From Rhodocytophaga rosea (GTDB taxonomy: Bacteria > Bacteroidota > Bacteroidia > Cytophagales > 172606-1), in NCBI RefSeq assembly GCF_010119975.1, contig NZ_CP048222.1, forward strand, positions 2,501,501 through 2,565,500: DNA of 64,000 nucleotides. The letters run 5' to 3'. Below, one piece after another: positions 1-64,000 of the stretch. Positions within the stretch are counted from its first letter, which is position 1. Each line of letters begins with the position of its first letter. The position numbers and the translations under genes are program-made. Under the pieces are notes generated by a model. That model was not told the DNA's origin, did not search any database, and saw only the letters and a list, made by a program, of their open reading frames with translations.

Positions 1-1767
1 ATATATGCTTATGTACAGCTGGCCAAACAGGCTGACCCCAAAAAAGTAGAAGAAAAACTCCCGGCTATGCTGGAAAAATACCGGGGAAAAGCACACCTGG
101 ATAAATTGACTTTGCAGCCCCTCAGCAACATTCATCTATATTCAGACCTGGATTATGAAGCCGAAATAAACGAAAACGGAACTACCGTGAAAATACTGGC
201 TGTAGTTGCATTGCTGCTTGCCCTGATTGCCTGGATTAATTTCATCAATCTTTCTACGGCCAGGGCGATGGTACGGGCCAAAGAAGTGGGTATCCGCAAG
301 GTGATTGGCTCCGGAAGGACTGAATTGATTAAACAATTTATTCTGGAAGCCCTTCTCCTCAACTGCATCAGTGCCATTTTTGCCATTACCATTGCTCAAC
401 TTTCGCTGCCACTGATTCAGGATTTTACCGGATGGGAATTACCAAAAGTATCTTTAATAGTTATGTTACGCTCACCAGTGTATGGCATCCAGTATCCGTT
501 TGTACTTCTGTTTATCCTGGGAAGTTTTCTTTCTGCACTGTATCCGGCATTTGTTTTATCTGCTTATTCGCCCATGCAAGTGTTAAAAGGGCAGTTTAAA
601 AATTCTGTGCAGGGGATATTACTGCGTAAAAGCCTGGTCGTTTTTCAATTCGCAGCTTCTGTTTTACTAATTGCGGCTACCATGGCTGTTTATCAGCAGC
701 TTTCCTACATGTTGAATGAAAACCTGGGTGTAAACATTGAAAAAACCCTGGTTATAGATGCTCCCAGCATTCATGAGGAAGGAGATAGGTATGCAGAGCA
801 GCTACAGATATTCAGAAACGAGTTGTTGCAAAACCCTTCCATTACCGGTTTTTCAGTCAGCAGCGATGTGCCCGGAAAACCCATTGGCTCCTCCAGAGGA
901 GGGGTAAAACGGGCGAATGCCGGCGAATTTGTGGGCAATCGTTATAATATAGCCTGGGTAGATGAATTCTATTTTCCACAATATGAGATCACCTTTCTGG
1001 CTGGCAGAAATTTCTCTCAAAACTTCTCTACTGATAAAAGCGAAGGCATCATACTCAATGAAACTGCCTGCCGCCAGTTAGGTTTTGCAAATCCACAAGC
1101 TGCGGTAGGTGAATATATTTTTGTTAACTGGCAGGACAAAAAGCAGGTGATTGGTGTAATTAAAGATTATCATCAGCATTTTCTGAAAGAGGCCCTCGAT
1201 CCGGTTTTGTATGAGTATGCCAAAAGAAGCCGCAATTATTTCTCCATTAAAATAAATGCATCCAACTTTTCCGAAACGATAGGACAAGTGCAACAGAAGT
1301 ATACCAGTACCTTTGCCGAAAATCCATTCAACTATTTCTTTCTGGATGCTTTTTATGATACACAATATAAATCAGACCGGCAGTTTCTGAAAATATTTGG
1401 TTTGTTTGCCAGCTTAGCCATTGCGGTTGCCTGTTTGGGTTTATTCGGATTAGCTTCGTTTACCATGGCCCAGCGGACGAAAGAAGTAGGGGTACGCAAA
1501 GTACTGGGAGCTTCAGTGAACGATATTGTACTGCTGCTCAGTAAAGATTTCATTCGTCTGGTACTGGTAGCATCATTCATTGCATGGCCTTTGGTGTACT
1601 GGGGCATCCATAGCTGGTTAAATAATTACGCCTTCCGGATCGGAATAAGTGCCTGGTTCTTAATTTTACCGGCGATACTATTGCTTCTGATAGCCCTGAC
1701 TACAATAAGTCTGCAAACCCTACAAGCCGCCAGAGCTAATCCGGTGAAATCGCTACGATATGAATAA
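1..1767 (+). CDS. FtsX/MacB-type ABC permease, 5' end outside window
   Basis: Partial gene: the frame is open from base 1, so the true start lies upstream and 588 residues are visible. An internal ATG at 67 is not the start. The visible part holds the end of the first periplasmic domain, an FtsX block of membrane helices with the family hallmark AKEVGIRKVIG (codons near 275-310), a second MacB-like periplasmic domain and a second FtsX block with TKEVGVRKVLGAS (near 1480-1515). It ends in NPVKSLRYE, as do its downstream paralogues. Two-module proteins of this kind are orphan inner-membrane permeases of the FtsX/MacB superfamily. They are thought to couple a partner ATPase to periplasmic work; substrate unknown. 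First of five tandem paralogues. Confidence 0.9.
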   Translation: MYAYVQLAKQADPKKVEEKLPAMLEKYRGKAHLDKLTLQPLSNIHLYSDLDYEAEINENGTTVKILAVVALLLALIAWINFINLSTARAMVRAKEVGIRKVIGSGRTELIKQFILEALLLNCISAIFAITIAQLSLPLIQDFTGWELPKVSLIVMLRSPVYGIQYPFVLLFILGSFLSALYPAFVLSAYSPMQVLKGQFKNSVQGILLRKSLVVFQFAASVLLIAATMAVYQQLSYMLNENLGVNIEKTLVIDAPSIHEEGDRYAEQLQIFRNELLQNPSITGFSVSSDVPGKPIGSSRGGVKRANAGEFVGNRYNIAWVDEFYFPQYEITFLAGRNFSQNFSTDKSEGIILNETACRQLGFANPQAAVGEYIFVNWQDKKQVIGVIKDYHQHFLKEALDPVLYEYAKRSRNYFSIKINASNFSETIGQVQQKYTSTFAENPFNYFFLDAFYDTQYKSDRQFLKIFGLFASLAIAVACLGLFGLASFTMAQRTKEVGVRKVLGASVNDIVLLLSKDFIRLVLVASFIAWPLVYWGIHSWLNNYAFRIGISAWFLILPAILLLLIALTTISLQTLQAARANPVKSLRYE

Positions 1768-1832
1768 TTGGAGCCTGTATTTTCAGGGCGGCACAAAATT
1801 ATATTAATAACTCATACAAAATAAGCCATTCC

Positions 1833-4262
1833 ATGCTACGCAACTATCTACTTACAGCTTACCGGAATTTAAAACGGCAAAAGGCTTTTTCGGCAATTAA
1901 TATTCTGGGTCTGGGGGTGGGCATGGCTGCGTTTTTACTTATTCTGCAATATATCCGCCATGAGCTGAGTTACGATAGGTTCCACGAAAAGGGAGAAAGA
2001 ATATACCGGGTAGGCACCAGTTTTTATAAGGAAGGAGTACCTACAGAGTATGCCACTACTTTTCTTGGATTGGGGCCAGCTATGAAAGCAGATTTCCCGG
2101 AAATAAGTGAGTTTACCCGCTTGTGTTTCCGCAGAGGGGTTGTGTCTTACAAAGCAGGGACATTTACTGAAGAGAACCTGTATTTCGCTGATCCAGGCTT
2201 TCTCCAGATGTTCTCATTCCGTATGCAACCCGGAAGCACTGCTACTTTGAAAGCACCCAATGAAGTGATTATTTCCCAATCGGCAGCCAGGAAGTATTTT
2301 GGTCAGGAAAATCCCTTAGGAAAAGTAATGAAGCTGAAAAGTAGATTGTTTGAGCAAGATGTAACCGTAAGAGGAGTATTTGCCGATTTACCTACTAACT
2401 CTCACCTTCGCATAGATTTTTTGGCTTCTGTTCAGACTTTGGTAAGCCACCTGGGAAATGAACGCCTCAATGGATGGGACAGCATAGATCATTACACGTA
2501 TGTTCTCTTGCGTGAAGAAGCCTATGTGCAAAACTTAAACGCTAAATTTCCGGCATTTCTTGATAAATATCTGGGTACACTCTGGGGAGAAAGTGGAGTT
2601 GGGCTAGGCCAGAACCGGATAGGATTTGTGCTAACGCCTTTATTAAACATTCACCTGCATTCCAGACTGCAGGATGAGGCTGAAACAAATGGTGATATTG
2701 CCATCGTACGCTTGTTAATGCTGATTGCCGCTTTTATTTTGCTGCTGGCTTGTATCAACTATATTAATTTATCTACGGCCAGGGCAATGGAACGGGCCAA
2801 AGAAGTAGCGGTAAGAAAAGTAATTGGCGCCAGCCGCCTGCAGATAATCAGGCAATTCTTCCTGGAATCGCTGCTGCTCAATTTAGTAGGTATCATACTG
2901 GCATTTACCCTAGCGCAAGTAGCCAGTCCCTGGATAAACAGTCTGTCTGGGAAAGCCTTTTATGTATTCAACTGGCAGGATACTACTTTATGGTTCTCTC
3001 TGGTAAGTATCTTCATTGCAACTACGTTTCTATCAGGAATATATCCGGCTTTTATACTGTCTTCTTTTAGGCCAGTAGTGGCTTTAAAAGGAAAAGTTCA
3101 TGCTACTACTGAAGTGTTCTCCTTCAGAAAAATGCTCATTGTACTTCAGTTCGTAGTGGCCATTCTACTGGTAAGCGGAACCTATGCGGTGTACAAGCAA
3201 ATGCAGTTTATGCAGGAATATAATTTAGGCATGAATATCGATCAATTGCTGGTTGTAAAAGCTCCACTGTTGAGAGAAGCCGATTCTGTATTTAGTCAGA
3301 AAGCAGAGGTTTTCAAACATCAACTCCTGTCACAAGCCAACATTAACAAAGTTACGGTTTCTTCCTCCGTACCCAATACTGGTATGTATGGCACCATTGG
3401 AGCAGTAGGCAGATTAGGTACGAAACCGGAAAATGAAGACTTTAGGTTTCACCATATCTATGCAGATACCGATTTTATTTCTACCTATGGTCTGCAAGTT
3501 CTGGCTGGCAGAAGTTTTTCGAAAGATCTGTCTACAGATAAAAACAATCTGATTCTAAGTGAAAGAGCCATACAAATACTGGGCTTTCAAAGTCCGGAGG
3601 CAGCCGTAAACCAGCGGATTCAGTATGAGGGGGAGAAAACCATCATAGGCGTAATCAAAGATTTTCATCAGTATTCGGTAGCCAAAGAAGTGATTCCCAT
3701 TATTCTGGAACTACGCACCAACGACCGGAAGTTTTTCTCAGCCAAAGTAAATACCAGTAAACTCACGCAGACCATCGCTTCCGTACAGGAATCTTACGAA
3801 AAATTATATCCGGGCAGTCCGTTTGAGTATTTCTTTATGGATGAGCATTTTGCCAGCCAGTACGAAGCCGATAAACGGTTCGGGCAGGTATTCAGTGTGT
3901 TTTCAGGCATGGCAATTTTTATTGCCTGCCTCGGCTTATTTGGCTTGGTTTCCTATACTACTATTCAGCGAGGTAAAGAAATAGGCGTGAGAAAAGTGCT
4001 GGGGGCTACCCTAACTTCCTTATTACTGCTGCTGTCCAGAGACTTTATGAAGCTGGTAGTACTGGCACTTGTGATTGCCTGCCCGGTGGCATACTGGAGT
4101 ATCCAGCAATGGCTCTCCGGGTATGCCAGTCACACACCTATTGCCTTAGATTTCTTTCTCATACCAGGTATCTCTGTGCTGCTGATTGCTTTCTTCACCA
4201 TCAGTTACCAGACAATTAAATCAGCCAGGGAAAATCCGGTGAAAGCTTTGAGAAATGAATAA
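1833..4262 (+). CDS. Two-module FtsX/MacB-type ABC permease
   Basis: 809 residues, full length. It starts with MLRNYLLTAYRNLKRQK, a short cytoplasmic leader shared by the whole array, then a first transmembrane helix (about residues 20-42), a MacB-like periplasmic domain (about 45-285), three helices with the hallmark AKEVAVRKVIGAS (about 322-335), a second helix and periplasmic domain (about 430-680), and a final FtsX block with KEIGVRKVLGAT. A conserved FEYFFMDEHF motif just before the last membrane block is found in all five copies. No ATP-binding domain is present and none is encoded beside it. It lies 65 bases after the preceding permease and may be cotranscribed. Substrate cannot be told from sequence. 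Confidence 0.92.
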   Translation: MLRNYLLTAYRNLKRQKAFSAINILGLGVGMAAFLLILQYIRHELSYDRFHEKGERIYRVGTSFYKEGVPTEYATTFLGLGPAMKADFPEISEFTRLCFRRGVVSYKAGTFTEENLYFADPGFLQMFSFRMQPGSTATLKAPNEVIISQSAARKYFGQENPLGKVMKLKSRLFEQDVTVRGVFADLPTNSHLRIDFLASVQTLVSHLGNERLNGWDSIDHYTYVLLREEAYVQNLNAKFPAFLDKYLGTLWGESGVGLGQNRIGFVLTPLLNIHLHSRLQDEAETNGDIAIVRLLMLIAAFILLLACINYINLSTARAMERAKEVAVRKVIGASRLQIIRQFFLESLLLNLVGIILAFTLAQVASPWINSLSGKAFYVFNWQDTTLWFSLVSIFIATTFLSGIYPAFILSSFRPVVALKGKVHATTEVFSFRKMLIVLQFVVAILLVSGTYAVYKQMQFMQEYNLGMNIDQLLVVKAPLLREADSVFSQKAEVFKHQLLSQANINKVTVSSSVPNTGMYGTIGAVGRLGTKPENEDFRFHHIYADTDFISTYGLQVLAGRSFSKDLSTDKNNLILSERAIQILGFQSPEAAVNQRIQYEGEKTIIGVIKDFHQYSVAKEVIPIILELRTNDRKFFSAKVNTSKLTQTIASVQESYEKLYPGSPFEYFFMDEHFASQYEADKRFGQVFSVFSGMAIFIACLGLFGLVSYTTIQRGKEIGVRKVLGATLTSLLLLLSRDFMKLVVLALVIACPVAYWSIQQWLSGYASHTPIALDFFLIPGISVLLIAFFTISYQTIKSARENPVKALRNE

Positions 4263-4426
4263 CCGACCGCAGATAATAATGATTGAAATGATCAACAGGA
4301 TAAAAGATACCAAGATAAAAATCCTGTTAATCCTTTAATCCTGAAAATCCTGGTTCCAGACGATCATCTGTGTAATCTGCGGTCCAGATTCCAGACAACA
4401 ATAGTACTTCCTTACATCTACTCTCT
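4263..4426. repeat. Intergenic repeat between permease genes
   Basis: This spacer holds a perfect 9-base inverted pair, ACCGCAGAT at 4266-4274 and ATCTGCGGT at 4375-4383. Between them lie clustered AATCCTG-type words and AATCCTGGTTCCAGAC (4346-4361), which matches 15 of 16 bases of a word in the next permease spacer (7284-7299, and inverted at 7198-7213). It looks like a degenerate dispersed repeat, not a gene. It could fold into mRNA structure between the genes. Confidence 0.5.
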
Positions 4427-7150
4427 ATGCTCCGCAACTATCTCACCATCGCTTACCGCAACCTTACCAAGCACAAAGCTTTCTCTTTCACCAACAGCCT
4501 GGGCTTAGCCGTAGGCATGGCCGCCTGTTTACTGGTATTACAGTATGTTGTTTTTGAGTTCAGCTATGATAGCTTTCATACCCAGGCAGACCATATTTAC
4601 CGCCTGGCTGGCCGTCGTTTTGTAGCCGGACAATTAGATGGGGAAAGTGCCCAAAGCTACCATGCTGCCGGACCTACTTTGCAGAAAGAAGTGCCGGGAA
4701 TTTCACAATTTACCAGACTGCGAAGCTGGTACGGCAATACCATGGTGAGCCATATAGCCGGACAGCAAACTACCATGTTTCAGCCGGTTGTTATCCGTAC
4801 CAAACAATTTACTGACTCCACATCGGTATTGCTTGCCGGAAATTTCAATGGGTGGAATCCGAATGAAAATCCTATGCAACGTGAAGGCAATGAATGGGTG
4901 GCCCGGCTCAATCTCGTTCCAGGCAAATACAGCTATAAGTTTGTAGTAAACGGAAACTGGGTGAACGATAAGGATAATCCGCTGGTGGATACTACTGACA
5001 ATAACAATTCCCTGTTTTTTGTAGCAGAAACCGAAAATTATAAAAAAGCGGCGCAAACATTTAGGGAAGTATCTTTTAAGGAAGATGGTATTTACTTCGC
5101 AGATGCCACCTTTTTTAATGTGTTTACTTTTCCATTGATCAAAGGAAATCCGAAAACAGCCCTGCACGAATCGAATTCGGTAGTAATCTCTGAATCAATC
5201 GCCCGCAAGCATTTCGGCAGTGAAGACCCGATGGGCAAACTGATCAGCTTCCGGCAAAATGATAATGCCCAGCCTAAACTGATTACCGGCGTTTTCAAAG
5301 ATGTACCTGCCAATTCTCATTTGCAATTCAATTTCCTGCTTTCGTACCGTTCGCTGGGCAGCGACTTAGATATGAACTGGCAGTGGTTTCAAACCTACAC
5401 CTACGTAGTATTGGCGCCTGGCGTAAAACCTGCAGAAGTAGAGGCAAACTTTCCGGCTATTATTGACAAATACAGAGGTCCTGCACTACAGGCTGACAAT
5501 GCCAAAGAAGAATTATTTCTGCAGCCCCTTCAACAAATACACTTATACTCCGATCTTAAGCGCGAAATTGGGGTAAACAATTCTATTACCACCATTTATT
5601 TTCTCCTCATCATTGCAACATTCATCCTGATACTGGCCTGGGTGAATTACATCAATTTATCTACCGCCCGTTCCATTGAAAGAGCCAAGGAGGTAGGCAT
5701 ACGCAAAGTGGTAGGTGCCAGCCGTTCTCAACTAATAGGCCAGTTTATGGCAGAATCCCTGGTATTGAATGTACTGGCAGCCGTATTTGCCATGACACTC
5801 GTGCAGGTGGCTCTCCCCTATTTTAACGATTTTACCGGACAGCAAATGCCTTTAACCTTATGGAAAGAGTCTACTTTCTGGCTGTTATTTATTGGCTTAT
5901 TTATGGCAGGAACACTCTTTTCTGGTTTATATCCGGCCTTTGCCCTTTCCTCTTTTCAGCCGGTTTCGGTAGTAAAAGGAAAATGGCGGAGTTCTGCCAG
6001 TGGTATTATGCTGCGGAAAAGCCTGGTGGTATTCCAGTTTGTGATTTCGGTACTGCTGATTACCGGCACTTTTACCGTATACCGCCAGATCGATTTCATG
6101 CAAAACCAGGATCTGGGGATCAATATTGATCAGATTATGGTAGTAAAATCACCGTTTATTGTCAACAATAAGCAGTTTAGCCAGAAGTTTGATGTATTCC
6201 GTAACCAGGTACTGCAATACCCCAATGTAAGGCATTTTGCCTCTACGGATGTCGTGCCAGGCATGGAAGATATGTATTCCGATAATGGCATCAAACGGGA
6301 AGGTAGTGAAGACATCAGCCTATCTATGTTTAGCCTGATCTGGGCCGATTATGATTTTATTTCTACGTATGGTATCAAATTACTCGCCGGACGGGCATTC
6401 TCTAAAGACTTCAGCACTGACAAGGAAGGCGCTATTATCAACGAAGCAGCAGCAAAAGCCCTGGGATTTGCAAGCGCGCAGGAAGCGGTGAATAATAACA
6501 TTATGTATGGAAAAGATAATAAATACAAGGTAGTCGGCGTAATAAATAACTATCACCAGAAAACCTTGAAAAGCGATTATGTACCAATGATTTTTCTGCT
6601 GAATCCCCAAGATGGCCGCTGTTACTCCATTAAAATAGAGGCGAAAGATGCAGGAAATACAGTGGCAGCCATTGAAAAAGCTTATCAATCGGTGTTTCCC
6701 GGAAATCCTTTCGAGTACTTTTTTCTGGATGAATTTTTCGATTCCCAGTATAAAACTGACCGGCATTTCCGTCGCATATTTACTTTGTTTGCAACGCTTG
6801 CCATATTTGTGGCCTGCCTGGGTTTACTCGGACTGGCTTCCTTTGCTACCGTTCAGCGCACTAAAGAGATTGGTATCCGCAAAATACTCGGAGCCTCCGT
6901 GAATCAAATTATTTACCTGCTTTCCAAAGATTTTCTGGGACTGGTATTACTGGCCAACCTGATTGCCTGGCCTTTGGCGTACTGGGCCATGTATGAATGG
7001 CTTTCAACCTATGCATTCCGCATTAACATTAATCCCTGGCTGTTTATCATTCCAAGTATTCTGGTGTTTGTAATTGCCCTGCTGACGGTGAGCCTGCAAA
7101 CGATTAAATCTGCCAAATCGAATCCGGTCAAAAGCCTGCGGTATGAATAA
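4427..7150 (+). CDS. Two-module FtsX/MacB-type permease with inserted CBM48-like domain
   Basis: 907 residues, about 97 longer than its four paralogues. The extra length sits in the first periplasmic domain, about residues 122-203. It contains LLAGNFNGWNPNENPM, then a GKYSYKFVVNGNW segment and DNPLVDTTDNNNS. These are signatures of the CBM48/AMPK glycogen-binding beta-sandwich (FNGW...M, Y.YKF.VDG.W..D..NP). The remainder is the usual pattern: leader MLRNYLTIAYRN, helix 20-42, periplasmic domain, FtsX block with AKEVGIRKVVGAS, second periplasmic domain, FEYFFLDEFF, and the last FtsX block with KEIGIRKILGAS. The reading frame is intact on both sides, so this is a real domain insertion. Inference: the protein may sense or bind a glycan in the periplasm; the domain could also serve only protein contacts. 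Confidence 0.92.
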   Translation: MLRNYLTIAYRNLTKHKAFSFTNSLGLAVGMAACLLVLQYVVFEFSYDSFHTQADHIYRLAGRRFVAGQLDGESAQSYHAAGPTLQKEVPGISQFTRLRSWYGNTMVSHIAGQQTTMFQPVVIRTKQFTDSTSVLLAGNFNGWNPNENPMQREGNEWVARLNLVPGKYSYKFVVNGNWVNDKDNPLVDTTDNNNSLFFVAETENYKKAAQTFREVSFKEDGIYFADATFFNVFTFPLIKGNPKTALHESNSVVISESIARKHFGSEDPMGKLISFRQNDNAQPKLITGVFKDVPANSHLQFNFLLSYRSLGSDLDMNWQWFQTYTYVVLAPGVKPAEVEANFPAIIDKYRGPALQADNAKEELFLQPLQQIHLYSDLKREIGVNNSITTIYFLLIIATFILILAWVNYINLSTARSIERAKEVGIRKVVGASRSQLIGQFMAESLVLNVLAAVFAMTLVQVALPYFNDFTGQQMPLTLWKESTFWLLFIGLFMAGTLFSGLYPAFALSSFQPVSVVKGKWRSSASGIMLRKSLVVFQFVISVLLITGTFTVYRQIDFMQNQDLGINIDQIMVVKSPFIVNNKQFSQKFDVFRNQVLQYPNVRHFASTDVVPGMEDMYSDNGIKREGSEDISLSMFSLIWADYDFISTYGIKLLAGRAFSKDFSTDKEGAIINEAAAKALGFASAQEAVNNNIMYGKDNKYKVVGVINNYHQKTLKSDYVPMIFLLNPQDGRCYSIKIEAKDAGNTVAAIEKAYQSVFPGNPFEYFFLDEFFDSQYKTDRHFRRIFTLFATLAIFVACLGLLGLASFATVQRTKEIGIRKILGASVNQIIYLLSKDFLGLVLLANLIAWPLAYWAMYEWLSTYAFRININPWLFIIPSILVFVIALLTVSLQTIKSAKSNPVKSLRYE

Positions 7151-7197
7151 GCTTGTACCACAGATCAGGCAGATTGTTCTGATAAGGAAGAATAATG

Positions 7198-7299
7198 GTC
7201 TGGAACCTGGATTATAGGGATTAAGGGATTCGCAGGATCAAAATTAAACGCAGAAAATATCCGGTAATTCTTCTACTCCTCAAAATCCAGGTGCCAGAC
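7198..7299. repeat. Imperfect inverted repeat in permease spacer
   Basis: GTCTGGAACCTGGATT at 7198-7213 pairs with AATCCAGGTGCCAGAC at 7284-7299 (15 of 16 positions). The second arm also resembles 4346-4361 in the preceding spacer, so the element predates or spread during the gene duplications. No ORF is supported here. It lies between two co-directional permease genes and may be a mobile palindrome or an mRNA structure. Confidence 0.5.
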
Positions 7300-7329
7300 A
7301 ATATTTACAAATTATAACTTCAAAAAGAT

Positions 7330-9762
7330 ATGCTTCGTAATTACCTCACTATCGCCTACCGGAATTTGCTCCGGCATAAAGTATTTTCGCTGCTCAATAT
7401 TTCCGGACTGGCTATTGGCATGTCGGCTTGTTTGCTCATTCTGCAATATGTGAGTGTTGAAATGAGTTTCGATGATTTTCATACAAAAGGAGATAGAATT
7501 TACCGGGTTCGTTTTGATGAAAGCCATAATGGCGTAGTTGGCCATAGCAGTGCAGGCAGTTCGCCCGGCGTAGGTCCGGCAATGAAACGGGAATTTCCGG
7601 AAGTGGAAGAAATAGTACGCCTGTGCGACATGGATCACTGGAATTACATTTTCACTTACAAAGACCTGGTACTCTCACAAAAGAATGTATTCATGGCAGA
7701 TGCGACTTTCTTTAACATGTTTTCCTACAAACTGATTTCTGGTAATCCCCAAACGGCCTTAACTTCTCCCAGGCATATGGTACTTAGCGAGTCTACGGCT
7801 AAAAAATATTTCAGAGGCGAAAATGCGCTGGGCAAACAAATGATGGTATATACTAATCAGGGCAAGGGGCTTTATACAATCAGCGGTGTTATGGAAGATA
7901 TGCCGGCCAATTCGCACCTGGACTGTAAAGTATTACTCTCCTACTCTACCCTGGTTACACTAGACAAAGGCGCCCAAACCAGCTGGAACTGGAATGCTTT
8001 TTTAACCTATGTATTGCTCAAACCCGGCGTAGAAAAGCTGAATGTTGAAAATAAGTTTCCTGGCCTGATACAAACTTATAAAGGCGAAGCATTAGCCGGA
8101 ACCAACGTAAGCTGGCAATTATCTTTGCAAGCCCTGAAAGATATTCACCTGTTTTCTAACCTGAAATTTGAAGCGAAACCCAATGGAAATTATACGTCTG
8201 TGTATCTGCTTGCCGGAATTGCTGTGATCATCCTCATTATCGCCTGGGCCAATTACATTAATATGACCACAGCCAAAGCCATGGAAAGAGCCAAAGAAGT
8301 CGGTATCCGGAAAGTGATTGGTTCACACAGAAATCAACTCATGCTGCAATTTTTGACTGAGTCATTTTTGCTCAACGCAGCAGCGTTAATTATTGCTTTA
8401 TCTCTGGTGCAAGTCTTGCAGCCTCTATTTGGCCAGCTGACCGGGCAAAAGATGTTCACCCTGGCATATTCTTATTCCTTCTGGACAGGTTTACTGCTGT
8501 TACTCATGGTGGGCAGTGTACTTTCAGGCCTGTATCCGGCTTTTATATTGTCTTCCTTCCGGCCAATTACGGTACTTAAAGGGAACATAGCCAGAACTCG
8601 GCAGGGGATTTATTTGCGAAAAAGCCTGGTTATTGTACAGTTTACCTTATCTGTATTACTCATATCTGGCACACTAGCGATTTACAGGCAATTGCAATAT
8701 ATGCAGCAGGTAGATCTGGGTCTGAACCTGGATCAGGTATTGGTGTTTAAAAGCCAGAATGTATTTCCGAAAGATACTGATCTGGTACAATCCACCAGAA
8801 CACTCAAAGAATTATTGCAGAAACATTCATCCATACAAGCAGTTACTACCTCGAGCAGTATTCCTGGGGAAGCTATTACCTGGGCGACCAACGATTTCCG
8901 CCGGGCAGGAACAGCTTTTACACAGGCGAATGATTTCTCGGTGATGAGCGCCGATCATGATTTTGCCCGTACCTTGGATCTGCAATTACTGGCTGGACGG
9001 TTCTTTTCCCCTACTATTGCTACAAACCAGGAATCTGTTGTCATTAACGAAGCGGCCTTACAAGCATTTGGATTTACTTCTCCCCAGCAAGCACTAAATG
9101 AAGTGATTATTTCTGATGATTTCCAGTTTAAGCACCGCATTATTGGAGTCGTAAAAAACTTCCACCAGCAATCCCTGCAGAACCGGCACCGTCCCCTGAT
9201 CTTTACTTATCAGGAAGTATGGTTTAATAATTATTATGAGGTAAAACTAAATGCTGCTGATCTGCAAGAAACCATTGCCTATATTAAAACTCAGTTTGAG
9301 AGGGTATTTCCAGGCAATCCTTTCGATTACTTTTTCCTCGACGATTTCTTCAACCAGCAATACCAGGCCGACAGGCAATTTGGAAAAGTGTTCAGCTTGT
9401 TTTCAAGTCTGGCGATTTTTGTGGCCTGCCTGGGTTTATTAGGCTTAGCTTCTTTTGCCACACTGCAACGGACCAAAGAAATCGGTGTACGCAAAGTATT
9501 AGGTGCTTCGGTTTCAAATATTGTAATCCTGCTTTCCAGAGAGTTTATCGGGCTGATTCTGGTCGCTAACCTGATTGCATGGCCTCTGGCTTATTGGGGA
9601 ATTAGTCTTTGGCTGGAGAATTACGCTTTCCATATTACACCTAGTGTCTGGTTGCTGCTGCTGCCTAGTGTTCTGGTATGTGCCATTGCTTTGTTTACAG
9701 TAAGTATTCAAACTATAAAAGCCGCCCAAACCAATCCAGTGAGAAGCCTGCGCTATGAATAG
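7330..9762 (+). CDS. Two-module FtsX/MacB-type ABC permease
   Basis: 810 residues with the common array architecture: leader MLRNYLTIAYRNLLRHK, helix at about 20-42, MacB-like periplasmic domain, FtsX block with AKEVGIRKVIGSHR (about 325-338), second periplasmic domain, FDYFFLDDFFNQQY, and the final FtsX block with KEIGVRKVLGAS. It ends in NPVRSLRYE. It has no carbohydrate-binding insertion, unlike the gene upstream. It follows that gene by 179 bases, a spacer containing an inverted repeat, so it may have its own transcript. Role: orphan inner-membrane permease; cargo unknown. Confidence 0.92.
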   Translation: MLRNYLTIAYRNLLRHKVFSLLNISGLAIGMSACLLILQYVSVEMSFDDFHTKGDRIYRVRFDESHNGVVGHSSAGSSPGVGPAMKREFPEVEEIVRLCDMDHWNYIFTYKDLVLSQKNVFMADATFFNMFSYKLISGNPQTALTSPRHMVLSESTAKKYFRGENALGKQMMVYTNQGKGLYTISGVMEDMPANSHLDCKVLLSYSTLVTLDKGAQTSWNWNAFLTYVLLKPGVEKLNVENKFPGLIQTYKGEALAGTNVSWQLSLQALKDIHLFSNLKFEAKPNGNYTSVYLLAGIAVIILIIAWANYINMTTAKAMERAKEVGIRKVIGSHRNQLMLQFLTESFLLNAAALIIALSLVQVLQPLFGQLTGQKMFTLAYSYSFWTGLLLLLMVGSVLSGLYPAFILSSFRPITVLKGNIARTRQGIYLRKSLVIVQFTLSVLLISGTLAIYRQLQYMQQVDLGLNLDQVLVFKSQNVFPKDTDLVQSTRTLKELLQKHSSIQAVTTSSSIPGEAITWATNDFRRAGTAFTQANDFSVMSADHDFARTLDLQLLAGRFFSPTIATNQESVVINEAALQAFGFTSPQQALNEVIISDDFQFKHRIIGVVKNFHQQSLQNRHRPLIFTYQEVWFNNYYEVKLNAADLQETIAYIKTQFERVFPGNPFDYFFLDDFFNQQYQADRQFGKVFSLFSSLAIFVACLGLLGLASFATLQRTKEIGVRKVLGASVSNIVILLSREFIGLILVANLIAWPLAYWGISLWLENYAFHITPSVWLLLLPSVLVCAIALFTVSIQTIKAAQTNPVRSLRYE

Positions 9763-10122
9763 CCTGCCTGACCGCAAATTACATGGATTATTCTGCTGAT
9801 CAGGATGAAATATACCCATAGAAGAACTCTGATCATCCTGAGGTGTATATAATCTTGGTGTCATACAAAGTATATGTTTTATTTTGACACAATTAGCTGT
9901 TTCATTTTGAAACAAAAAACAAAGCAATTAACTATCTATAAAACAGCAACATATTGATAATCAACATCAATACTCTATGGCATTATTATAGAAAGATTAA
10001 TCGAAACCAGGCTTTATCGGATAAACCAGGAATAAGAACGAATATATTGAAAGAAGAAGCTTGTCAATTTCTTAATTCTGTAAATCCGGATCCCATAAAA
10101 TAATCCGACTACATTCACTCTT
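9763..10122. other. 360-base gap upstream of fifth permease
   Basis: No gene is supported. It contains a short inverted pair near 9797-9840 (CTGATCAGGATGA and GATCATCCTGAG), the same kind of repeat debris seen in the other permease spacers, and two tandem 17-base near-palindromic sites described separately at 9875-9914. It is the longest spacer in the array and therefore the most likely place for a separate promoter of the fifth permease. Confidence 0.5.
9875..9914. promoter_or_regulatory. Tandem operator-like 17-base sites
   Basis: TGTTTTATTTTGACACA (9875-9891) and TGTTTCATTTTGAAACA (9898-9914) differ at two positions and start 23 bases apart. The second is a perfect palindrome, TGTTTCA-TTT-TGAAACA. 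The first keeps 5 of 7 pairs. Two repeated dyads about two helical turns apart are typical of sites for a dimeric regulator. They lie 209 bases before the fifth permease start. No regulator can be named. Confidence 0.4.
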
Positions 10123-12558
10123 ATGATACACAACTACCTTATTATCGCCTGGAGAAATATACGCAAGAATAAAGTTTTTTCCTTTATCAATATGATGGGT
10201 CTGGCCATCGGTATGGCGGCCTGCCTTCTGATTCTGGAATACATCATATTTGAAACCAGCTATGACCAGTTCCATAGCAAAGGCGGCCAGATTTACCGGG
10301 TGATCACCCAGCCGGAAGAAAGCGAAACCTATGTAGCCACTGCCAATGCTCCCCTGGGACCTTCGCTCAAAGCAGAATTTCCGGAAGTGGCCAACTATAC
10401 CCGTTTTTTGTATACTGGAGGCGTAGTAACCATCACACAGCATCAAACCGGAAAATTAGCTTCGTACCACGAGGATAAACTAGCGTATGTAGATTCAACT
10501 TTCCTGGACATGTTTTCTTATTCGCTTGCAGCAAATACAGGAACAGGTGTGCTGCAACAACCAAATATGGCCGTACTTTCTCAGGCTTTTGCAAAAAAAT
10601 ACTTTGGTTCTGTTCAAGCCACTGGTAAAGTAATTACGCTGTATGATCAGTTTGGCAAGCATGAATGTACAGTTACTGGCGTTCTATCCAACATCCCACA
10701 AAATTCACATTTGCAGTTTGATGCCTTGTTTTCGATGGCTACCCTGAGCAAAACTGACCAGTTCTGGGCAAAGCTGGATAACTGGAACTGGACGTCCTTT
10801 TACACCTATGTACAATTAGCCAATAATGCCATTCCCCAGCAAATGGCTAATAAATTTCCGGCACTCATTCAAAAATATGGCGGCTCCGAAAAAAGCAAAC
10901 TTGCCTTACAACGCATGCCTGGTATACACCTCTACTCTGATCTGCAAGCGGAAGCTTCAACCAACGGAAACATAAAACTAGTCTATTTCCTTACGACCAT
11001 CGCCTTTTTCATCTTACTCATCGCCTGGATCAATTATATCAATCTCTCTACGGCAAGAGCCATCGACCGGGCCAAAGAAGTAGGCATACGCAAGGTTTCC
11101 GGCTCTACACAATGGCAGCTCATAATCCAGTTTATGTATGAGGCTTTGTTTTTAAATATTATAGCCATTATTTTATCCCTCACCATCGTTCAATTATCTC
11201 AGCCGCTGTTTAATGAGCTAACAGGTAAGCCGCTTACTATTCTGCTGTTGCGTACTCATTTTGTTTGGGCTGCGATACTCCTTATTTTTATGGCAGGCGC
11301 AGGTGTATCAGGTTTATATCCGGCCTTTATATTATCTTCTTTCAGGCCGGCAGTTGTACTAAAAGGCCGGTTAACAGGAAGTTTCAAAGGTGCTTTTCTC
11401 CGGAAATCACTGGTTACTTTTCAATTTGCTGCTTCTGTAGCTCTAATCATTGGCACGTTTACGGTTTACAGCCAGCTGGATTATATGCGCAACAAAGACC
11501 TGGGCATGAATATTTCGCATCTATTGGTGATCAAAGCGCCAGTGATCCAGGGCGAAGAACTGAAATTTGTTGAGAATGTAGAGGTATATAAAAATGACAT
11601 GAAGCAATATCCGGCTGTACAAGCCATCACAGCTTCTCAAACGATTCCGGGAATTGGATATAACTGGTATTCCAGTGGTTTCAGAAGGCAGAGTGATCCG
11701 GAAAATCCTGCCAATAAGTACAATGTGTTTTATATCAACAACGACTTTCTGGAAACGTACCAGATACAACTGTTGGCTGGCCGTAATTTTTCGCCTGCCA
11801 GAAATACAGATGGAGCGGATAAAGAAGTTATTATTAACCAGACGGCCTTAAAGCAATTAGGTTTTGCTTCGAATCAAGATGCCATTAACCAGTATTTGTA
11901 TAATGGCGAAAATAAAGAAGGCCGGATTGTGGGCGTAGTACAGGATTATCACCACGAATCGCTGAAGACTAACCTGGAAGCCATTATTATTTTCCCCAGT
12001 AACTGGGCTAATTATTTTACCCTACGAATCAACAGTAGTGATACACCTGCTCAAACCCTTGCTGAGGTAATTTCCAAAGCCAAGCAAAAATATGACGTAC
12101 TTTTTCCGGGCAATCCATTCGAATATTTCTTTTTAGATGAGTTTTTTAACCAGAAATACCAGACTGACCAGCAATTTGGTAAAGTATTCAGCTTGTTTGC
12201 CGCTTTGGCTATACTAGTAGCTTGTCTGGGTTTATTTGGATTAGCTTCGTTTACTATTTCGCAACGCACCAAAGAAATTGGGATTCGAAAGGTGTTAGGT
12301 GCTTCAGTTTCCAGCATTCTTATTCTGCTCTCCAAGGATTTCGTCCGGCTGGTTTTACTGGCTAATGTAATTGCCTGGCCTCTGGCATACATGGGAATGC
12401 ACTGGTGGCTGCAAAATTATCCCTTCCGCATCGGATTAAGCTGGTGGTTATTTATCATACCAGCACTATTTATTCTATGCATTGCCCTGCTTACCATCAG
12501 CCTGCAAACCATCCGTACAGCCAGATCGAATCCTATTCAATCCCTTCGCTATGAATGA
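10123..12558 (+). CDS. Two-module FtsX/MacB-type ABC permease
   Basis: 811 residues, last of the tandem set. The start MIHNYLIIAWRNIRKNK matches the leader of its paralogues. Then come helix about 20-42, periplasmic domain, FtsX block with AKEVGIRKVSGST (about 322-334), a second periplasmic domain, FEYFFLDEFFNQKY and a final FtsX block with KEIGIRKVLGAS; it ends NPIQSLRYE. Differences in the leader and in the periplasmic domains suggest it is an older copy than its neighbours. No ATPase or membrane-fusion protein gene is adjacent. A small lipoprotein gene starts 19 bases after its stop and may be cotranscribed. Confidence 0.92.
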   Translation: MIHNYLIIAWRNIRKNKVFSFINMMGLAIGMAACLLILEYIIFETSYDQFHSKGGQIYRVITQPEESETYVATANAPLGPSLKAEFPEVANYTRFLYTGGVVTITQHQTGKLASYHEDKLAYVDSTFLDMFSYSLAANTGTGVLQQPNMAVLSQAFAKKYFGSVQATGKVITLYDQFGKHECTVTGVLSNIPQNSHLQFDALFSMATLSKTDQFWAKLDNWNWTSFYTYVQLANNAIPQQMANKFPALIQKYGGSEKSKLALQRMPGIHLYSDLQAEASTNGNIKLVYFLTTIAFFILLIAWINYINLSTARAIDRAKEVGIRKVSGSTQWQLIIQFMYEALFLNIIAIILSLTIVQLSQPLFNELTGKPLTILLLRTHFVWAAILLIFMAGAGVSGLYPAFILSSFRPAVVLKGRLTGSFKGAFLRKSLVTFQFAASVALIIGTFTVYSQLDYMRNKDLGMNISHLLVIKAPVIQGEELKFVENVEVYKNDMKQYPAVQAITASQTIPGIGYNWYSSGFRRQSDPENPANKYNVFYINNDFLETYQIQLLAGRNFSPARNTDGADKEVIINQTALKQLGFASNQDAINQYLYNGENKEGRIVGVVQDYHHESLKTNLEAIIIFPSNWANYFTLRINSSDTPAQTLAEVISKAKQKYDVLFPGNPFEYFFLDEFFNQKYQTDQQFGKVFSLFAALAILVACLGLFGLASFTISQRTKEIGIRKVLGASVSSILILLSKDFVRLVLLANVIAWPLAYMGMHWWLQNYPFRIGLSWWLFIIPALFILCIALLTISLQTIRTARSNPIQSLRYE

Positions 12559-12577
12559 GTTTGAAATCAAAATCTAT

Positions 12578-12961
12578 ATGAGAACATTATTATTTTCTTG
12601 CCTGCTTCTATTGGGAATAGCTGCTGGTTGTTCTGAAAAACAGATATATGAATCCCAAACGATGGCTGCTACCGTTGCACCAGCAGTTTCGGGTATTTCG
12701 TCCGGAGCATACGAAAAGTATACGGGTACCTTTCAAATGCAGCAAGCCAGTTTTAATGAAGTAGCCATTACCACCGAAAATGGGAAGCTTTTTGCACAGG
12801 CTACCGGCGAAAGGGTAGTAGAAATATTTCCCGAAAAAGAACATACCTTTTCTATACCAGCTTTCAATGCCAAAATCACTTTTATTCCCACCGCTGACAG
12901 TACATTTACAGAGATAACCATTTTGCTGGAAGGCAACGAGCTAAAAGGGGTCAGGAAATAA
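12578..12961 (+). CDS. Small lipoprotein, DUF3471-like
   Basis: 127 residues. The start at 12578 gives a proper lipoprotein signal: MRTLLFSCLLLLGIAAG followed by Cys18. Upstream in-frame ATGs at 12482 and 12551 would overlap the permease gene and bury the signal, so they are disfavoured. After a low-complexity linker, a compact beta domain reads YTGTFQMQ...NGKLFAQATGE...FPEKEHTFSIPAFNAKITF. This resembles the small C-terminal DUF3471-type domain often found after beta-lactamase-like proteins (pattern Y.G.Y......V....G.L.AQ..G......F.P......F). Function unknown. It lies 19 bases after the last permease, so a joint transcript is likely. Confidence 0.75.
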   Translation: MRTLLFSCLLLLGIAAGCSEKQIYESQTMAATVAPAVSGISSGAYEKYTGTFQMQQASFNEVAITTENGKLFAQATGERVVEIFPEKEHTFSIPAFNAKITFIPTADSTFTEITILLEGNELKGVRK

Positions 12962-12990
12962 AAAAGCCGGAGGTTAGCTCCGGCTATCTG
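12961..12990 (-). terminator. Rho-independent terminator for the dehydrogenase operon
   Basis: Arms AGCCGGAG (12965-12972) and CTCCGGCT (12978-12985) pair perfectly around a 5-base loop. Read on the minus strand the stem is followed by a T-rich run, as expected just downstream of the minus-strand gene ending at 13010. Confidence 0.75.
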
Positions 12991-13009
12991 TTAACGGTAT
13001 GTTTTATTA

Positions 13010-13627
13010 TTAACTCTCATAGCTCAGGCCATACTGCTTGAGTACATCTTCGGGTACCCCTTGCCACTGGTTAGGTGTATTGCCCATATAACCGATGTCT
13101 TTAATACCCATTTGGCTGGTATAAAAACCAGTAGCTACAAAACCACGCATCATACTGAAAAAAGCAACGCCCTGGGTCATGTCAGGTTTAGCTTGTTCCG
13201 GATACGCGATCATATCAACGATTTCAATCTGCTGGGCTTGGGTACACTTAACAAATGGATTGTTATAGCGTTTTTTGCACTGGTTGTCCAGCCAGCGGAT
13301 ACCACCCCGCATAGGTGTCTGATTGCGGGGTACATCTTTCATCATAAACTCAATAAAAGCTGGTACGCCAGCTTGTGAAGCACTTCCAGACTTTTCATCT
13401 TTAGGGATAATAATATCACCCAAAACGGTTACAGTTTGCAACTCATGTGCGGTGAAAAATTTCTCTTTCTTGAGTTTTTCGTCCCGTTCAGCTTCAAACT
13501 TCTGCCGGCCCCCGGGAATAGTAACCGGCGTATCAGGTATATTTTCGGCAACAGCTACCTGAGGGTTCAGGCCAGCCAGTCCGAGTGAACTCAGGGTTAT
13601 GGCCTTTAAAGTATCTCTGCGTTTCAT
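13010..13627 (-). CDS. Gluconate 2-dehydrogenase subunit 3 family protein
   Basis: 205 residues from ATG 13627; an in-frame upstream ATG at 13666 would add 13 residues ahead of the signal and is less likely. The N-terminus MKRRDTLKAITLSSLGLAGL is a Tat-like twin-arginine signal, so the protein is probably exported. The body (FTAHELQTVTVLGDIIIPKDE, IEFMMKDVP, GIRWLDNQC) matches the small subunit of membrane-bound GMC-type sugar and polyol dehydrogenases (family gluconate 2-dehydrogenase subunit 3). These subunits accompany the FAD subunit and help its export. It lies 111 bases downstream of the GMC gene on the same strand, with a strong hairpin between. Substrate of the complex is unknown. Confidence 0.88.
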   Translation of the reverse strand: MKRRDTLKAITLSSLGLAGLNPQVAVAENIPDTPVTIPGGRQKFEAERDEKLKKEKFFTAHELQTVTVLGDIIIPKDEKSGSASQAGVPAFIEFMMKDVPRNQTPMRGGIRWLDNQCKKRYNNPFVKCTQAQQIEIVDMIAYPEQAKPDMTQGVAFFSMMRGFVATGFYTSQMGIKDIGYMGNTPNQWQGVPEDVLKQYGLSYES

Positions 13628-13672
13628 TATAAATCGTATTTTGTTTCTTTGAAAAAATTGTTTCAAGATCCA

Positions 13673-13730
13673 TTCTACAGTCTGATGAAAGTAGTTACAT
13701 ATTAGTAACTACTTTCATCAGACTGTAGAA
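13673..13730. repeat. Perfect 26-bp inverted repeat between dehydrogenase genes
   Basis: Arm 13673-13698 is the exact reverse complement of arm 13705-13730, with a 6-base loop. The stem starts TTCTACAGTC and ends at the loop with AGTAGTTAC. No T-run follows on the minus strand, so it is not a standard terminator. Inside a two-gene transcript it would form a very stable hairpin just after the GMC stop codon, possibly for mRNA processing or differential expression. It may also be a small mobile palindrome. Confidence 0.85.
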
Positions 13731-13738
13731 GAATCAGT

Positions 13739-15484
13739 TTACAAATTATTCTGTTTAGCCTGCTCCATGATGTAATCAGAAGTACGCATCGAACAAGCCA
13801 GAATCGTCCAGGTTACGTTTTTATCGCCTTGTGACGGGAAGGCACCGGCATCTACTACAAACAGGTTTTTCACATCATGTGCCTGCTGGAATTTATTCAA
13901 GGCAGAAGTCTTAGGATCACTGCCCATGCGCACAGTACCAATTTCATGGATGATTTTACCTGGTTCGGCAAGCCCATAATTGTTTTCAGGACCAGGTTTG
14001 CTGCCTAAGGCAATACCTCCCATTTCATGGATGATCTGCTCAAAAGTATCCTGCATGTGTTTGGCCTGTTTGATCTCATGCTCCGACCATTTGTAATTGA
14101 AACGCAACACCGGAATACCATATTTATCCACCACATTCGGATCGATTTCGCAGTAATTGCTTTCCAATGGCACAGGCTCTCCTCTACCGGCCATGCCTAC
14201 ATACGCTCCATAGAAACGGCGGAAATCGTCTTTCAGACCGGCACCATACCCACCGGCAGGTTTCATTTTACCATCACGTCCTGGAATTTTACCATTCAGG
14301 CCTTCAATTCCCCATCCGAATCCATAGGCTGGCATTCCCATGCCTCCCCAGTATTCGATATGATAGCCACGTGGGAAATCGAGTTTACTATTATCCATCC
14401 ACCATGGCGTAAATACGTGCATACCGCCTACCCCATCTTCATTATAACGCTTGCGGTCCATTAAGCTGGGCACAAAGGCACTGCGGGAAGCACCGGTAGA
14501 ATCATTCAGGTATTTACCCACTACCCCACTGGAATTGGCTAAGCCATTGGAGAAACGGGAGGATTTAGAATTTAATAAGATACGTGACGATTCGCAGGCA
14601 CTGGCCGCCAGCACTACTACTTTACCTTGTATAGCTATTTCTTCTAAAGTGAGTGTATTTACATACGATACACCACTGGCTTTGCCAGTAGCCGCATCGG
14701 TAAGCACTTCACGGGCCATTGCATTATTGATCAGCGTAACATTACCGGTTTTAATGGCAGGTTTTACAAGTACTGATGAAGAAGAGAAATCAGCATAGGC
14801 CATGCAACCTCTCCCGCATTGCGAACAATAGAAACAGGCACCCCGCTCATCGTTGATTTTCTGGGTAAGAATCGAAAGCCTGGAAGGAATTACCGGAATA
14901 TTGAGTTTGGTACCAGCCTTCTTAATCATCAGTTCATGCAGACGGGGTTTAGGCGGCGGCAGAAATATGCCATCCGGTTCGTTGCGCAAGCCTTCCTTCG
15001 AACCAAATACCCCGATCAGCCGGTCTATTTTGTCGTAATAGGGACTTATATCGTCATAGCCAATGGGCCAGTCTTCGCCGATACCGGTCATACTTTTGCG
15101 CTTAAAGTCATCCGGGGCAAATCGTAAGGAGATACGTCCCCAGTGATTGGTACGGCCACCCAGCATCCGTGAACGGAACCATGCAAATTCTGAACCTGGC
15201 TTATTGGTATAGGGTTCGCCTTCGATTTCCCAGCCACCCCAGGCCGCATCAAAATCTCCGAAAGCACGGGTAGTACCAGCTCCTCTTCTGGGCGAATCGT
15301 AGGGCCACTTTAGTTGTGTAATATACTTGGCATCAGCCGGGTCGTAATAACCGCCAGCCTCCAGTAAGGCTACATTGGCTCCCGCTTTGGAAAGCTGATA
15401 GGCGGCCATACCACCACCAGCTCCTGAACCGACAATAATTACATCGTATACCTTGGCCGCTTTCTTTATCTGAACATCATTCAT
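13739..15484 (-). CDS. GMC family FAD-dependent oxidoreductase, probably with Fe-S cluster
   Basis: 581 residues. The N-terminal FAD-binding motif VIIVGSGAGGGMAAYQLSKAG (about residues 15-35) is followed by LLEAGG. The C-terminal GMC region has IHEIGTVRMGSDP and a final NVTWTILACS segment. A cysteine group at C217, C220, C223 and C227 contains the spacing C-x5-C-x3-C (217/223/227), the spacing I recall for the 3Fe-4S ligands of FAD glucose dehydrogenase from Burkholderia. I infer an electron-transfer cluster. It oxidises an alcohol or sugar, probably in the periplasm with the downstream subunit 3, passing electrons to a cytochrome encoded elsewhere. No signal peptide is seen, consistent with co-export with the Tat-bearing small subunit. 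Substrate unknown. Confidence 0.92.
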   Translation of the reverse strand: MNDVQIKKAAKVYDVIIVGSGAGGGMAAYQLSKAGANVALLEAGGYYDPADAKYITQLKWPYDSPRRGAGTTRAFGDFDAAWGGWEIEGEPYTNKPGSEFAWFRSRMLGGRTNHWGRISLRFAPDDFKRKSMTGIGEDWPIGYDDISPYYDKIDRLIGVFGSKEGLRNEPDGIFLPPPKPRLHELMIKKAGTKLNIPVIPSRLSILTQKINDERGACFYCSQCGRGCMAYADFSSSSVLVKPAIKTGNVTLINNAMAREVLTDAATGKASGVSYVNTLTLEEIAIQGKVVVLAASACESSRILLNSKSSRFSNGLANSSGVVGKYLNDSTGASRSAFVPSLMDRKRYNEDGVGGMHVFTPWWMDNSKLDFPRGYHIEYWGGMGMPAYGFGWGIEGLNGKIPGRDGKMKPAGGYGAGLKDDFRRFYGAYVGMAGRGEPVPLESNYCEIDPNVVDKYGIPVLRFNYKWSEHEIKQAKHMQDTFEQIIHEMGGIALGSKPGPENNYGLAEPGKIIHEIGTVRMGSDPKTSALNKFQQAHDVKNLFVVDAGAFPSQGDKNVTWTILACSMRTSDYIMEQAKQNNL

Positions 15485-16072
15485 TGTGAAAAAAATTATG
15501 GTAAAATATAGGGTTTTGCTTTCTGCAGAATTGGTTCTGTTAACTTCTTAAAATCTGATTTAACCAAAGGCTAAGGTTACGAAAATCCTGGTAAGAATAC
15601 AATATGTTTTTGTGTTTTTACAGTAACTATATACTTCATTCACCATACATCTTGCTCAGTCCTAAGAGGGCATCTATCTATTTCAGGTTAATAAAAGTTT
15701 TCTGATTGTACAGAAAGCAGAAATATATTAGCAAAATGCTAAACCATAAAGCGAATAGCCATAACCATATTACCAGTAGGCAAAACCGGAATGTAATAGC
15801 CCAACACAAGAGAGTAAGCTGACACAACCACAATGGCAGCAACCAGAACCAGCCTGCAACCTGACAGAGCGGCAGTGTTAGCAATTATTTCAACGTGGTA
15901 AGAAGCCAGACCAATTTTATAAATACACATATTCGGACTTACAATTGGTAACAATGAATAATAAAATTGTGTTTACACCCTATATTACACCTGACACCGT
16001 TAGAATTGGGTAAAATTTTGTTATACCCTTTGAATACACCATTAGAATTGTTTTTCATTAAACCTCTATATA
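15485..16072. other. 588-base gap between divergent genes; no convincing gene
   Basis: This lies between the divergently read GMC and hslU genes and must hold both promoters. Two overlapping minus-strand ORFs (15678-15884 and 15739-15954, 68 and 71 codons) are very hydrophobic and use different frames. Neither has a recognisable family or a start signal, and I do not call them genes. The hslU-proximal end carries a 15-base direct repeat, listed separately. Confidence 0.5.
15994..16050 (+). promoter_or_regulatory. Direct repeat upstream of hslU
   Basis: ACACCGTTAGAATTG (15994-16008) and ACACCATTAGAATTG (16036-16050) match at 14 of 15 positions. They are 42 bases apart, close to four helical turns, and end 22 bases before the hslU start. 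This placement suggests paired regulator sites or a duplicated promoter part. The regulator is unknown. Confidence 0.4.
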
Positions 16073-17470
16073 ATGATACAAGATCAATTAAGCTATTTAA
16101 CTCCCAAACAGATCGTAGCCGAATTAGATAAATACATTGTGGGCCAGAAAGATGCCAAGCGGAATGTGGCCATTGCCTTACGGAACCGCTGGCGCCGCAT
16201 GAACACGAATACGGACATGCGCCAGGAGATTGTACCCAATAATATTTTAATGATCGGGGCTACCGGGGTAGGTAAAACAGAGATAGCCCGCCGGCTGGCA
16301 AAAATTGCAGATGCCCCTTTTACAAAAGTAGAAGCATCTAAGTTTACGGAAGTAGGGTATGTAGGCCGAGATGTAGAAAGCATGGTGAGGGATCTGGTAG
16401 AACAGGCAGTACATCTGGTGAAAGCGAATAAAAAGGAAGGCGTAAAAGCCCGTGCCAACCAGGCCGTAGAAGATATTATTCTCGATGCCCTGATTCCACC
16501 GGTACGCAAAGCGGGAAGTTCCTCTTCTGGATTTTCTTATGACAACAATACAATGCCCGACAATGATGAGGAACTGAATGAACGGACCAGAGAACGTTTC
16601 CGGGAGAAAATCCGCAATGGTGAGATGGAAGACCGCAAAATTGAGATCAGCATTCAGCACAGTGCCGGGAGTAATGTGGGAATGGTTGGCCCAGGTATCG
16701 ACGAAATGACGATGGCCAATTTGCAGGAAATGATTGGGGGAATGTTGCCCAAGAAAACCAAAAAACGCAAAGTAACCATTGGCGAAGCCCGTAAAATTCT
16801 GTTTGAAGAAGAATCTGCCAAGCTCATAGATATGGACGAAGTAAAAGAGGAAGCCATCCGGAAGGCAGAAGACAGTGGCATTATTTTCATCGATGAAATT
16901 GACAAAATCGCTACATCCCGTAAAGGCGGTGGCGGTGGGCCAGATGTAAGCCGCGAAGGAGTGCAACGGGATCTGTTACCGATTGTGGAAGGAAGTACCG
17001 TAAACACCAAATATGGGGTAATCAATACAGACCATGTGCTGTTTATTGCCGCTGGTGCTTTTCATATATCCAAACCTTCCGACCTGATTCCCGAGTTACA
17101 AGGCCGTTTCCCGATCCGGGTAGAGCTGCAAAGCCTCACCAAAGACGATTTTTACCATATTCTGAAAGAGCCGAAAAATGCCCTGACCAAGCAGTATGAA
17201 TCGTTGTTAATGGCGGAAGGCGTAGAACTTACTTTTCAGGATGAAGCTCTGGCAAAAATTGCAGAAATTGCTTTCCACATTAACTCAGAAGTAGAAAATA
17301 TCGGTGCCCGCAGGCTACATACAGTCATGAGCCACCTGCTCAACGACTTCCTGTTCGATATTCCGGATGTGATCAGCGCCAATGCTAAAATTGTAATCAC
17401 GCCTGAACTGGTAGATCAACGCTTATCCAGTCTTGTGAAAAACCGGGATCTGAGCCAGTATATTTTGTAA
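16073..17470 (+). CDS. hslU: ATP-dependent protease ATPase subunit HslU (ClpY)
   Basis: 465 residues, close to the usual HslU size. N-terminal LTPKQIVAELDKYIVGQ is the family signature, with Walker A GATGVGKT at residues 62-69 and Walker B IIFIDEID at about 270-277. A long variable I-domain lies between them, and the C-terminus ends DLSQYIL, the tail that docks into HslV. HslU is an AAA+ hexamer that unfolds proteins for the HslV peptidase. hslV is not adjacent here, so it must lie elsewhere or be absent. The gene stands alone, with a long upstream region carrying a direct repeat that may reflect its own (stress) control. Confidence 0.97.
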   Translation: MIQDQLSYLTPKQIVAELDKYIVGQKDAKRNVAIALRNRWRRMNTNTDMRQEIVPNNILMIGATGVGKTEIARRLAKIADAPFTKVEASKFTEVGYVGRDVESMVRDLVEQAVHLVKANKKEGVKARANQAVEDIILDALIPPVRKAGSSSSGFSYDNNTMPDNDEELNERTRERFREKIRNGEMEDRKIEISIQHSAGSNVGMVGPGIDEMTMANLQEMIGGMLPKKTKKRKVTIGEARKILFEEESAKLIDMDEVKEEAIRKAEDSGIIFIDEIDKIATSRKGGGGGPDVSREGVQRDLLPIVEGSTVNTKYGVINTDHVLFIAAGAFHISKPSDLIPELQGRFPIRVELQSLTKDDFYHILKEPKNALTKQYESLLMAEGVELTFQDEALAKIAEIAFHINSEVENIGARRLHTVMSHLLNDFLFDIPDVISANAKIVITPELVDQRLSSLVKNRDLSQYIL

Positions 17471-17490
17471 GGCGTTTAATTTTTAAATAT

Positions 17491-17587
17491 CCCTCCTAAT
17501 AAGGAGGGCCAGGGAGGTGTATTAGCTGATTGCATTTTGAAATTTTTGTAAACAACACACCCCTCTGGCTCCCCTTGTTAGGGGAGA
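17491..17587. repeat. Imperfect long inverted repeat downstream of hslU
   Basis: The left arm around 17491-17520 (CCTCCTAATAAGGAGGGCC then AGGGAGGTGT) is imperfectly complementary to the right arm around 17555-17587 (ACACCCCTCTGGCTCCCC then TTGTTAGGGG). Each arm also contains a smaller palindrome (CCCTCC..GGAGGG and CCCCTTGTTAGGGG). Such nested palindromes are a common dispersed element type in Bacteroidota genomes and may be non-autonomous mobile elements. It could fold as a 3' end structure for hslU, although no T-run follows. Confidence 0.6.
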
Positions 17588-17629
17588 ATTTACCTTTACC
17601 AAACATAGCTTTTCTGATAAAAACTTCAC

Positions 17630-18571
17630 ATGCATCCAAATAAAGTATTAGATATATTAATGGGATTATGTGTAGGGGATGCATTGGGCGTACCGGTAGA
17701 ATTTAAAAGCAGAAGTGTTTTGACAGCGAATCCGGTAACCGGCATGCAGGGCTATGGTACCCACAATCAGCCTGCCGGAACCTGGTCAGATGACAGTTCA
17801 CTGGCTCTATGTCTGGCTGAAAGTTTATGTAATGGATACAATCTGAATAATATCGCTTATACAATGGTAAGATGGTATACTCAGAATCATTGGACAGCGC
17901 ATGGAAAAGTATTTGATATAGGTGGTACTACCTATCGTGCAATACAAAGGTTAAAGAATGATGAAAGTCCGCTGTATTCCGGAGATTTCGAAGAGGATTC
18001 CAATGGAAATGGTTCGCTGATGCGTATCCTACCTTTGGCTTTTTACTTAATAAATAAACCTATTGAAGAACGATATCAAACAGTAAAAGAAGTTTCATCT
18101 GTTACTCATGCACACTTTCGATCTATCATATGCTGTTTTATTTATATTGAATATGCCATACTGCTTTTGAAAGGTCTGGATAAAAAAGAAGCATATAAGC
18201 AGATGCAAGAGTCAGTAAATAGTTTCATTAAGATTTCCTATTCTGAAAGGAAACGCTTTGATAGAATTCTCCTCCATAATATTGAATCTTATTTTCCTGC
18301 TGAAATCAGCGGAAGTGGCTATGTAATCCATACCCTGGAAGCTTCGCTCTGGTGTTTCCTTACAACAGATTCTTACACAGATGCTGTGTTGAAAGCAGTA
18401 AATCTGGGAGAAGATACAGATACAACCGGTTGCGTAACTGGTGGTCTGGCAGGTTTATATTATGGGCTGGAAGCTATACCCAAAGAATGGACCGAAGTAA
18501 TTGCCAGAAAAGACGATATACTTACACTTGCAAATAAACTTGATCAGAAATACAGTGCACAGGCAGAATAA
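17630..18571 (+). CDS. ADP-ribosylglycohydrolase (DraG family)
   Basis: 313 residues, full length for the family. GLCVGDALGVPVEF (12-25) begins the all-helical DraG fold. TWSDDSS (51-57) and GEDTDTTG (260-267) are the two conserved clusters whose Thr and Asp residues bind the paired magnesium ions. NGNGSLMRILPLAF matches the central substrate region. These enzymes remove ADP-ribose from modified proteins or nucleic acids, or hydrolyse free ADP-ribose derivatives. No ADP-ribosyltransferase or dinitrogenase reductase gene is nearby, so the target is unknown. It converges on the following methyltransferase gene with only 10 bases between the stops. Confidence 0.93.
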   Translation: MHPNKVLDILMGLCVGDALGVPVEFKSRSVLTANPVTGMQGYGTHNQPAGTWSDDSSLALCLAESLCNGYNLNNIAYTMVRWYTQNHWTAHGKVFDIGGTTYRAIQRLKNDESPLYSGDFEEDSNGNGSLMRILPLAFYLINKPIEERYQTVKEVSSVTHAHFRSIICCFIYIEYAILLLKGLDKKEAYKQMQESVNSFIKISYSERKRFDRILLHNIESYFPAEISGSGYVIHTLEASLWCFLTTDSYTDAVLKAVNLGEDTDTTGCVTGGLAGLYYGLEAIPKEWTEVIARKDDILTLANKLDQKYSAQAE

Positions 18572-18581
18572 GCAGAAGAAA

Positions 18582-19226
18582 TCACTTCTTCCTTACTATC
18601 ATCAGTCCATCCCGAACAGGCAATAATATATTTTCTACCCGTTCGTCTTGCTGAACTGCAGCATTAAAGGCAAGAATGGCATAAGTCTCGGCATCGCCTT
18701 TTTTAATGGTATCGGCTACCACTTTTCCGCTCCAGAGTACATTATCGGCAATAATAATTCCTCCGGGCCTTATCTTATTCAATACCATATCGTAATACCG
18801 CTGGTAATTTATCTTGTCGGCATCAATAAACACCATATCGAACATTATATCTAAGGAGGGAATAATATCCAGGGCGTTGCCTATCCGGTATTCTATCTGA
18901 TGGGTGGCACCGGCTTTAGCAAAATATTGCCTTACTCTTGATTCCAGTTCTTCATTGATATCAATGGTATATACCTTTCCACCTTCCTGCAAGCCTTCAG
19001 CCAGGCACAAAGCAGAATAACCGGTATAGGTACCTATTTCCAGTACATTCATGGGCCGCATCATATGCGAAAATAAAGATAGTAGCCGTCCCTGCAAATG
19101 ACCAGATAACATACGGGGTTTGAGTACATGGGCATGGGTATCACGGTTCAGTTCTTGCAATACTGGCGGCTCAGAAGAAGTATGTTCTTCTACGTATTGG
19201 TTAAGTGCAGCACTTAAAAATTCCAT
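18582..19226 (-). CDS. SAM-dependent O-methyltransferase (COMT-like)
   Basis: 214 residues from ATG 19226 (MEFLSAALNQYVEEHT). The longer frame up to 19361 is basic, runs into a repeat, and is unlikely to be translated. Motifs: SAM-binding VLEIGTYTGYSALCLAEGL, acidic strand VYTIDINEE, and metal-binding FIDADKINYQRYYD followed by GGIIIADNVLWSGKV. These are typical of the small class I, metal-dependent catechol/caffeoyl-CoA O-methyltransferase family found across bacteria. The small-molecule substrate is unknown. It stands alone on the minus strand. Confidence 0.92.
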   Translation of the reverse strand: MEFLSAALNQYVEEHTSSEPPVLQELNRDTHAHVLKPRMLSGHLQGRLLSLFSHMMRPMNVLEIGTYTGYSALCLAEGLQEGGKVYTIDINEELESRVRQYFAKAGATHQIEYRIGNALDIIPSLDIMFDMVFIDADKINYQRYYDMVLNKIRPGGIIIADNVLWSGKVVADTIKKGDAETYAILAFNAAVQQDERVENILLPVRDGLMIVRKK

Positions 19227-19562
19227 AAAAAGCTGTTTAAGAATATGGTTTCTTTCAACTAGTTTGTATGTTGTACTCCTGCGCCGTCCTACTTTTCTTT
19301 TGCATGCCCAAAAGAGGGCAAACATGCGAATGTTTGAGCCAGCCTTGTGCGCGAGTAACAAAAGAAAAAGGCAGCACCAATAGAGACTTTTTTGCGCCAG
19401 ATAAAATCATCGCTCAATTCTCCGGCCTATGCACAAAGCAAAAAAGTCCGCGCTATTGCTGCACCATCCACCGCACTCTTTCAGAGTCTATAAATTTTTT
19501 TTTGAAAGTATAGTGCGTATGATTCTCTCTCAAATACATAATCAAACGCTATATCACTTATT
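19227..19562. repeat. 336-base gap with imperfect inverted repeat, no gene
   Basis: CTTTTCTTTTG (19292-19302) pairs with CAAAAGAAAAAG (19359-19370), one extra base in the second arm. Between them are CATGC and GCATG-like words (19303-19327) that could form an inner stem. ORFs on both strands across this stretch have odd compositions and no family, as expected for a palindromic repeat. A second A/T tract sits near 19495-19505. I read it as a dispersed intergenic repeat plus the promoter region of the methyltransferase gene. Confidence 0.5.
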
Positions 19563-20804
19563 TCACGAATCTTGATCTGGCAAATAAGTAAGGATACTTA
19601 GCTGGTCTTCGTTAAACATTTCGTTGGCAATGTCTTGTAGATCAGAAGCAGTTACCTGGCGGATGTCTTCAAATATCTCCGGCAGGGTGTCGATACGGTC
19701 GAGATCGAGCATACTTTTTCCCATCATCAGCATAAAGTTGAGGTTGCTCTCTTCCGACATCGCCAGTTGCCCCATCAACTGCTCTTTAGCCGTATGTAAC
19801 TGTACAGCACCCATCTTTTTCTCTTTCAGGGTACGCATTTCCTTTAAAGTGAGAGCAATGCTTTTGTTCAGCTGTCTTTTTTCGGTACCAAAGTAAACTG
19901 CTACAAAACCGGTGTCTACATACGGTGTATAATTCGCTTCAATGGCATAAACAAACCCATGTTTTTCACGCAAGGCCAGATTCAACCTTGAATTCATACC
20001 AGGACCGCCGAGAATATTTACCAGCATAAAGAAAGGCAGGCGTTTTTCGTCGTTTAAGGCATAAGCTGTACGGCCGATGGCACATTGGGCTTGTGTAATC
20101 ACCCGAGATTTAGCAAGCTTTTTAGGAATGTATCCGCTAAAAGGCAAACGTTCTGGATGTGCAGAAAAACCGGGAATGTCAGACAGATACTTTTGTGCCA
20201 GCTTTACCACTTTATTAAATGGCAGGTTGCTTACCGACGAGAAAATAATTCGCCCGGTATTCAGATTCTCCAGGATGAACTGCTTGAAATCTTCTTTGTG
20301 GAAAGAACGCACACTTTCACTGGTTCCCAGAATATTATTGCCCAAGGAATGGTCGCCAAACAACACATTATCAAATTCGTCCTGAATGGCATCTTCCGGA
20401 GAATCGTAATACATCGACATTTCCTCCAGAATCACATTTCTTTCTTTCTCAATCTGCCTTTCGGGAAACACAGAATCGAAGGTAATGTCGGTGAGCAGTT
20501 CTATGGCTTTCTCAAAATGGCGGTCCAGCACGGAGGCATGAAAACATATTTTCTCTTTGGTGGTATAGGCATTCAATTCTCCACCCAGCGATTCGAGCCG
20601 ATTCAGTATGTGAAAAGACCTGCGTTTACGGGTTCCCTTAAAGGCCATGTGTTCCCAGAAGTGGGCAATGCCTTGCTGGTGAGGTTTTTCGTCCCGGCTG
20701 CCTATATCCAGAACAAAGCCGCAGTGCGCAATTTTAGTATAAGTAACTTGTTTATGTAAAATACGGATGCCGTTGGGGAGTGTATATAACTGGTATTCTT
20801 CCAT
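19563..20804 (-). CDS. M16 family zinc metallopeptidase
   Basis: 413 residues, the size of a single-subunit mitochondrial-processing-peptidase-like protein. The inverted zinc motif HFWEH is at residues 48-52, with the distal glutamate ligand in RNVILEEMSMY (E127/E128), about 76 residues later as the family requires. The C-terminal half has the inactive M16 repeat fold with GGPGMNSRLNLALREKHGFVYAIEA, which supplies the substrate-binding Arg/Tyr. No signal peptide is visible, so it may be cytoplasmic. Such enzymes degrade or process peptides. It lies 114 bases downstream of the acetyltransferase gene on the same strand. Confidence 0.93.
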   Translation of the reverse strand: MEEYQLYTLPNGIRILHKQVTYTKIAHCGFVLDIGSRDEKPHQQGIAHFWEHMAFKGTRKRRSFHILNRLESLGGELNAYTTKEKICFHASVLDRHFEKAIELLTDITFDSVFPERQIEKERNVILEEMSMYYDSPEDAIQDEFDNVLFGDHSLGNNILGTSESVRSFHKEDFKQFILENLNTGRIIFSSVSNLPFNKVVKLAQKYLSDIPGFSAHPERLPFSGYIPKKLAKSRVITQAQCAIGRTAYALNDEKRLPFFMLVNILGGPGMNSRLNLALREKHGFVYAIEANYTPYVDTGFVAVYFGTEKRQLNKSIALTLKEMRTLKEKKMGAVQLHTAKEQLMGQLAMSEESNLNFMLMMGKSMLDLDRIDTLPEIFEDIRQVTASDLQDIANEMFNEDQLSILTYLPDQDS

Positions 20805-20918
20805 TCTTCCTGTTTCGCTTTCTATTTACAAAAATACACAAAAAAGAGCAAATTAGTGCCTTTGCCCGGCAAACAATCCAAGCCTTGCCCAGGAAAGAGT
20901 GTAGTTTTGGAAGTGTTG

Positions 20919-21398
20919 TTATGAGATGGCTTGTATCTGCTGTTTACCAGTAAGTTCTTTCTCAAAGCACACACTGTTTTCAATGCCTGTATATTGCCCA
21001 TAATTAGGAATCTGCCTATAGCCATTCTTCTCATAAAGTGCAATGGCTTCCGGCTGCCTTTTGCCTGTTTCTAACACACACTTAGTATACGATAATTCGG
21101 CTGCCCATTTTTCGAGTTCGGTTAAAATCAGTGTAGCAATTCCTTTATTCCTGGCTTCCGGTGATACATACATCCGTTTCACTTCCATCACATCTGTTGC
21201 AAATTCTTTGATAGCACCGCAACCCATAGGTTTGTCCCCTTCATAGGCTACTACCGCATACTTAATTTTAGCAATTTTATTGAACTGAGCGTAGAAGGAA
21301 TGTTCATCGCCGTCTCTCTTGGCAAGATCAGCATCCAGTAACCGGACAAGGGTTACAAAATCGGGGTTATCAGAATTGGTTCTTATTAGTTTGATCAT
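20919..21398 (-). CDS. GNAT family N-acetyltransferase
   Basis: 159 residues. The central motif VKRMYVSPEARNKGIATLILTELEKWA contains the acetyl-CoA binding R/Q-x-x-G-x-A element, with KCVLETGKRQPEAIALYEKNGYRQI as the typical motif B. The substrate cannot be named. It precedes the M16 peptidase on the minus strand and may share its transcript. Confidence 0.9.
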   Translation of the reverse strand: MIKLIRTNSDNPDFVTLVRLLDADLAKRDGDEHSFYAQFNKIAKIKYAVVAYEGDKPMGCGAIKEFATDVMEVKRMYVSPEARNKGIATLILTELEKWAAELSYTKCVLETGKRQPEAIALYEKNGYRQIPNYGQYTGIENSVCFEKELTGKQQIQAIS

Positions 21399-21672
21399 AG
21401 AGAGTGTTGAAGTAAATGCTGGAACAGTAGCGAAAATTGAGCTTATTGTTGAAAAGAGTCGAACAAAGCTTATTATCCATTACAGAGGTTTATAAGCGTC
21501 AACAAATTTTACCAGTAGAGGCAGAACAGGATTTATGTCTGGTGAACAATTATACATAAATTTATTCAAGAGGACAATTGGAGTAAGTACTATAAATGGA
21601 ATGGTTTAAGTTAAAAGTTCCAGAGATATTTAAGTAAAATGGCTAACAGGATTTGATTCAATTTAATACAGT

Positions 21673-22146
21673 ATGAGAAGAATTTTTATGATGGGTCGGA
21701 TTCTTGTTGCTTTTTTCCCCTCTGCATACTTTGCTGGCTCTTTTTGCAGGGATCTTTTTATTCATACGGGGAATAAAATACTATTTTTAGTGTGGGCATT
21801 TCCTTGTCTTTATCTGGTAATTAATAGCATGCAGTTGATAATAATGCTAACAGGAAGGCAATACAGGAAAGCTGAAGAAATTTCAGTCGTGAAAACTTTT
21901 TCCATCGCTATATGCAAGTTTTTTCCTAGTCTGACCAGGTTTAGTAGGCTTTTCTTTGCATTAAAGATCAATGATAGGGATAGAATTGTAAGCGGTATAT
22001 TTTGGCAACGCCCCACCTCTATTGTGATTTATAAAGACGCATTCGATAGAATGAAAGTTTTTTCTATAGGTAATCTCCTAATAAAGCTTTTGTGGATAGG
22101 AGCTAATTTAGCTATTTTAGGTATTCTTAAAATCATCATATTGTAG
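21673..22146 (+). CDS. Hypothetical membrane protein
   Basis: 157 residues, not recognised. It has hydrophobic segments at about 7-25, 36-60 and 137-156 with a basic middle part (ICKFFPSLTRFSRLFFALKINDRDR). It is isolated between a minus-strand acetyltransferase and a minus-strand HupE-like gene, with a 274-base upstream gap. Its base composition is more A/T-rich than neighbouring housekeeping genes. It could be a real orphan membrane protein, but support is only an uninterrupted frame and a plausible hydrophobic profile. Confidence 0.5.
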   Translation: MRRIFMMGRILVAFFPSAYFAGSFCRDLFIHTGNKILFLVWAFPCLYLVINSMQLIIMLTGRQYRKAEEISVVKTFSIAICKFFPSLTRFSRLFFALKINDRDRIVSGIFWQRPTSIVIYKDAFDRMKVFSIGNLLIKLLWIGANLAILGILKIIIL

Positions 22147-22264
22147 CAGTCAGCATACAATTTTCAAGTAACGACTGACTCAAATAATAAGGAGACAACT
22201 TATGATATAGATTGACTTTGTTGCAACAATGTATAATTTGAAAGCACAGGAGTAGAACAATTGC

Positions 22265-22864
22265 TTACACAAATATATTTGTTTTCAGAATCAGGGTAAG
22301 CGCAATGCCTATCACTATTCCAGATATGACCAGGTTCCAATTAAAGCGGTTTACCTTCAGTATCGCAGTAAACACAAAGCCAATCAGAAGCAATATGCCT
22401 ACAATCAGCAATTGACCAGCTTCCAGGCCAACATTAAAAGCAAATAAGGGTTGTATAATACTTTCTTCCTTCCCCAGTAAACTTCGCAGAAAATTTGAAA
22501 AACCCAGGCCGTGAATCAGGCCAAAACACAAAGCAGCTATATAGCGCAGACGCTGGGAATTGCCTGAGTTGTTCATGCGGCTTGTTTTCTCTTTATGAAA
22601 CAGATTGCCGATGGCTGTAATCAGAATGGTGACCGGAATTAGAAATTCAATCAAATCGCTTCTGAATGTCAGTATTTTTAGTGTAGCCAGGGCCAGGGTA
22701 ATAGAATGGCCCAAGGTAAAAGCAGTAACCAGGATGAGTATTTTTTTCCAGTCGGATAGCTGAAAAATAGCACATAAAGCTACAATAAACAGGATATGAT
22801 CATATCCTTGCAGGTCGGTGATGTGTGAAAAACCCAGGTATAAATAGGCCTGAAAAGTGGTCAT
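22265..22864 (-). CDS. HupE/UreJ-like membrane protein
   Basis: 199 residues, about six membrane helices. GYDHILFIVALCAIF near the N-terminus and FTLGHSITLALA then FGLIHGLGFS carry the histidine-rich helix motifs (DH, GHS, HG) of the HupE/UreJ family, proposed nickel or cobalt permeases and accessories of hydrogenase and urease. No hydrogenase, urease or nickel gene is near, and this Bacteroidota subgroup is usually a stand-alone gene. The metal role is by family inference only. Confidence 0.85.
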   Translation of the reverse strand: MTTFQAYLYLGFSHITDLQGYDHILFIVALCAIFQLSDWKKILILVTAFTLGHSITLALATLKILTFRSDLIEFLIPVTILITAIGNLFHKEKTSRMNNSGNSQRLRYIAALCFGLIHGLGFSNFLRSLLGKEESIIQPLFAFNVGLEAGQLLIVGILLLIGFVFTAILKVNRFNWNLVISGIVIGIALTLILKTNIFV

Positions 22865-23075
22865 AGTATGGCGTAAATTTATTTGATAGCAGCTATCAAA
22901 CCAGCAGTAATTAAAATACCAAAAATAAAATTTATTAAAAATACATCTGTATCCTACATGGTTTTATCTTCTCAATATTTTATCACTCTCAGGTAATCTT
23001 TTATTCTTGTTAATTTGCATGGTTTATGTGGTAAATGCCGGCAGTATTGCTGTTTGCCCCTTCCCAGTCTTCCTT

Positions 23076-24530
23076 ATGAAATCCAAAATTTGCCTGTGGC
23101 TGCTCTTGTTGTATCTCATTCCTGATGGGGTAAAAGCCGACAGGGTTACAAAAGCATATAAAAAGTTACGCCGCAACGAGTTTGAGAAAAGCAGAGCCTT
23201 AGTATACAAAGCACTGGAGAAAAATCCGCAAAATGCCGGTGCTATATACGTTTTTTCCCAGTATTTTTTAAATTCAAATAATCCGGCTGCCCATCTGGAT
23301 TCCGCCTATACCTATGCCTTAGCCGCCATCAGCTACTATCCGCAAACCAGTAAAAAATCAAGAAAATACTGGAACAAATCTGGCATTAATGACTCTACCC
23401 TGCTTGCTAATAAAGTATTGATAGATAGCCTCGCATTTGGCTTAGCCAGTGATTCAAACCTGGTGAGTACCTACCAGTATTTCATTGATCATTATCCGAC
23501 AGCCAGCCAGTATACAGAAGCTATTAAACGAAGAAATGCCATCGCATTTGCAGCTGCACAGCAGAAAAATACTTACCAGAGTTACAAGAATTTTATAGAT
23601 ACTTATCCAGATGCCGCACAGGCCAAGGAAGCCAGGGAATTATACAATGTGATGCTATTTGATTCCCAGACGGCAGCCGGCACTATTGAAAGCTATGAGA
23701 ACTTCCTGGAGTTGTATCCGCAGAGTCCGTTTAAGCTACTGGCCGAACAGCGGATTTTTGAGATTTACAATGCGCCCCATACCATTAAAAGTTATCATGA
23801 TTTTATAAAAAAATATCCTTCCAGCAGCTTTGTTAAACAAGCCTGGAGCTGGATTTTTTTCTTACATAAGCAGGACCATCCAGCAGAAAATTTCCTGAAA
23901 ACGTATCCTGATTTTTACGATTCCCGCTATATCCAGAAGCTGATCGCTGCTGAAAAACTCACCTATTACCCGGTGTATGAGGAAGAAAAATATGGCTTTA
24001 TTGATGTAAATGGCGTTTTACAAATTCCCATTCGATACGATTCTGTAGCCAGCCAGTACTTTTGTGAGGGAGTAAAAGAAGGCTTTATCCTTGTATACCA
24101 TCATAATAAAGTTTCAGCCATTGATAAAACCGGGAAACAGATCATAGATGAGAGTTATGAAGCAATTGAGCAACTGGAAGAAGGATTATTGACCGTTGAA
24201 AAAGAAGGTAAACAAGGCTTGTATCTGGAATCAGGATTCAGATTATTGCCTCCGCAATATGAAGAAATAGAAATGCTGGATGGTAATTTTCTGCTGCTCA
24301 CGCAAAACGGCAAAAAAGGATTAGCTACCACGAATGGAAGAAAGTTAACTGCCCTGGATTTTGATGATATTAGTTCTCCGGAAGAAAAACTGCTTTTGTT
24401 TGAGAAAAATGGAAAATATAGCCTGCTCCTCCATCAGCAACTACTCGACACCCAGGTTTTGCATCCAAAAGATACTTCAGCCTTTACCTATCCCTATACG
24501 AAGGTAGAACGGGTAAAAAAGGTTTTCTGA
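23076..24530 (+). CDS. TPR/WG-repeat exported protein, N-terminal part (frameshift at 24515-24521)
   Basis: The start at 23076 gives signal peptide MKSKICLWLLLLYLIPDGVKA; the earlier in-frame start at 23007 would precede the signal. Residues about 25-300 contain helical repeats of about 35 residues with the recurring motif YxxFIDxYP (TYQYFIDHYP, SYKNFIDTYP, SYENFLELYP, SYHDFIKKYP), like tetratricopeptide repeats. WG-type repeats then begin (EEKYGFIDVNGVLQIPIRYDSV). The frame stops at 24530 after VKKVF. The sequence A AAA AAG at 24515-24521 lies in the correct phase for a -1 slip, which would continue directly into the next ORF and make about 879 residues. Whether this is recoding, mutation or a lost A in the read is undecided. 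Probably periplasmic or surface-associated. Confidence 0.8.
   Translation: MKSKICLWLLLLYLIPDGVKADRVTKAYKKLRRNEFEKSRALVYKALEKNPQNAGAIYVFSQYFLNSNNPAAHLDSAYTYALAAISYYPQTSKKSRKYWNKSGINDSTLLANKVLIDSLAFGLASDSNLVSTYQYFIDHYPTASQYTEAIKRRNAIAFAAAQQKNTYQSYKNFIDTYPDAAQAKEARELYNVMLFDSQTAAGTIESYENFLELYPQSPFKLLAEQRIFEIYNAPHTIKSYHDFIKKYPSSSFVKQAWSWIFFLHKQDHPAENFLKTYPDFYDSRYIQKLIAAEKLTYYPVYEEEKYGFIDVNGVLQIPIRYDSVASQYFCEGVKEGFILVYHHNKVSAIDKTGKQIIDESYEAIEQLEEGLLTVEKEGKQGLYLESGFRLLPPQYEEIEMLDGNFLLLTQNGKKGLATTNGRKLTALDFDDISSPEEKLLLFEKNGKYSLLLHQQLLDTQVLHPKDTSAFTYPYTKVERVKKVF
24515..24521 (+). promoter_or_regulatory. A AAA AAG slippery heptamer
   Basis: In the upstream frame the codons are GTA AAA AAG, giving X XXY YYZ = A AAA AAG, the heptamer used for -1 frameshifting in E. 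coli dnaX. A -1 slip leads exactly into the downstream WG-repeat frame. I see no clear downstream pseudoknot. One extra A in the run would give the same fusion without recoding. Confidence 0.4.
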
Positions 24531-25714
24531 AAGTATACACCGATAGTCTGCAAGCCGTTCTGACCACACAATTGTCTCCGGTTATTCCGCTTACTTCTGC
24601 CCATATTCAGGCAATGCCCGGCGGCTGGACGGTTGAAAAGGAGGATAGTATCCGGATTTATACGCTGGAAGGAAAATTACTTTCAGATTCTGTATTTACG
24701 GAAGTTGCCGGCAATGCTGATTTTTATGCGGTTAAAAAAAAAGATTCCTGGTCAATCCTCCGGACCAATGGAACCTGGTTTGGCAGTGCTACTTTTGATG
24801 AGGTGAATCTGCTAGGAAATCATCTCTTTGTAGTAAAACAAAAAAAGAATTTATCAGCCTATTCTCCAGGTGGAAAACTAATAAAACTGCCTGAGGCTGA
24901 AAAAATCCGGCTCCAGTTACTATCTGCGTATGATAATCAATCCTGGATTATTCTGGAAAATAAACGGGGGAAAAAAGGAATTTTGTCAGTGCAGAATGGA
25001 GCACTGCTGCCGCCCCGTTACGATGACATTCAGGTGTGGGAACCAGATCTGTATAAAACTGAACTGAAAGGCAAATTCGGTCTGGTGAATGCCAAAGGAA
25101 AAATACTACTTCCGGCTATTTACGATGGACTGGATTATCAGAAAGGCTTGATCGCTACCTTAAAAAATGGCAAATTCGGGTTAATGAATGTAAGCAAAAG
25201 TTTCACTATTCCTCCGCAATATTCAGCATTACTCCGCAATTACGACCAGTCTGGCCGTGTGCTGATTGCAGCAAAAGCAGGTAGATATGGTCTGATCGGG
25301 GCAGACAATAAACCTTTGTCTGAGTTTGTTTTTGATGAAATCCAGTACTGGCAGAATGAAGTAGCCCTGGTGCGTCAGGACCAGACCTGGTATCTGTATC
25401 ATTTTGTAGAGAAGCGCTATATCTTCAAGCCTATAGATTTTATTGAATACATTAAACAAAGTCCTGAGGAAATTGTGCTGAAGGTATATATGGATAAAAT
25501 GTATGGCATTCTCAGCAATACCAAAGGCCAGGTAGTGAGTTGTGATTACGAAGATCTGGCAAATGTAGGCAGCGAAACGTTCCCTTTATATCTGGGAGAA
25601 AAATACATTGATGATGCCGATATATACCTGGTTTTCTATATCAACCGCGAAGGCCAACCTATGCGCCGCCAGATATTCAATGCCAATAAGTACCAGCGAA
25701 TGTTGTGTGATTGA
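24521..25714 (+). CDS. WG-repeat protein, C-terminal part in the -1 frame
   Basis: This is the continuation of the preceding gene in the -1 frame: from GGT at 24521 it reads GFLKVYTDSLQAVLTTQ and runs to 25714. The only start-like codon near its head is TTG 24572 with no ribosome site, so separate translation is unlikely. It carries a row of WG-type repeats: KGKFGLVNAKGKILLPAIYD, NGKFGLMNVSKSFTIPPQY, AGRYGLIGADNKPLSEFVFD, and MYGILSNTKGQVVSCDYED. These are beta-rich modules common in exported Bacteroidota proteins; ligand unknown. The repeat register crosses the frameshift smoothly, so the two parts were one gene. Confidence 0.75.
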   Translation, partial: GFLKVYTDSLQAVLTTQLSPVIPLTSAHIQAMPGGWTVEKEDSIRIYTLEGKLLSDSVFTEVAGNADFYAVKKKDSWSILRTNGTWFGSATFDEVNLLGNHLFVVKQKKNLSAYSPGGKLIKLPEAEKIRLQLLSAYDNQSWIILENKRGKKGILSVQNGALLPPRYDDIQVWEPDLYKTELKGKFGLVNAKGKILLPAIYDGLDYQKGLIATLKNGKFGLMNVSKSFTIPPQYSALLRNYDQSGRVLIAAKAGRYGLIGADNKPLSEFVFDEIQYWQNEVALVRQDQTWYLYHFVEKRYIFKPIDFIEYIKQSPEEIVLKVYMDKMYGILSNTKGQVVSCDYEDLANVGSETFPLYLGEKYIDDADIYLVFYINREGQPMRRQIFNANKYQRMLCD

Positions 25715-25779
25715 AGTGGGTGCATTGAAGCTATAGATATATGAGCAATCGAAGTTATCCAATCATTGAATGTTGAACA

Positions 25780-25843
25780 ATGAACAAGGAATTTCCAATA
25801 TCGAAGAACTCCTTCATTATTCTATATTATATTCCTTGCTCAT
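25780..25843. repeat. Inverted repeat between convergent genes
   Basis: ATGAACAAGGAAT (25780-25792) pairs with ATTCCTTGCTCAT (25831-25843) at 12 of 13 positions. It lies between the convergent WG-repeat gene and lpxB. It may act as a 3' end structure for both or be an intergenic mobile palindrome. Confidence 0.4.
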
Positions 25844-25909
25844 CATTCTGCTCTTCTTAACGACCCTTCAGTTAATACGGGCTTAACATAAATTAGCTTC
25901 CAACCCCCT

Positions 25910-27022
25910 TTATTCATTTTTAAGGTATTTTACCATCAGGCTGCCAGCCCGTTGAGAAGCGCCAGGACCACCCATCATGGCTTTTATTTCTTTATAGGCT
26001 TGTATCTGTTCTTTGCGTCCAGAAGTATAGGGCAGGATTTTTTTCAGTTCATATACGAGTTTGTATACCGTAAAATCCTCCTGAATGAGTTCTTTCACTA
26101 CTTCTTTCCCAGCAATCAGATTCACCAGCGAAATATATCCTACCTGAATAAGGGCTTTAGCAATCATATAGGAAATGCGGCCAGTTTTATAGCACACAAT
26201 CTGTGGCACTTCAAACAACGCTGTTTCCAGAGTAGCCGTACCGGAAGTGACCATAGCAGCGGTTGCATTCGATAATAAATCGTAGGTCTGGTCTATAACG
26301 AGGGATACATGTGGAACACGGGTAAATTTTTCGTAGAAAGACAAGGGCAGATTGGAAACACCTGCAATCACAAATTCATACTGAGAAAACTTCGGCATCA
26401 CGCCCAGCATAATTTCGAGCATATTTTTAACTTCTTGCTCACGGCTACCAGGAAGCAGGGCGATAATGAGTTTCTCTTCCAGGTTGTTTTTCCGGCGGAA
26501 ATCAGGGTCAGGCTGGAAGTTAGCAATGGCATCCAGAAGCGGATTCCCTACATAGTCTACTTCATATTCGTAGTTCCTAAAAAAGTCTGTTTCAAACGGA
26601 AAAATAACAAATAAGCGGTCTACATTGGCTTTGATCTTATAGGCCCTTGACTGGTTCCAGGCCCATACTTTGGGAGAAATGTAATAGAAAACCTTAATCC
26701 CTTGTTTTTTAGCAAATTTTGCGATCCGCATATTAAAACCAGCATAATCTACCAGAATCACCACATCTGGTTTCCAGGCAAGAATATCCTGCTTACACTG
26801 GCTAATAAATCCCAGAATTTTATGCAGGTTTAGCGCCACTTCCAGAAAACCCATATACGCCAGTTCCCGGTAGTGTTTGACAAGCGTTGCACCAGCAGCC
26901 TGCATCATATCTCCTCCCCAGGCCCGGCATTCTGCCTGTGGATCTTCTGCCCGGATAGCCTTAATCAGGTTGGAAGCATGCAGGTCTCCGGAACGTTCGC
27001 CGGCTATCAGATAATATTTCAT
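25910..27022 (-). CDS. lpxB: Lipid-A-disaccharide synthase LpxB
   Basis: 370 residues, normal length for the family. MKYYLIAGERSGDLHASNLI is the conserved N-terminus (GE.SGDLHA), with AWGGDMMQAAG and later LLPGSREQEVKNML and VTSGTATLETALFEVPQIVCYKT, the nucleotide-sugar binding C-terminal signature. LpxB joins UDP-diacylglucosamine and lipid X to the lipid A disaccharide at the inner membrane. The outer-membrane LPS implied here fits the glycosyltransferase/exporter module at 48038-52608. Confidence 0.96.
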   Translation of the reverse strand: MKYYLIAGERSGDLHASNLIKAIRAEDPQAECRAWGGDMMQAAGATLVKHYRELAYMGFLEVALNLHKILGFISQCKQDILAWKPDVVILVDYAGFNMRIAKFAKKQGIKVFYYISPKVWAWNQSRAYKIKANVDRLFVIFPFETDFFRNYEYEVDYVGNPLLDAIANFQPDPDFRRKNNLEEKLIIALLPGSREQEVKNMLEIMLGVMPKFSQYEFVIAGVSNLPLSFYEKFTRVPHVSLVIDQTYDLLSNATAAMVTSGTATLETALFEVPQIVCYKTGRISYMIAKALIQVGYISLVNLIAGKEVVKELIQEDFTVYKLVYELKKILPYTSGRKEQIQAYKEIKAMMGGPGASQRAGSLMVKYLKNE

Positions 27023-27147
27023 TCAGTAATGGTAAGGAACAGGAATACGTACCTGAATCAACATTGAAGGTATTTTTTATCGCAGAAAATTAACAGATTT
27101 CCCATATAAGCCGGCAGCAACCAAATAAATCTTTTTATTGGCAGCAT

Positions 27148-27573
27148 TTATTGTTCAGCACCATAATAATCCACAAAATTACGGGGCGTTTCATAGAGCC
27201 GGAGTTGATGTAACCTGGCGGAAGGAGCTGCCAGCTGAATAGCCGGAGCCAGAATATTCCATATTTCAATTATAAATACCTCGCAGCTAGCCATTTTACC
27301 CTGCATAAAATCCACATCCATGTTCAGATTTTTATGATCCACTTTATCCAGAATCAGGTCTTTAATTAAGCGGCTGAGTACTTTTAAATCAATTACAAAC
27401 CCTGTATCCGGGTCCGGCAGGCCCTTTACCGTAACAATCAATTCAAAGTTATGCCCATGCCAGTTGGTATTGGCACAAGGTCCGAATACTTCCGTATTTT
27501 TTTCTTCCGACCAGTTGGGATTATACAATTTATGAGCAGCATTAAAGTGCTCTTTCCGGCTTACGTAAATCAT
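27148..27573 (-). CDS. queD: 6-carboxy-5,6,7,8-tetrahydropterin synthase family (QueD/PTPS)
   Basis: 141 residues. Zinc-binding histidines are visible in FNAAHKL and in NWHGHNFEL, with the catalytic cysteine in FGPCANTNW. FVIDLKVLSRLIKDLILDKVDHKNLN supplies the Asp/His pair and the late YETPRN the substrate glutamate. QueD makes carboxytetrahydropterin in the queuosine/7-deazaguanine pathway. No queC or queE gene is nearby, so a pterin role cannot be excluded. A well-matched Bacteroidota promoter lies at 27632-27662, and lpxB follows 125 bases downstream on the same strand. Confidence 0.93.
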   Translation of the reverse strand: MIYVSRKEHFNAAHKLYNPNWSEEKNTEVFGPCANTNWHGHNFELIVTVKGLPDPDTGFVIDLKVLSRLIKDLILDKVDHKNLNMDVDFMQGKMASCEVFIIEIWNILAPAIQLAAPSARLHQLRLYETPRNFVDYYGAEQ

Positions 27574-27631
27574 GTACTTTGGTATAGTGCAAGAAAAAAT
27601 TTACCAGACAGGTAATATTCATTTTGCGGTG

Positions 27632-27662
27632 CAAAGGTAGCAGGTTAGCCGGTCTTAAACAA
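27632..27662 (-). promoter_or_regulatory. Bacteroidota-type promoter for queD
   Basis: On the minus strand TTG (27662-27660), a 20-base spacer and TACCTTTG (27639-27632) match the TTG-N17-23-TAnnTTTG consensus. The -7 element ends 59 bases before the queD start codon. Confidence 0.6.
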
Positions 27663-27695
27663 TGGCTTACATAAAAGCGGCTCATCGCTTCAGCC

Positions 27696-27884
27696 ATGAA
27701 AACAATCCCACTGTTTTCTCTTGTTATTATTTTTGTATGTAGCTGTATTTTATTCAGATACAGGAAAGGGCATCTGTTGGAATCTGATAAAAGTATAAAT
27801 TATGCATCTACTTATCAGCATATTTACTTAGATTCGACGCCAGAACACTCACCTCAACCCTGGCATGGAAAGCTTTTTCATTGA
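27696..27884 (+). CDS. Small hypothetical protein with N-terminal hydrophobic segment
   Basis: 62 residues, not recognised. MKTIPLFSLVIIFVCSCILFRYRKG is a single hydrophobic segment with two cysteines (SC) that could be a weak lipoprotein or anchor signal; the rest is polar. It overlaps the start of the UPF0316 gene by 20 bases on the same strand, so translation coupling is possible. It may also be a chance frame in the leader of that gene. Confidence 0.35.
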   Translation: MKTIPLFSLVIIFVCSCILFRYRKGHLLESDKSINYASTYQHIYLDSTPEHSPQPWHGKLFH

Positions 27885-28473
27885 GAATCTAGGCATCAGT
27901 AAGTCTGTATATAGTTATGTGGTATTACCTTTAATCATCTATCTTTCCCGCCTTACGGATGTCAGTCTCAACACCTTACGGCAGATATTTGTAATTAGTG
28001 GCCGGCGCAAACAAGCACCGATTATAGGCATTTTTGAATCGCTGCTCTGGCTGATAGCCGTAAGTACCATTATGCAGAACCTGAATAATCCGACTTGTTA
28101 TCTGGCGTATGCGGCCGGTTTTGCTTCAGGCATTTATATAGGAATGACCATTGAAGAAAAACTTGCCCTAGGTAAAGTAATGGTACGTGTGATTACCCGC
28201 AGGGAAGCTACTGATCTGATCGAATACCTGCGTACCACTAAGTTTGGTTTTACCTATGTAGAAGGAGAAGGAAAACGGGAGAACGTAAAGCTGATCTTTT
28301 CAGTGATACAACGGCAGGATTTGCCGGAGCTTATTAATATTATCAATCAGTTTAATCCGAACGCCTTTTATACGGTAGAAACCGTTCGATACGCCAGTCA
28401 ACCGGGGTACTACTCTATGATTGACGAAAAAGGCGGACTTTTTTCATTCTTCAGCAATCTCAAACGCAGATAA
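27865..28473 (+). CDS. UPF0316 / DUF2179 membrane protein
   Basis: 202 residues. The N-terminal half has three membrane helices with the conserved DVSLNTLRQIFVISGRR segment and FESLLWLIAVSTIM. The C-terminal half is a soluble DUF2179 domain (VRVITRREATDLIEYLR..GFTYVEGEGKRENVKLIFSVIQRQDL), a small ferredoxin-like fold also found in YitT-type proteins. Molecular function is unknown. It is read with the small ORF just upstream. Confidence 0.88.
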   Translation: MESFFIENLGISKSVYSYVVLPLIIYLSRLTDVSLNTLRQIFVISGRRKQAPIIGIFESLLWLIAVSTIMQNLNNPTCYLAYAAGFASGIYIGMTIEEKLALGKVMVRVITRREATDLIEYLRTTKFGFTYVEGEGKRENVKLIFSVIQRQDLPELINIINQFNPNAFYTVETVRYASQPGYYSMIDEKGGLFSFFSNLKRR

Positions 28474-28685
28474 CCAGGTTATTTTATGAGATAAGCAGCT
28501 GTTGCAACTCAGAAAAAAATTTACCGTTAAATACCCACATTACAGGAGAAGAGTAAGCCGGCACACCTGATGCAGCATTTATTGCCTGGGCTACTTTCCC
28601 TGATCTTCAGTGAGGCATATATCTTGCCTGTCATGAATAGAACAATTCTTGTAAACATTATTTCCTGCAAATAGTTAGCTGGTAC

Positions 28686-29378
28686 ATGGATGGATTTAAG
28701 ATATTAGTGGTAGAAGACGAAGCCAGCCTGGTAGGCATGATTCAGCGTGGACTTTCCAGAGAAGGCTATCAGGTAAGTGTGGCCCTGGATGGCGCATCAG
28801 CGTTAAAAATGGCGACAGAATACGAATTCGACTTAATTACACTTGACCTGATGTTGCCGGGAATCAGCGGATTAGAATTATGCCGGACCATCCGGAAGAA
28901 AAATACCCAGGTACCGATTTTAATGCTTACTGCGCTAGGTACACCCGAAAACATTGTTACCGGGCTGGATAGCGGGGCAGACGATTACCTGGAAAAACCC
29001 TTTAACTTTGATGTACTGAATGCCCGTATCCGGTCGCTGATCCGGCGGAACAAAGGAGTGACAACCGCACATCATTTAATTAAAATCGCCGACCTGACCA
29101 TTGATACGACCGAAAAAACCGTAAGCCGCAGCGGGCAAAATATTCTTTTAACAGCTACTGAATTCCGTTTGCTGGAGTTTCTGGCCGTAAACCGGAAGAA
29201 AGTGCTTTCCCGGATCGACATTCTGGAGCATGTATGGGACATTGACTTTAACCTGGGTACAAATGTAGTGGACGTGTATATAAACTACCTGCGCAAAAAG
29301 ATCGACAAAGATTTTGAACCTAAGCTTATTCATACGGCTTTCGGCATGGGTTACGTTTTGAAAGAAGCAGAAGCATGA
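28686..29378 (+). CDS. Response regulator, OmpR/PhoB family
   Basis: 230 residues. Receiver domain 1-120: acidic pair ED at 10-11, phosphoacceptor D54 in LDLMLPG, conserved Thr in MLTALG and Lys in LEKPFNF. The C-terminal winged helix (about 135-225) has LLTATEFRLLEFLAVNRKKVLSR and VVDVYINYLRKKID, typical of OmpR/PhoB DNA-binding domains. It is followed after 6 bases by its histidine kinase gene, so the two form one operon. The signal and targets are unknown; the next genes (USP-like, bestrophin, carbonic anhydrase) are possible targets. Confidence 0.95.
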   Translation: MDGFKILVVEDEASLVGMIQRGLSREGYQVSVALDGASALKMATEYEFDLITLDLMLPGISGLELCRTIRKKNTQVPILMLTALGTPENIVTGLDSGADDYLEKPFNFDVLNARIRSLIRRNKGVTTAHHLIKIADLTIDTTEKTVSRSGQNILLTATEFRLLEFLAVNRKKVLSRIDILEHVWDIDFNLGTNVVDVYINYLRKKIDKDFEPKLIHTAFGMGYVLKEAEA

Positions 29379-29384
29379 GCGGCT

Positions 29385-30797
29385 ATGAATATCCAGACCA
29401 AAGTTACCATTCTGTTTGCCGGACTTACCATTACTGTTATCTTATTACTCAGCGGATTTATCTTCCTGTTTGCCAATCATTATGCCTTCGAAGATTTTTA
29501 TCAGCGGCTGGAAACCAGGGTGCGGATCGCACAGTCTATCCATTTTAATAGAGAGCATGCCAATAGCCAGGTAATTCAGCAAATGCGCCAGCAATATCTG
29601 GAGAAACTACCTTCCGAAAAAGAATATTTTCTGGAATTATCCTCCCCTGACCATCCGGATGTGGCACGGCCAAAAGAAATCCCTAAAGCTTTAATTGAAG
29701 AAATTCTGGCGAATGGCATTTCCCGTTTCCGCCATGATAATAAATTTTTCGTGGGAAACCTCTACCAGGACGATTCTCCCCCAACCATAATAATTGTTTC
29801 GGCAACCGACCCTTATGGCCTACAGGAACTAGAACATCTGCGCAACATCCTGATCATAGGTTTTCTGGCCTCTATACTGGTCATGTTTCTGGCAGGAAAA
29901 TTTTTTACTTACCAGATATTTAAGCCGGTCAGAGACTTAATCCGGAATGTGCAAAATATTTCTGCCGAAAATCTGCACTTACGCCTGCAAAATATCCAGG
30001 GTAAAGATGAAATCAGCATGCTTGGACATACATTTAACGACATGCTAACCCGGCTTGAAACTGCTTTTGAAACCCAGAACAATTTTGTAAGTAATGCTTC
30101 TCATGAGTTACGTACACCTCTCACTATTATTAAAGGAGAAGCAGAACTGGCACTGAGCCATCCGGGATTGAGTGAAGTTCACAGGCAATCGGTGCAGGTA
30201 ATTTTGCAGGAATCCGATAAACTCACGCATATGCTCACTGGCCTGCTGGGTTTGGCACAAAGCGGATTTGACGGAAAAAAACAAAATTGGGAGATCGTCC
30301 GGACCGACGAACTGCTCTGGATGGTAAAAGAAACAGTTGACCAGCTTTATCCTGAGAATAATGTCAGAATTGATTTTTCACAACTTCCCGAAGATGAAAA
30401 CATGCTGAAGGTAAACGGCAATATGACGCTGCTTAAACTGGCCATCAGCAATATAGTAATAAATGCCTGCAAGTATTCTTCTAATCAGCCGGTTACTATC
30501 AGTTTGTCTGGAAATAGTAAACAAGTGATGGTACAGGTAAAAGATAAAGGAATTGGTATTCCTGAAAAAGAGCTTCCACATGTATTTGAGCCCTTTTTCC
30601 GTGCCTCCAATACTTCTAAATTTGAAGGTTATGGAGTAGGTTTGCCCTTATCAATGAATATCATTCGTCTGCATAAAGGCAGTATTAACATCTACACCAA
30701 AGAGGGCCAGGGTACAGATATGCATATTACCTTGCCTATTGCCGATCTGCATCCGCACAGCCGGGGAAAAGCCAGCCACACCACGGTTCATTCTTAA
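29385..30797 (+). CDS. Sensor histidine kinase
   Basis: 470 residues. Transmembrane helices at about 8-30 and 155-180 bracket a periplasmic sensor of about 120 residues. Then come a HAMP domain (about 182-232), a HisKA box with phosphoacceptor H240 in SNASHELRTPL, and a HATPase domain with N box NIVINACKYS, G1 KDKGIGIP, F box FEPFFRA and G2 GYGVGLPLS. It pairs with the response regulator immediately upstream. The periplasmic sensor is not a recognised ligand-binding family, so the stimulus is unknown. Confidence 0.95.
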   Translation: MNIQTKVTILFAGLTITVILLLSGFIFLFANHYAFEDFYQRLETRVRIAQSIHFNREHANSQVIQQMRQQYLEKLPSEKEYFLELSSPDHPDVARPKEIPKALIEEILANGISRFRHDNKFFVGNLYQDDSPPTIIIVSATDPYGLQELEHLRNILIIGFLASILVMFLAGKFFTYQIFKPVRDLIRNVQNISAENLHLRLQNIQGKDEISMLGHTFNDMLTRLETAFETQNNFVSNASHELRTPLTIIKGEAELALSHPGLSEVHRQSVQVILQESDKLTHMLTGLLGLAQSGFDGKKQNWEIVRTDELLWMVKETVDQLYPENNVRIDFSQLPEDENMLKVNGNMTLLKLAISNIVINACKYSSNQPVTISLSGNSKQVMVQVKDKGIGIPEKELPHVFEPFFRASNTSKFEGYGVGLPLSMNIIRLHKGSINIYTKEGQGTDMHITLPIADLHPHSRGKASHTTVHS

Positions 30798-30980
30798 ATC
30801 ACATCTTCATTACACATCCGTTTGCCGATAGTCAATGTCATTATCTAATGGCATGAATTGAAATTGTATTATTCTGACTTAAATTCTAATGAGATTCTAA
30901 TTTCTTTCTTAGAAGTTCCTAATGAGCCTAACGTACTTTTACATAAAAAAAGAATAGTTTCACCTTAACCACAACAGGCT

Positions 30981-31472
30981 ATGAAGAACATACTTATTCC
31001 CAGTGATTTCAGTATCAAGTCATTAAACTGCATCGACGACTTACTTTGCACTTTCCGCAATGAACAGTTAAATATACTCCTGGTACATACTTTCATTATG
31101 CCGGATTCAATCTCAGAAATTATGTCTCTCACCAGCCGCAGAAAGAAATGTAATTTTATCAGTCCGGAATTCTGGAACCGCTGCACACAACTGGAATATG
31201 AAAACGCGCAAATTAATTCTATCAGGTTTGAATGTGTGTATGGCAGTACAGTGGCAGTTTTCAAACAATTTCTGGAAGGCCAGCATATAGACCTGGTTGC
31301 CTATCCACAGCAGTATCAGTTCCGGAAATTGTCGGAATGGAGTTTCGATCCGGCCAGGCTTATTTCTAAATCAGGTATAGAAGTAAAAATGATTACAACT
31401 ATAAAACTGGAAAAAGAAACAGGGCTTGTTTCCAGGAAGGAGCATTTAATTTACAGCCTGCCTCAGAATTAG
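30981..31472 (+). CDS. Universal-stress-protein-like protein
   Basis: 163 residues. The start MKNILIPSDFSIKSLNCIDDL is the first strand-helix of the UspA fold (KILIPTDFS..S..A...A), and ILLVHTF follows as strand 2. The C-terminal ATP-binding glycine motif of UspA (G-x2-G-x9-G-S/T) is not present, so nucleotide binding is doubtful. HIDLVAYPQQYQ replaces the usual DLIVMGTHG. It lies 183 bases after the histidine kinase and before bestrophin. Role inferred only from fold: a stress-related cytoplasmic protein. Confidence 0.6.
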   Translation: MKNILIPSDFSIKSLNCIDDLLCTFRNEQLNILLVHTFIMPDSISEIMSLTSRRKKCNFISPEFWNRCTQLEYENAQINSIRFECVYGSTVAVFKQFLEGQHIDLVAYPQQYQFRKLSEWSFDPARLISKSGIEVKMITTIKLEKETGLVSRKEHLIYSLPQN

Positions 31473-31557
31473 AACCTAAGCATTTCAACACTACATCTGA
31501 TTGTTTTTCTTAAGCGATAAATAAACCAGATATAAAACCTAATTAAACATTTTATAT

Positions 31558-32484
31558 ATGTTATTGAAAGAAAATATTCCGGTACGCTACGTACTGGGAA
31601 AGATAAAAAAAGAAGTAATCGTGGTAACGATCTACTCTATTCTGGTGGCCATATTATACCGTAATTTCCATTTCAGCCAGATCTCTATTCCGATTGCGGT
31701 GCCTACTATTGTAGGAACAGTACTATCACTCTTGCTTGCTTTCCGTTCTAACCAGGCCTACGACCGCTGGTGGGAAGCCCGCACATTATGGGGCGCCATT
31801 GTAAACGATTCCCGTACTTTAGGCCGGCAGATCCTGTCTTTTGTAGATGATCCCTACGGAGGCGAAGAAGTAGAAAAATTTCAGGAGCGTTTTATTAAGA
31901 GACAGATGGCCTGGTCTTATAGCCTGGGGCAATCCTTACGCAAAATATCGCCATTTATAGGAACAGAGGGTTTACTCAACCGGGAAGAGATAGAGTTTGC
32001 CAGACGATACAGCAATAAACCAGTGGCACTTCTGGAACTACATGCCGCTGATCTGCGACTGGCCTTAAAAAGAGGCTGGATCAATGAGTATCAGCAGGTT
32101 CAACTGGATCGTACCCTCACTAATTTATGCGATGCCATGGGCGGCTGTGAACGAATAAAGAATACGGTTTTTCCGGTTACTTACAGCCTGTATACCCATT
32201 TCTCATTAATCGTGTTTATATCCATGCTTCCCTTCGGACTTATTGAGTATTTTGGAATTATGGAAATACCCTTGGTTATTGCCATTGCTTCGCTGCTGTT
32301 ACTGATCGAGAAAATGTCTATTCATTTGCAAGATCCTTTTGAAAACAAACCGACCGATACGCCGGTTACAACTATAGCCAAAACTATTGAACGCGATTTA
32401 ACACAAATGTTGAAACAAAGTCATCTGGTTGAAGAAACAAAGCGGCTGGAAAGTGCTACAAAAGCCGAATATTATATACTGTAA
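31558..32484 (+). CDS. Bestrophin family channel (UPF0187)
   Basis: 308 residues, typical of bacterial bestrophins. An N-terminal cytoplasmic segment precedes hydrophobic helices at about 22-40 and 45-62. SLLLAFRSNQAYDRWWEARTLWGAIVNDSRTL is the family signature (FR.N..Y.R.WE.R..WG). Helices near 210-245 and a conserved acidic tail (QDPFENKPTDTP) complete the pattern. Bacterial bestrophins are pentameric channels; family members carry chloride, bicarbonate or cations. The next gene is a beta-carbonic anhydrase, which suggests a bicarbonate link. Confidence 0.93.
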   Translation: MLLKENIPVRYVLGKIKKEVIVVTIYSILVAILYRNFHFSQISIPIAVPTIVGTVLSLLLAFRSNQAYDRWWEARTLWGAIVNDSRTLGRQILSFVDDPYGGEEVEKFQERFIKRQMAWSYSLGQSLRKISPFIGTEGLLNREEIEFARRYSNKPVALLELHAADLRLALKRGWINEYQQVQLDRTLTNLCDAMGGCERIKNTVFPVTYSLYTHFSLIVFISMLPFGLIEYFGIMEIPLVIAIASLLLLIEKMSIHLQDPFENKPTDTPVTTIAKTIERDLTQMLKQSHLVEETKRLESATKAEYYIL

Positions 32485-32639
32485 TCTCAGAGGGCAGGTA
32501 TTATTCTTGTAAGCCTGCCTTGTGATATACTATTGTTACTTTTTATTTTTACTATTAATGATTAGTTTTATCAAAATTACCATTCAGGAATAACACATAA
32601 ACCTGTATATCAATCGTTTATTATTAAATTTATATATTC

Positions 32640-33305
32640 ATGGAAAAAATCATCAGAGGACTTCATCAATTTCAGAATAATATTTTCGATTCCCAGAAAG
32701 AACTTTTTCAAAGGCTTGCCGCCGGACAAAAGCCGGAAGCTTTATTTATTACCTGTTCAGACTCCCGGATTAGCCCTACCCTGCTTACCCAGACAAAGCC
32801 AGGAGATCTGTTCATATTACGCAACGCCGGAAATATAATTCCTCCCTATGGGGCGGCTAATGGCGGAGAAGGAGCAACTATTGAATATGCTGTTACTGCA
32901 CTCGGCATTAAGGATATTATCGTATGTGGCCATTCCCATTGCGGAGCCATGCATGGATTACTTCATCAGGAAGCCTTAACCAATATGCCTTCTGTAAGCA
33001 GCTGGTTACAGCATGCAGAATCTACCCGGCGGATTGTACTGGAAAAATATCCGGAGCAGGATGAGGAAGATATGGTTCTGAATGCCGTGAAAGAGAATGT
33101 GCTGGTACAGCTCGAAAACCTACGTACACATCCCAGCATAGCTACAGGCCTTGCAATGGGCAAGCTTAAGTTACATGGCTGGGTATATGAAATCGAAACT
33201 GGCCGTGTATTCGCTTATCAACCAGATAAAAAACAGTTTATTCATATTCAGGAAGTTGCTCCGGTAATTGAAGGTAGAAGTGTAGCACAGGCAATAACTA
33301 TCTGA
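32640..33305 (+). CDS. Beta-class carbonic anhydrase
   Basis: 221 residues. Zinc ligands C39 (ITCSDSRI), H98 and C101 (CGHSHCGA) and the catalytic Asp41-Arg43 dyad are all present. FILRNAGNIIPPYG and GWVYEIETG also match the family. It converts CO2 and bicarbonate in the cytoplasm. No signal peptide. It starts 155 bases after bestrophin on the same strand and ends before a good terminator at 33348-33371, so bestrophin and carbonic anhydrase may share regulation. Confidence 0.95.
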   Translation: MEKIIRGLHQFQNNIFDSQKELFQRLAAGQKPEALFITCSDSRISPTLLTQTKPGDLFILRNAGNIIPPYGAANGGEGATIEYAVTALGIKDIIVCGHSHCGAMHGLLHQEALTNMPSVSSWLQHAESTRRIVLEKYPEQDEEDMVLNAVKENVLVQLENLRTHPSIATGLAMGKLKLHGWVYEIETGRVFAYQPDKKQFIHIQEVAPVIEGRSVAQAITI

Positions 33306-33345
33306 TATCAGAATTGAGTAGCCATTTTATACATTCATATAAAAT

Positions 33346-33374
33346 ACAAAAGCCGGACTATATCCGGCTTTTTG
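33346..33374 (+). terminator. Rho-independent terminator after carbonic anhydrase
   Basis: Arms AAAGCCGGA (33348-33356) and TCCGGCTTT (33363-33371) with a 6-base loop, followed by TTTG on the plus strand. Confidence 0.8.
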
Positions 33375-33461
33375 CTTATCTAACCATTTGCCTTATTTTT
33401 TTTAAATGAGTGTTGCAAGTTATTAAAATGTATATTTCTAACAACGAACAATGAGTCAGTA

Positions 33462-33836
33462 TCACTTTGAGTTTTTCACCGGAACCGGGCAGTTCTGGCC
33501 TGAAATGTCTAAAATCACAACCTGCGGAGCAGAGGTACAATAGGTAAGATATTTTCCGGCGTCTTCGGCTGGCTTTTTGAAAGTAAAGTAAATTCTGGCA
33601 CCATTTACCTGGAATTCTTCAGGCAGGTTGAGTGTTTCTACTACATTATCAAACGTAACATTCTCAGCAATGCCATATTCCTTGTTTTTCCTGTCTAGGC
33701 GGATAGCATACGAATTAGTTAAACAGCCCTGCCCAATTACTGTACCCTGCGCACATAACAGCGTATCAGGCTCCTGACTACATGCATTCATAGTCAGTAG
33801 AAAAGCTATAAACCAGATTAAATGAAAAAAGTGCAT
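33462..33836 (-). CDS. Hypothetical lipoprotein
   Basis: 124 residues, not recognised. MHFFHLIWFIAFLLTMNAC is a lipoprotein signal with Cys19 in MNAC. The mature part has four further cysteines (LLCAQG, GQGCLTN, LTYCTS, GQNCPVP) that could form disulfides, consistent with an exported small beta protein. It stands alone on the minus strand, divergent from the Crp-like gene. Function unknown. Confidence 0.7.
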   Translation of the reverse strand: MHFFHLIWFIAFLLTMNACSQEPDTLLCAQGTVIGQGCLTNSYAIRLDRKNKEYGIAENVTFDNVVETLNLPEEFQVNGARIYFTFKKPAEDAGKYLTYCTSAPQVVILDISGQNCPVPVKNSK

Positions 33837-33963
33837 ATCAAAATCAAAATAAAAACCTGCTTCTGTATTAAAGACCCTCTGAGATTTTAAATGGTTGCAG
33901 CGTTTCCTTATAAAATCACATTATTAAAAAAATGTACAAATTTACTTTTTCGTTAGTATACAT

Positions 33964-34530
33964 ATGGACCTTTATGAATTTTTCAACTTGTTTTATCCCA
34001 TCAGCCAATCAGAGTATGACCTGTTTAGGAATAGTTTAAAAGTTAAAACTTTCAAAAAAGGCGACTTAATTATTGTGCCTGGCCAGGTGCAGAAAGAACT
34101 GTTTTTTGTACGCAAAGGAGTCCAGATGTCTTATGTTGAAACAGTTACCAGAATCCATGTTGTCGCCTTTACTTATCCGCCCAATCCCTGTGCGATTCCA
34201 GAATCATTCTCCTTCCAAAAACCGTCTACCTATTCTCTCACCTGCCTGAGCGACAGCGAAATGGAATATATTTCGTTTGAAAGTTTGCAGCAACTGTTCG
34301 ACAAATCGCAATCCATTGAGCGCTTATTCCGCCGGATGACCGAAGCCATATTAGCCGGCTTAATTAACCGGCACATTGAATTGCATGCCTTATCTATGGA
34401 AGAACGTTACCGGGCCTTTTGCCAGCGAAGTTCGCATTTGTTGCAACTGGTGCCTCACAAGTTTATCGCTTCTTACTTAAACATCGATCCAACCAATTTC
34501 AGCAAACTCTTCAACACCATCCGGATCTAA
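33964..34530 (+). CDS. Crp/Fnr-family transcriptional regulator
   Basis: 188 residues. The N-terminal cyclic-nucleotide-binding-like beta-roll (FKKGDLIIVPGQVQKELFFVRKGVQMSY, about 28-115) lacks the canonical cAMP phosphate-binding pattern, so the ligand is unknown. A long dimer helix follows, and the C-terminus has a short helix-turn-helix, VPHKFIASYLNIDPTNFSKLF. This divergent Crp-like group is frequent in Bacteroidota. It is followed 58 bases later by a haloalkane-dehalogenase-like hydrolase and may regulate it. Confidence 0.88.
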   Translation: MDLYEFFNLFYPISQSEYDLFRNSLKVKTFKKGDLIIVPGQVQKELFFVRKGVQMSYVETVTRIHVVAFTYPPNPCAIPESFSFQKPSTYSLTCLSDSEMEYISFESLQQLFDKSQSIERLFRRMTEAILAGLINRHIELHALSMEERYRAFCQRSSHLLQLVPHKFIASYLNIDPTNFSKLFNTIRI

Positions 34531-34588
34531 GGTTGGTCTAAACCAAGCTTCATTTCCCTGAACTTGCTTTCATTTGTAGAAAAAAACG

Positions 34589-35473
34589 ATGAAAGTTAAC
34601 TGGTTACATACAACAGAATATCCTTTTCAGTCCCGGTTCTTTGAGGTAAACGGACAAAGGCTGCATTATATTGATGAAGGAGCCGGAGAAATTATGTTAT
34701 TTGTGCATGGTACGCCTTCCTGGAGTTTTGATTACCGGAATGTAATTAAAAGACTAAGTACCAGTTACCGTTGCATGGCCATCGACCATATTGGTTTTGG
34801 CCTTTCCAGCAAACCAGAACATTATGATTATTCCACTGTTAACCACAGCCAAACGCTATCGGCTTTTATACTGGAGAAAAATCTGAGCAATATTACGCTG
34901 GTTGTGCATGACTTTGGTGGGCCCATTGGCCTGAATATGGCTATCAATCATCCGGAACGCATCAAGAATATAGTAATATTGAATTCATGGCTCTGGAGCA
35001 GTACACAAGAACCCGAATATATTAAGCTGAGCAGAATATTAAAAAGTCCGCTTTTACCCGTTTTATACCGGTATTTTAATTTTTCACCTAAGTTTATCCT
35101 TCCGCAGTCTTTCGGAGAAAAAAAACTTTCCAAAGCCTTGCGCTCGCAGTTTACCAAACCTTTTGCCAATAAAAGCCAGAGAAATGGAACACTAGCATTT
35201 GCCAGATCTTTACTCAATGACCAGGAATGGTTTGAGGAACTCTGGCAGCAACGGCATATTCTGGCAGAAAAACCTGTATTGCTGATCTGGGGCATGAAAG
35301 ATAAATTTATTACCCCTGCCTATTTACAGAAATTTGCCTCAGGTTTTCCGGATGCTTATGTTGTTGAATTGCCCACCTGCGGTCATTTTCCCCAGGAAGA
35401 AGAACCTGAAAAAGTAGCCGATGCGATCAGGAGTTTTGTAAAGGACAGAAAGTATTCGCAACCTGCCCAATAA
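34589..35473 (+). CDS. Alpha/beta hydrolase, haloalkane-dehalogenase-like
   Basis: 294 residues, the size of haloalkane dehalogenases. The oxyanion-hole motif HGTPSWSF is at 40-47. The nucleophile elbow is VVHDFGGPIG, with Asp108 where esterases have Ser. A late acid lies in IWGMKDKFI and the catalytic His in TCGHFPQEEEPE. An Asp nucleophile with HD[FW]GG is the mark of haloalkane dehalogenases and epoxide hydrolases. HGTPSWSF favours the dehalogenase branch, but natural substrate and activity are unproven. Preceded by a Crp-like regulator on the same strand. Confidence 0.88.
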   Translation: MKVNWLHTTEYPFQSRFFEVNGQRLHYIDEGAGEIMLFVHGTPSWSFDYRNVIKRLSTSYRCMAIDHIGFGLSSKPEHYDYSTVNHSQTLSAFILEKNLSNITLVVHDFGGPIGLNMAINHPERIKNIVILNSWLWSSTQEPEYIKLSRILKSPLLPVLYRYFNFSPKFILPQSFGEKKLSKALRSQFTKPFANKSQRNGTLAFARSLLNDQEWFEELWQQRHILAEKPVLLIWGMKDKFITPAYLQKFASGFPDAYVVELPTCGHFPQEEEPEKVADAIRSFVKDRKYSQPAQ

Positions 35474-35496
35474 AATCTAATCCGGGGTTAAACAAA

Positions 35497-35524
35497 AAAG
35501 ACAATACTTTGCGGTATTGTCTTT
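35497..35524. terminator. Bidirectional terminator between convergent genes
   Basis: Arms AAAGACAATAC (35497-35507) and GTATTGTCTTT (35514-35524) pair perfectly over 11 bases. An A-run precedes and a T-rich stretch follows, so it can serve both the hydrolase gene and the minus-strand coiled-coil gene. Confidence 0.8.
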
Positions 35525-35546
35525 CTATATAAGAATTAGAATAAGC

Positions 35547-36467
35547 TTATTTCACTACAAAAGAACCTTGCCCGATTCTATAGCCATCAGCATAGAGTTC
35601 TACGATGTGCTTACCGGTTTTATAGGCATTGCCTTTGTCGTACACAAAAGTTATCTGCTGACGGGTATTATCAAATAAAATCTGTTGTTTGGCAGTATAG
35701 AAGGTTTCTTTTCCTTCAAACATAAACGTGCCGCCACCCATAGCCAGGTCAAACAGCGCAGCGCCATCCGGTTCGATCAGGCGCATGTAAATGTCTTTCG
35801 ATTCAATTTCAGCTACATTGTTTTCTGCCAGATTAAATGCAATTTTAATCTTGTCTACTTGTTTAGCCCGGTATTCACCGCCATCTCTTTCTTTGCCTTT
35901 TTCATTTAAGGCATTAATAGCCAGGTTTTCTGTTTTTAACGCAGAAGCTACCGCCACTTTTTCAGACAATTGCTGTTTTTGCTGCTCAATGGCACTGATG
36001 GAATCATTCAGCTGATTTTTTTGCGTTTTGAGCGTTGTATTTTCCGAATATAGTTCCTCATTTACTGCTTTCAGTTTGGAAATTTCCTCATCTTTGGTCG
36101 TAAGTAGAGTTTCATAGGCTTCTAATTTCTCAGTTAAACGACGGCGTTCAGAAGCAGTAGCTGTTTTGAGTGTATTTCTTTCTTTCTCCAGGTCTGCCTT
36201 CGCTTTTGTTAACTCTTCTACATCACCGCCCAGTTTCCGAACTTCGGTAATACGCAGGTCAAGCTCTTTGGATATAGAATCCAGTTTCGTAGAGGTAGCA
36301 TCCAGTTCCGCATCTTTCGCCTGGATCACTACATCTTTCTGCTGGCTTTCTTCTTTGTTTCTGAAATTCAGATAAAACAAGACAATATTCAATGCTATCA
36401 AAATACCAATAAAGATGGTAAGCAATATTTTTCTACTTCCTTGTTTCTCTTGGTTCTGTTCAGCCAT
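35547..36467 (-). CDS. Membrane-anchored coiled-coil protein
   Basis: 306 residues. A short polar N-terminus is followed by one membrane helix (about 14-34, ILLTIFIGILIALNIVLFY) and a long charged coiled coil (about 40-190) rich in Glu, Lys and Leu. A C-terminal beta domain of about 105 residues follows (IKIAFNLAENNVAE..IYMRLIEPDG, ending GKHIVELYADGYRIGQGSFVVK). The plan suggests a periplasmic rod tethered to the inner membrane. It is similar in layout to hypothetical proteins widespread in Cytophagales; function unknown. A good promoter lies upstream at 36502-36532. Confidence 0.8.
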   Translation of the reverse strand: MAEQNQEKQGSRKILLTIFIGILIALNIVLFYLNFRNKEESQQKDVVIQAKDAELDATSTKLDSISKELDLRITEVRKLGGDVEELTKAKADLEKERNTLKTATASERRRLTEKLEAYETLLTTKDEEISKLKAVNEELYSENTTLKTQKNQLNDSISAIEQQKQQLSEKVAVASALKTENLAINALNEKGKERDGGEYRAKQVDKIKIAFNLAENNVAEIESKDIYMRLIEPDGAALFDLAMGGGTFMFEGKETFYTAKQQILFDNTRQQITFVYDKGNAYKTGKHIVELYADGYRIGQGSFVVK

Positions 36468-36501
36468 GTTAGTAATATATTAACTTTTTTAGTTGTTAAC
36501 G

Positions 36502-36532
36502 CAAAATTAGTTTTTTATTGAGTGAAGTCAAA
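36502..36532 (-). promoter_or_regulatory. Bacteroidota-type promoter for coiled-coil gene
   Basis: Minus strand: TTTG (36532-36529), a 19-base spacer and TAATTTTG (36509-36502), a full match to the consensus TTG-N19-TAnnTTTG, 35 bases before the start codon. Confidence 0.65.
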
Positions 36533-36659
36533 CATTTTTAAACCGCTTCCTGCACAATTGTATAAATTTTTCAGTAAGATATTGAATTAAAACTCTTTGA
36601 AGCCACTTTTGCGAGGTAAATAACTAAAAAAAATTAGCTATAGATGGGTTTGAAGCCTT

Positions 36660-37433
36660 CTATAATGCCCATTGGTTAAGCACTGGCAAGGCATGATGGG
36701 CTGTTAAGTCAAAAGCACACGGCACTACCGAAATATAATTATTAGTTAACGCCCATTCGTCAGTGTCTTCACCTTTGTCCTCATTTACAAAATTACCAGC
36801 CATCCAGAAATACCTGCGTCCGTAAGGGTCCTTACGCTGATCGAATACTTCCTGCCATTTAGCATGCGCCTGGCGGCAGATTTTGATGCCCTTTATTTTC
36901 TCATCGGATTTTGCCGGAATATTCACGTTCAGGGCAATATCTGGCGGAAGTCCGTGTTCGAGCACCTGTAAGGCAATTTTCTTTACAAATTCTGCGGTAT
37001 GCGAGAAATCAGCCTGATGCGAATAATCGCACAGGGAAAAACCAATAGCCGGCAAGCCTTCAATAGCGGCTTCAATCGCCGCAGACATGGTGCCGGAATA
37101 TAACACACTAATAGATGAATTACTTCCATGATTGATCCCGCTTACGACCAGATCTGGCGTACGGTCTTTCAATACATGGTGCTTGGCCAGTTTAACACAA
37201 TCAGCAGGCGTGCCGGAACATTCATAGGCATCTATTCCTTCGAAAATCGTAGAGGGGTCTAAACGCAATGTATTGCCTACTGTAATCGCATGCCCCATCC
37301 CGGACTGAGGACTATCTGGTGCTACTACCACAACTTCTCCTAATTCACACATCACTTCTACCAGGGTTTTTATACCGGGAGAAGTAATCCCATCATCGTT
37401 GGAAACAAGTATTAAAGGTTTTTTTTTAGCCAT
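36660..37433 (-). CDS. surE: 5'/3'-nucleotidase SurE
   Basis: 257 residues from ATG 37433 (MAKKKPLILVSNDDGITSPG). The 30-residue upstream extension to 37523 is not family-like. The metal-binding Asp pair D13-D14 in SNDDG, Ser/Asn residues in PDSPQSGMGHA, and VSGINHGSNSS are all present. The family dephosphorylates nucleoside 5'- and 3'-monophosphates in stationary-phase and stress survival. The stop-to-neighbour distance and shared strand suggest it follows the exported hypothetical gene upstream (37526-38188). Confidence 0.95.
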   Translation of the reverse strand: MAKKKPLILVSNDDGITSPGIKTLVEVMCELGEVVVVAPDSPQSGMGHAITVGNTLRLDPSTIFEGIDAYECSGTPADCVKLAKHHVLKDRTPDLVVSGINHGSNSSISVLYSGTMSAAIEAAIEGLPAIGFSLCDYSHQADFSHTAEFVKKIALQVLEHGLPPDIALNVNIPAKSDEKIKGIKICRQAHAKWQEVFDQRKDPYGRRYFWMAGNFVNEDKGEDTDEWALTNNYISVVPCAFDLTAHHALPVLNQWAL

Positions 37434-37525
37434 TATTGTAATCAGATATTTTAAACCGGAAGTTAATAAGATAGTCAGGCATCTCTCCGGACACAAAGCT
37501 ACCTTCCCTTTTAAGAAACACAAGC

Positions 37526-38188
37526 TTATTTAATAGAATTATAGTAATTGATAATCTGAATGAGGTCGTATTTATCGCTGTAGCGGAGCCGGTTTTCGCT
37601 TACAAACTTTTTTACATCACCAGATTTCTCTTTAATCAGGTAGAAAAAGTCCCGCTTGGAGCCATCGTATCTGCGGATGCGGCCATTTTCAAAGCCAAAG
37701 AAAAAATCGTTGCTCAACCTGGTTCTGGTATAATACCTGCTGCTCGACCAGTAACTGTATTGGGGAATATTTTCTGTAACTAATTTTTCACGGGCCAGCA
37801 AACTCACATTTCCCTCCGTGAGCAATTCAAATAACATGGGTACTTTATAGGAAGATTCTACCGCATATGGCAATGCAAAAAAACGCCTATCGGTCATCAT
37901 ATCCGGGTCATATACCTGAAAAGACCAGATCTGCCTGGCAGAATACGTTTTGATGGTATTATCCGTATTGATCTGTACCAGGTCAGATTGCAGTTCATAG
38001 TGAATATCGCCATCCAGGGTGTCTCCTTCTGCCAGTACCAAAGTGCCTTTATACCAGATATCCCGGTATCCATCGGTTTGTGCGTATACCGCAGGCATTT
38101 GCATCACACACACAAAAAACCACAGGGATAGACATGGGAAGTATTTATAAAGAATGTTACGTTTTCTACGATATACTTGCTGATTCAT
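37526..38188 (-). CDS. Hypothetical exported protein
   Basis: 220 residues, not recognised. A basic N-terminus and hydrophobic stretch ending MPAVYAQTDG give a signal peptide with cleavage near VYA|Q. The mature part is rich in aromatic residues and beta-like (WYKGTLVLAEGDTLDGDIHYEL, YWSSSRYYTRTRL). The motif G.LVL.dGdtl.G.I occurs in many Bacteroidota periplasmic proteins. It lies 92 bases upstream of surE on the same strand. Confidence 0.75.
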   Translation of the reverse strand: MNQQVYRRKRNILYKYFPCLSLWFFVCVMQMPAVYAQTDGYRDIWYKGTLVLAEGDTLDGDIHYELQSDLVQINTDNTIKTYSARQIWSFQVYDPDMMTDRRFFALPYAVESSYKVPMLFELLTEGNVSLLAREKLVTENIPQYSYWSSSRYYTRTRLSNDFFFGFENGRIRRYDGSKRDFFYLIKEKSGDVKKFVSENRLRYSDKYDLIQIINYYNSIK

Positions 38189-38255
38189 TGATTCTTAGTA
38201 GTGATAATACGGGACATACAACTGAGAAATAGACATTGCTTTGTAAGAAAACGTA

Positions 38256-38290
38256 AAAAAGCAGGTTACTGGTTAAGTTTCCTGCTTTTT
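38256..38290 (-). terminator. Terminator downstream of ribBA
   Basis: Arms AAAAAGCAGG (38256-38265) and CCTGCTTTTT (38281-38290) pair over 10 bases around a 15-base loop. On the minus strand the stem is followed by T-rich sequence, just after the ribBA stop. Confidence 0.7.
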
Positions 38291-38324
38291 ACTCTATATT
38301 CTTTAATTACATACGCTCAGCTTT

Positions 38325-39554
38325 TTATTGACTGTTATTTAAAATGGTATGACCCATTTTATCGCGTTTAGTGGTCAGGTAACTCAAATTATAGGGATTG
38401 GAAGGTATTTCTATCGGCACACTTTCCACGATTTCCAGTCCATAGCCAATTAAACCAGCCCGTTTTTTCGGGTTATTGCTGATCAGCCGTATTTTAGTAA
38501 TTCCCAAGTCACGCAGAATCTGAGCGCCTACGCCGTAATCCCGTTCATCCATCTGAAATCCCAGTTCTATATTAGCTTGTACCGTATCCCGGCCCATTTC
38601 CTGTAATTTGTAGGCTTTCAGTTTATTCAGCAAGCCAATTCCACGGCCTTCCTGGTTCATATATAATACTACTCCTTTACCAGCCGCTTCTACCGTTTGC
38701 ATAGCCGCATGCAATTGTCCGCCACAGTCGCAGCGGCAAGAACCAAAAATATCGCCTGTAACACAGGAAGAATGTACCCGTACCAGTACAGGTTCATCTT
38801 TTTCCCAGGTTCCTTTTACCAGAGCCAGGTGCAGATCGCCGGTATTTTCCTGCCGGTAGGCAATCAGGTCGAAATGGCCAAATTCGGTGGGCATATCTAC
38901 GCCAATTTCCCGTTTAATCAGGCTTTCTTTTTTAAGCCGGTATTCAATAAGATCTTTGATAGAAACCAGCTTCAGTCCCTGTTTATCAGCCATTTTGCGC
39001 AGTTCAGGCAAACGGGCCATAGTGCCATCTTCATTGAGGATTTCTATAAGCACTCCTGCCGGTTTTAAACCAGCCAGCCTGGCAAAATCTATGGTTGCTT
39101 CCGTATGCCCTGACCGGCGCAATACGCCCCCTTTGCGGGCTCTCAGCGGGAAAATATGTCCCGGACGGCCAAGTTCTTCGGGTTTGGTTTCCGGATTTAC
39201 CAGGGCCTGAATCGTTTTGGCCCTGTCGCTGGCAGAAATACCAGTGGTACAACCATGCCCCAGTAAATCTACTGATACGGTAAAAGGCGTGCCATGAGAA
39301 GCCGTATTACGGCCTACCATCAATTCTAACCCAAGTTCTTCGCATCTTTCTTCGGTAAGTGGGGTACACATCAGGCCTCTGGCCTCCCGGATCATAAAAT
39401 TGACGATTTCGGGCGTTACTTTTTCTGCGGCACAAATCAGGTCGCCTTCATTTTCACGATCTTCGTCGTCTACTACAATAATTACTTTTCCTTGCCGTAT
39501 ATCTTCGATCGCTTCTTCTATGGTATCGAGCTTTATTGGTGAATCGTTTTGCAT
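38325..39554 (-). CDS. ribBA: Bifunctional DHBP synthase / GTP cyclohydrolase II (riboflavin)
   Basis: 409 residues from ATG 39554 ([19 protein letters not shown]); the upstream in-frame start at 39611 adds 19 non-conserved residues. The N-terminal RibB domain has [12 protein letters not shown] and the SRKGGVLRR-like [12 protein letters not shown] region. The C-terminal RibA domain has zinc cysteines in [19 protein letters not shown] and [16 protein letters not shown], with the catalytic Arg region [11 protein letters not shown]. It makes both precursors of riboflavin from ribulose 5-phosphate and GTP. No FMN riboswitch is visible in the 299 bases upstream. Confidence 0.97.
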
Positions 39555-39853
39555 AATTATATTTTCAAATGAATGTTTAGGAAGCAGTAGATGTATGTTG
39601 CAGGAAGGCAAACAAGTTGATGGCTGCAGTTTTCATACATGAATCTACACTTCTATGCCCATAACAAATTTATCACTAAAAAAGTCTTTTTATATACTTG
39701 CCGGAATATCAGGGTTTTTCCTGGCACAAAGGTAAACTTTCTTTAGAATCGAAAACGGCTGTTTTTTATTTATTGATAATACAACAAAATTTATTGTTTT
39801 TTACTTATTTGTGGCAGAATGATTATTTTGTACGGCAGCTATATCCTTCCACT

Positions 39854-40225
39854 ATGTTAAACAAGGCACAAAAAGAATTTCTGGTCGGAGAGTTGAACAG
39901 ATTTACTACCTATCACAACATTAGTTCTGATAGAACAGATGACACCCTTGCTATTGAAGAATTATCTGATTTTTCCCTGCGCCGCAAAAAAGCCATCCTG
40001 CTGGAAGCCATTACCTGGTGTATGGTATTTATTGTGATGATTATTGTGCTGCTGTACCGCAAAAGACCCTTGAATGTGGCTGCATTTATTACTTTTTTTG
40101 TGCTTACGATAGGTAGCTTCAGCTTATTGCTGCGTGCCATGTATGCCCTGGGCCGTAACCGCAAATTCAGGCTGATTGTAAAAATGCTGAAGCTTAATGA
40201 AGAAACCAGAGATCATGTAAATTAA
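39854..40225 (+). CDS. Small hypothetical membrane protein
   Basis: 123 residues from ATG 39854 (MLNKAQKEFLVGELNRFTTYH); the longer frame from 39698 starts in untypical sequence and is disfavoured. A polar N-terminal half of about 60 residues is followed by two membrane helices (about 61-78 and 85-106). Not recognised. It lies alone upstream of the lpd gene. Confidence 0.6.
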   Translation: MLNKAQKEFLVGELNRFTTYHNISSDRTDDTLAIEELSDFSLRRKKAILLEAITWCMVFIVMIIVLLYRKRPLNVAAFITFFVLTIGSFSLLLRAMYALGRNRKFRLIVKMLKLNEETRDHVN

Positions 40226-40336
40226 GCCATAAATTGCCCTTATTCCACAATGTAGAGCTTCATACACAAGCAAGGCAGCCTGGTTTAGCTTCAAACAAAG
40301 CAAAGTCTTAAACCTTATTTAAATAAAACTTTGTTA

Positions 40337-40344
40337 TAAATTTG
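40337..40344 (+). promoter_or_regulatory. TAnnTTTG -7 element upstream of lpd
   Basis: TAAATTTG lies 31 bases before the ATG at 40376. No clear TTG is placed 19-21 bases upstream, so only the -7 element is supported. Confidence 0.4.
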
Positions 40345-40354
40345 CGTCCATTAA

Positions 40355-41769
<1,415 letters not shown>

Positions 41770-41789
41770 AATAGAGACTGGACGCTGGA

Positions 41790-41880
41790 GGATGGAAGTT
41801 AGAAGATGGACTGCTTACCAGACATTTCTAATTTTCAACCTTCTACGTTCAAACTTCCAACCAACTTCTAAATCCCTTAT
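41790..41880. repeat. Purine/pyrimidine inverted repeat between lpd and ridA
   Basis: A GGA/GAAG-rich stretch (about 41788-41812, with GGAAGTTAGAAGATGGA) is followed by its loosely complementary pyrimidine-rich partner (about 41828-41872, with CAACCTTCTACGTTC and AACTTCCAACC). Such mirror-like palindromes are common in Bacteroidota spacers. It may be a 3' structure of the lpd transcript. Confidence 0.4.
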
Positions 41881-41891
41881 TTCCATTTTGT

Positions 41892-42272
41892 ATGGTTAAG
41901 AAAATCATTAATAGTTCCAAAGCTCCATCTCCTATTGGTCCCTACAGCCAGGCAGTACTAGTGGGCAATACCTTATATGTATCCGGCCAGATTTCCCTGG
42001 ACCCAGCTACTGGTTCTCTGGTAACCGATGACATTGTGCGGGAAACCAATCAGGTGATGCAAAACCTGAAACATATTCTGGCTGAAGCCGGAGCCGGTTT
42101 TTCAAGCATTGTAAAGACTACCATTTTTGTAAAAGATTTAAATAACTTCGCAAAAATCAACGAAGTGTACGGAAGTTATTTCGACCATCAGCCACCTGCC
42201 AGGGAAACAGTAGAAGTAAGCCGGCTTCCCAAAGATGTGAATGTAGAAATTTCCTGTATTGCTGTGATCTGA
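41892..42272 (+). CDS. RidA family reactive enamine/imine deaminase
   Basis: 126 residues. N-terminal APSPIGPYSQAVLVGNTLYVSGQISLDP and C-terminal PPARETVEVSRLPKDVNVEISCIAVI are the family signatures, with the conserved active-site Arg in PPARETV. RidA hydrolyses 2-aminoacrylate and related imines from PLP enzymes, protecting metabolism. It lies alone, 122 bases after lpd. Confidence 0.93.
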   Translation: MVKKIINSSKAPSPIGPYSQAVLVGNTLYVSGQISLDPATGSLVTDDIVRETNQVMQNLKHILAEAGAGFSSIVKTTIFVKDLNNFAKINEVYGSYFDHQPPARETVEVSRLPKDVNVEISCIAVI

Positions 42273-42345
42273 GCGCAGAAAAACATATATTCCGGATAAA
42301 TTCTGCTTCAGAATACGCTTCTCCTTACCAGCTATATACGGTTCC

Positions 42346-42771
42346 ATGAAACACTTTATCCGGCTTCTGCTGCTGATTCCTCCATTGCTATCGCTTAACT
42401 GTAAGCGGGATTGTTATCCATATAAGGAACCTGAATTAAAAGCAGTATTTTCACTGGGTGATATTCCTTTTGAGCGGGTTTACGGTTTGGGCGGAAAAGG
42501 TGATATCTCCCGCAAAAAGGATGGCTATTACTATCTGCCTGTTTCCCTTCATGCCGATAGCGTGACTTATATATTTGAGCATCCTCCCCGTATAGATACA
42601 CTTACTATTTTTTATTCCCGTTCGTTCTTTTTTGAATATGAAAGATGCGGCTATGAAGTAAGGGTGGGCGGTGGAGATGTAAACACTACCTTTACACAAG
42701 CATGGGTTAACTTCTTTGATAATAATGGTTTTGCTACAAGAGGAACTTATGAAGTTATTATTGAAGAGTAG
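42346..42771 (+). CDS. Hypothetical lipoprotein, DUF6452-like
   Basis: 141 residues. MKHFIRLLLLIPPLLSLNCKRDCYP is a lipoprotein signal with Cys19. The mature part is beta-rich (YYYLPVSLHADSVTYIFEHPPRIDTLTIFYSRSF, ERCGYEVRVGGG). It overlaps the following outer-membrane-type gene by 23 bases on the same strand. This pairing resembles the DUF6452-DUF6048 pair common in Bacteroidota, and I assign the family only by that resemblance. Likely an envelope protein. Confidence 0.6.
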   Translation: MKHFIRLLLLIPPLLSLNCKRDCYPYKEPELKAVFSLGDIPFERVYGLGGKGDISRKKDGYYYLPVSLHADSVTYIFEHPPRIDTLTIFYSRSFFFEYERCGYEVRVGGGDVNTTFTQAWVNFFDNNGFATRGTYEVIIEE

Positions 42772-43393
42772 TTTGATAGGTTGTTTACTGTTGTATGGAC
42801 AGGCAGCTTTCGGGCAGAATTCAACCCGTAATGTATATATCGGTATCGATATTTTTAAAAATCTACCTCCTCTGGTAAAAGGATACTTTTTTCAGAAAAG
42901 TCTCATTATCGAACCTTCCGTCTGGATTCCCTTGGGTTATGGCGGATGGCACTTGAATTTTACGCCAGGCTATTCTTCTATTTATGCGAATCCGGTTTAT
43001 AAAAACCTGGAATACAATAATGAAGGTATATTTTTGAAAGGAGGCGTAAACTATCTTTTTATGGACTATTTCTCCTTTGGTATAGTCGCTTGTGCATCCA
43101 GGTATAGTGAATTCGGGCGCTACATTTTGGAAGGGCCATATTACGGAGGAAAAGAATTTCCTTTTCAGCGCAGGCAAGTAAGGGTATTAGGTTTAGAAAC
43201 ACAGGCAATAATAAAATTTCCTCTTAGCAAACGTTTCTTTCTGGCATTTATAGCCCGGAGTGGAATACATAATTTGGATAGAGCACTAAGTCCGGAATCT
43301 TACTACATTCCTGGAATGGGCGTAACTTCCAGAGATATCAATATTACAGCCGGCGGAAGTATAAGCTTGCAATATGCCATTCCGCTTAAGTAG
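42749..43393 (+). CDS. Hypothetical outer-membrane beta-barrel, DUF6048-like
   Basis: 214 residues from ATG 42749 (MKLLLKSSLIGCLLLYGQAAFGQ), a clear signal peptide ending AFG|Q; the earlier start at 42716 would add a non-signal leader. The mature part has repeated amphipathic strands (SLIIEPSVWIPLGYG, LNFTPGYSSIY, GIFLKGGVNYLFMDYFSFGIVA) and ends ISLQYAIPLK, typical of a porin-like barrel. It overlaps the preceding lipoprotein gene, so the two are translationally coupled. Confidence 0.65.
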   Translation: MKLLLKSSLIGCLLLYGQAAFGQNSTRNVYIGIDIFKNLPPLVKGYFFQKSLIIEPSVWIPLGYGGWHLNFTPGYSSIYANPVYKNLEYNNEGIFLKGGVNYLFMDYFSFGIVACASRYSEFGRYILEGPYYGGKEFPFQRRQVRVLGLETQAIIKFPLSKRFFLAFIARSGIHNLDRALSPESYYIPGMGVTSRDINITAGGSISLQYAIPLK

Positions 43394-43433
43394 CTTCTTC
43401 CGGTATAGCCTTATAGGGTTTCCGCACTAAATA

Positions 43434-44072
43434 TTAAGTTTTAAGAATAGCTAACAGGAAATTAGTGTCTCTGTTAGCTTTTTTTCTTTTCCGTTTGACA
43501 CTCACGCAAGAAGGCTCTTTTTTGAGCAGATGCAAAGACCACTTTCTAATCAGATGCAGATTGATGGGTCCTTTATCTTTCCTGACTTTAGCCTCATCTT
43601 CCCTAAAGGTAACATCTAGTTGCCAATGCAAGCCATTCTCTATCGCCCAATGGCCTCTTATGTAGCGGCTGTACAAGGCAGGGTCTGTATCTGTTAAACT
43701 GCTTATATAGAACAGGGTTTGTTCTTGCTTTTTGCCTGCTATAATGCGTTTTCTTTCTACCATGACTAAAGTATGTAAGTCCTGCCATTTTTCCTTTTCC
43801 TCTACCAAATCAATGCATTGAGCAATATATACCCTACGTTCTTCTCCTCTGCCATGGGCTTTATCTAGTTGCTGATTAAAAGCGAGAGCAGACTTATTGA
43901 TTTGCATAAAATGGGCTACCTGCTCATAGAGTACACCTTGATTAGCCTTTAGGGCAATCACATAATGGGCTTGCTTATCCCTGATCTTTTCTACAATTGC
44001 CTGCTGACAAGCAATAGCATCTATAGTAATGATACTACCTTTGCAATCAAGGGTATCTAAGTAAGAGTACAC
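43434..44072 (-). pseudogene. ISAs1 transposase, C-terminal fragment
   Basis: About 212 residues, following the N-terminal fragment interrupted by the inner IS. It carries the second catalytic Asp in SIITIDAIACQQAI and the terminal region RGHWAIENGLHWQLDVTFREDEAKVRKD, with the catalytic Glu, then HLIRKWSLHLL, the family tail. A GTG at 44072 is the first start-like codon, but the true start belongs to the upstream fragment. Rejoining the fragments across the TA target gives an in-frame junction, so the insertion is what broke the gene. Confidence 0.9.
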
Positions 44073-44110
44073 AATTAAGTATAAGATTTTGGCAAATTGT
44101 ATCTTTGCTT

Positions 44111-44542
44111 ATGCGTTATATCAAGAAGATTACAGACAAGCAAAAACAAGACTTAGAGAAGATTCATAAAGATAGTAAAAGTTATCAGGAACGTAACCGT
44201 TGCCAATGTATACTGTTATCCAATCAAGGCTATCAAGTACAGAAGTTAGCAAGCATTTTTCAAGTAAGTCAGTTAAGTATTTATAAGTGGTTTGATCGCT
44301 TTGAGAAAACAGGTGTGGTAGGGTTAAAGAACCAAAAAGGGAAAGGCAGAAAACCCATCCTTACTACCAGTAATGCTACCCATGTTGAAGTAGTGGAAAA
44401 TAGCATAGAGAAAGAAAAACAACAACTTAAATTAGCTAAGCGAGAGATAGAAGCTAAATTAGGCACGGCTATGAGTGAGATGACCTTGAAGCGGTTTTTA
44501 AAAAAATTGACTACCGATGGAAACGTTTCCGTAAATGGATAA
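44111..44542 (+). CDS. IS630 family transposase, N-terminal ORF A (helix-turn-helix)
   Basis: 143 residues from ATG 44111 (a TTG at 44105 is also in frame). A helix-turn-helix segment reads YQVQKLASIFQVSQLSIYKWFDRFEKTGVVGL, followed by a basic linker and the second helical domain. The frame ends at 44542. A -1 slip at A AAA AAA (44500-44506) would fuse it to the DDE ORF and give a transposase of about 348 residues, a normal IS630 length. Alone, ORF A could bind the ends and act as inhibitor. Confidence 0.85.
   Translation: MRYIKKITDKQKQDLEKIHKDSKSYQERNRCQCILLSNQGYQVQKLASIFQVSQLSIYKWFDRFEKTGVVGLKNQKGKGRKPILTTSNATHVEVVENSIEKEKQQLKLAKREIEAKLGTAMSEMTLKRFLKKLTTDGNVSVNG
44500..44506 (+). promoter_or_regulatory. 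A AAA AAA slippery heptamer in IS630 transposase
   Basis: Codons TTA AAA AAA give X XXY YYZ = A AAA AAA in phase. After a -1 slip the reading continues IDYRWKRFRKWIKPLQN into ORF B without gap. IS630 members using -1 frameshifting are known. Confidence 0.6.
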
Positions 44543-45156
44543 AGCCATTGCAAAACAAAGAAGCATATGAGCAGAAAGTCAAGCGATTACATGCTTTGCT
44601 TTATTTGGCACAGACAGGCAGTATAGATTTATATTTTGGAGACGAATCAGGGTTTTGCCTTACCCCTTGTGTACCTTATGGATGGATCAAAAAAGGCGAA
44701 CACGCCCCTATTTTATCCCAAAGAAGTACAAGGATAAATGTATTTGGCTTGTTAAGTACAAATAATGAGTTGCTTACTTATCAGAAAAGTGGGAGTCTAA
44801 ACGCTGACTTTATCATTGAATGTGTAGAGGCCTTCTCAACATCTATTTCCAAGTTTACTGTCATAGTCTTAGACAACGCCTCCTGGCATACATGTGGCCT
44901 ATGGGAAGTCAAAAAAGAAGAATGGGAACAGAAAGGATTATACATCTTTTTGCTGCCTAAGTATAGTCCTCATCTTAACAGGATCGAACGATTTTGGAAG
45001 CAGGTGAAATATCATTGGCTCAAAGCCGAAGACTATCTGTCTGTAGAAGCGCTTAAGGAGGCACTTTATACCATCTTTTCAGGATTGGGTACTTACTTTA
45101 AACTTGATTTTAAAAAACTTGAAGTAGATGAAAATATTATACTTAATTGTGTTTAA
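44506..45156 (+). CDS. IS630 family transposase, DDE catalytic ORF B
   Basis: This frame continues ORF A after the slip. Its own first start-like codon is TTG 44548, without ribosome site. The DDE triad is visible: Asp in LYFGDESGF, Asp in VIVLDNASWH, and Glu in HLNRIERFWKQVKYHWL. The stop TAA (45154-45156) lies just beyond the right terminal repeat, so the target DNA appears to supply it. The catalytic frame is intact, so the copy may still be active. Confidence 0.85.
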   Translation: MDYRWKRFRKWIKPLQNKEAYEQKVKRLHALLYLAQTGSIDLYFGDESGFCLTPCVPYGWIKKGEHAPILSQRSTRINVFGLLSTNNELLTYQKSGSLNADFIIECVEAFSTSISKFTVIVLDNASWHTCGLWEVKKEEWEQKGLYIFLLPKYSPHLNRIERFWKQVKYHWLKAEDYLSVEALKEALYTIFSGLGTYFKLDFKKLEVDENIILNCV

Positions 45157-45635
45157 TTACTTAATAAAGCAGGAATAGTTGTAATCTCATTACTCTTGGC
45201 TTCTACGGCTACTTGTCCAAAGCTTAAGCTATGTTCCTCTACCCATACATTGACCATACGAACCAAAGCATGCTTTTTGCCTGCAGGTATAGTACCTCTC
45301 AATTCCTTGCCATCTATACATACCTGCTTGCCTGCTAAGGAGAAGCCAGCTACACACGCTTTGAAGCATTGCTCCAAACTATGGCTATCCAGGTGTCTGA
45401 TCACCCGATTTAAAGTGTCAGCAGAAGGTATACCATTAACAAAACTTAATCCTAGTTCTTGCTGCAGAAACGCTGTATTATCTTTGCCATAATCTGCTAT
45501 CTCGTCAAAGTCATCACAATCGGCTATTACCCCACATAAAACTAAGCCTAAAATATCTGCTAATAGATGTAAGCAGCGGCCTTGCACCCGAAAATCAGCT
45601 ACTTTGTTTAGTATCTTTTTAAGTTCCATGCACAA
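45153..45635 (-). pseudogene. ISAs1 transposase, N-terminal fragment
   Basis: 160 residues from ATG 45635 (an ATG at 45629 is also possible). ELKKILNKVADFRVQGRCLHLLADILGLVLCGVIADCDDFDEI is the N-terminal domain of ISAs1/H-repeat transposases, and VCIDGKELRGTI carries the first catalytic Asp. After PALLSN it meets a stop made at the boundary with the inner IS. Together with the C-terminal fragment it totals about 372 residues, the usual length. Confidence 0.9.
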
Positions 45636-45788
45636 AGTTAGCCCCTCTTTCCTTTTTCTCTATCTTTGGTGCGGAAACCCTATATAGCCTTACTGATTTG
45701 CTGTAAATCTGAACATAAAGCTATACCTTGCAGTTTTTATAAATTGAGCTGAAACATTTAAGAAATCTTTTGCAAAGGCATATACTGC

Positions 45789-46265
45789 ATGAACTTACTG
45801 CCGTATCAACAATCTATTCTGGTATTGCCCTTTTCTGCACAGGAAATTATACTCAAACTCAGCCAGACGGTAAAACCTTTCTCAGGAGATGAATACCTAT
45901 CCCGAAAACCCATAGATACCTTTGTTTTCAACGGATGGGTGAGAGAAAACAAGTTCCGGATTTCCAGGCGCATTACACATGCCGAAAACTTTCTTCCCCT
46001 GATCCTGGGTAAAATAGAAACAACATCTAAGGGAAGCATTGTATTTGTGACCTACCGCATTTTTCCTACTGTACTGTTCTTTATGGGCTTCTTCTGCCTG
46101 ATACTCCTGGGAGCCGCTTCTTTTTATGCCATAACCCAAAAAGACTTTCTGACTGCCGGATTCATGGTATTAATCACCCTGGGTATTTATGCTATTTCCA
46201 TATTAGACTTTAACCAGAAAGTAAAGCTCAGCAAAAATCTGCTCGAAAAAACCCTCAGTCAATAA
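45789..46265 (+). CDS. Hypothetical membrane protein
   Basis: 158 residues, not recognised. A beta-like soluble N-terminal part of about 90 residues (IDTFVFNGWVRENKFRISRRITHAENFLPLILGKIE) is followed by two membrane helices (about 95-115 and 120-139) and a basic tail. The layout (PH-like domain then helices) recalls small membrane-bound bacterial PH-like proteins, but that is weak. It lies between the transposon and gltX. Confidence 0.6.
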   Translation: MNLLPYQQSILVLPFSAQEIILKLSQTVKPFSGDEYLSRKPIDTFVFNGWVRENKFRISRRITHAENFLPLILGKIETTSKGSIVFVTYRIFPTVLFFMGFFCLILLGAASFYAITQKDFLTAGFMVLITLGIYAISILDFNQKVKLSKNLLEKTLSQ

Positions 46266-46429
46266 ATGCATAGAAAACCGGCATCAATCCTAAAACTTAT
46301 TTAGTAGTTTTGCCATGCTATTTTAAACAGAATGAATTATTAAGTTGATGAGCAAAAATAATAGTGCATTTAATTGAAAGCACTACTCACTACTTGATAC
46401 TCAATACTCACTACTTAAAATAATACCTG

Positions 46430-47968
46430 ATGGAAAATAAAGTGCGTGTACGTTTTGCTCCCAGCCCTACTGGTGCCCTGCATATTGGTGGGGTGCGAAC
46501 TGCCTTATATAACTACCTGTTCGCCAAAAAACTGGGCGGTAAAATGCTATTACGGATTGAAGACACCGACCAGACCCGTTTTGTGCCTGGCGCCGAAGAA
46601 TACATATTAGAATCTTTACGTTGGGTGGGTATTCCTATTGATGAGGGCTTAGAACAAGGCGGTCCGCATGCACCTTACCGGCAATCTGAGCGGAAACATA
46701 TCTACCAGAAATATGCCCGGCAATTGTTAGATACAGGCAAAGCCTACTATGCCTTTGATACGCCTGAGGAACTCGAAGAAATGCGGGAAAGATTAAAAGC
46801 AGCTAAAGTGGCTACACCTCAGTACAATGCGATTACCCGTGCTCAGATGAAAAATTCGCTCACCTTATCTGAAGCTGAGGTAAAAGAAAAACTTTCATCT
46901 GGCGCACCTTATGTAATCCGTTTGAAAGTACCGCGTAAAGAAGAAGTCCGGCTCAACGACCTGATCCGGGGATGGGTAATGGTGCATTCCTCTGCCATTG
47001 ACGATAAAGTGCTGATGAAATCTGATGGCATGCCCACCTATCACCTGGCTAATGTAGTAGACGATCACCTGATGGAAATAACACATGTGATCAGGGGAGA
47101 AGAATGGTTGCCTTCTGCACCGCTGCATGTGCTGTTATATCAGGCATTTGGCTGGGAAGATACTATGCCCCAATTTGCTCATTTGCCTTTGTTACTCAAG
47201 CCAGATGGAAATGGGAAACTAAGCAAACGGGACGCTGACCAGATGGGTTTCCCTATTTTTCCGCTTGACTGGAATGGCATGGATTATAAAACCGGAGAAC
47301 AGACTTTTTCTCAGGGTTACCGGGAAGCAGGGTATTTGCCTGAAGCTTTGATTAACTTTCTGGCTTTGCTAGGCTGGAACCCTGGTACCCAGCAGGAATT
47401 ATTTACGATAGATGAACTGGTTGAGGCATTCAGTATTGAACGGGTAGGAAAAGCCGGTGTAAAGTTCGATATCAACAAAGCAAAATGGTTCAACCAGCAA
47501 TACTTACGCACTAAACCTGACAGTGAACTGGTACAATACCTACAGGGTGCCTTGAAAGAAAATAACATTTCCTGTACAGAAGAAAAAGCCTTGAAAATAG
47601 TACAGTTAATGAAGGAACGAGTAACCTTCCCTAAAGAAATATGGGCAGACCAAACGTACTTCTTCCAGGCTCCGGCTACCTATGATCAACTAGTGATTCA
47701 AAGCAAATGGAATCCGGAAGTAGCAGGACTGATCGCTGAGTTTAAAGAGGGTTTACAAAACGTAAATGAATTAAACGCCGAGTTTGCCAAAAACACCCTG
47801 CAATCTGTATTAGACAAACATGGCGTAAAAATCGGAAAAGTATTACAGGCATTACGGGTAGTGATTACCGGCGTAAGTACTGGTCCTGACCTGATGCAAA
47901 CGATGGAAATTATTGGCAAGCAGGAAACAATCACCCGCCTGGAAATTGCATTAGCCCGGTTGAAATAA
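46430..47968 (+). CDS. gltX: Glutamyl-tRNA synthetase
   Basis: 512 residues. The class I signature HIGG is at 18-21 (PSPTGALHIGG, the GluRS form of HIGH) and KLSKR at about 263-267 is the KMSKS motif. RIEDTDQTR and GEEWLPSAPLHVLLYQAFGW are also typical. It charges tRNA-Glu. The gene ends before a strong bidirectional terminator. Confidence 0.97.
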   Translation: MENKVRVRFAPSPTGALHIGGVRTALYNYLFAKKLGGKMLLRIEDTDQTRFVPGAEEYILESLRWVGIPIDEGLEQGGPHAPYRQSERKHIYQKYARQLLDTGKAYYAFDTPEELEEMRERLKAAKVATPQYNAITRAQMKNSLTLSEAEVKEKLSSGAPYVIRLKVPRKEEVRLNDLIRGWVMVHSSAIDDKVLMKSDGMPTYHLANVVDDHLMEITHVIRGEEWLPSAPLHVLLYQAFGWEDTMPQFAHLPLLLKPDGNGKLSKRDADQMGFPIFPLDWNGMDYKTGEQTFSQGYREAGYLPEALINFLALLGWNPGTQQELFTIDELVEAFSIERVGKAGVKFDINKAKWFNQQYLRTKPDSELVQYLQGALKENNISCTEEKALKIVQLMKERVTFPKEIWADQTYFFQAPATYDQLVIQSKWNPEVAGLIAEFKEGLQNVNELNAEFAKNTLQSVLDKHGVKIGKVLQALRVVITGVSTGPDLMQTMEIIGKQETITRLEIALARLK

Positions 47969-47980
47969 CATTAAAGTATA

Positions 47981-48028
47981 CAAACAAAAAGAGCCTGTTT
48001 CGCTTGTGAAGCAGGCTCTTTTTGTTTG
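47981..48028. terminator. Bidirectional terminator between gltX and ABC exporter
   Basis: CAAACAAAAAGAGCCTG (47981-47997) and CAGGCTCTTTTTGTTTG (48012-48028) are perfect reverse complements over 17 bases. The A- and T-runs inside the arms make it active on both strands. Confidence 0.88.
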
Positions 48029-48037
48029 CTGAACACA

Positions 48038-49873
48038 TTAAATGGCCTGCATCATATTCAGCTTTTTATACACACCACCGTTAATTTCGAGCAGGTCGTC
48101 GTGGTTGCCATGTTCTACAATTTGACCGTTCTGCACGACCAGAATTTCGTCGGCATGTTGAATGGTACTGAGCCTGTGGGCAATAACGAGCGAAGTGCGA
48201 TTTTGCATGAGATTGTTTAAGGCTTCCTGCACCAGTTTTTCGGATTCAGTATCCAATGCTGAAGTTGCTTCATCCAGAATCAGTATAGGCGGATTTTTGA
48301 GAATAGCCCTGGCAATACTGATGCGCTGGCGTTGTCCGCCGGAAAGTTTAGCACCTCTATCTCCAATTACCGTTTGGTAGCCATTTGCGGTTTGAATAAT
48401 GAACTGGTGGGCATTGGCAATTTTAGCAGCCTGAATCACTTCTTCCTCAGTGGCCTCTTTGCCGAATGCAATGTTGTTAAAAATGGTATCGTTGAATAAA
48501 ATAGATTCCTGCGTCACAATCCCCATCTGATTTCGGATCGATTCAGTGGTACAATCCCGCAAATCTACGCCATCTATTAACACGCTGCCAGAAAGCGGAT
48601 CATAAAACCGGGGCACCAGATCGGCAATCGTAGATTTACCTCCGCCTGACGGTCCGACTAAGGCGATGGTTTTTCCCTTTTGTAAGGTGAACGAAACTTC
48701 TTTTAAGACCTTCACGCCATTATCATAAGCAAACGATACTCTATCGAAAGTGATGCTCTTTGTAAAATCCGACACTACTCTTGCCTTGGGTTTGTCTTGA
48801 ATAGCTGGCGGTGTATCTATGAGTGCCAGCACCCGTTCGCCGGAAGCAATTCCCCGTTGAATATTAGAGATGGCGTTAGAGATATCTTTGGCCGGACGTA
48901 ACACCTGCGAAAATATGGCGATATAGGCAATGAACTCTGCTGCTGATAGATCAGATTGATTGGAGAGAATAAGAGAACCTCCATATAATAAAATCAAAGC
49001 CACTACTGTAACGCCCATAAATTCGGAGAAAGGCGATGCCAGTTCCCGTTTATTAGCCATGGAACGGATCAACCGCTTATACCGCTCATTTTCCTGATGA
49101 AACTTTCTGCTGATGTATCCATCTGCATTAAAAGCTTTAATTACCCGCATCCCTCCAAAAGTCTCGTCCAGAATACTGATAATGATCCCTAAAGATTCCT
49201 GTCCTTTCCGGGCATCTTTCCGCATTTTTTTTACCAATCCGGCAATTACAAAACCTGATATAGGCAATACAATTAAGGAGAAAAGGGTAAGCTTTAAAGA
49301 AATAATAAACAAAGAGGCTGAGTATACAACCAGGTTGATTGGGTCTTTGAAAATAGCTGTAAACGTGCTGGCAATGGAATTCTCCACTTCCTGCACGTCG
49401 GTAGTAATTCTTGACATAATATTGCCTTTGCGCTCATTGGAGAAATACCCCAGATGTAAAGACAGCGCTTTGGTAAAGACATCCTGCCTGAGCCGTGCTA
49501 CGGAGTGAGCTTTTAATTTCTCAAGAATCCGCTGCATTAAATACTTAAAGAGGTTAGCCAGGAAAACAGAACCTATTACTACTCCACAAACAAACTTGAG
49601 GGCGCCAATCTTTCCATACTCTACTATGAACTGGCTGAAATAATAATTAAACAGACTCACAGGATAATTTAAACTGAAGCTAAACGCAGGTTTCACCAGC
49701 ATAGCCTGTACATTTTCGTCTTTTACTGTTCCAAATAATATATCCAGAAGGGGAATCAGCAGGGCTAAATTAGCTATTCCAAACAGAATGCTGAGAAAGG
49801 CGAATATAAAATAAGGAAAAGCGAATTTTCCGATGGGACGGGCGTAGGCAATTAATCTTAGGTAAGTCTTCAT
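48038..49873 (-). CDS. MsbA-like ABC exporter (fused permease and ATPase)
   Basis: 611 residues. The N-terminal six-helix domain (about 1-340) is followed by the ATPase: Walker A GPSGGGKST at 407-415, signature LSGGQRQRISIARA, Walker B ILILDEATSALD and the H-loop VIAHRLSTI. Full-length half-transporter, works as a homodimer. Members of this size and order flip lipid A or lipid-linked products across the inner membrane. Placement after two glycosyltransferase genes on the same strand supports LPS core export. It lies 64 bases downstream of the GT9 gene and ends at the bidirectional terminator. Confidence 0.92.
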   Translation of the reverse strand: MKTYLRLIAYARPIGKFAFPYFIFAFLSILFGIANLALLIPLLDILFGTVKDENVQAMLVKPAFSFSLNYPVSLFNYYFSQFIVEYGKIGALKFVCGVVIGSVFLANLFKYLMQRILEKLKAHSVARLRQDVFTKALSLHLGYFSNERKGNIMSRITTDVQEVENSIASTFTAIFKDPINLVVYSASLFIISLKLTLFSLIVLPISGFVIAGLVKKMRKDARKGQESLGIIISILDETFGGMRVIKAFNADGYISRKFHQENERYKRLIRSMANKRELASPFSEFMGVTVVALILLYGGSLILSNQSDLSAAEFIAYIAIFSQVLRPAKDISNAISNIQRGIASGERVLALIDTPPAIQDKPKARVVSDFTKSITFDRVSFAYDNGVKVLKEVSFTLQKGKTIALVGPSGGGKSTIADLVPRFYDPLSGSVLIDGVDLRDCTTESIRNQMGIVTQESILFNDTIFNNIAFGKEATEEEVIQAAKIANAHQFIIQTANGYQTVIGDRGAKLSGGQRQRISIARAILKNPPILILDEATSALDTESEKLVQEALNNLMQNRTSLVIAHRLSTIQHADEILVVQNGQIVEHGNHDDLLEINGGVYKKLNMMQAI

Positions 49874-49892
49874 GTATTTTTATAAACAATAA

Positions 49893-49919
49893 ACAGCAGA
49901 TATATAGTATACCTGCTGT
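49893..49919 (-). terminator. Possible terminator after GT9 gene
   Basis: ACAGCAG (49893-49899) and CTGCTGT (49913-49919) form a 7-base stem. On the minus strand a T/A-rich stretch follows. If used, it would separate the exporter from the glycosyltransferase genes. Confidence 0.35.
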
Positions 49920-49937
49920 CTGATAATTTGGGTTATT

Positions 49938-50969
49938 TCATGCCTGGTTATTAGAAACATACGAAGGCAACCAGGCCGTAATTTTATCTTTGGCTTGTTC
50001 AACGGTAATAGATTGTATACACGTACAATACTGCGTTTTCCGGCAATCGTTACAGGTTTTATCTAAGCATAATACTTCTGCTTTTTCGCCGACAGGTGCC
50101 CACCGGCCAGGGTGAATGGGCCGCATCGGCGGATAAATTCCTAGGGCGTATTTATCGAGAGCCGCTGCAATATGTAAAGGTCCGGTACTGCAAGCCAGAA
50201 GGCCATCCACATTGTCGATAAAGCTAATAAGTTGCTCCAGGTTAAGTTTACCAGTCAGGTTATGTACATGCTCAAAATTGAACAGGGCTGGTAATTGTTC
50301 GCGTATCTGTTGCCCTTCAGTTTCTGTACCGGTAATAAATATCTGAAACTGGTCGGCATGCAGTTGTTTTACTAGTTCCAGGTAATGAGAAAGCGGCCAC
50401 TCTCTGGCGCTTCCTTTGGATTTGGGATGCAGAATGAGGTTGAATTTATCTGGCTGTATTAAGGCAGCAATCGTAGCCGGTAAAGAAAATCTCGTTGCAG
50501 ATAGTCCATACCGTTGTGCAATTTCGGTTAAAGCCGGGGTTCTTTCTATACCTAAAGGCTTTAATAATTGAAGGTTTAGTTGTGCTTCGTGAAGAATTGA
50601 ATTTTTGCGGCTCAGGTTTACCAGTTTATTGCAGAACAGCCAGTGAAACCAGCGGTGACTGGTGGCGACCCTGATAGGAATATTGGCTTCTTTCGCAAGT
50701 CTGGCTATTTTTTTATCCGGAAATACATGAATGATCGCATCTGCCTGAATCCGCTGTAATAATTCAGGATTTTTAAGAATACTTTCCCGGTCAATAAATT
50801 CATCTACATGGCGGCTGGCAATAATGACTGGTTTGGTATAAGCCTTTCCAATGAAATATATTTTTACATCCGGCAAGATAGATTTCAGCATACCAGCCAT
50901 CGGTAAGGTCAATACGACATCACCCAGATTATCGGTACGGCTGATAATGATGCTTTTTAATAACTTCAT
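49938..50969 (-). CDS. Glycosyltransferase family 9 (heptosyltransferase-like)
   Basis: 343 residues. SRTDNLGDVVLTLPMAGMLK (about 10-29) is the GT9 N-terminal signature, with the C-terminal nucleotide-sugar region LLACSTGPLHIAAAL and KYALGIYPPMRPIHPGRWAPVG. A cysteine cluster C-N-D-C...C-T-C near the end (about 316-328) is common in this subgroup and may bind metal. These enzymes transfer heptose or related sugars to the LPS core. It is 61 bases downstream of the double GT2 gene on the same strand. Confidence 0.92.
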   Translation of the reverse strand: MKLLKSIIISRTDNLGDVVLTLPMAGMLKSILPDVKIYFIGKAYTKPVIIASRHVDEFIDRESILKNPELLQRIQADAIIHVFPDKKIARLAKEANIPIRVATSHRWFHWLFCNKLVNLSRKNSILHEAQLNLQLLKPLGIERTPALTEIAQRYGLSATRFSLPATIAALIQPDKFNLILHPKSKGSAREWPLSHYLELVKQLHADQFQIFITGTETEGQQIREQLPALFNFEHVHNLTGKLNLEQLISFIDNVDGLLACSTGPLHIAAALDKYALGIYPPMRPIHPGRWAPVGEKAEVLCLDKTCNDCRKTQYCTCIQSITVEQAKDKITAWLPSYVSNNQA

Positions 50970-51030
50970 AGTTCAGGTATTTGCCATTTGCAAAGTCTAC
51001 TACTTTAGATATATTCTTATACAAGCCCTG

Positions 51031-52608
51031 TTATTCATTCACAGAAACTTTTTCATGTTGCAGTATATGCCGGTTTATTCCTTTATCACAGAACTTTAAT
51101 TGTTCATCAATGGATTTTTGTAAGAGCATCTGGTTTACAGCCAGACAATCTCTTGTATGTTCAGGATGGTATAAGTGATAGGCTACACCTCCGAATTTAA
51201 GATTGCGCCGGCGGATATTATTATTGAACAGCCGTACGGCAAACTCACTGTCTTCCCGGCCCCATCCTACAAAATTTTCATTGAATCCATTTACCTTCAT
51301 GGCATCTTCTTTCCAGAAAGCCATATTACATCCCCGTATTCCTTTCAGACTGAATTTACCTTGATGTACCGAAAACACCTTGGATAAAATAGGCATATGC
51401 ATGGCATTAAAGCGATTCGTAATTCCCTGCTGAAAAGGCCAGAAGTCAATTCTTTTGTTCTCAATGCTACGCCTGGTAACTTTCTCGGAGAGCAGCACCC
51501 TGGAACCTTGCAGGAAATACCCTTTTGTAGCTGCCTTTTTATGGCTTTTTATGAAATTGCTCGACAATACCATATCGCCGTCTACCATAATCATATATTC
51601 TGACTTAGCCATAGCAATGGCTTTATTGCGTATTTCCGCTAGCCGAAATCCATTGTCCTCATGCCAGCAATGCAAGAGAGGCACCGGGAACTTTTTTGCA
51701 TAACTTCTGATCATCTGGGCAGTATCCGGCATAGAGCCATCATCGGCAATAATAATTTCATCCGGCATGTCTGTCTGGTTCAGCACGCTCAACAACACAA
51801 GTTCTAGCGCCTCCTTCCGGTTGTAGGTAGTAATAATAAGAGATACTGTTAACATCTGGTTGATTTCATACAACTTGGTATACTTATAAAATACGCCATT
51901 GGCATTAGATACTGAAATAATAAAGCCTTCGTACCCATCTAAAAAACCTGCCTGCAAGATATAGTTCCTGAAAAAGGCAAATATTGATTTATAAGCGATT
52001 TTAACAGGAGAAGATTTCTTTTTAAACCGGTTAGCACTGGCATAAATAGAGGAATATTTCTGAATTTTTGAAACCAACTCTGAAGCATTCTGGTAGGCAT
52101 GGTGTAAAATATCGCCATTCAGATGCCCTAGGGTACTTCCTTCCTGCATCACGACCTTGTCGTGTGGATTATAGCCTCCCCACATGCCTTTCCTAATGTC
52201 CCACAAGCGGATTTTACGATCGGGATACCAGCCGCAATGCCTAACCCATTTACCTGCATAACTGCTGAGCCGGTTCATAGTATAGCCATCCGTTGTCCAG
52301 TTGCGCTTTATTATCTGTATGGAGGCTATCAATTCCTTGGATAAAGCTTCGTCGGCATCCAGTGAAAGCACATATGGATAGGTTGCCTGAGACAAAGCAA
52401 AGTTTTTTTGCTCTATATGTCCTTCAAAAAGATGCTGTATATACCTGACTCCCTTCTGCAAACAAATTTCTCTGGTTCTATCAGTAGAATAAGAATCCAC
52501 TACCAGAATTTCGTCGGCTATCTCATATACCGAGTTAATACACCTGGCAATGTTTTTTTCTTCATTGAAGGTAATAATAACTACTGAAAGTTGAACGGCA
52601 AGAGGCAT
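51031..52608 (-). CDS. Double GT2 glycosyltransferase (two catalytic domains)
   Basis: 525 residues. The first GT2 domain (about 1-250) resembles WaaE/LgtF-type core glucosyltransferases: LSVVIITFNEEKNIARCINSV, VVDSYSTDRT, SLDADEALS, and the tail GYNPHDKVVMQEGS. The second domain begins at Met252 (MLTVSLIITTYNRKEALEL), with ADDGS, VDGDMVLSS and ENFVGWGREDSEFAVRLF (the acceptor ED motif). Each half has the size of a separate enzyme, so this is a head-to-tail fusion of two genes usually found as neighbours. It could add two successive sugars to the LPS core. First gene of a three-gene LPS module. Confidence 0.9.
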   Translation of the reverse strand: MPLAVQLSVVIITFNEEKNIARCINSVYEIADEILVVDSYSTDRTREICLQKGVRYIQHLFEGHIEQKNFALSQATYPYVLSLDADEALSKELIASIQIIKRNWTTDGYTMNRLSSYAGKWVRHCGWYPDRKIRLWDIRKGMWGGYNPHDKVVMQEGSTLGHLNGDILHHAYQNASELVSKIQKYSSIYASANRFKKKSSPVKIAYKSIFAFFRNYILQAGFLDGYEGFIISVSNANGVFYKYTKLYEINQMLTVSLIITTYNRKEALELVLLSVLNQTDMPDEIIIADDGSMPDTAQMIRSYAKKFPVPLLHCWHEDNGFRLAEIRNKAIAMAKSEYMIMVDGDMVLSSNFIKSHKKAATKGYFLQGSRVLLSEKVTRRSIENKRIDFWPFQQGITNRFNAMHMPILSKVFSVHQGKFSLKGIRGCNMAFWKEDAMKVNGFNENFVGWGREDSEFAVRLFNNNIRRRNLKFGGVAYHLYHPEHTRDCLAVNQMLLQKSIDEQLKFCDKGINRHILQHEKVSVNE

Positions 52609-52791
52609 TTAGCAGCGAAGTAGATATAGTTTACAGGTGTAACGAAAAATATTTCAGATTAGGATATTTTTAGTTCCTGTTGCAGGAACTTATAGCTAAT
52701 ATATGTATATAAAAATGGTGAAATACGTACAAGTATTTTATACAGCACGCAATTTACTAAAATTTAGGTTTATTCATCTTATGTCGCCAGA

Positions 52792-52824
52792 TTTGCGGAT
52801 AATTCGCGTAATATTGTAATTTTG
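52792..52824 (+). promoter_or_regulatory. Bacteroidota-type promoter for ECF sigma gene
   Basis: TTTG (52792-52795), a 21-base spacer and TAATTTTG (52817-52824) match TTG-N19-21-TAnnTTTG. It lies 22 bases before the start codon. Confidence 0.65.
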
Positions 52825-52846
52825 TTCCTACACACCCCTACCACTT

Positions 52847-53431
52847 ATGTCAGACGTTCCGGCTCAGAACTATACAGAAAAAGAAAAATACAGGATTTTT
52901 GACCAGGAGTTTATGCCCCACATCAACTCTATGTACAATTTTGCCTATCGCCTGACGGTGGACGAAGACGAAGCCAAAGATCTGGTACAGGATACATATT
53001 TAAAAGCATTCCGTTTTATTACTTCTTTCCAGAAAGGAACTAACGCCAAAGCATGGTTGTTCCGGATATTAAAAAACAGCTTCATCAACGATTACCGGAA
53101 AAAGAGTAAAGAACCGGCCAAAGTTGATTATCAGGAAGTCGAAACTTTTTATAATTCGGATGAAGCAGATGCAGATAATATCACAGTAGACCTGCGGGTA
53201 GAATCTGTACAGGAAATGATCGGCGATGAGGTAGCTAATGCCTTAAATTCTCTGGCAGTAGATTTCAGAACAGTGATTATTTTATGCGATATAGAAGGAT
53301 TTACCTATGAAGAAATGGCTAAGATTTTGGACATTCCTATTGGTACAGTCCGTTCGAGATTACACAGAGCCCGTAACCTGCTGAAAGAAAAATTAAAAAC
53401 ATATGCCAAAACCATGGGATACGGCGATTAA
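52847..53431 (+). CDS. ECF-type RNA polymerase sigma factor
   Basis: 194 residues. Region 2 ([36 protein letters not shown], about 23-60) with [24 protein letters not shown], and region 4 (about 135-185) with [44 protein letters not shown]-type helix-turn-helix. It lacks regions 1 and 3, as in ECF factors. The following gene encodes a small anti-sigma-like protein, so the pair acts as a stress-response switch. A matching promoter lies at 52792-52824. Confidence 0.92.
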   Translation: [194 protein letters not shown]

Positions 53432-53616
53432 TTGAAACTAATCATTTTATAATTGGGTTTGCTAATCGGAATGCATCCAACAAATAACAGATTATTGATA
53501 GAAACATTTAAAGAAAATATATAACTTTTATCCTGTTACGTATCGTTCCTATAAAGCTATTTTTAAGTCTGATCACTTAACATTATAACCTTATTCAACC
53601 CGTTAAAAATCAAATT

Positions 53617-53919
53617 ATGTCAACGTCTAAAAAGGTGTTTCCCATTTTACAGAAAAAAGAGAACACCCACTACCTGCAGCAAGACTGTAAAAACCGCCAG
53701 GAATGTATGAAAGCCCTTCAGTTGATTTTAGATGGTGAAGCCACTTCCGAGCAACTGCAGCACTTTAACCAGAATATTGACAAATGCATGCCCTGCATTG
53801 AAGGTTATAACCTTGAAGTAACCATCCGTCAGATTCTTTGTGATAAAATTGAGAAAAAAACGGTTCCCAATGAATTAATAGATGCCATTAAAGTAAAAAT
53901 CAACGAGAGCGTAGTATAG
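53617..53919 (+). CDS. Anti-sigma-factor-like protein (ZAS type, His replaced)
   Basis: 100 residues, directly after the ECF sigma gene on the same strand. The C-terminal half of the ZAS motif is present as CMPC (C57, C60), but the position of the usual His (H-x3-C-x2-C) holds Asn54; a His lies at 49. Two more cysteines (C24, C30) sit upstream. The protein is soluble with no membrane helix. Position and CxxC support an anti-sigma role; zinc binding is uncertain because the canonical His is missing. Confidence 0.75.
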   Translation: MSTSKKVFPILQKKENTHYLQQDCKNRQECMKALQLILDGEATSEQLQHFNQNIDKCMPCIEGYNLEVTIRQILCDKIEKKTVPNELIDAIKVKINESVV

Positions 53920-54007
53920 AAATAGTGGATTTTTCATTATGCATTCTGAATTGTTTTGATTCAAATTCATGATCCATCATTTTAATTCAAATACTCGCTC
54001 TGTATTC

Positions 54008-54580
54008 ATGGCTTTTTCTGGCAAACTTATTATCTTCTCGGCACCCTCCGGTTCTGGAAAAACTACTATTGTTAAACACCTTTTAGCCCAAAATCCAAAC
54101 CTGGGCTTTTCTATTTCTGCCTGTACCAGAGACAAACGGGGGCGCAATGAAGAAAATGGAAAAGATTATTATTTTTTAACCCCGGAAGAATTCAAGCAGA
54201 AAATAGACAATAACGAATTTGTAGAGTGGGAGCAGGTATATGTAGGCGCATTTTATGGCACCTTGAAATCTGAAATAGAAAGAATCTGGAGCCTGGGCAA
54301 ACATGTATTATTTGATGTAGATGTAAAAGGAGGGCTCAGCCTGAAAAAACATTATGGCCACAAAGCGCTGGCTATTTTTGTGAAGGTACCTTCTTTAGAA
54401 TTGCTCGAACAGCGATTGCGCATCAGGGGTACAGATAGTGAAGAAAGTATCTCCCGCCGCTTGTTTAAGGTAAAATTTGAAATGTCGTTTGAAAACCAGT
54501 TTGATGTAACCCTGGTAAACGAAGATCTGGAAAAGACCTTGGTAAAAGCCCAGTTACTGGTAGACGATTTTTTGAAATAA
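54008..54580 (+). CDS. gmk: Guanylate kinase
   Basis: 190 residues from ATG 54008 ([20 protein letters not shown]); the upstream in-frame ATG at 53969 adds a non-conserved leader. The P-loop APSGSGKTT, the GMP-binding region [20 protein letters not shown]-like segment (written here [18 protein letters not shown]) and YGT/KSEIE are family features. It phosphorylates GMP to GDP. nadD follows 100 bases later on the same strand. Confidence 0.96.
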
Positions 54581-54680
54581 TAGCCAATAAAGATCAAATG
54601 CTACCACCTGACAAAGCAATTTTTCATTACAGCAAAACCAACTTTCCGATCTTTATATCTTCAAATCTGTAATTGCACCC

Positions 54681-55253
54681 ATGAAGATTGGATTATTCTT
54701 TGGTTCCTTCAATCCTATTCATATCGGCCACCTGATTATTGCCAACATTATGGCCGAAAACACAGAATTACAGGCTGTGTGGTTTGTGGTTTCTCCACAG
54801 AATCCCTTCAAAAAAAGCAACTCACTCTTACACGAATTCGACAGGCTGGATATGGTTGAAATGGCCATCGATGACAATCCCCGTTTGAAAGCTACCGATA
54901 TTGAATTTCATTTGCCAAAACCCAGTTATACCATCGATACGCTTACCGTGATCCAGGAAAAGTTTCCCCAGCATTCATTCCGATTGATCATTGGAGAAGA
55001 TAATTTAGTGCAGTTTACCAAGTGGAAAAATTACCAGCAGATCCTGCAATACTTTGGCTTATATGTATATCCCAGACCTGGTTCAGCCAAAAGTGATTTA
55101 ATTCAACATCCGCAGGTAAAAGTGGTAGAGGCTCCTCTACTTGATATTTCGGCTACTTTTATCAGGGAACGTATCCGGCAGAATAAATCCGTCAGGTACT
55201 TGGTGCCCGACCGGGTGGAACAGTATATTATGCGGAAGAAATTTTATATGTAA
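54681..55253 (+). CDS. nadD: Nicotinate-nucleotide adenylyltransferase
   Basis: 190 residues. GLFFGSFNPIHIGHL holds the adenylyltransferase motif (GSFNPIHIGH, 8-17), with the C-terminal ISATFIRERIRQNKSVRYLVP segment (ISxT...R) that closes the active site. FRLIIGEDNLVQFTKW matches the central region. It makes deamido-NAD in NAD synthesis. Confidence 0.96.
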   Translation: MKIGLFFGSFNPIHIGHLIIANIMAENTELQAVWFVVSPQNPFKKSNSLLHEFDRLDMVEMAIDDNPRLKATDIEFHLPKPSYTIDTLTVIQEKFPQHSFRLIIGEDNLVQFTKWKNYQQILQYFGLYVYPRPGSAKSDLIQHPQVKVVEAPLLDISATFIRERIRQNKSVRYLVPDRVEQYIMRKKFYM

Positions 55254-55330
55254 TTCATCGGATTTTCCTGCCTGTATCTTTTATAAAAATAAGGTTATTA
55301 AACAAAGTAGCTTTGGTTTGTACTATCCAA

Positions 55331-55358
55331 TGAGAAAAAATTTCTGCAATTTTTCTCA
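55331..55358 (+). promoter_or_regulatory. A/T-rich hairpin upstream of M28 peptidase
   Basis: TGAGAAAAA (55331-55339) pairs with TTTTTCTCA (55350-55358). It may end the nadD transcript or lie in the leader of the peptidase gene. No long T-run follows. Confidence 0.35.
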
Positions 55359-55398
55359 TATTTGAAATAATATTCATCTTCAAACCTCAAAAACCAAT

Positions 55399-56955
55399 AT
55401 GAGAAAAATACATATTATTTTGATAGCATTCTGGCTGTCGAGTTACCTGGCGTATGCCCAGCAAGAGCCTGTAGACCTTCAAATGGTTGAAAAGATCAAA
55501 GAAGAAGGTTTGCAACGCTCGCAGGTAATGAAAACGGCTTTCTACCTTACCGATGTGATCGGCCCCAGGCTATCTGGCTCCGACGGTCTAAAACGCGCCA
55601 ATGAATGGACACGTCAGCAACTCACCGAATGGAAACTGGAAAAAGCTGCCATTGAGCCCTGGGGGCAATTCGGCAAAGGCTGGGACATTGAAAAATCCTA
55701 TGTAGCCATGACCGTTCCCTACTATCAACCTTTAATTGCCTCTCCCAAAGCCTGGACACCCAGTACCAATGGGATAGTAAAAGGTAAAATAATTCTGGTA
55801 AAAGCAGAGAAAGAAGAAGACCTCGCCCAGTACAAAGGGAAACTGAAAGATAAAATGGTACTGGTTCAAACTGCTGCCAATATAAAAACAACGTTTGAAG
55901 CAGATGCCAAAAGATACACCGATGAAGAACTGGCAAAAATGGTGGCTGCTACTCCAATTGCCTCTTCCAGTTCGAGCATGTCACCAGAACGTATCGCCGA
56001 ATACCGTGCCCGCCGGGCTTTACGTGAAAAAATAAGCCAGTTTTTGCAGGAGGAAGGCGCTGCCGTGGTTATTTCGAACGGGAGAGGAATGCATGGAACG
56101 TATTTTACTTCTAATGGTGCTTCTTATGCTCCGGATGCAAAACCTGTTCTACCCGAAATGGAAATGGCTGCTGAACATTATGCCAGAGTTCAGCGTTTGC
56201 TTGAAGCACAAATAGAAGTGGAAATTGAAACAGAAATCAAAACCCGTTTCAATACAGATCTGACCGGATATAATGTGGTTGCAGAAATTCCCGGAACTGA
56301 TAAAAAGCTCAAAAATGAACTGGTAATGGTAGGCGCACACTTGGATTCCTGGCATGCCGCCACCGGCGCTACCGATAATGCAGCTGGGTCTGCCGTAATG
56401 ATGGAAGCCATGCGTATTTTAAAAGCTGTAGGTGTAAAACCCCGTCGTACGATCCGGATTGCTTTATGGGGCTCTGAAGAACAAGGCTTACATGGTTCGA
56501 GAAATTATGTAAAAAATCATTTTGCTGACCCGGAAACCATGAGTTTACTGCCAGATCATGCCAAACTTTCGGCATATTATAATGTAGATAACGGAACTGG
56601 TAAAATCAGAGGGGTTTATCTGCAGGGCAATGAAGCCTTACGCCCTGTATTTGAAGCCTGGCTGGCTCCTTTTAAAGACATGGGTGCTTCCTCAGTAACC
56701 ATCCGGAATACTGGTGGCACTGATCACCTGGCTTTTGATGCAGTAGGCTTACCAGGATTTCAGTTTATACAAGATGAAATAGATTACAGTACCCGCACCC
56801 ATCATACCAATATGGATACTTATGAGCGGTTACAAGAAGAAGATCTGAAACAAGCCGCCGTGATTGTAGCTTCGTTTGTATATCACACCGCCATGCGGGA
56901 TCAGAAACTAACGAGAAAAGAATTACCAGTAGCCAAAGCTGCCGGAACCAACTAA
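55399..56955 (+). CDS. M28 family metallopeptidase with PA domain
   Basis: 518 residues, exported: MRKIHIILIAFWLSSYLAYAQQ is a signal peptide. Residues about 110-250 form a PA-type protease-associated insertion. The catalytic M28 domain has zinc ligands H314 and D326 (GAHLDSWHAATGATDNAAGS), E360-E361 (GSEEQGLHG), D397 (NVDNGTG) and H468/469 (RTHHTNMD). The family includes Zn-dependent aminopeptidases and carboxypeptidases. Likely a periplasmic or secreted peptidase involved in peptide nutrition. Confidence 0.93.
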   Translation: MRKIHIILIAFWLSSYLAYAQQEPVDLQMVEKIKEEGLQRSQVMKTAFYLTDVIGPRLSGSDGLKRANEWTRQQLTEWKLEKAAIEPWGQFGKGWDIEKSYVAMTVPYYQPLIASPKAWTPSTNGIVKGKIILVKAEKEEDLAQYKGKLKDKMVLVQTAANIKTTFEADAKRYTDEELAKMVAATPIASSSSSMSPERIAEYRARRALREKISQFLQEEGAAVVISNGRGMHGTYFTSNGASYAPDAKPVLPEMEMAAEHYARVQRLLEAQIEVEIETEIKTRFNTDLTGYNVVAEIPGTDKKLKNELVMVGAHLDSWHAATGATDNAAGSAVMMEAMRILKAVGVKPRRTIRIALWGSEEQGLHGSRNYVKNHFADPETMSLLPDHAKLSAYYNVDNGTGKIRGVYLQGNEALRPVFEAWLAPFKDMGASSVTIRNTGGTDHLAFDAVGLPGFQFIQDEIDYSTRTHHTNMDTYERLQEEDLKQAAVIVASFVYHTAMRDQKLTRKELPVAKAAGTN

Positions 56956-57095
56956 GCCAGCACTCAGACGACATCTACTAAAGGCCAGCCAGACCAGCTG
57001 GCTTTTATATTGGCATCAAGGATAGAATAATACTTCATTTTCTCGTGATTGTGGACAGAAAGTTTATTTTTGTAAAAATGAGTTTGTAAGCCAAT

Positions 57096-57620
57096 ATGAA
57101 AATAGCAGCCATTATCGTAACTATAATTGCAGGAATGGCCCTTATAGGGTATACTTTTCTGGGTGGCTTCCAGAAAATTCCTTTTTCACATACCACTATT
57201 GAAGGATATATTCTGGCCGGTATTCCATATAAAGGCAAAGCTACCGATCAGAAGTTCAGAGAGTTATTTGAGAAAGTGAATATAGATCATAAAGCAGGTA
57301 AAATTAAGGGTACCTTAGCTGCCATTTACTACGATACGCCAGGTGCCGACAAAGGAAAAGTAGATGCTGTGATTGGTACATTGGTACCAGATTCTTTAGC
57401 TTCATTACCAGCATCATACAAATACATGTATCTGGCCGGAACCCAGGCCGTACGTGCTGAAATCACCTCTCATCCGGCTGTGGCTCCGGCGCCTGATAAA
57501 TTGAAACAAAAATTGATGGAATACGCCTGGGAAAACAAACTAAAACCACAAAATATTGTAATTGAGAAATATATTAATGAACGAAATCTCCAAATAGAAA
57601 TACCTGTTAAAACAAATTAA
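57096..57620 (+). CDS. GyrI-like domain protein with N-terminal anchor
   Basis: 174 residues. One membrane helix at about 4-22, then a GyrI/SOUL-like beta-alpha domain with KIKGTLAAIYYDTPGADKGKVDAVIGTLV. This resembles the membrane-anchored GyrI-like domain of eukaryotic TEX264 (AVYYDNP...AVGSIL). Ligand unknown. It is followed after one base by a PspC-domain gene, so they form an operon. Confidence 0.7.
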   Translation: MKIAAIIVTIIAGMALIGYTFLGGFQKIPFSHTTIEGYILAGIPYKGKATDQKFRELFEKVNIDHKAGKIKGTLAAIYYDTPGADKGKVDAVIGTLVPDSLASLPASYKYMYLAGTQAVRAEITSHPAVAPAPDKLKQKLMEYAWENKLKPQNIVIEKYINERNLQIEIPVKTN

Positions 57621-57621
57621 T

Positions 57622-57810
57622 ATGACTAAGAAACTCAAAAGATCCCAAACCAACCGTAAAATCACAGGCGTTTGCGGAGGTATTGCTGAATACCTGAATA
57701 TAGATGCCACCATCATCCGGATTATTTTTGTGATCGCAACAATAGTAGGATTCGGTTCGCCCGTTCTTATCTACCTGATACTTATGTTCATTATGCCGGA
57801 TGAATATTAG
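57622..57810 (+). CDS. PspC domain protein
   Basis: 62 residues. KRSQTNRKITGVCGGIAEYLNIDATIIRIIFVIATIVGFGSPVLIYLILMFIMP is the PspC domain with its two membrane helices, almost the whole protein. PspC-type proteins sense or modulate envelope stress. It starts one base after the GyrI-like gene. No pspA/pspB in this window. Confidence 0.92.
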   Translation: MTKKLKRSQTNRKITGVCGGIAEYLNIDATIIRIIFVIATIVGFGSPVLIYLILMFIMPDEY

Positions 57811-57823
57811 TTGCTATAACTAA

Positions 57824-58315
57824 ATGAATATAGAATCTAATTCTCTGATGAATTCATACTTAGAATGCACCAAATACAAGTTTGAAAGCATTAATATAGA
57901 ATTACCAGAGGAATTTGAAAAAGGATTCAGATCAGAACAAGGTTGCATATTACTTAAAGACTTCCACTATTTCGGGGCAATAGAATTAGACACAGATTAT
58001 AAGAAATGCGAGTACGAGGTCTTTTTAAATGATATTCATGTAGATGATTACTTTAAGTGTATAGAAAGTGAATTGGAGTACCTTCTGATTGGACTCACAA
58101 TAGCAAAAAGATTACACAAGGAATTGAACACTGACTTTGAAGGTAACTTTAGAATTATAATATCTTTCAATGAAACAATTTACTCTGGGGAAGATATTGA
58201 TACTTACGGTGGCTGCGTGGTCAAATTCCATAAAATACGACCTTCCACAGATGAGAAATTTAAGTTTTCGGATTTAGAAGATTTCAAATCCGAAGCTGTA
58301 ATGATAATAGAATAA
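57824..58315 (+). CDS. Hypothetical protein, A/T-rich
   Basis: 163 residues, not recognised. Acidic and aromatic, with no signal or helix, beta-alpha mixed character (FHYFGAIELDTDYKKCEYEVFLNDIHVDDYF). Its base composition is richer in A/T than its neighbours, which hints at acquired DNA. It is 13 bases after the PspC gene on the same strand. Could be an immunity-type cytosolic protein, but nothing shows this. Confidence 0.55.
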   Translation: MNIESNSLMNSYLECTKYKFESINIELPEEFEKGFRSEQGCILLKDFHYFGAIELDTDYKKCEYEVFLNDIHVDDYFKCIESELEYLLIGLTIAKRLHKELNTDFEGNFRIIISFNETIYSGEDIDTYGGCVVKFHKIRPSTDEKFKFSDLEDFKSEAVMIIE

Positions 58316-58429
58316 CATCAACTATTATTATGTAAACACCATTTTTGGACAATGGCCTTTGCTGCTACTTACACAAGGATGTTAGAATCCTAACAGATTA
58401 CATGAATTACACTGCTTTCTATAGCAATT

Positions 58430-59587
58430 TTATAATGGTGATTGTGTTACCGTCTCCTGTGTAATAGTTTCCTTTACTTCTTTTTTAAAATCATTAATAA
58501 AATCTCCCTGCGGATTTTTGTCGGCAGGTACCGGAGGCTCACCCAGTAAAAAGCCAAACGGCTCCAGGGGCTCAATATTATCGAGAATAACTTTAGCAAT
58601 AGCTGTAAAAGGGATAGACAGAATCATACCCGAAGGTCCCCATAAAATGCCTCCGATAATCAAGGCAATAATGGCAGCCAGTGGATTTACGCTCACCTTT
58701 GAGCCTACAATACTAGGAGTGATAAAATTACCCTCCAGCAACTGCACAATCGTAAATACGCCGGCAACTCCCACTGCATACCAGATAGAATCTTTGGTGA
58801 GCAATGCCATCATAATGGGAAAAACGGAACCTATAATGATTCCCAGGTAGGGAACAATATTGAGCAAAGCAGCTAAAGCCCCAAAGAATAAAGCATATTC
58901 AATTCCCAGAATCAGTAATCCTACTGTATTTAAGGCAGCGATAATAGCCATTACCAGCAATAAACCCATAATATAGTTTTTTACCACATTCTGAATCTTA
59001 TACATAATCTCTGTGATATTCTGGTTAGGGGTACTGATAAAGAGTTTATTTAAAAACTGCTTGAAAAACGAGCGGTAATACAGAAAGAAAAATATAAAAA
59101 CCGGCATCAGCCCCAGGTCGGCAAAGGTGTTAGTAGTATAGGCAAGCATATTGGTTACCATCGCCCCACTGGATGCCATCACCGTGCTTGCAGACCGGCG
59201 CAGATAGTTCAGTTGATTACTTTTGTTAATCCCAAATGTTTTCGATACATACTGATGTAAATCGTTGAGGAGTTCCGTAAACTTAGCTTGTAAGCCGGGC
59301 AGGTCTTCACCAAAACTTAATATCTGCGATGTAATAAAATACAGAATGATTCCCAGTACTATAATAATAGTAACCAGGCAGATAAAAATAGCCAATACCC
59401 TTGGAAAACGCCAGCTTTCCAGTTTTACACATAAGGGATGCAGCAGTAAGGCAAAAAGGAATGAAAAGCACAAGGGGACCATAAGCCCAGCTCCCAGTTC
59501 CAGACCTACAAAGATGAGGGCAATGCTAATCAGCACCAGGCTTATTTTTACATACAGAGGCAGTTTAACTTTTATATAATTTTCCAT
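58430..59587 (-). CDS. AI-2E family transporter
   Basis: 385 residues, about eight membrane helices. The family signature is visible in the central and C-terminal part: EGNFITPSIVGSKVSVNPLAAIIALIIGG and WGPSGMILSIPFTAI. Members (formerly DUF20) include the AI-2 exporter TqsA and sodium/proton antiporters; substrate uncertain. Alone on the minus strand. Confidence 0.93.
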   Translation of the reverse strand: MENYIKVKLPLYVKISLVLISIALIFVGLELGAGLMVPLCFSFLFALLLHPLCVKLESWRFPRVLAIFICLVTIIIVLGIILYFITSQILSFGEDLPGLQAKFTELLNDLHQYVSKTFGINKSNQLNYLRRSASTVMASSGAMVTNMLAYTTNTFADLGLMPVFIFFFLYYRSFFKQFLNKLFISTPNQNITEIMYKIQNVVKNYIMGLLLVMAIIAALNTVGLLILGIEYALFFGALAALLNIVPYLGIIIGSVFPIMMALLTKDSIWYAVGVAGVFTIVQLLEGNFITPSIVGSKVSVNPLAAIIALIIGGILWGPSGMILSIPFTAIAKVILDNIEPLEPFGFLLGEPPVPADKNPQGDFINDFKKEVKETITQETVTQSPL

Positions 59588-59716
59588 GTATTTTGTTCAG
59601 TTCATGTATCAGATATTGCGTATAACGGCAAAGCTGAGTGTAAGTTGGCACGCTTAACAGGGTAGTCATTTAAATATTTTATATTTTTTATACTGGTAAT
59701 TTAATCTATAAAGAAA

Positions 59717-60559
59717 ATGCTGCCATTAAAAATCCTCTTATTCTTTTTCTCTGTAAAAACTGCCCTCAGTACCTGTCATTGTGAAAACAAAAAAAGTGGA
59801 TTTCAATCCGGCAGGCGCTTGTATGCGGTGAGTAAAATGGGAAAACTATCGACGGTTGTCAATGAAAGTTCTGGTCTGGCACTAGCCGATTCATCGGGTT
59901 TTTACTGGACGCATAATGACCAGGGAAAGGCTGCTTTATATAAAATCAACTCCTCCGGTCAGGTGGTGGATACCTTACCTTTGACAGGAATAAAGAACAA
60001 CGACTGGGAAGAACTGGCAAAGGATAATTCGCAGCATCTATACATAGGAGACATGGGAAATAACAGGAATACCAGGAAGAATCTGGCCATTTATAAAGTG
60101 CATCCTAATACTCCCCGGCAGAGCAATCAGATCGCATTCCGCTACAGCGATCAGAAAGATTTTCCGCCAGCTAAAAAAGACAGGAATTTTGATTGCGAAG
60201 CCTTTTTCTGGCATGCTGACAGTCTCTACTTATTTTCAAAAAACCGGGGAAATAAGCAGGTCAAATTATATGCTCTTCCTGATAAACCAGGCGAATATGC
60301 AACTGAAAAGCAGGGTGATATTTTTATTAAGAGCCAGGTAACGGCGGCTGATATGAATCCATCCCAAACGGAAATGGCTGTGCTTACCTATGGGAAGATA
60401 TTTATATTTGAAGTGAAGCCAGGCGAAAATCTACTCACCCATCCCAATTTGTGTATACGTCTTCCCAGGGGTCAGGCAGAAGCACTGGTCTATGTAAATG
60501 ACACTGATTTTGTGATTACCAACGAAAAAGGAAAGATGTTTATGGTAAAAAGAAAGTGA
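59717..60559 (+). CDS. Exported beta-propeller-like hypothetical protein
   Basis: 280 residues. The N-terminus MLPLKILLFFFSVKTALSTCHCEN is a signal peptide-like segment. Repeated blade-like segments occur: GFYWTHNDQGKAALYKINSSGQVVDTL, HLYIGDMGNNRNTRKNLAIYKV, SLYLFSKNRGNKQVKLYAL, EMAVLTYGKIFIFEV, and ALVYVNDTDFVITNEKGKMFMV. This is a pattern of exported Bacteroidota propeller proteins, sometimes called SdiA-regulated-like. Function unknown. Confidence 0.75.
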   Translation: MLPLKILLFFFSVKTALSTCHCENKKSGFQSGRRLYAVSKMGKLSTVVNESSGLALADSSGFYWTHNDQGKAALYKINSSGQVVDTLPLTGIKNNDWEELAKDNSQHLYIGDMGNNRNTRKNLAIYKVHPNTPRQSNQIAFRYSDQKDFPPAKKDRNFDCEAFFWHADSLYLFSKNRGNKQVKLYALPDKPGEYATEKQGDIFIKSQVTAADMNPSQTEMAVLTYGKIFIFEVKPGENLLTHPNLCIRLPRGQAEALVYVNDTDFVITNEKGKMFMVKRK

Positions 60560-60649
60560 AGTTGTGAACTGCTACCCAATCGCATTACTAGTTATTCATT
60601 GTAAGTACAGAATGGAATTACTTATCTTTATTTGAGTATTGGTGACTAT

Positions 60650-60655
60650 AGGAGG
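60650..60655 (+). promoter_or_regulatory. Strong AGGAGG ribosome binding site
   Basis: AGGAGG lies 5 bases before ATG 60661. Such perfect Shine-Dalgarno sites are absent before the other genes of this window that I inspected. Confidence 0.6.
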
Positions 60656-60660
60656 AAATA

Positions 60661-61311
60661 ATGAAACACAAAAAAATTAAGCAATTAGGGATACAAAGTT
60701 TTTATGTAGTGGGTGGTGGACTATGTATTGTGATTTTGTTTGTTGTGTTCTTAATAAATTATGGAAGATATTGGAATTCAGATTATAATACGCTAAAGCG
60801 AAAGTATCCTATCATCAGGGAAGATTATGTGTATGAATTAATGAATACAGTCTTCATCGAATCCAATTCAGCTATAACAGACTCTTTAGAATTAACCAAA
60901 ATTATTTGCTTTGCCCATGTACATAGCTCTACATTAAGAGAAGTTATTGAAGCTATAGAAGATAGTATTGCTTCTAACCAAGATAGGCAATACCTGCTTG
61001 ATCAATTAGATAAGACAGTATATCTGTGGGATAATCAAAGATTAAATAACAACTGGCTTTTAACGCCTAATGATTTAAACCAAATATCTAGAAATGACAC
61101 AACAGATTACTGGCAGGAATATAGAAAGAAGTTTGGCACATCTGGTAAGCTCGGATTTTCCAAACCAGTCTTTAATAAGAGTAAACAAATTGCTATTGTA
61201 GAAAGAAGTATACGAGGGGATTGGTTAATGGGCAGAGGCGATATTATTATCTGTAGAAAAGTAAACGGGCAATGGAAAATAATTAAAGAAGAAAATCTTT
61301 GGATAAATTAA
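60661..61311 (+). CDS. Hypothetical membrane-anchored protein
   Basis: 216 residues, not recognised. A membrane helix at about 16-38, then a long helical, polar body with ELTKIICFAHVHSSTLREVIEAIEDSI and a C-terminal beta part ending VNGQWKIIKEENLW. It has a strong ribosome site and an A/T-rich composition, unlike its neighbours. It could be an acquired gene. No family seen. Confidence 0.6.
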   Translation: MKHKKIKQLGIQSFYVVGGGLCIVILFVVFLINYGRYWNSDYNTLKRKYPIIREDYVYELMNTVFIESNSAITDSLELTKIICFAHVHSSTLREVIEAIEDSIASNQDRQYLLDQLDKTVYLWDNQRLNNNWLLTPNDLNQISRNDTTDYWQEYRKKFGTSGKLGFSKPVFNKSKQIAIVERSIRGDWLMGRGDIIICRKVNGQWKIIKEENLWIN

Positions 61312-61389
61312 AACTACCTCCAATATCAATATATCAGACTAATTCAAAGGTTTAGATAATAAACTTAACTATCGCAAGCTCATGCCCGA

Positions 61390-62166
61390 TTATTCTAACC
61401 GGACGTTTTTTAAAGTAAACATACCAGTAGCATAGTTATTTGCAATCTTATCTGCCTCCTCACCAGGCTGCATAATGGCATTAATTGTATTAAGATCAAT
61501 AGTGGTTGTTGCGTTAAAAAGTTTATTTATATCCGCATTCAGTTCAATAATCGTATTGCTGTTTGCTTTGATCTGGATTGCAGCAAGCCCACCGGTGGAC
61601 GATGTACTGAGGCCAATAGTGCGGTAAGAACGGTTACCGCCAATATGAAATACCATAGCATCGGTGGCATTAGCTGCAGTGGTGAATTTTCCTTCGAGCA
61701 TAAAAAATTTATAGCCCGATACCCAGTTCCAGGCCATATCATTGTTGGGGTTGAGATCACCTACCATTTCTGTGGAAAAATTTCGTGCACTATCTACACC
61801 AATGGCAAAAGAAAAGGAAGAATAATTTCCGGCCGGTACATTCTCCAGGCTTATTTCACGGCGGTTAGATAAACTGGTTTCTTCGATTAGGAAGTACCCA
61901 TCCGGAAATTCTACAATTGAACCATCCGATCTGGTTAATTTAAGTTTGCTTACATAATACTTCAATTTTTCTACCTTATACTTATTGCCGGCGGAATTGG
62001 TGAATTCCTGATCGTCCAGCACCAGATCCTGCCCATCTACCACCGGATTGAATTGCAAAGTTACTTTTCCAGGAATCATCTGCTGGTCGTCTTTCTTGCA
62101 GGCTGTAAAGCTAAGAGGGAGAAATAGAAGTATAAATACTGTTCTAGACAAGAATCGGCGTAACAT
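61390..62166 (-). CDS. MbnP-like lipoprotein (copper-binding family)
   Basis: 258 residues from ATG 62166 (MLRRFLSRTVFILLFLPLSFTAC), a lipoprotein signal with Cys23; the earlier start at 62223 adds a non-signal leader. VTLQFNPVVDGQDLVLDDQEFTNSAGNKYKVEKLKYYVSKLKL is the MbnP N-terminal pattern, with NPNNDMAWNWVSGYKFFMLEGKF (Trp-rich centre) and FHIGGN. MbnP proteins are linked to copper handling with a partner MbnH/MauG-type haem protein, not present here. Probably on the outer membrane or in the periplasm. Confidence 0.85.
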   Translation of the reverse strand: MLRRFLSRTVFILLFLPLSFTACKKDDQQMIPGKVTLQFNPVVDGQDLVLDDQEFTNSAGNKYKVEKLKYYVSKLKLTRSDGSIVEFPDGYFLIEETSLSNRREISLENVPAGNYSSFSFAIGVDSARNFSTEMVGDLNPNNDMAWNWVSGYKFFMLEGKFTTAANATDAMVFHIGGNRSYRTIGLSTSSTGGLAAIQIKANSNTIIELNADINKLFNATTTIDLNTINAIMQPGEEADKIANNYATGMFTLKNVRLE

Positions 62167-62282
62167 GGATAAAGAGTTTTGAAGGAAACGAAGTTTAGTA
62201 AATATTATTGAACATATTGACACTGTAGTGGCTCAATAGGTTATATATAAATGAAACTGATTCGATATGGTATTAGTAGTCC

Positions 62283-62693
62283 CTACTGTATATCTTTTTG
62301 TTCAATAATACAACTACAAGTCCATTGCGCATCACAAAGATTCATATCACTCGACTTTTGCCAACTGCTTGATAAATGCAGTTGCTTGGTCAAGGTGGCA
62401 CCACCTGAAAGACGATACTCAATACTATCTTGAGTAAAATCAGAACTGCAATCCCAGCTAAGCCGCTTTCCAAAACCTCCATCTGCCGCCCAAAAATCCT
62501 CACCCGGAGCAAGCATAACTGAGTCAGGAGCCGGATAAAATGTATTGTATCCTCCAAACTTAATGGTAAGTGTATCGCTGGAATTATTTCTTATACGATA
62601 GCTAACTTCTTGACTTGACTCTAAACAACAAGATTGACTCAGTACTAATGCCACTAAAATCAGATATATACTTAACTTTTTATCCAACATCAT
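62283..62693 (-). CDS. Hypothetical small lipoprotein
   Basis: 136 residues. LSIYLILVALVLSQSCCLESSQ is a lipoprotein signal with Cys22/Cys23. The mature domain (YRIRNNSSDTLTIKFGGYNTFYPAPDSVMLAPGEDFW) is a small beta domain with four further cysteines (DCSSD, NLCDAQ, TCSCII). Function unknown. It is on the same strand as the MbnP-like gene downstream, 116 bases apart. Confidence 0.65.
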   Translation of the reverse strand: MMLDKKLSIYLILVALVLSQSCCLESSQEVSYRIRNNSSDTLTIKFGGYNTFYPAPDSVMLAPGEDFWAADGGFGKRLSWDCSSDFTQDSIEYRLSGGATLTKQLHLSSSWQKSSDMNLCDAQWTCSCIIEQKDIQ

Positions 62694-62836
62694 TTCTATA
62701 TATTCTCGTCAGATTTATTTATTGGATTAATTATATCCAAACTTTGTTTACTGCATCGCTTAAACCCTTATTCTAAAAGAGTGATTTAAACTTTAAGCTC
62801 TTTCTAAAATTAATAAGGATATTTTGATTAAACTTC

Positions 62837-62844
62837 TAAATTTG
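62837..62844 (+). promoter_or_regulatory. TAnnTTTG -7 element upstream of accA
   Basis: TAAATTTG ends 33 bases before the accA start at 62878. A TTG at the usual upstream distance is not seen. Confidence 0.45.
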
Positions 62845-62877
62845 CACGATTAATTTTGTTTTACTAAATCGTTAAAA

Positions 62878-63825
62878 ATGCTATTGGATTTTGAGAAACC
62901 TATTGCGGAGTTAGAAGCAAAACTAGCAGATATGAAACAGCTTGCAGTAGATAAGAACGTGGATGTACAAATGGCTGTAAAATTTCTGGAAGAAAGCATT
63001 GTCAAGTTAAAAAAGGAAACCTATCAGAATCTCACCCGCTGGCAAAGAGTTCAGCTTTCCCGGCATGGCGACAGGCCTTATACCCTGGATTATATATATA
63101 ATATCACCGACCAGTTTATTGAACTCTTTGGCGACCGTACTGTGAGAGATGATAAAGCAATGGTAGGTGGCTTTGGCAGTATCGATGGGCAGACTGTTAT
63201 GTTTATCGGACAGCAGAAAGGACGAAATACCAAACAGCGTCAGCAACGCAACTTTGGCATGGCCAATCCTGAAGGATACCGGAAAGCACTCCGCCTGATG
63301 AAAATGGCCGAAAAATTCAATAAACCTATCGTTACCCTGATTGATACGCCTGGCGCCTATCCTGGCATCGAAGCCGAAGAACGCGGACAAGGTGAAGCCA
63401 TTGCCCGTAATCTGAAGGAAATGTTTATGCTGAAAGTACCAGTGATTTGCATTATTATTGGCGAAGGTGCTTCTGGCGGTGCTTTAGGAATTGCAATTGG
63501 CGATAAAGTGCTGATGCTGGAAAATACCTGGTATTCAGTTATTTCTCCTGAATCCTGTTCTTCTATTCTCTGGCGCAGCTGGGAGTACAAAGAACAAGCT
63601 GCCGAAGCTTTAAAACTTACCGCTGAAGACATGTTCCACTTCAAACTGGTAGATGGCATTATCGACGAACCTCTGGGTGGTGCTCATATTGATCCGGTAC
63701 GTATGTCCCAAACTATCAAACAGGAAATTATCCGGAACCTGGATATTCTCAATCAGCTTACGCCTCAGGAACGCATCAATATGCGGATAGATAAGTTTTG
63801 CTCCATGGGTGTTTTTGTAGAGTAG
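62878..63825 (+). CDS. accA: Acetyl-CoA carboxylase carboxyltransferase subunit alpha
   Basis: 315 residues. [22 protein letters not shown] and [19 protein letters not shown] begin the carboxyltransferase fold. [27 protein letters not shown] is the crotonase-like active-site region, and [19 protein letters not shown] the oxyanion glycine region. It forms the carboxyltransferase with AccD for malonyl-CoA synthesis. accD is not adjacent. Confidence 0.97.
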
Positions 63826-63875
63826 AGATAATAAGAGGGCAATTATTTTGATAAATATGAACGTTTATCAACCCT

Positions 63876-64000
63876 ATGACTCACGCTGAATTGAATACAG
63901 ACATAGCAAAAGCCCATTCTTCCGATTTTCAGGAGATAACTGAAGTATGGGAAGCATCTGTACGGGCTACTCATCATTTTTTGCAGGAAAAAGACATCCA
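63876..64000 (+). CDS. GNAT acetyltransferase, 3' end outside window
   Basis: Visible from ATG 63876 to the window edge: 41 codons. EITEVWEASVRATHHFL matches the N-terminal part of YjaB-like GNAT acetyltransferases (VWExSVRATHxFL). No catalytic region is visible, so the assignment rests on this short match. Confidence 0.55.
   Translation, partial: MTHAELNTDIAKAHSSDFQEITEVWEASVRATHHFLQEKDI

Follow-up and report, generated by a model that had tools for sequence, protein, structure and literature searches.

Animal cells use the AMPK-type carbohydrate-binding module (CBM) for holding glycogen. In the AMPK beta subunit this domain (PF16561) forms part of a kinase, and residues W100, K126, W133 and N150 of AMPK-beta1 have been reported as critical for carbohydrate binding (PMC4032982). 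CBM48-type domains are also carried by exported proteins of Bacteroidota, the CE1 feruloyl/acetyl esterases, in which they are placed N-terminally or between the catalytic domains; in the Dysgonomonas enzymes, the CBM48 packs on its enzyme and is described as having no affinity for the glycans tested, and esterases of xylan loci are named among the carriers (PMC8040265). The CBM48 of a Klebsiella capsule esterase, expressed alone, is reported to have raised biofilm (PMC11556721).

Among long ABC permeases, the type VII system YbbAP-TesA of Escherichia coli has been described as drawing hydrophobic compounds out of the inner membrane and up to a hydrolase held on its periplasmic domains, and both TesA and LolA dock on the periplasmic domains of related permeases (PMC12646458). 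The membrane fold of YbbP is given as 10 helices (12 in one legend), and the accessible sections of the same report contain no mention of carbohydrate (PMC12646458).

The permease analyzed here, P3 of Rhodocytophaga rosea, combines features of both groups. The window (the whole stretch of DNA that was analyzed, 64,000 nucleotides) begins inside a tandem array of long ABC permeases encoded on the + strand (Table 1). When the upstream stretch (L017) was added, the array was found to comprise six permeases, in the order Pm1, P1, P2, P3, P4 and P5. Pm1 lies wholly upstream of the window and the 5′ part of P1 is cut off by the window edge together with most of its first periplasmic domain, so that the window alone cannot tell whether P1 has the insert; the full Pm1 and P1 genes in L017 gave no CBM match by BLAST or profile search. 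P3 is the fourth of the six, and not the third of five, as proposed in the earlier note made from the sequence of the window, whose claim that the other permeases are free of the domain holds for all five of them.

Table 1. Positions in the window of the permease genes of the array and of the CBM features of P3.
Feature	Position	Strand	Remarks	Basis
P1, paralogous permease	1..1767	+	cut at the window edge; full gene CBM-free	BLAST, profile
P2, paralogous permease	1833..4262	+	CBM-free	Pfam, alignment
P3, FtsX/MacB_PCD-type ABC permease with CBM insert	4427..7150	+	907 aa	ORF, Pfam
Whole inserted segment of P3 with linkers	4751..5059	+	about aa 109-211; absent from paralogues	alignments
AMPK1_CBM (PF16561) core of P3	4790..5005	+	aa 122-193	Pfam; PDB sequence match; Foldseek 1z0m, 2f15, 4yee
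Trp143 of P3	4853..4855	+	AMPK-beta1 W100 equivalent	alignment
Lys171 of P3	4937..4939	+	AMPK-beta1 K126 equivalent	alignment
Trp178 of P3	4958..4960	+	AMPK-beta1 W133 equivalent	alignment
Asn194 of P3	5006..5008	+	AMPK-beta1 N150 equivalent	alignment
P4, paralogous permease	7330..9762	+	CBM-free	Pfam, alignment
P5, paralogous permease	10123..12558	+	CBM-free	Pfam, alignment

All five permeases of the window match FtsX and MacB_PCD in Pfam (the truncated P1 stays below the MacB_PCD cut-off), and P3 exceeds the other array permeases (809-820 aa) by about 90-100 residues. Such proteins are numerous in this organism: at least 74 matches to P3 (E ≤ 1e-60; 113 of 177 candidates scored) were recorded in the R. 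rosea genome (G000), and between 10 and 88 per genome in eight genomes of its family. Among 31 of the places with P3-like matches in G000 are one array of six and one of eight. P3 is the only permease frame of this genome, among the loci screened, that also holds a CBM. A search of plasmids for P3-like permeases returned 38 records, every one below 60% identity.

P3 is a MacB/YbbP-like (type VII-like) ABC permease whose membrane part has two FtsX bundles and whose periplasmic part has two core domains. Pfam assigned PF02687 in two stretches and PF12704 in three, and a profile built from 32 permeases matched the periplasmic domain of a Porphyromonas gingivalis permease (3is6, E 5.3e-30) and MacB (5lil, E 5.2e-21) across the periplasmic core. 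An AlphaFold2 model of P3 (mean pLDDT 80.1, pTM 0.69), compared with the PDB, gave YbbAP as the best match (9ge6, E 6.1e-18), followed by MacB, 3is6, LolCDE and BceAB among others. The FtsX membrane domain and the MacB-like periplasmic core, by which the type VII ABC/MacB-FtsX superfamily is recognized, are both present. Two narrower assignments were rejected, since P3 scored below the respective NCBIfam cut-offs: ADOP (TIGR03434; 312 bits versus 622.3) and the darobactin exporter DarB (NF038008; 142.7 bits versus 700).

With YbbAP-TesA, P3 shares the design of one long permease with two periplasmic core domains. It differs in having eight long helices in the model instead of 10, and in the candidate hydrolase encoded in some of the arrays, which is of the PF00144 beta-lactamase family and not TesA-type; P3 was thus not assigned to this system, having neither the 10-helix fold nor a TesA-type partner. 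The ATPase may be another difference: among the ORFs of at least 150 aa in the array and next to it, inspection identified neither an ABC ATPase gene, which may lie elsewhere in the genome, nor an obvious glycan-degrading gene. Arrays in two other genomes, G176 and G293, do have an ABC ATPase gene, as judged by eye. Mapping of the TesA-contacting residues of YbbP onto P3 was abandoned, because the alignment in that region was too weak for use.

The inserted block of P3 is a complete AMPK-beta/CBM48-type domain. AMPK1_CBM (PF16561) was matched with E 6.9e-13 (49.0 bits, cut-off 26.8) and, within it, CBM_48 (PF02922) on aa 131-181 with E 1.9e-5 (25.3 bits, cut-off 22.4); neither family was found by Pfam in the truncated P1 or in P2, P4 and P5. 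When only the block was searched against PDB sequences, the CBMs of AMPK beta-2 (E 3.2e-11) and beta-1 headed the 24 sequences obtained with E of at most 1. The domain modelled separately (39 rows) reached a pLDDT of 88.6, and its top Foldseek matches were again AMPK-beta CBMs (1z0m, 2f15, 4yee and 4yef, the last two being glucosyl-cyclodextrin complexes), with a TM-score of 0.85 (normalized to 1z0m_B) and an rmsd of 2.2 against 1z0m_B. Profile search, predicted fold and the four ligand residues therefore agree with the CBM48/AMPK-like identity proposed in the earlier note, and the motifs it had cited (FNGWNP, YKFVVNGNW and DNP) are all present in the frame and at the place it had named. Misassembly or a chance motif was rejected as an explanation, since the profile E-values lie far below chance and the same fusion occurs in six other genomes.

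Alignment with the paralogues, the check suggested in the earlier note, showed the block to be absent from them; the extra segment is confirmed, and its size is some 100 residues instead of the 80 estimated. Profile and predicted fold agree that it interrupts an otherwise intact FtsX/MacB-type permease. Unlike P3, both 3is6 and MacB 5lil are continuous through the matching point, shortly before the conserved stretch IYFADATFFNVF (P3 letters), which, together with the CBM-free paralogues, fits a domain gain. In the P3 model, short strands flank the insert at aa 106-109 and 222-225, so the insertion site is probably a hairpin turn. The CBM block, which is less confident in this full model (10-residue means 51-85; few aligned rows there), sits between the first and second of the eight long membrane helices; from this placement, we infer that it faces the periplasm. 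The domain thus resembles its AMPK beta counterpart in sequence, fold and the equivalents of W100, K126, W133 and N150, and differs from it in being located inside a membrane permease, probably in the periplasm, and not in a kinase subunit.

The distribution of the fusion was examined in overlapping draws of genomes from the order (390), the class (395) and the phylum (395), with at most 12 candidates scored per genome. CBM matches were obtained in 71 genomes of the order (E ≤ 1e-6), 55 of the class (1e-8) and 76 of the phylum (1e-10). Frames holding both CBM and permease were then sought in 216 loci (190 with a CBM frame) and in a further, partly overlapping set of 94 (L165-L258). They were detected only in four members of the Rhodocytophaga family and in G993 and G1001, in a screen whose scope excluded G827 and G804 (phylum matches with frames >700 aa) and many matches in shorter frames, so that absence from it is not proof. 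The four family members (of eight genomes) are R. rosea, Rhodocytophaga aerolata of the same genus, whose CBM permease is 72% identical to P3, G002 and G006. In a second Bacteroidota family the fusion is present in three of 10 genomes, all of one genus (G993, G1001 and, from a separate search of that family, G1107), which brings the total to seven CBM permeases in two families. The position of the insert is identical in both. Two short patterns searched against a collection of 84,980 species gave 14 loci with three fusions, namely R. aerolata and the Cytophagales MAGs G002 and G006.

In Bacteroidota, Pfam also placed the same CBM on S41 peptidases and on hydrolases of the beta-lactamase family, and inspection by eye added M28-type peptidases and GH13 enzymes as carriers. 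This range of carriers shows that the earlier description of such modules as usually belonging to cytosolic or plastid starch enzymes is too narrow. The S41 peptidases with a C-terminal AMPK1_CBM include L163:9450-10823, assigned by Pfam, and those of L161, L162 and L164, assigned by similarity and by eye. Proteins of approximately 490-500 aa with four tandem AMPK-type CBM matches are encoded in several Bacteroidota genomes (L022, L052, L053, L058, L062 and L064). Another starch-type domain on a peptidase was observed at L217:1729-3009, an S41 peptidase with a SusF/SusE-type domain (PF16411) encoded some 4.6 kb away from the gene for the CBM permease in G993.

All four ligand residues are kept in five of the seven permease CBMs: those of P3, R. 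aerolata, G993 and G1001, taken from the residue table, and that of G1107, read by eye from the sequence. In G002 and G006 the counterparts of W133 and N150 have been lost; canonical glycan binding consequently cannot explain why all members retain the domain. The second Trp is kept in 45 of 48 non-permease CBM rows (some of them duplicates); its loss in two permeases, rare elsewhere, speaks against the idea that glycan binding is why every one of them has the domain. An esterase-type CBM domain of the R. rosea genome (FAE_G000a; esterase label by eye) has none of the four.

In a tree of the permease bodies, from which the insert was left out, P3 and the proteins of R. aerolata and G002 form a clade (100/100), and the CBM tree repeats their branching order, indicating that the fusion was inherited within this group. 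The permease bodies of G006 and of the second family are placed elsewhere. AU tests of the permease bodies against a single clade were marginal: p was 0.0375 for a clade of four rows, in a test that used 25 of 32 rows, and 0.0457 for one of six, and the G006 row was flagged as having an unusual make-up. For the CBM alone a single clade was not rejected (p 0.245). Permeases may well have gained the CBM repeatedly rather than once.

The CBM trees are built on few columns and have weak support. FastTree placed the CBMs of P3, R. aerolata and G002 as sister (0.86) to a larger group including hydrolase and S41 CBMs, and in the IQ-TREE CBM tree the placement of the three was poorly supported. These trees do not support derivation of the permease CBM as a local copy from the CBM hydrolase of the same array, since neither of them groups the permease CBMs within those of the hydrolases. 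A full-length alignment with added CBM fragments was left out, because the fragments, judged from its summary, seemed to be misplaced. Between P3 and its R. aerolata homolog, dN is 0.246 for the CBM and 0.231 for the rest of the same periplasmic domain; synonymous sites are saturated in both, hence dN/dS is given for neither. The whole protein minus the insert has a dN/dS of 0.08 and a dS that exceeds 2.

The R. aerolata array (L109) contains, at 17551-19266, a gene for a serine hydrolase of the beta-lactamase family that carries an AMPK1_CBM at its C terminus (PF00144 E 3.4e-52; PF16561 E 4.9e-14; weak TPR matches below the cut-off). The same kind of CBM hydrolase is encoded between or beside permeases in G176 (L156) and G293 (L157), which belong to one genus of a third family. 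Thus, a CBM serine hydrolase lies within permease arrays at three of the seven such loci examined; the others, in G000, G127, G384 and G345, are away from permeases, and that of R. rosea itself (L153) is near neither the array nor any permease. Hydrolase homologs were collected from 291 genomes of the order, with at most four candidates scored in each, and 12 passed E 1e-90. Permeases were found on both sides (within 1.5 kb) of two of the four homologs with a CBM and of none of the eight without.

In R. aerolata (L109) and G002 (L110) the array with the CBM permease is divergent from genes for a sigma-54-type response regulator (identified by Pfam for L109) and a histidine kinase. R. rosea has kept the regulator (78% identical), and its nearest homolog of the kinase (61%) is encoded elsewhere in the genome. 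In a study of predicted sigma-54 promoters, FtsX-like permeases are mentioned and the permease COG0577 is reported as enriched in Bacteroidia (PMC12316311). Upstream of the permeases, no match to the canonical sigma-54 pattern was obtained even when one mismatch was allowed. The sequence TGGYAYN5TTG occurs in the gap between the NtrC-type regulator and the first permease at L017:9707-9720, L109:9544-9557 and L110:6942-6955, at 131, 133 and 168 bases, respectively, from the first start codon; one more copy in L017 lies inside a permease gene. These sigma-54-like sites are only suggestive, as the looser pattern was picked post hoc after a relaxed scan. In G002, the permease gene that immediately precedes the one with the CBM (L110:7110-9580) is split into two frames of 131 and 649 aa; it may be broken or reflect a sequencing error. 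Upstream of the R. rosea array there are nucleotidyltransferase- and methyltransferase-like genes that by eye resemble surface-sugar genes.

The shared insertion spot in relatives from the second family hints at a transporter by which a sugar polymer of the cell envelope may be gripped or sensed. Because both Trp residues, the Lys and the Asn of the AMPK-beta1 site are all kept, glycan binding by the P3 CBM is likely. The "glycan-sensing" role put forward in the earlier note is a fair conjecture, tempered by the two of seven permeases that have lost two of the four binding residues and by the CE1 esterase CBM48 domains without affinity for the glycans tested (PMC8040265). The domain would still bind an alpha-glucan or a closely similar glucose polymer. 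Binding would then tether the permease, or bring its cargo or a partner enzyme, to the polysaccharide (the least certain step), and ATP-driven movement of the periplasmic domains would thereby act where the glycan is. For this reading, of P3 as a permease whose periplasmic CBM binds an alpha-glucan-like polymer and tethers permease, cargo or partner there, we consider the chances to be about even. In R. aerolata, by analogy with the periplasmic hydrolase TesA and YbbAP, the CBM serine hydrolase of the same array may be a partner fed by the permease; the four of seven CBM hydrolase loci that are not beside permeases count against this.

The chief rival to glycan binding is that the CBM is a structural or protein-docking module which enlarges the periplasmic surface for a partner and has lost its ligand. 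This is rather unlikely, though it would accommodate the two of seven permease CBMs that are without two of the four canonical residues, the esterase CBM48 that packs on its enzyme and bound none of the glycans tested (PMC8040265), and the docking of TesA and LolA on periplasmic domains of related permeases (PMC12646458). P3 and four other permeases keep the four ligand residues, however, unlike FAE_G000a.

It is also conceivable, if quite improbable, that the domain binds a polymer other than an alpha-glucan (an exopolysaccharide, lipopolysaccharide, xylan-like polymer or peptidoglycan), as might be expected from the CBM48 of xylan-locus esterases (PMC8040265), from the biofilm increase caused by the Klebsiella esterase CBM alone (PMC11556721) and from the surface-sugar-like genes noted by eye upstream of the array. 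The best sequence and structure matches are nevertheless the AMPK-beta CBMs, including the glucosyl-cyclodextrin complexes, and the ligand residues are the same. The presence of dozens of paralogues in the genome, with a CBM found in just one, would suit a neutral insert that sits harmlessly in a surface loop of one among many redundant permeases; this explanation is very hard to reconcile with an insert that occupies the same place in three genera from two families, has an intact frame and fold, and shows a dN equal to that of the host domain.

The alpha-glucan reading of P3 can be extended to a broader model, which at present is doubtful. In it, MacB/YbbP-like permeases of Bacteroidota would repeatedly have become glycan-anchored or glycan-gated through an AMPK-type CBM placed at a single site in the first periplasmic domain, and would cooperate on one polysaccharide with periplasmic hydrolases that also bear a CBM: the permease would lift a lipid-linked or membrane-held substrate and hand it over to a hydrolase held at the same glycan.

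Both the permease type and the binding module are known; no published description of their combination, which occurs here in two families, was found in the open-licence PMC literature (domain databases may list the architecture), and a literature search returned no paper dealing, by title, with the cargo of the long Bacteroidetes permeases. These permeases are very numerous in the family of Rhodocytophaga, and a ligand site built into one of them gives direct access to the question of what at least some of these proteins contact. Should the CBM bind glycan, P3 would be a permease of type VII-like design that has a carbohydrate-recognition domain of its own, a kind of protein that we did not find described, and the link to CBM hydrolases would suggest a permease-hydrolase module, similar to YbbAP-TesA, that operates on a polysaccharide.
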